Origin: Deltaproteobacteria bacterium RBG_13_61_14
Lineage (GTDB): Bacteria; RBG-13-61-14
DNA length: 7,734 bases
NCBI GenBank assembly: GCA_001797815.1
Contig: MGQK01000039.1
Span: 40,799-48,532 of the forward strand
Direction: 5' to 3'
Notes under the pieces: model-generated
The model's database searches: none
What the model was told of the DNA's origin: nothing
Seen by the model: only the letters and a program-made list of their open reading frames with translations
Shown: piece by piece, positions 1 to 7,734 of the stretch
How the letters are laid out: each line of letters opens with the position of its first letter
How positions within the stretch are numbered: position 1 is the first letter of the stretch
Translations under genes and position numbers: made by a program

Positions 1-795
1 GCGGGGGTCGAGATCCCGGTGATCGCCAAGATCGAGAAGCAGGAAGCGACCCGCAACCTCGACGAGATCCTGGCCGTGGCCGACGGGCTGATGGTGGCCC
101 GGGGTGACCTGGGGGTGGAGATTCCGCTGGAGCAGGTCCCGGCCGTGCAGAAGGAGATCATCCGCAAGGCCAATGCCGCGGGCAAACCGGTGATCACCGC
201 CACCCAGATGCTGCTCTCCATGGTCGCCAGCCCGCGGCCGACCCGGGCTGAAGTCACCGACGTGGCCAATGCCATCCTCGACGGCACCGACGCGGTGATG
301 CTCTCGGAAGAGACCGCGATCGGCCGGTATCCGGCCCAAGCGGCGTCCTTCATGGCCCGGATCGCCTGCGCGGCGGAACAGTCCTTGCGCGGGCTCCCGC
401 TCCGGGCCGAATACCACGAGACGCCCAGCATCCCGGACACCATCAGCTACTCGGCCTGCCTGATGGCCCAGGACCTGGGTGCCCGTGCCATCATCACCCC
501 CACCCGCTCGGGCTATACCACCCGCCTGATCAGCCGCTACCGGCCGGAGGCGCCGATCATCGCGCTCAGCCCCAGCCCGGAAACGGTGCGCCGGCTCTGC
601 CTGACCTGGGGCGCGATCCCCATCCACGTGCCCGCGCTCGAACGCTCCCGCGATTTCCTGGCCCAGGCCGTGGCTTTTGCCAAAAAGGCCGGGCTGGTCA
701 AGCGCGGGGATCGCGTGGTGGTGACGGCCGGGCTGCCGCTCAAGACCGCGGGGATCACCAATCTGATCAAGCTGGAAATAGTGGACGATCGCTGA
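1..795 (+). CDS. pyk: Pyruvate kinase, C-terminal part (5' end outside window)
   Basis: The reading frame is open from base 1, giving the last 264 residues of a protein of usually about 470-580. Pyruvate kinase transfers phosphate from phosphoenolpyruvate to ADP, the last step of glycolysis, in the cytoplasm. Visible in order (fragment numbering): VIAKIE with the catalytic Lys at 10 and the metal ligand Glu at 12; MVARGDLGVEI with the second metal ligand Asp at 36; the ITATQML strand with the active-site Thr; the RPTRAE-DVANAILDGTD block; and MLSEETAIGRYP, where most family members have MLSGETA. The regulatory C-terminal domain (about 130-264) is complete and ends with the usual VTAGLP and a short tail. 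No extra PEP-utiliser domain follows the C domain, as it does in some Bacillus enzymes. The TGA stop at 793-795 lies inside the left copy of the direct repeat flanking the element downstream. Family assignment is secure; the missing N-terminus lies to the left. Confidence 0.97.
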   Translation, partial: AGVEIPVIAKIEKQEATRNLDEILAVADGLMVARGDLGVEIPLEQVPAVQKEIIRKANAAGKPVITATQMLLSMVASPRPTRAEVTDVANAILDGTDAVMLSEETAIGRYPAQAASFMARIACAAEQSLRGLPLRAEYHETPSIPDTISYSACLMAQDLGARAIITPTRSGYTTRLISRYRPEAPIIALSPSPETVRRLCLTWGAIPIHVPALERSRDFLAQAVAFAKKAGLVKRGDRVVVTAGLPLKTAGITNLIKLEIVDDR

Positions 796-798
796 CTT
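789..798. repeat. Left target-site duplication
   Basis: TCGCTGACTT is identical to 915-924 and directly adjoins the left inverted repeat. It contains the TGA stop codon of pyk (793-795), so the duplication left the pyk reading frame intact. Confidence 0.7.
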
Positions 799-844
799 CT
801 TGCCACTTCTCATTTTTTGACCGCACCGCATATTTTCGGCCTGT

Positions 845-872
845 GTAAGGGCGCGATAAATCGCTCCCCTAC
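845..872. repeat. Palindrome inside the MITE-like element
   Basis: Two 12-nt arms (845-856 and 861-872) pair at 10 of 12 positions around a TAAA loop, with the core GCGA-TAAA-TCGC. It resembles the GTAGGGGCGA...TCGCCC(C)TAC type of short interspersed palindrome that is common in environmental bacterial genomes; that comparison is from memory, not from a search. Confidence 0.55.
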
Positions 873-889
873 CCCGCGTGGCGCGGGGT
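871..889. repeat. GC-rich perfect hairpin inside the MITE-like element
   Basis: ACCCCGCG and CGCGGGGT form a perfect 8-bp stem around a TGG loop. It overlaps the preceding palindrome by two bases. No T-run follows on either strand, so it does not qualify as an intrinsic terminator. Confidence 0.6.
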
Positions 890-914
890 TCCCGGAAAAA
901 TGAGGAGTGGCAAG

Positions 915-924
915 TCGCTGACTT
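915..924. repeat. Right target-site duplication
   Basis: TCGCTGACTT is identical to 789-798 and directly adjoins the right inverted repeat. The -35 box of the dapL promoter begins three bases further on, at 928. Confidence 0.7.
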
Positions 925-927
925 TCC

Positions 928-956
928 TTGACCATCGGCATCCGTTCCGTTATCAT
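928..956 (+). promoter_or_regulatory. Sigma70-type promoter of the dapL operon
   Basis: TTGACC (928-933, 5/6 to consensus) and TATCAT (951-956, 5/6) are separated by 17 bp. The expected transcription start is near 963, leaving a leader of about 28 nt that contains the Shine-Dalgarno sequence at 972-980. It lies just outside the MITE-like element, so the promoter predates or survived the insertion. Confidence 0.6.
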
Positions 957-971
957 CTGAAGATCACGGTT

Positions 972-980
972 GGAGAAAGG
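972..980 (+). promoter_or_regulatory. Ribosome binding site that decides the dapL start
   Basis: GGAGAAAGG ends 10 nt before ATG 991. The earlier in-frame TTG at 970 overlaps this site and so has no binding site of its own, which argues for ATG 991. Confidence 0.6.
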
Positions 981-990
981 CCCGGATGCG

Positions 991-2217
991 ATGATCAAGC
1001 TGGAATTGGCGGACCGGCTCAAGGAGTTGCCGGCCTACCTTTTTGTCCGGTTGGGCGAGATGAAGAACCAGGCCCTGGCCAATGGGGTGGACGTGATTGA
1101 CCTGGGCATTGGGGATCCGGATCAGCCCACTCCGCTCCACATCCGGCGCGCGCTCAAGCGGGCGGTGGACCATCCCGACAACCTTCGCTACCCCTCCAGC
1201 TACGGGATGAAGCGCTTCCGGGAAGCCGCGGCCACCTGGATGGAACTCCGCTTCCAGGTCGCGGTCCCGCCTAAAGACGTGGTCGCCCTGATCGGGAGCA
1301 AGGAAGGCCTGGCCCATTTTCCCCTGGCCTTTCTCAACCCCGGCGACATCACCCTGGTGCCGAGCCCGGCCTACCCGGTTTACCGCATCGCCACCCGCTT
1401 TGCCGGCGGCGAAGTCTTTACCCTGCCCCTGCTCCCGGAAAAGAGGTTCTTGCCTGACCTGGAGAGCGTGCCCAAGACCGTGCTCCGCCGCGCCAAGCTC
1501 CTGTTCCTGAACTACCCCAACAACCCGACCGGCGCCACCGCGGACCTGGAATTTTTCGAGCGGGTGGTCGCTTTCGCCCGCAAATACGATTTGATCGTGG
1601 CCCACGACGCCGCCTACAGCGAGATCGCCTTTGACGGCTACGAGCCGCCCAGCATCCTGCAGATCCCGGGCGCGCGGGAATGCGCCATCGAGTTCCATTC
1701 CCTGTCCAAGACGTTCAACATGACCGGGTTCCGCATCGGCTTTGCCGCGGGCTGCCCGGAACTGGTGGCGGCGCTGGGCAAGATCAAAAGCAACCTGGAC
1801 TCCGGCCAGTTCCAGGCGGTGCAGTGGGCCGCGGTGGAAGCGCTGGAGAACGGCGGCAAAGACGTCCGGACCATTCGCGCCAGGTACCAGGCCCGGCGGG
1901 ATATCCTGCTCCAGGGCCTCGATCACCTCCGTCTCGAATACCAGAAGCCCCGGGGCAGCTTCTATGTCTGGGTCAAAACCCCGGGAGGCATGCGCTCCGA
2001 AGAGTTTGTCGGCCGGCTGCTGGCCGAGGCCGGCATCATGTGCGCGCCCGGCACCGGCTACGGGCCGGAGGGGGAAGGCTTCTTTCGGATGGCCCTGGTG
2101 GTAAGCGAAGCCCGGATGCGCGAAGCGGTGAAACGGATGGGAAAGTTCTCTATCCACCCGACCGGCCCGCCCGCGGCCGCCTCCCAAAAACGGGCCGAGC
2201 CGGCCGCGGCCCGCTGA
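991..2217 (+). CDS. dapL: LL-diaminopimelate aminotransferase (PLP fold type I)
   Basis: This is a 408-residue class I/II aminotransferase. DapL converts L-tetrahydrodipicolinate directly to LL-diaminopimelate with glutamate as amino donor, bypassing the succinylase or acetylase route to lysine and meso-DAP. Visible: the N-terminal LPAYLF and DVIDLGIGDPDQPTP segments; IGSKEGLAHFPLAFLNPGD; NYPNNPTG with the cofactor-contacting Asn at 178; HDAAYSEI with Asp 206 and Tyr 209; EFHSLSKTFNMTG with the Schiff-base Lys at 240; and GFFRMAL with the carboxylate-binding Arg at 366. The FHSLSKT-NMTG and AYSEI-FDGY strings are typical of the DapL group rather than of aspartate or alanine transaminases, though substrate cannot be proved from motifs. 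The last 25 or so residues are a Pro/Ala-rich extension beyond the fold. It is first gene of a + strand run, with folK 18 bp downstream. The start is set by the Shine-Dalgarno at 972-980. Confidence 0.88.
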   Translation: MIKLELADRLKELPAYLFVRLGEMKNQALANGVDVIDLGIGDPDQPTPLHIRRALKRAVDHPDNLRYPSSYGMKRFREAAATWMELRFQVAVPPKDVVALIGSKEGLAHFPLAFLNPGDITLVPSPAYPVYRIATRFAGGEVFTLPLLPEKRFLPDLESVPKTVLRRAKLLFLNYPNNPTGATADLEFFERVVAFARKYDLIVAHDAAYSEIAFDGYEPPSILQIPGARECAIEFHSLSKTFNMTGFRIGFAAGCPELVAALGKIKSNLDSGQFQAVQWAAVEALENGGKDVRTIRARYQARRDILLQGLDHLRLEYQKPRGSFYVWVKTPGGMRSEEFVGRLLAEAGIMCAPGTGYGPEGEGFFRMALVVSEARMREAVKRMGKFSIHPTGPPAAASQKRAEPAAAR

Positions 2218-2220
2218 ACC

Positions 2221-2225
2221 GGAGG
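2221..2225 (+). promoter_or_regulatory. Ribosome binding site of folK
   Basis: A GGAGG core lies three bases after the dapL stop and 10 nt before ATG 2236, supporting that start and translation from a shared dapL-folK message. Confidence 0.6.
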
Positions 2226-2235
2226 CGCCGGCGCC

Positions 2236-2739
2236 ATGACCCGAGCGGTCCTGATCGGGCTCGGCTCGAACCGGGGTGACAAGAAAGCCAACCTGCAAAG
2301 AGCGCTCTTCGAGATCGAGAAGCGCAAGCTGGGTTGCGTGGCGGCCAAGTCCAGCCTCTGGCGCACCGAGCCGAAGGGCATGGCGGACGAGGAAGATTTT
2401 TTTAATGCCGCGGTTCTGCTCGAGACCGAGTTGAGCGCAGAGGAATTGTTAAAGGAGTTGCTCGCCATTGAAGAAGAGCTGGGCCGGGTGCGAGGACCGG
2501 GATCTGGGCCGGAGCCGCGGACGCTTGATCTGGATATCCTTTTTTTCGGGAACGAGCGCATCGAGCGGCCGGGTTTTCACGTCCCCCATCCGCGAGTGCA
2601 CGAGCGGCGCTTTACCCTCGCTCCGCTCTCTGAGATCGCGCCGGACTTTGTCCACCCCTTGCTCAAGAAAACCCTGGGCGCCTTGCTGGGCGAATTGACC
2701 GACCGCTCCCGGGTGGAGCGGTTGGAGGAAAGCTGGTAG
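2236..2739 (+). CDS. folK: 2-amino-4-hydroxy-6-hydroxymethyldihydropteridine diphosphokinase (HPPK)
   Basis: This 167-residue protein is normal length for HPPK, which transfers pyrophosphate from ATP to 6-hydroxymethyl-7,8-dihydropterin in folate synthesis. Visible: the N-terminal LIGLGSNRGDKKANL (family GSNxG); SSLWRTEPKG and DFFNAAVLLET (pterin-binding region); and the signature RTLDLDILFFG, where Asp 98 and Asp 100 are the expected magnesium ligands, followed by HPRVHERRFTLAPLSEIAP. All hallmark residues are present. There is no fusion to FolB or FolP, and neither gene is in the window. It sits between dapL and a small membrane protein with gaps of 18 and 9 bp, so it is probably co-transcribed with dapL. 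The TAG stop (2737-2739) doubles as the first bases of a possible -10 box for the next gene. Confidence 0.96.
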   Translation: MTRAVLIGLGSNRGDKKANLQRALFEIEKRKLGCVAAKSSLWRTEPKGMADEEDFFNAAVLLETELSAEELLKELLAIEEELGRVRGPGSGPEPRTLDLDILFFGNERIERPGFHVPHPRVHERRFTLAPLSEIAPDFVHPLLKKTLGALLGELTDRSRVERLEESW

Positions 2740-2742
2740 AAT
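2714..2742 (+). promoter_or_regulatory. Possible weak promoter of the 88-aa protein gene
   Basis: TAGAAT (2737-2742, 5/6) stands 6 nt before ATG 2749. The -35 match at 17 bp spacing (TGGAGC, 2714-2719) is only 3/6. A GGAGG at 2724-2728 is about 20 nt from the ATG, too far for a normal binding site. The arrangement resembles the cyclase promoter at 7456-7485, but the gene may equally be read through from folK. Confidence 0.25.
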
Positions 2743-2748
2743 AAGATT

Positions 2749-3015
2749 ATGTTGGCGAGATTGTTCACCCTCGCCATTTTGGCGGTGATCGGCTATTTTA
2801 TGCTCAAAAGCTATTTCGCGGCCCCGCGCCGGCCGGCCCGCCGGCCGGACCTGAAGCCGAACTCCCCCGATGACCCTGAAGAGATGGTGGTCTGCGCCGG
2901 ATGCGGCGCGTATGTCAGCGAACCGGCCGCTCTGGTGGAACCGGAGTCGGGGAATCCTCTCTACTTCTGCAACCAGGCTTGCCGCCGGCAATGGCTAGCG
3001 GGAAAGATAAATTAA
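2749..3015 (+). CDS. Small membrane-anchored protein with a four-cysteine metal-binding motif
   Basis: This is an 88-residue protein. Residues 3-19 form one hydrophobic helix with few flanking charges. A proline/arginine-rich linker (about 25-43) follows, then a compact domain with CxxC (Cys 49, 52) and CxxxC (Cys 74, 78), the latter in YFCNQACRRQW. The spacing suggests a zinc ribbon or a TRASH/YHS-like metal-binding fold, with the soluble part probably cytoplasmic. It resembles the small PP0621-type proteins (N-terminal helix, CxxCG near the middle, YFCSxxCRxxW at the end); this is from memory and the role is unknown. An in-frame stop 12 nt upstream fixes ATG 2749 as the first possible start, and the next Met (18) would remove the helix. 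No good Shine-Dalgarno is present. It lies between folK (9 bp) and the glycosyltransferase-like gene (23 bp). Confidence 0.85.
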   Translation: MLARLFTLAILAVIGYFMLKSYFAAPRRPARRPDLKPNSPDDPEEMVVCAGCGAYVSEPAALVEPESGNPLYFCNQACRRQWLAGKIN

Positions 3016-3038
3016 ACCTCCGGGTTCCGCCTTCATAG

Positions 3039-4844
3039 ATGCCGCGGATTCGCTTCTGTTCGTTCTGGATCTGGCTCGGGTTCGCAGCCCTGCTTGCGCT
3101 CCACCTGCTCCACCTCCGTTATTACTTTTTCCTCACCGATGACGCCTTCATCTCCTTCCGCTACTTGCATAACTGGATTGAAGGCCGCGGCCTGGTCTTC
3201 AACCCCGGCGAGCGGGTGGAAGGCTACACCAATTTCCTCTGGATCGTGCTCCTGGCGCCCCTGGCCCGGCTGAACTGGGCGCCGGAAAAGGCAGCGCCGG
3301 TCCTTTCGATCCTCAGCAGCCTTATCACCCTCATTTTAGTTTTTTTCTTCCCCCGCCTGGCCCGCCAGGAAAAGGAGATGCAACCCGGCTGGCTGCTCGC
3401 CCCCATGTTTTTGGCCCTCCACCGCAGCTTTGCGGTCTGGGCCACCTCCGGGCTGGAAACCCGGCTGTTCACCCTGCTCTTGTTCCTCGGCGCCCTTTTT
3501 GCCTTCCGCACCAGCCAGAACGTGGATCGCCGCGACCCGCTCTGGGCCGGGCTTTTCTTCGCCCTGGCCGAGCTTTGCCGACCCGAGGCAGTCCTTTTCT
3601 TCGCCACGGCTTCCAGCCTGGTCGTGGGCCGGCGCCTCTGGCAGCGCAGTCAGCCGGTGAAACGCAGCGACCTGGCCGGGGTGGTCGTGTTCCTGGCAAT
3701 TACTGCGGCCCATTACCTGGGCCGGCACTGGTATTACAGCCAGTGGCTCCCCAATACTTTTTATGCCAAAGTGGATCAGCCCTGGTGGTCCATGGGCCTT
3801 TACTACCTGGGCATGTTCGTCCTGGAATATTCCTACTGGCTTATGCTCCCGCTCCTGGTCGTGTTTCTAAGCCGGGCCCTCAAGCAAAGAAACCCGGTGG
3901 TCGGCTTTCTGGTTGGCTTCCCGCTGCCCTATCTCGCTTACATCGCCTACCTGGGCGGCGACCATTTCGAATACCGCTTCCTGGATCCGGTCCTCCCCTT
4001 CCTCGCGCTCCTGCTCCAGGAATGCCTCCGCTTCCTGGCGCGGGCCGGCCGCTCGCTTATCCGAAAAGTCCTGTTGGCCGGGTTCCTGGCCCTGTTCATG
4101 GTTTATTCGACCACGCTGCCCTTCTCCAGCGGCCTGGGCTTCGGCGGCAATTGGATCTTCTCCCAGAATCCACCCCTGGACCTCAACCAGGCCCCCTGGC
4201 TGAAAATGCTGCCGGGCTTTATCTCTCTGGCTGGAATTTACAAGACCAGTTATAAGACCATGACCCTCTCCCTGGTCGGACTGCGTGCCGAGGAGCACCG
4301 CCTTTTCGGCCAGGGACAAACCCGGCTGGGCCATCTCTTTCAAGATTTCATCCAGCGGGGTTATCTTTCCCCCAACGAGATTATTTCCACCGGCGCCGTG
4401 GGCGCACTCCCCTACTACTCCGGGCTCGCCACCGTGGACTTCTTCGGACTGACCGACCGGGTCATTGCCCGGATGAAACCCCTCCGGATGACCCGGGCCA
4501 TGTTTCACGACAAGATCCCCTTCTCCTTTTACCTGAAGGATTGCAACGTGGACTACGTCCTCCTGGGCAGCTTCCTGGTGCCGGCCAGACCGGAGCAAGG
4601 CCTTCCCACATTTAATCCCAAGCATCGGCTCAACCTCCGGAATTGGCCCGACCGCGTCTATCTCCTGGACCTGGGGCCGTGGCTGCTCATGTTCCAGTCT
4701 CCCCAGAATCCGATGGTGCTGCAACATCGTTTCCAGCGGCGGGGCGTCCCGATTTACCTCTACCTCCCGGCCGGCGGCCGGGCCAGGCCCGTTCCGCTGG
4801 CCCAGGCGCTGGAGAGGTTCCCAGAACTCATTGGCACACCCTGA
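3039..4844 (+). CDS. GT-C-type membrane glycosyltransferase-like protein (AftB/ZomB-like)
   Basis: This is a 601-residue polytopic membrane protein. The first 360 or so residues carry roughly ten hydrophobic segments, the first at about 9-31. Right after it comes TDDAFISFRYLHNWIEGRG, with the Asp pair at 34-35, then GLVFNPGERVEGYTNFLW (VEGYTNFLW at 60-68). An acidic motif in the first extracytoplasmic loop is the catalytic site in GT-C enzymes that use polyprenyl-phosphate sugars. The same string typifies the mycobacterial arabinofuranosyltransferase AftB and ZomB-like proteins. The C-terminal 240 or so residues are mostly soluble and probably extracytoplasmic, with GAVGALPYYSGLATVDFFGLTD near 452-473, also seen in this family. 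Donor, acceptor and exact activity cannot be told from sequence. An in-frame TAG directly before ATG 3039 rules out any earlier start. No clear Shine-Dalgarno is visible; it is probably read through from the genes upstream. Confidence 0.85.
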   Translation: MPRIRFCSFWIWLGFAALLALHLLHLRYYFFLTDDAFISFRYLHNWIEGRGLVFNPGERVEGYTNFLWIVLLAPLARLNWAPEKAAPVLSILSSLITLILVFFFPRLARQEKEMQPGWLLAPMFLALHRSFAVWATSGLETRLFTLLLFLGALFAFRTSQNVDRRDPLWAGLFFALAELCRPEAVLFFATASSLVVGRRLWQRSQPVKRSDLAGVVVFLAITAAHYLGRHWYYSQWLPNTFYAKVDQPWWSMGLYYLGMFVLEYSYWLMLPLLVVFLSRALKQRNPVVGFLVGFPLPYLAYIAYLGGDHFEYRFLDPVLPFLALLLQECLRFLARAGRSLIRKVLLAGFLALFMVYSTTLPFSSGLGFGGNWIFSQNPPLDLNQAPWLKMLPGFISLAGIYKTSYKTMTLSLVGLRAEEHRLFGQGQTRLGHLFQDFIQRGYLSPNEIISTGAVGALPYYSGLATVDFFGLTDRVIARMKPLRMTRAMFHDKIPFSFYLKDCNVDYVLLGSFLVPARPEQGLPTFNPKHRLNLRNWPDRVYLLDLGPWLLMFQSPQNPMVLQHRFQRRGVPIYLYLPAGGRARPVPLAQALERFPELIGTP

Positions 4845-4869
4845 ACCCTGGTGCTCCGCGCTCGCTTTC

Positions 4870-4898
4870 TTGCAAAAAGGCGGTCGTTTCTTTACAAT
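4870..4898 (+). promoter_or_regulatory. Sigma70-type promoter of the TPR gene
   Basis: TTGCAA (4870-4875, 4/6) and TACAAT (4893-4898, 5/6) are 17 bp apart in the gap after the glycosyltransferase-like gene. The predicted transcription start is about 4904-4906. That leaves about 5 nt before ATG 4910, or about 29 nt before GTG 4934. Confidence 0.5.
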
Positions 4899-4915
4899 GG
4901 CAAACAGTCATGGGC

Positions 4916-4923
4916 AAGGAAGG
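4916..4923 (+). promoter_or_regulatory. Ribosome binding site favouring GTG 4934
   Basis: AAGGAAGG ends 10 nt before GTG 4934. Nothing comparable precedes ATG 4910. This favours the GTG start of the TPR protein. Confidence 0.45.
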
Positions 4924-4933
4924 TTTAGGCCGG

Positions 4934-5323
4934 GTGGCGGTGCAGAAGAAGGCGCTGCGGATCGAGGAACTGGGCGACCGGGTCAATACCGCGGTGGCGC
5001 TTTACAAGGTAGCGCAGAAAAAGTTTGAAGCCGGCGAAGATTCCCAGCGGGAATGGGAGAACATCATCAAGGTGCTGCGGGCGGAGATCGAGCACGTGCG
5101 CCGTTTTATCGCGGTGGCCCATCACAACCTGGGCGTGATCTACGCCGGCCGGCACGCCTTCACCAAGGCCCAGGAATATTTCGAGCAGGCGATTGCGATT
5201 GATCCCGACTACGCGGTGGCCTATCACAACCTGGCCGTGATTTACAAGAACCTGGGCGATTTGAACCGCGCGCGAAAGTTGGCGGAAAAGGCCAAGGAAC
5301 TCGGCTACACCCCGCCGCACTAA
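4934..5323 (+). CDS. Small cytoplasmic TPR-repeat protein
   Basis: This is a 129-residue protein with no signal peptide or membrane segment. The first 58 residues are a charged, probably helical lead-in. Two tetratricopeptide repeats follow: about 60-93 (AVAHHNLGVIYAGRHAFTKA... ending AIDPDYA) and about 94-127 (AVAYHNLAVIYKNLGDLNRA... ending ELGYTPP). Both have the family's NL-x-Y, small-residue and IDP turn positions. TPRs bind protein partners, so it is likely an adaptor, but no partner can be read from the sequence. Start choice: GTG 4934 has a Shine-Dalgarno and a sensible leader behind the promoter at 4870-4898; ATG 4910 (137 residues) would lie about 5 nt from the predicted transcript start with no binding site. 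The gene converges with the response regulator gene on the other strand, 42 bp between the two stops. Confidence 0.85.
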   Translation: MAVQKKALRIEELGDRVNTAVALYKVAQKKFEAGEDSQREWENIIKVLRAEIEHVRRFIAVAHHNLGVIYAGRHAFTKAQEYFEQAIAIDPDYAVAYHNLAVIYKNLGDLNRARKLAEKAKELGYTPPH

Positions 5324-5332
5324 CCCGCTTTG

Positions 5333-5343
5333 GTGCCAGGCAC
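5333..5343. repeat. Short dyad GTGCCAGGCAC in the convergent gap
   Basis: An 11-bp inverted repeat (4-bp arms plus a symmetrical centre) sits between the two converging stop codons, followed by a second weak dyad at 5347-5359 (GTTA...TAAC). No T-run follows on either strand, so it is not a recognisable intrinsic terminator. It could be a remnant of an interspersed palindromic repeat. Confidence 0.35.
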
Positions 5344-5365
5344 TGAGTTATGACTTAACGCCGTG

Positions 5366-5797
5366 CTAGCCCGGCAGGGGCACAAGCTCGCGCACCCTAT
5401 CCACCAACCCCTCGACCGAAGACTCCCGCTTAGGCACAAACCCCCGAAAATTGCGGACGAAGGTGAAGCTGAGCTCCTCGGCCTGCCGGATGCCGTCCTC
5501 AATTAACTCGGGATCTTTGGCCGAGTAAATCAAAAAGGGCGCTTCCCGCAGACCCGCGTGCAATTGGTCCAGCACCGCCGCGATCTGAACCCCGGTCATC
5601 TCCGGCATGTCAAAGTCCAGGATAAAGAGCGCCACGTTCTGAATCAGCGAGGCGTCCGTCTCCAATTGCTTCTCCAGGTCGGACACGTGCTCCGCGGTCA
5701 GGACCCGGTAGCCCTGGTCCTCGAGCGCGTCGGCCACCAACTCCCTCGCAATCGGGCTGTCGTCCACGTAAATCACCAGCGGTCTTTCCGCATTCAT
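5366..5797 (-). CDS. Single-domain response regulator (CheY-like receiver)
   Basis: This is a 143-residue protein made only of a receiver domain. Visible: the acid pair Asp 12-Asp 13 in VIYVDDSP; the phospho-acceptor Asp 61 in ILDFDMPEMTG; the switch Ser 92 in FLIYSAKD; and the conserved Lys 123 in GFVPKR, where the usual Pro after Lys is replaced by Arg. There is no output or DNA-binding domain, so it must act by binding a partner or as a phosphate relay. ATG 5797 is chosen because a GGAAGAGGGG ribosome site lies just before it and the receiver begins immediately after. ATG 5812 and TTG 5824 (whose TTGA overlaps the upstream gene's stop) are in-frame alternatives that only add a short unconserved tail. 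It is the second gene after the cyclase, 23 bp apart, so the two are probably co-transcribed. No histidine kinase is in the window. Confidence 0.92.
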   Translation of the reverse strand: MNAERPLVIYVDDSPIARELVADALEDQGYRVLTAEHVSDLEKQLETDASLIQNVALFILDFDMPEMTGVQIAAVLDQLHAGLREAPFLIYSAKDPELIEDGIRQAEELSFTFVRNFRGFVPKRESSVEGLVDRVRELVPLPG

Positions 5798-5800
5798 GGT

Positions 5801-5810
5801 CCCCTCTTCC
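5801..5810 (-). promoter_or_regulatory. Ribosome binding site favouring ATG 5797
   Basis: On the minus strand GGAAGAGGGG ends 3 nt before ATG 5797, with the AAGAGG core 5 nt away. The upstream alternative starts (5812, 5824) have weaker or no such site. Confidence 0.5.
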
Positions 5811-5820
5811 ATCCCCGCGA

Positions 5821-7449
5821 TCAAGGGTGCAACCCTTCGGTCAGCACCTGATAGACCTGGATCTCCTGTTGCTTGCCTTTGAGCTTGGCCCCGCCCAGAT
5901 CCTTGATCGGAAACAGGCCCCGCACTTTCTGGTAGGTGCCCTCCCCGATCAAAATGGTATTGGGCCGGGCGACATCCTGCAGCCGCGCCGCCACGTTGAC
6001 CGGGTCGCCCAGCACCGTGTATTCGGTCCGGCGCGAACTCCCCAGGTAGCCGGCCACCACCATCCCGGTGTTGATCCCGATCCGGATCTGGAACCGCTTG
6101 CGCTCGTCAATCGCCCGGCGGAATTCTTCCATGCGTCGCAGCATCTCGATGGCCGTGTCCACCGCGAGCTCGGCGTCGTTCCCGTAGGAGATGGGCGCCC
6201 CGAAGATGGCCATCAGCGCGTCGCCGATGAACTTGTCCACCGTCCCCTTGAAATGGAAAACGATCTTGCTCATCTCGTTGAAATAATCCACGATCAGGCC
6301 GGCGGTCTCCTGGGCCGAGAGCTTTTCCGCCAACCGGGTGAAGCCGCAGATGTCGGAAAAAAGCACGGTCACTTCCCGCTCCTCGGCCTGGTGGCTGAAC
6401 TGCTCCAGGGCTTGCGACTGTTGCACGATCAGGTTGACCACGTCCGGCGAGTGGAACCGCTCCAGGTTGGCCCGGAAGATGGCCTCCTGGCGCATCCGCC
6501 GCTGCAACGAGTCCTGGCGGATGGCGAGGGCCACCTGGTTGGCGATGGCGGTGAGCAGGTCCAGGTCGTGCTCGCCGAAGGCGTAGGTCTGGATCAGGTT
6601 GTCCACGTAGATCACGCCCCGGATCGTCTCGCGCTCCCACAGCGGCACGCACAAGGCCGAGCGGATGTTATACTGGACGATGCTCACCCCTTCCTGGAAG
6701 CGGGGGTCGTACTTGGCGTCCGAGGTGATGATCGCCACCTTCTCCTCGATCGCCCGCCGGGCAATGGTCCGGCTCACCGCGATCTCAGGCAGCTCCGCCG
6801 GCTTCTGGCCCCGCATCCGCATGGCCCGGGGCTGGAGGTCGCCCTGCTCGTCCAGGAGCAGGATCACGCCCCGCTCCACGTTGATCACCTGGAAGATCAA
6901 AGTCAAGGTGAGGTCCAACAGTTCATCCAGGCTGTTGGTGCTGTTCAAGGCCCGCGCCACCTGGTAGAGGATGAAGAAGTTCTGGTTGGCCTTCTGCTCG
7001 AACATGGGCGCGGGCAGCCCCGGGGCCGCGGCCGGCGAATAGTCCAACTGCAGGTCCTGGCCCACGTCGGTGACCGGCTTGACGATCTCCTGCCCCATCA
7101 GCGCGGCGTAGACAGGGGAAGACTCCTGGTCCGCCGCGGGCGTCGCCGGCCTCGGGAGGCCGGGCAGGGAATCCTCAAACAGGATCTGGACTCCGCCCAC
7201 CGTGATCACGTCCCCCGGCGCCAGCACTTCGTCGCTGATCCGCAAGTTGTTGATGAAGACCCCGTTCAGGCTGTTGAGGTCCACGATCCGGTAGTGGTTT
7301 TCCTCCCGCCGGATCTCGGCATGGCGGCGAGAGACCAGGGCATCCACCAGCACCACTTCGCACTCGGGCAGCCGGCCCAAACTGGTGACGTCGCGGTTCA
7401 ACTCGATGGTGATCCGTTCCGGGGTGTTGACCAGGACCACACGAGCCAT
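5821..7449 (-). CDS. FHA-GAF-class III adenylate cyclase
   Basis: This is a 542-residue soluble signalling enzyme with three domains. An FHA domain (about 3-92) has Gly 25-Arg 26, SRRH at 40-43 and Asn 62-Gly 63, the phosphothreonine-binding residues. A Pro-rich linker (about 95-150) follows. A GAF domain (about 155-312) lacks the NKFDE cyclic-nucleotide motif. A class III cyclase domain (about 355-540) comes after a short coupling helix with RFHSPDVVNLI. Catalytic residues are all present: metal-binding Asp 366 (FSDICGFT) and Asp 410 (FIGDALMAIFG), purine-selecting Lys 406 and Thr 478 (EYTVLGD), and the transition-state pair Asn 485 and Arg 489 (VNVAARL). A Lys/Thr pair marks class IIIb adenylate cyclases, so cAMP from ATP is the likely product. 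No membrane segment is visible. An in-frame stop 12 nt upstream and the FHA fold beginning at once fix ATG 7449. There is no Shine-Dalgarno, and the promoter sits right before the start. The receiver gene follows 23 bp downstream. Confidence 0.95.
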   Translation of the reverse strand: MARVVLVNTPERITIELNRDVTSLGRLPECEVVLVDALVSRRHAEIRREENHYRIVDLNSLNGVFINNLRISDEVLAPGDVITVGGVQILFEDSLPGLPRPATPAADQESSPVYAALMGQEIVKPVTDVGQDLQLDYSPAAAPGLPAPMFEQKANQNFFILYQVARALNSTNSLDELLDLTLTLIFQVINVERGVILLLDEQGDLQPRAMRMRGQKPAELPEIAVSRTIARRAIEEKVAIITSDAKYDPRFQEGVSIVQYNIRSALCVPLWERETIRGVIYVDNLIQTYAFGEHDLDLLTAIANQVALAIRQDSLQRRMRQEAIFRANLERFHSPDVVNLIVQQSQALEQFSHQAEEREVTVLFSDICGFTRLAEKLSAQETAGLIVDYFNEMSKIVFHFKGTVDKFIGDALMAIFGAPISYGNDAELAVDTAIEMLRRMEEFRRAIDERKRFQIRIGINTGMVVAGYLGSSRRTEYTVLGDPVNVAARLQDVARPNTILIGEGTYQKVRGLFPIKDLGGAKLKGKQQEIQVYQVLTEGLHP

Positions 7450-7455
7450 GGACCT

Positions 7456-7485
7456 ATTCTAACCGAATCCGCGCGAGGCGGTCAA
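7456..7485 (-). promoter_or_regulatory. Sigma70-type promoter of the cyclase gene, probably leaderless
   Basis: On the minus strand TTGACC (7485-7480, 5/6) and TAGAAT (7461-7456, 5/6) are 18 bp apart. The predicted transcription start is at about 7449-7450, i.e. at the ATG itself. The 6 nt between -10 box and ATG leave no room for a ribosome binding site. Confidence 0.55.
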
Positions 7486-7544
7486 ACCCGGCCGGAGACT
7501 TGCCCCCTCCAGACCCTGGCCTAATGCCGTTCACTTCAGACATA

Positions 7545-7556
7545 TCCTGCGCAGGA
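7545..7556. repeat. Perfect 12-bp palindrome TCCTGCGCAGGA
   Basis: A perfect dyad lies about 60 bp upstream of the -35 box of the cyclase promoter. It could be an operator for a dimeric regulator or part of the neighbouring repeat; sequence alone does not decide. Confidence 0.4.
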
Positions 7557-7564
7557 AGATTTTT

Positions 7565-7632
7565 CACGCCAAGCCGCTAAGCGTGCAAATTTGAGGAGTT
7601 CATCGCTCTTGGCGCCTTTGCGGCTTCTTAAC
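7565..7632. repeat. Imperfect inverted repeat, interspersed-repeat type
   Basis: The left arm (7571-7589, AAGCCGCTAAGCGTGCAAA) and the reverse complement of the right arm (7609-7626, starting AAGCCGCAAAGGCGCCAA) agree at AAGCCGC, at AAG-CG and at the final CAA, with one gap and a few mismatches. The sense resembles the CACGCAAAGGCGCAAAG / CTTTGCGCCTTTGCG repeats common between genes in many environmental bacteria (comparison from memory). It could fold as a loose hairpin. Confidence 0.45.
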
Positions 7633-7734
7633 TGAACAGCCTTGAGCTCTGATATCATGAAGCCGCGAGATCGCTAAGAGAAGGCCTCCCGATGGTAAAA
7701 TGAGGGTTAAGCAAAACCAATCTCATTACCAGAA

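Follow-up and report, generated by a model that had tools for sequence, protein, structure and literature searches.

A MITE family with an apparent promoter register of insertion and a putative two-gene IS4-like parent

We analyzed a stretch of DNA of 7,734 nucleotides (the window) in which a short element lies between pyk and the dapL promoter. Judged from its sequence, positions 799-914 are a MITE, one of at least ~42 delimited copies in the host genome, and the members of this family appear to insert just upstream of sigma70-type promoters, here that of dapL. In the explanation that we propose, and that we consider very probable as a whole, the non-autonomous MITE would be mobilized in trans by the DDE transposase of an IS4-like insertion sequence (IS) with two genes (DUF6788 plus a YREK-bearing transposase) and with inverted ends that read CTTGCCCACCCCCA(G/T)TTTT. 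The transposase would join the element to staggered cuts, so that 9-10 bp are duplicated, and would choose its site in a fixed register, with the duplication ending 3 bp upstream of a sigma70-type -35, so that the element lands just upstream and the promoter stays intact. A GTAG-type REP doublet would be a passenger of the host-genome MITE, and one REP hairpin of the pair would later have been deleted from the window copy.

The element next to dapL and its copies

The original prediction described 10-bp direct repeats and inverted repeats matching at 18 of 19 positions with no gap between them, and its coordinates and matches were reproduced (Table 1); the inverted repeats have 78 nt between them and abut the direct repeats with zero spare bases on both sides. 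It also held that removal of the insert joins the pyk stop to the dapL promoter. This was confirmed: the pyk stop sits inside the left repeat, because the pyk frame terminates there, and the promoter starts 3 bp beyond the right repeat. The adjacency of the pyk stop and the dapL promoter is the target choice of the element itself. The prediction had overlooked the register relative to promoters, the REP nested inside the element and the internal deletion of the window copy. The sole sigma70-like promoter detected in 700-1050 was TTGACC-N17-TATCAT (928-956).

Table 1. Features at the insertion site (positions in the window)
Feature	Position	Strand	Remarks
pyk end	795		reading frame translation; stop codon within left direct repeat 789-798
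left target site duplication TCGCTGACTT	789..798	no strand	10 bp, contains pyk stop codon
left terminal inverted repeat CTTGCCACTTCTCATTTTT	799..817	+	19 nt; same pattern bounds ~42 copies
MITE copy	799..914	no strand	116 bp, by its sequence an internally deleted derivative of the 147-149 bp form
remaining half of GTAG-type REP doublet (GTAAGGGCGCGATAAATCGCTCCCCTAC)	845..872	no strand	alignment and stand-alone doublets
small G+C-rich hairpin CCCCGCGTGGCGCGGGG	872..888	no strand	elsewhere found in long-form copies
right terminal inverted repeat	896..914	-	
right target site duplication TCGCTGACTT	915..924	no strand	identical to left, 10/10
-35 hexamer TTGACC of targeted promoter	928..933	+	3 bp past duplication, offset 14 from element end
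-10 hexamer TATCAT	951..956	+	17-bp spacer from TTGACC, same promoter, reads into dapL

The fold of the element strand had a predicted energy of -57.8 kcal/mol (z = -6.3), and none of 200 shuffles was equally stable. A role of the MITE as a terminator was rejected, as no terminator was predicted, and an Rfam search of the window returned no match. Elsewhere in the window (5366-7449, - strand) a response-regulator-like gene lies beside an FHA + GAF + adenylate/guanylate cyclase-like gene, as judged from translation only.

A similarity search of the host assembly (4.74 Mb, 132 contigs, 95% complete) with the element gave 66 matches, and a search for the end pattern gave 54 forward and 56 reverse sites, compared with 4 and 10 for the control. 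Pairing of these ends delimited the copies, which are 114-149 bp long; the copy counts are lower bounds, only part of the first-look candidates (75 and 112) having been scored or listed. The left 10-mers of all 42 copies were mutually different. Where both flanks were legible, the duplication was perfect (10/10) in 21 of 41 copies and matched at 8/10 or better in 33 of 41; when flanks were mispaired as a control, the mean identity was 2.7 and only 2% reached 8/10. In three copies the duplication was poor (2-3/10), which may reflect decay or wrongly placed boundaries. In a comparison by eye, the window copy was 31-33 bp shorter than the 147-149 bp forms, the spacer being absent together with the first REP hairpin.

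The original prediction had named as support a multicopy family with shared ends and with 10-bp flanks that are duplicated but differ from copy to copy. This is what was observed, and the view of the element as a non-autonomous MITE is upheld: the copies are short and without a gene, they carry 19-nt terminal inverted repeats and duplications at varied sites, and ISs with matching ends exist in other genomes (L216:1-1796 and L217:366-1910, described below). The MITE part of the finding is ordinary. On inspection of two same-order relatives (G001 and G002), the gene order was not conserved and no pyk was evident directly upstream of dapL. Within one MITE copy the two ends are more alike than expected from permutation (3.0 mismatches on average, compared with 4.0 for permuted ends; 0 of 5000 permutations).

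Position of the insertions relative to promoters

We measured offsets outward from the element ends, so that base 14 corresponds to the 10-bp duplication plus 3 bp. Among the flanks of the host copies, a hexamer matching TTGACA at 4/6 or better was present at base 14 in 33 of 84, compared with ~3 of 84 at other offsets. With the threshold raised to 5/6, 26 flanks matched at offset 14, other offsets gave under 1 on average, and the neighboring offsets 12, 13 and 15 gave 0, 1 and 0 respectively. Counted by element, a -35 hexamer lay at 13-15 on one side in 35 of 42, with ~7 of 42 having no recognizable -35 there. The match to TATAAT, anchored on the -35 only, was highest with a spacer of 17 bp (3.17 of 6 on average; at least 4/6 in 16 of 35). 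The register was also seen in 67 further ends, collected independently from other genomes; this set includes some chance in-gene pattern matches, and an exact TTGACA stood at offset 14 in 17 of the 67. Counts of downstream genes for the targeted promoters (32/35 versus 27/34, by mechanical ORF start) did not discriminate the sides. Of the 42 host copies, 29 are oriented with the GCATATTTTCGG end toward the promoter (two-sided P = 0.02).

An association with promoters could in principle arise by survival only, i.e. from random insertion followed by retention of the harmless copies upstream of promoters. Such insertions would be mild, and the copies that we inspected do sit in gaps between genes. 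However, survival cannot yield a register precise to a single base, and the peak at offset 14 with almost nothing beside it, together with the recurrence of this register in other genomes, contradicts this account, which we regard as very unlikely. Survival bias could nevertheless add to the promoter association, but not to the exact register. A closer competitor is a variant of our explanation, with the same MITE and the same parent, in which the cue is a short sequence that lies 12-13 bp from the cut, about CTTGAC and thus similar to the CTTGCC end of the element, and the intergenic occurrences of this sequence happen to be promoters. The C that precedes the hexamer in 74% of the targets, and the resemblance of CTTGAC to the element end, speak for it. 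However, targets with poor hexamers still had a -10 (at least 4/6 at the 17-bp spacing) in 5 of 16 cases, compared with 3% after TTGA generally (P about 1e-4). Targets with good hexamers likewise had more -10 matches (10 of 26) than were found after TTGACA (14 of 90; P = 0.02), but this excess is modest and is also compatible with the survival of intergenic insertions. The poor hexamers with good -10s favor real promoters, although survival of intergenic copies could explain part of this result, and we regard the short-sequence cue as a serious possibility that is somewhat on the lesser side of even. Within our preferred explanation, in which promoters are the targets, the cue may be either the hexamer itself or the polymerase bound at the promoter.

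The parent insertion sequence and the REP doublet

The original prediction gave the parent family as unknown and proposed a search for a full-length IS with matching ends. Such ISs were found in other genomes, with none in the host, and they point to a two-gene IS4-like IS with the same ends and 9-10-bp duplications as the probable parent family. An exact 19-mer scan of one genome per species yielded 36 stretches, a few of them chance in-gene matches, in assemblies named Acidobacteria, Nitrospinota, Deltaproteobacteria, Tectomicrobia, Troglogloeales and others. In these genomes the same ends bound unrelated interiors, and some adjoin a DUF6788 gene and an IS4-like transposase gene. Both genes (DUF6788 and DDE_Tnp_1) are present in L216, between ends at 1 and 1796, where the left flank stops at the contig start and the duplication is not readable. 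Both are also present in L217, whose ends carry at most 3 mismatches and whose duplication (7/9) is followed by a TTGACA 3 bp further on; as the duplication there is 9 bp long and the hexamer stands at offset 13, the 3-bp gap is kept. In the acidobacterial assembly JABCYZ two IS-end insertions are interrupted by contig ends; read across these, both have 10/10 duplications and TTGACA at offset 14. A remnant in the same-order genome G002 combines an end, the start of a DUF6788 gene and pieces of the transposase within ~400 bp.

Because the ends, the duplication length and the target register are common to both, we infer from these sequences that the parent IS moved the host MITEs. In the host genome neither a transposase nor a DUF6788 gene of the parent-IS family was found, which weighs against this view; as the assembly is 95% complete and in 132 contigs, these genes may be missing from it or may have been lost. 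Three host DDE_Tnp_1 genes were rejected as the source, two (L089 and L090) because their nearest inverted repeats differ from CTTGCC and one (L088) because no clear ends were seen.

The putative parent IS has much in common with the IS4 family (PMC2266710). In the alignment D114, D180 and E286 are invariant with spacings of 66 and 106 residues, inside the IS4 ranges of 60-110 and 100-150, and the residues of the Y(2)R(3)E(6)K motif (Y279, R282, E286 and K293) are also invariant; the duplications near 10 bp and the length of 1.5-1.8 kb agree as well. It differs from that family in having two genes (DUF6788 and transposase) instead of one, ends reading CTTGCCC, the promoter register and scores (127.5 and 147.9 bits) that do not reach the NCBIfam IS4 equivalog cut-off (NF033591, 152 bits). 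We call it IS4-like because the IS4 family is described as single-gene. Its only Pfam match was DDE_Tnp_1, plus weak matches to related DDE families, and it does not have a Mutator-superfamily transposase. The nearest annotated plasmid relative found, ISTth2, has 30% identity, ends CTGAG and a 9-bp duplication, and the single copy inspected lacked a -35 at the expected distance. The end-pattern search of viral contigs gave one match, apparently unrelated, and PDB gave no sequence match.

The interior module, GTAGGGGCGCAATTCATTGCGCCC-spacer-GGGCGCGATAAATCGCGCCCCTAC, is a GTAG-type REP doublet: it is a GTAG-tagged palindrome with 191 half-sites in the host genome, where doublets without MITE ends were read at several places. 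It resembles the known GTAG-tagged REPs and doublets (PMC3733652) in its form GTAGGGGCGC(hairpin)..(hairpin)GCGCCCCTAC and in also standing alone, but here it would be a passenger within a MITE, and no RAYT gene matching it was found in the host genome. The presence of these doublets inside the element and of 19 Y1 transposase genes in the host genome raises the alternative that a RAYT (Y1) transposase treated the element as a REP and moved it via its REP hairpins. However, the duplications and inverted ends recur around interiors without these REPs (G002 and G033), REP doublets exist without MITE ends, and the host Y1 genes adjoin a different repeat, in many cases GGGGTCAG, or no repeat, with none adjoining GTAGGGGC. 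We give movement by a RAYT scarcely any credence, and prefer mobilization by the IS4-like parent with the doublet as cargo.

A doublet in the distant genome G033 adjoins a RAYT remnant, whose match (E 2.5e-6) stays under the cut-off. Many of the 19 host Y1 genes (L121-L138), of which several encode close to 320 aa, have GGGGTCAG..CTGACCCC repeats on their flanks, a separate repeat system, and at L085 and L086 MITE ends run into this repeat. A second inverted-repeat element in the host genome, with ends TCATAAC..GTTATGA (L226, L229 and L237 on C9, C73 and C64), also contains a GTAG REP doublet of this kind, and more than one small element family therefore carries it.

Comparison with other promoter-directed elements

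In PMC3942029, insertion at a constant spacing ahead of the sigmaA -35 is described for the TnGBS ICEs, the ISLre2 family and the ISKra4-group ISs (Mutator-type, p-MULT 3/4), and is termed an unusual property among prokaryotic transposases. The present family resembles them: its elements are likewise of the DDE type, land at one set distance before the -35, here offset 14, and leave the promoter intact; it works alike but is not a member. The elements described there have a Mutator-superfamily transposase and insert 15-17 bp upstream of the -35, whereas here the transposase is IS4-like (DDE_Tnp_1, YREK) with 13 bp from the element end to the -35, and the family in the host genome consists of short MITEs. 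Compared with bacterial MITEs as characterized in an excerpt of the review PMC10969869, the copies are likewise short, gene-free and intergenic, with inverted ends, a target duplication and a stable hairpin, but show in addition the fixed promoter register.

A keyword search of the open-access literature found no report of promoter-register insertion by IS4-like elements; on this coverage, the novelty of IS4-like promoter targeting is provisional. DUF6788 may have a role, and the cue may be either the hexamer or bound RNA polymerase/sigma. It is close to an even call, with the balance slightly against, that across several phyla, and separately from the Mutator-type elements, an IS4-like lineage with DUF6788 evolved insertion at a fixed base upstream of sigma70 promoters, possibly via contact with promoter-bound sigma/RNA polymerase and with DUF6788 as the targeting subunit.

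If true, a second transposase superfamily that inserts in this way would have arrived convergently at a safe landing site, and would provide a comparison for what is recognized, i.e. the hexamer or the bound polymerase. Copies of the family would mark promoters base by base in uncultured genomes, and DUF6788, a family with no known function, would gain a role open to testing.
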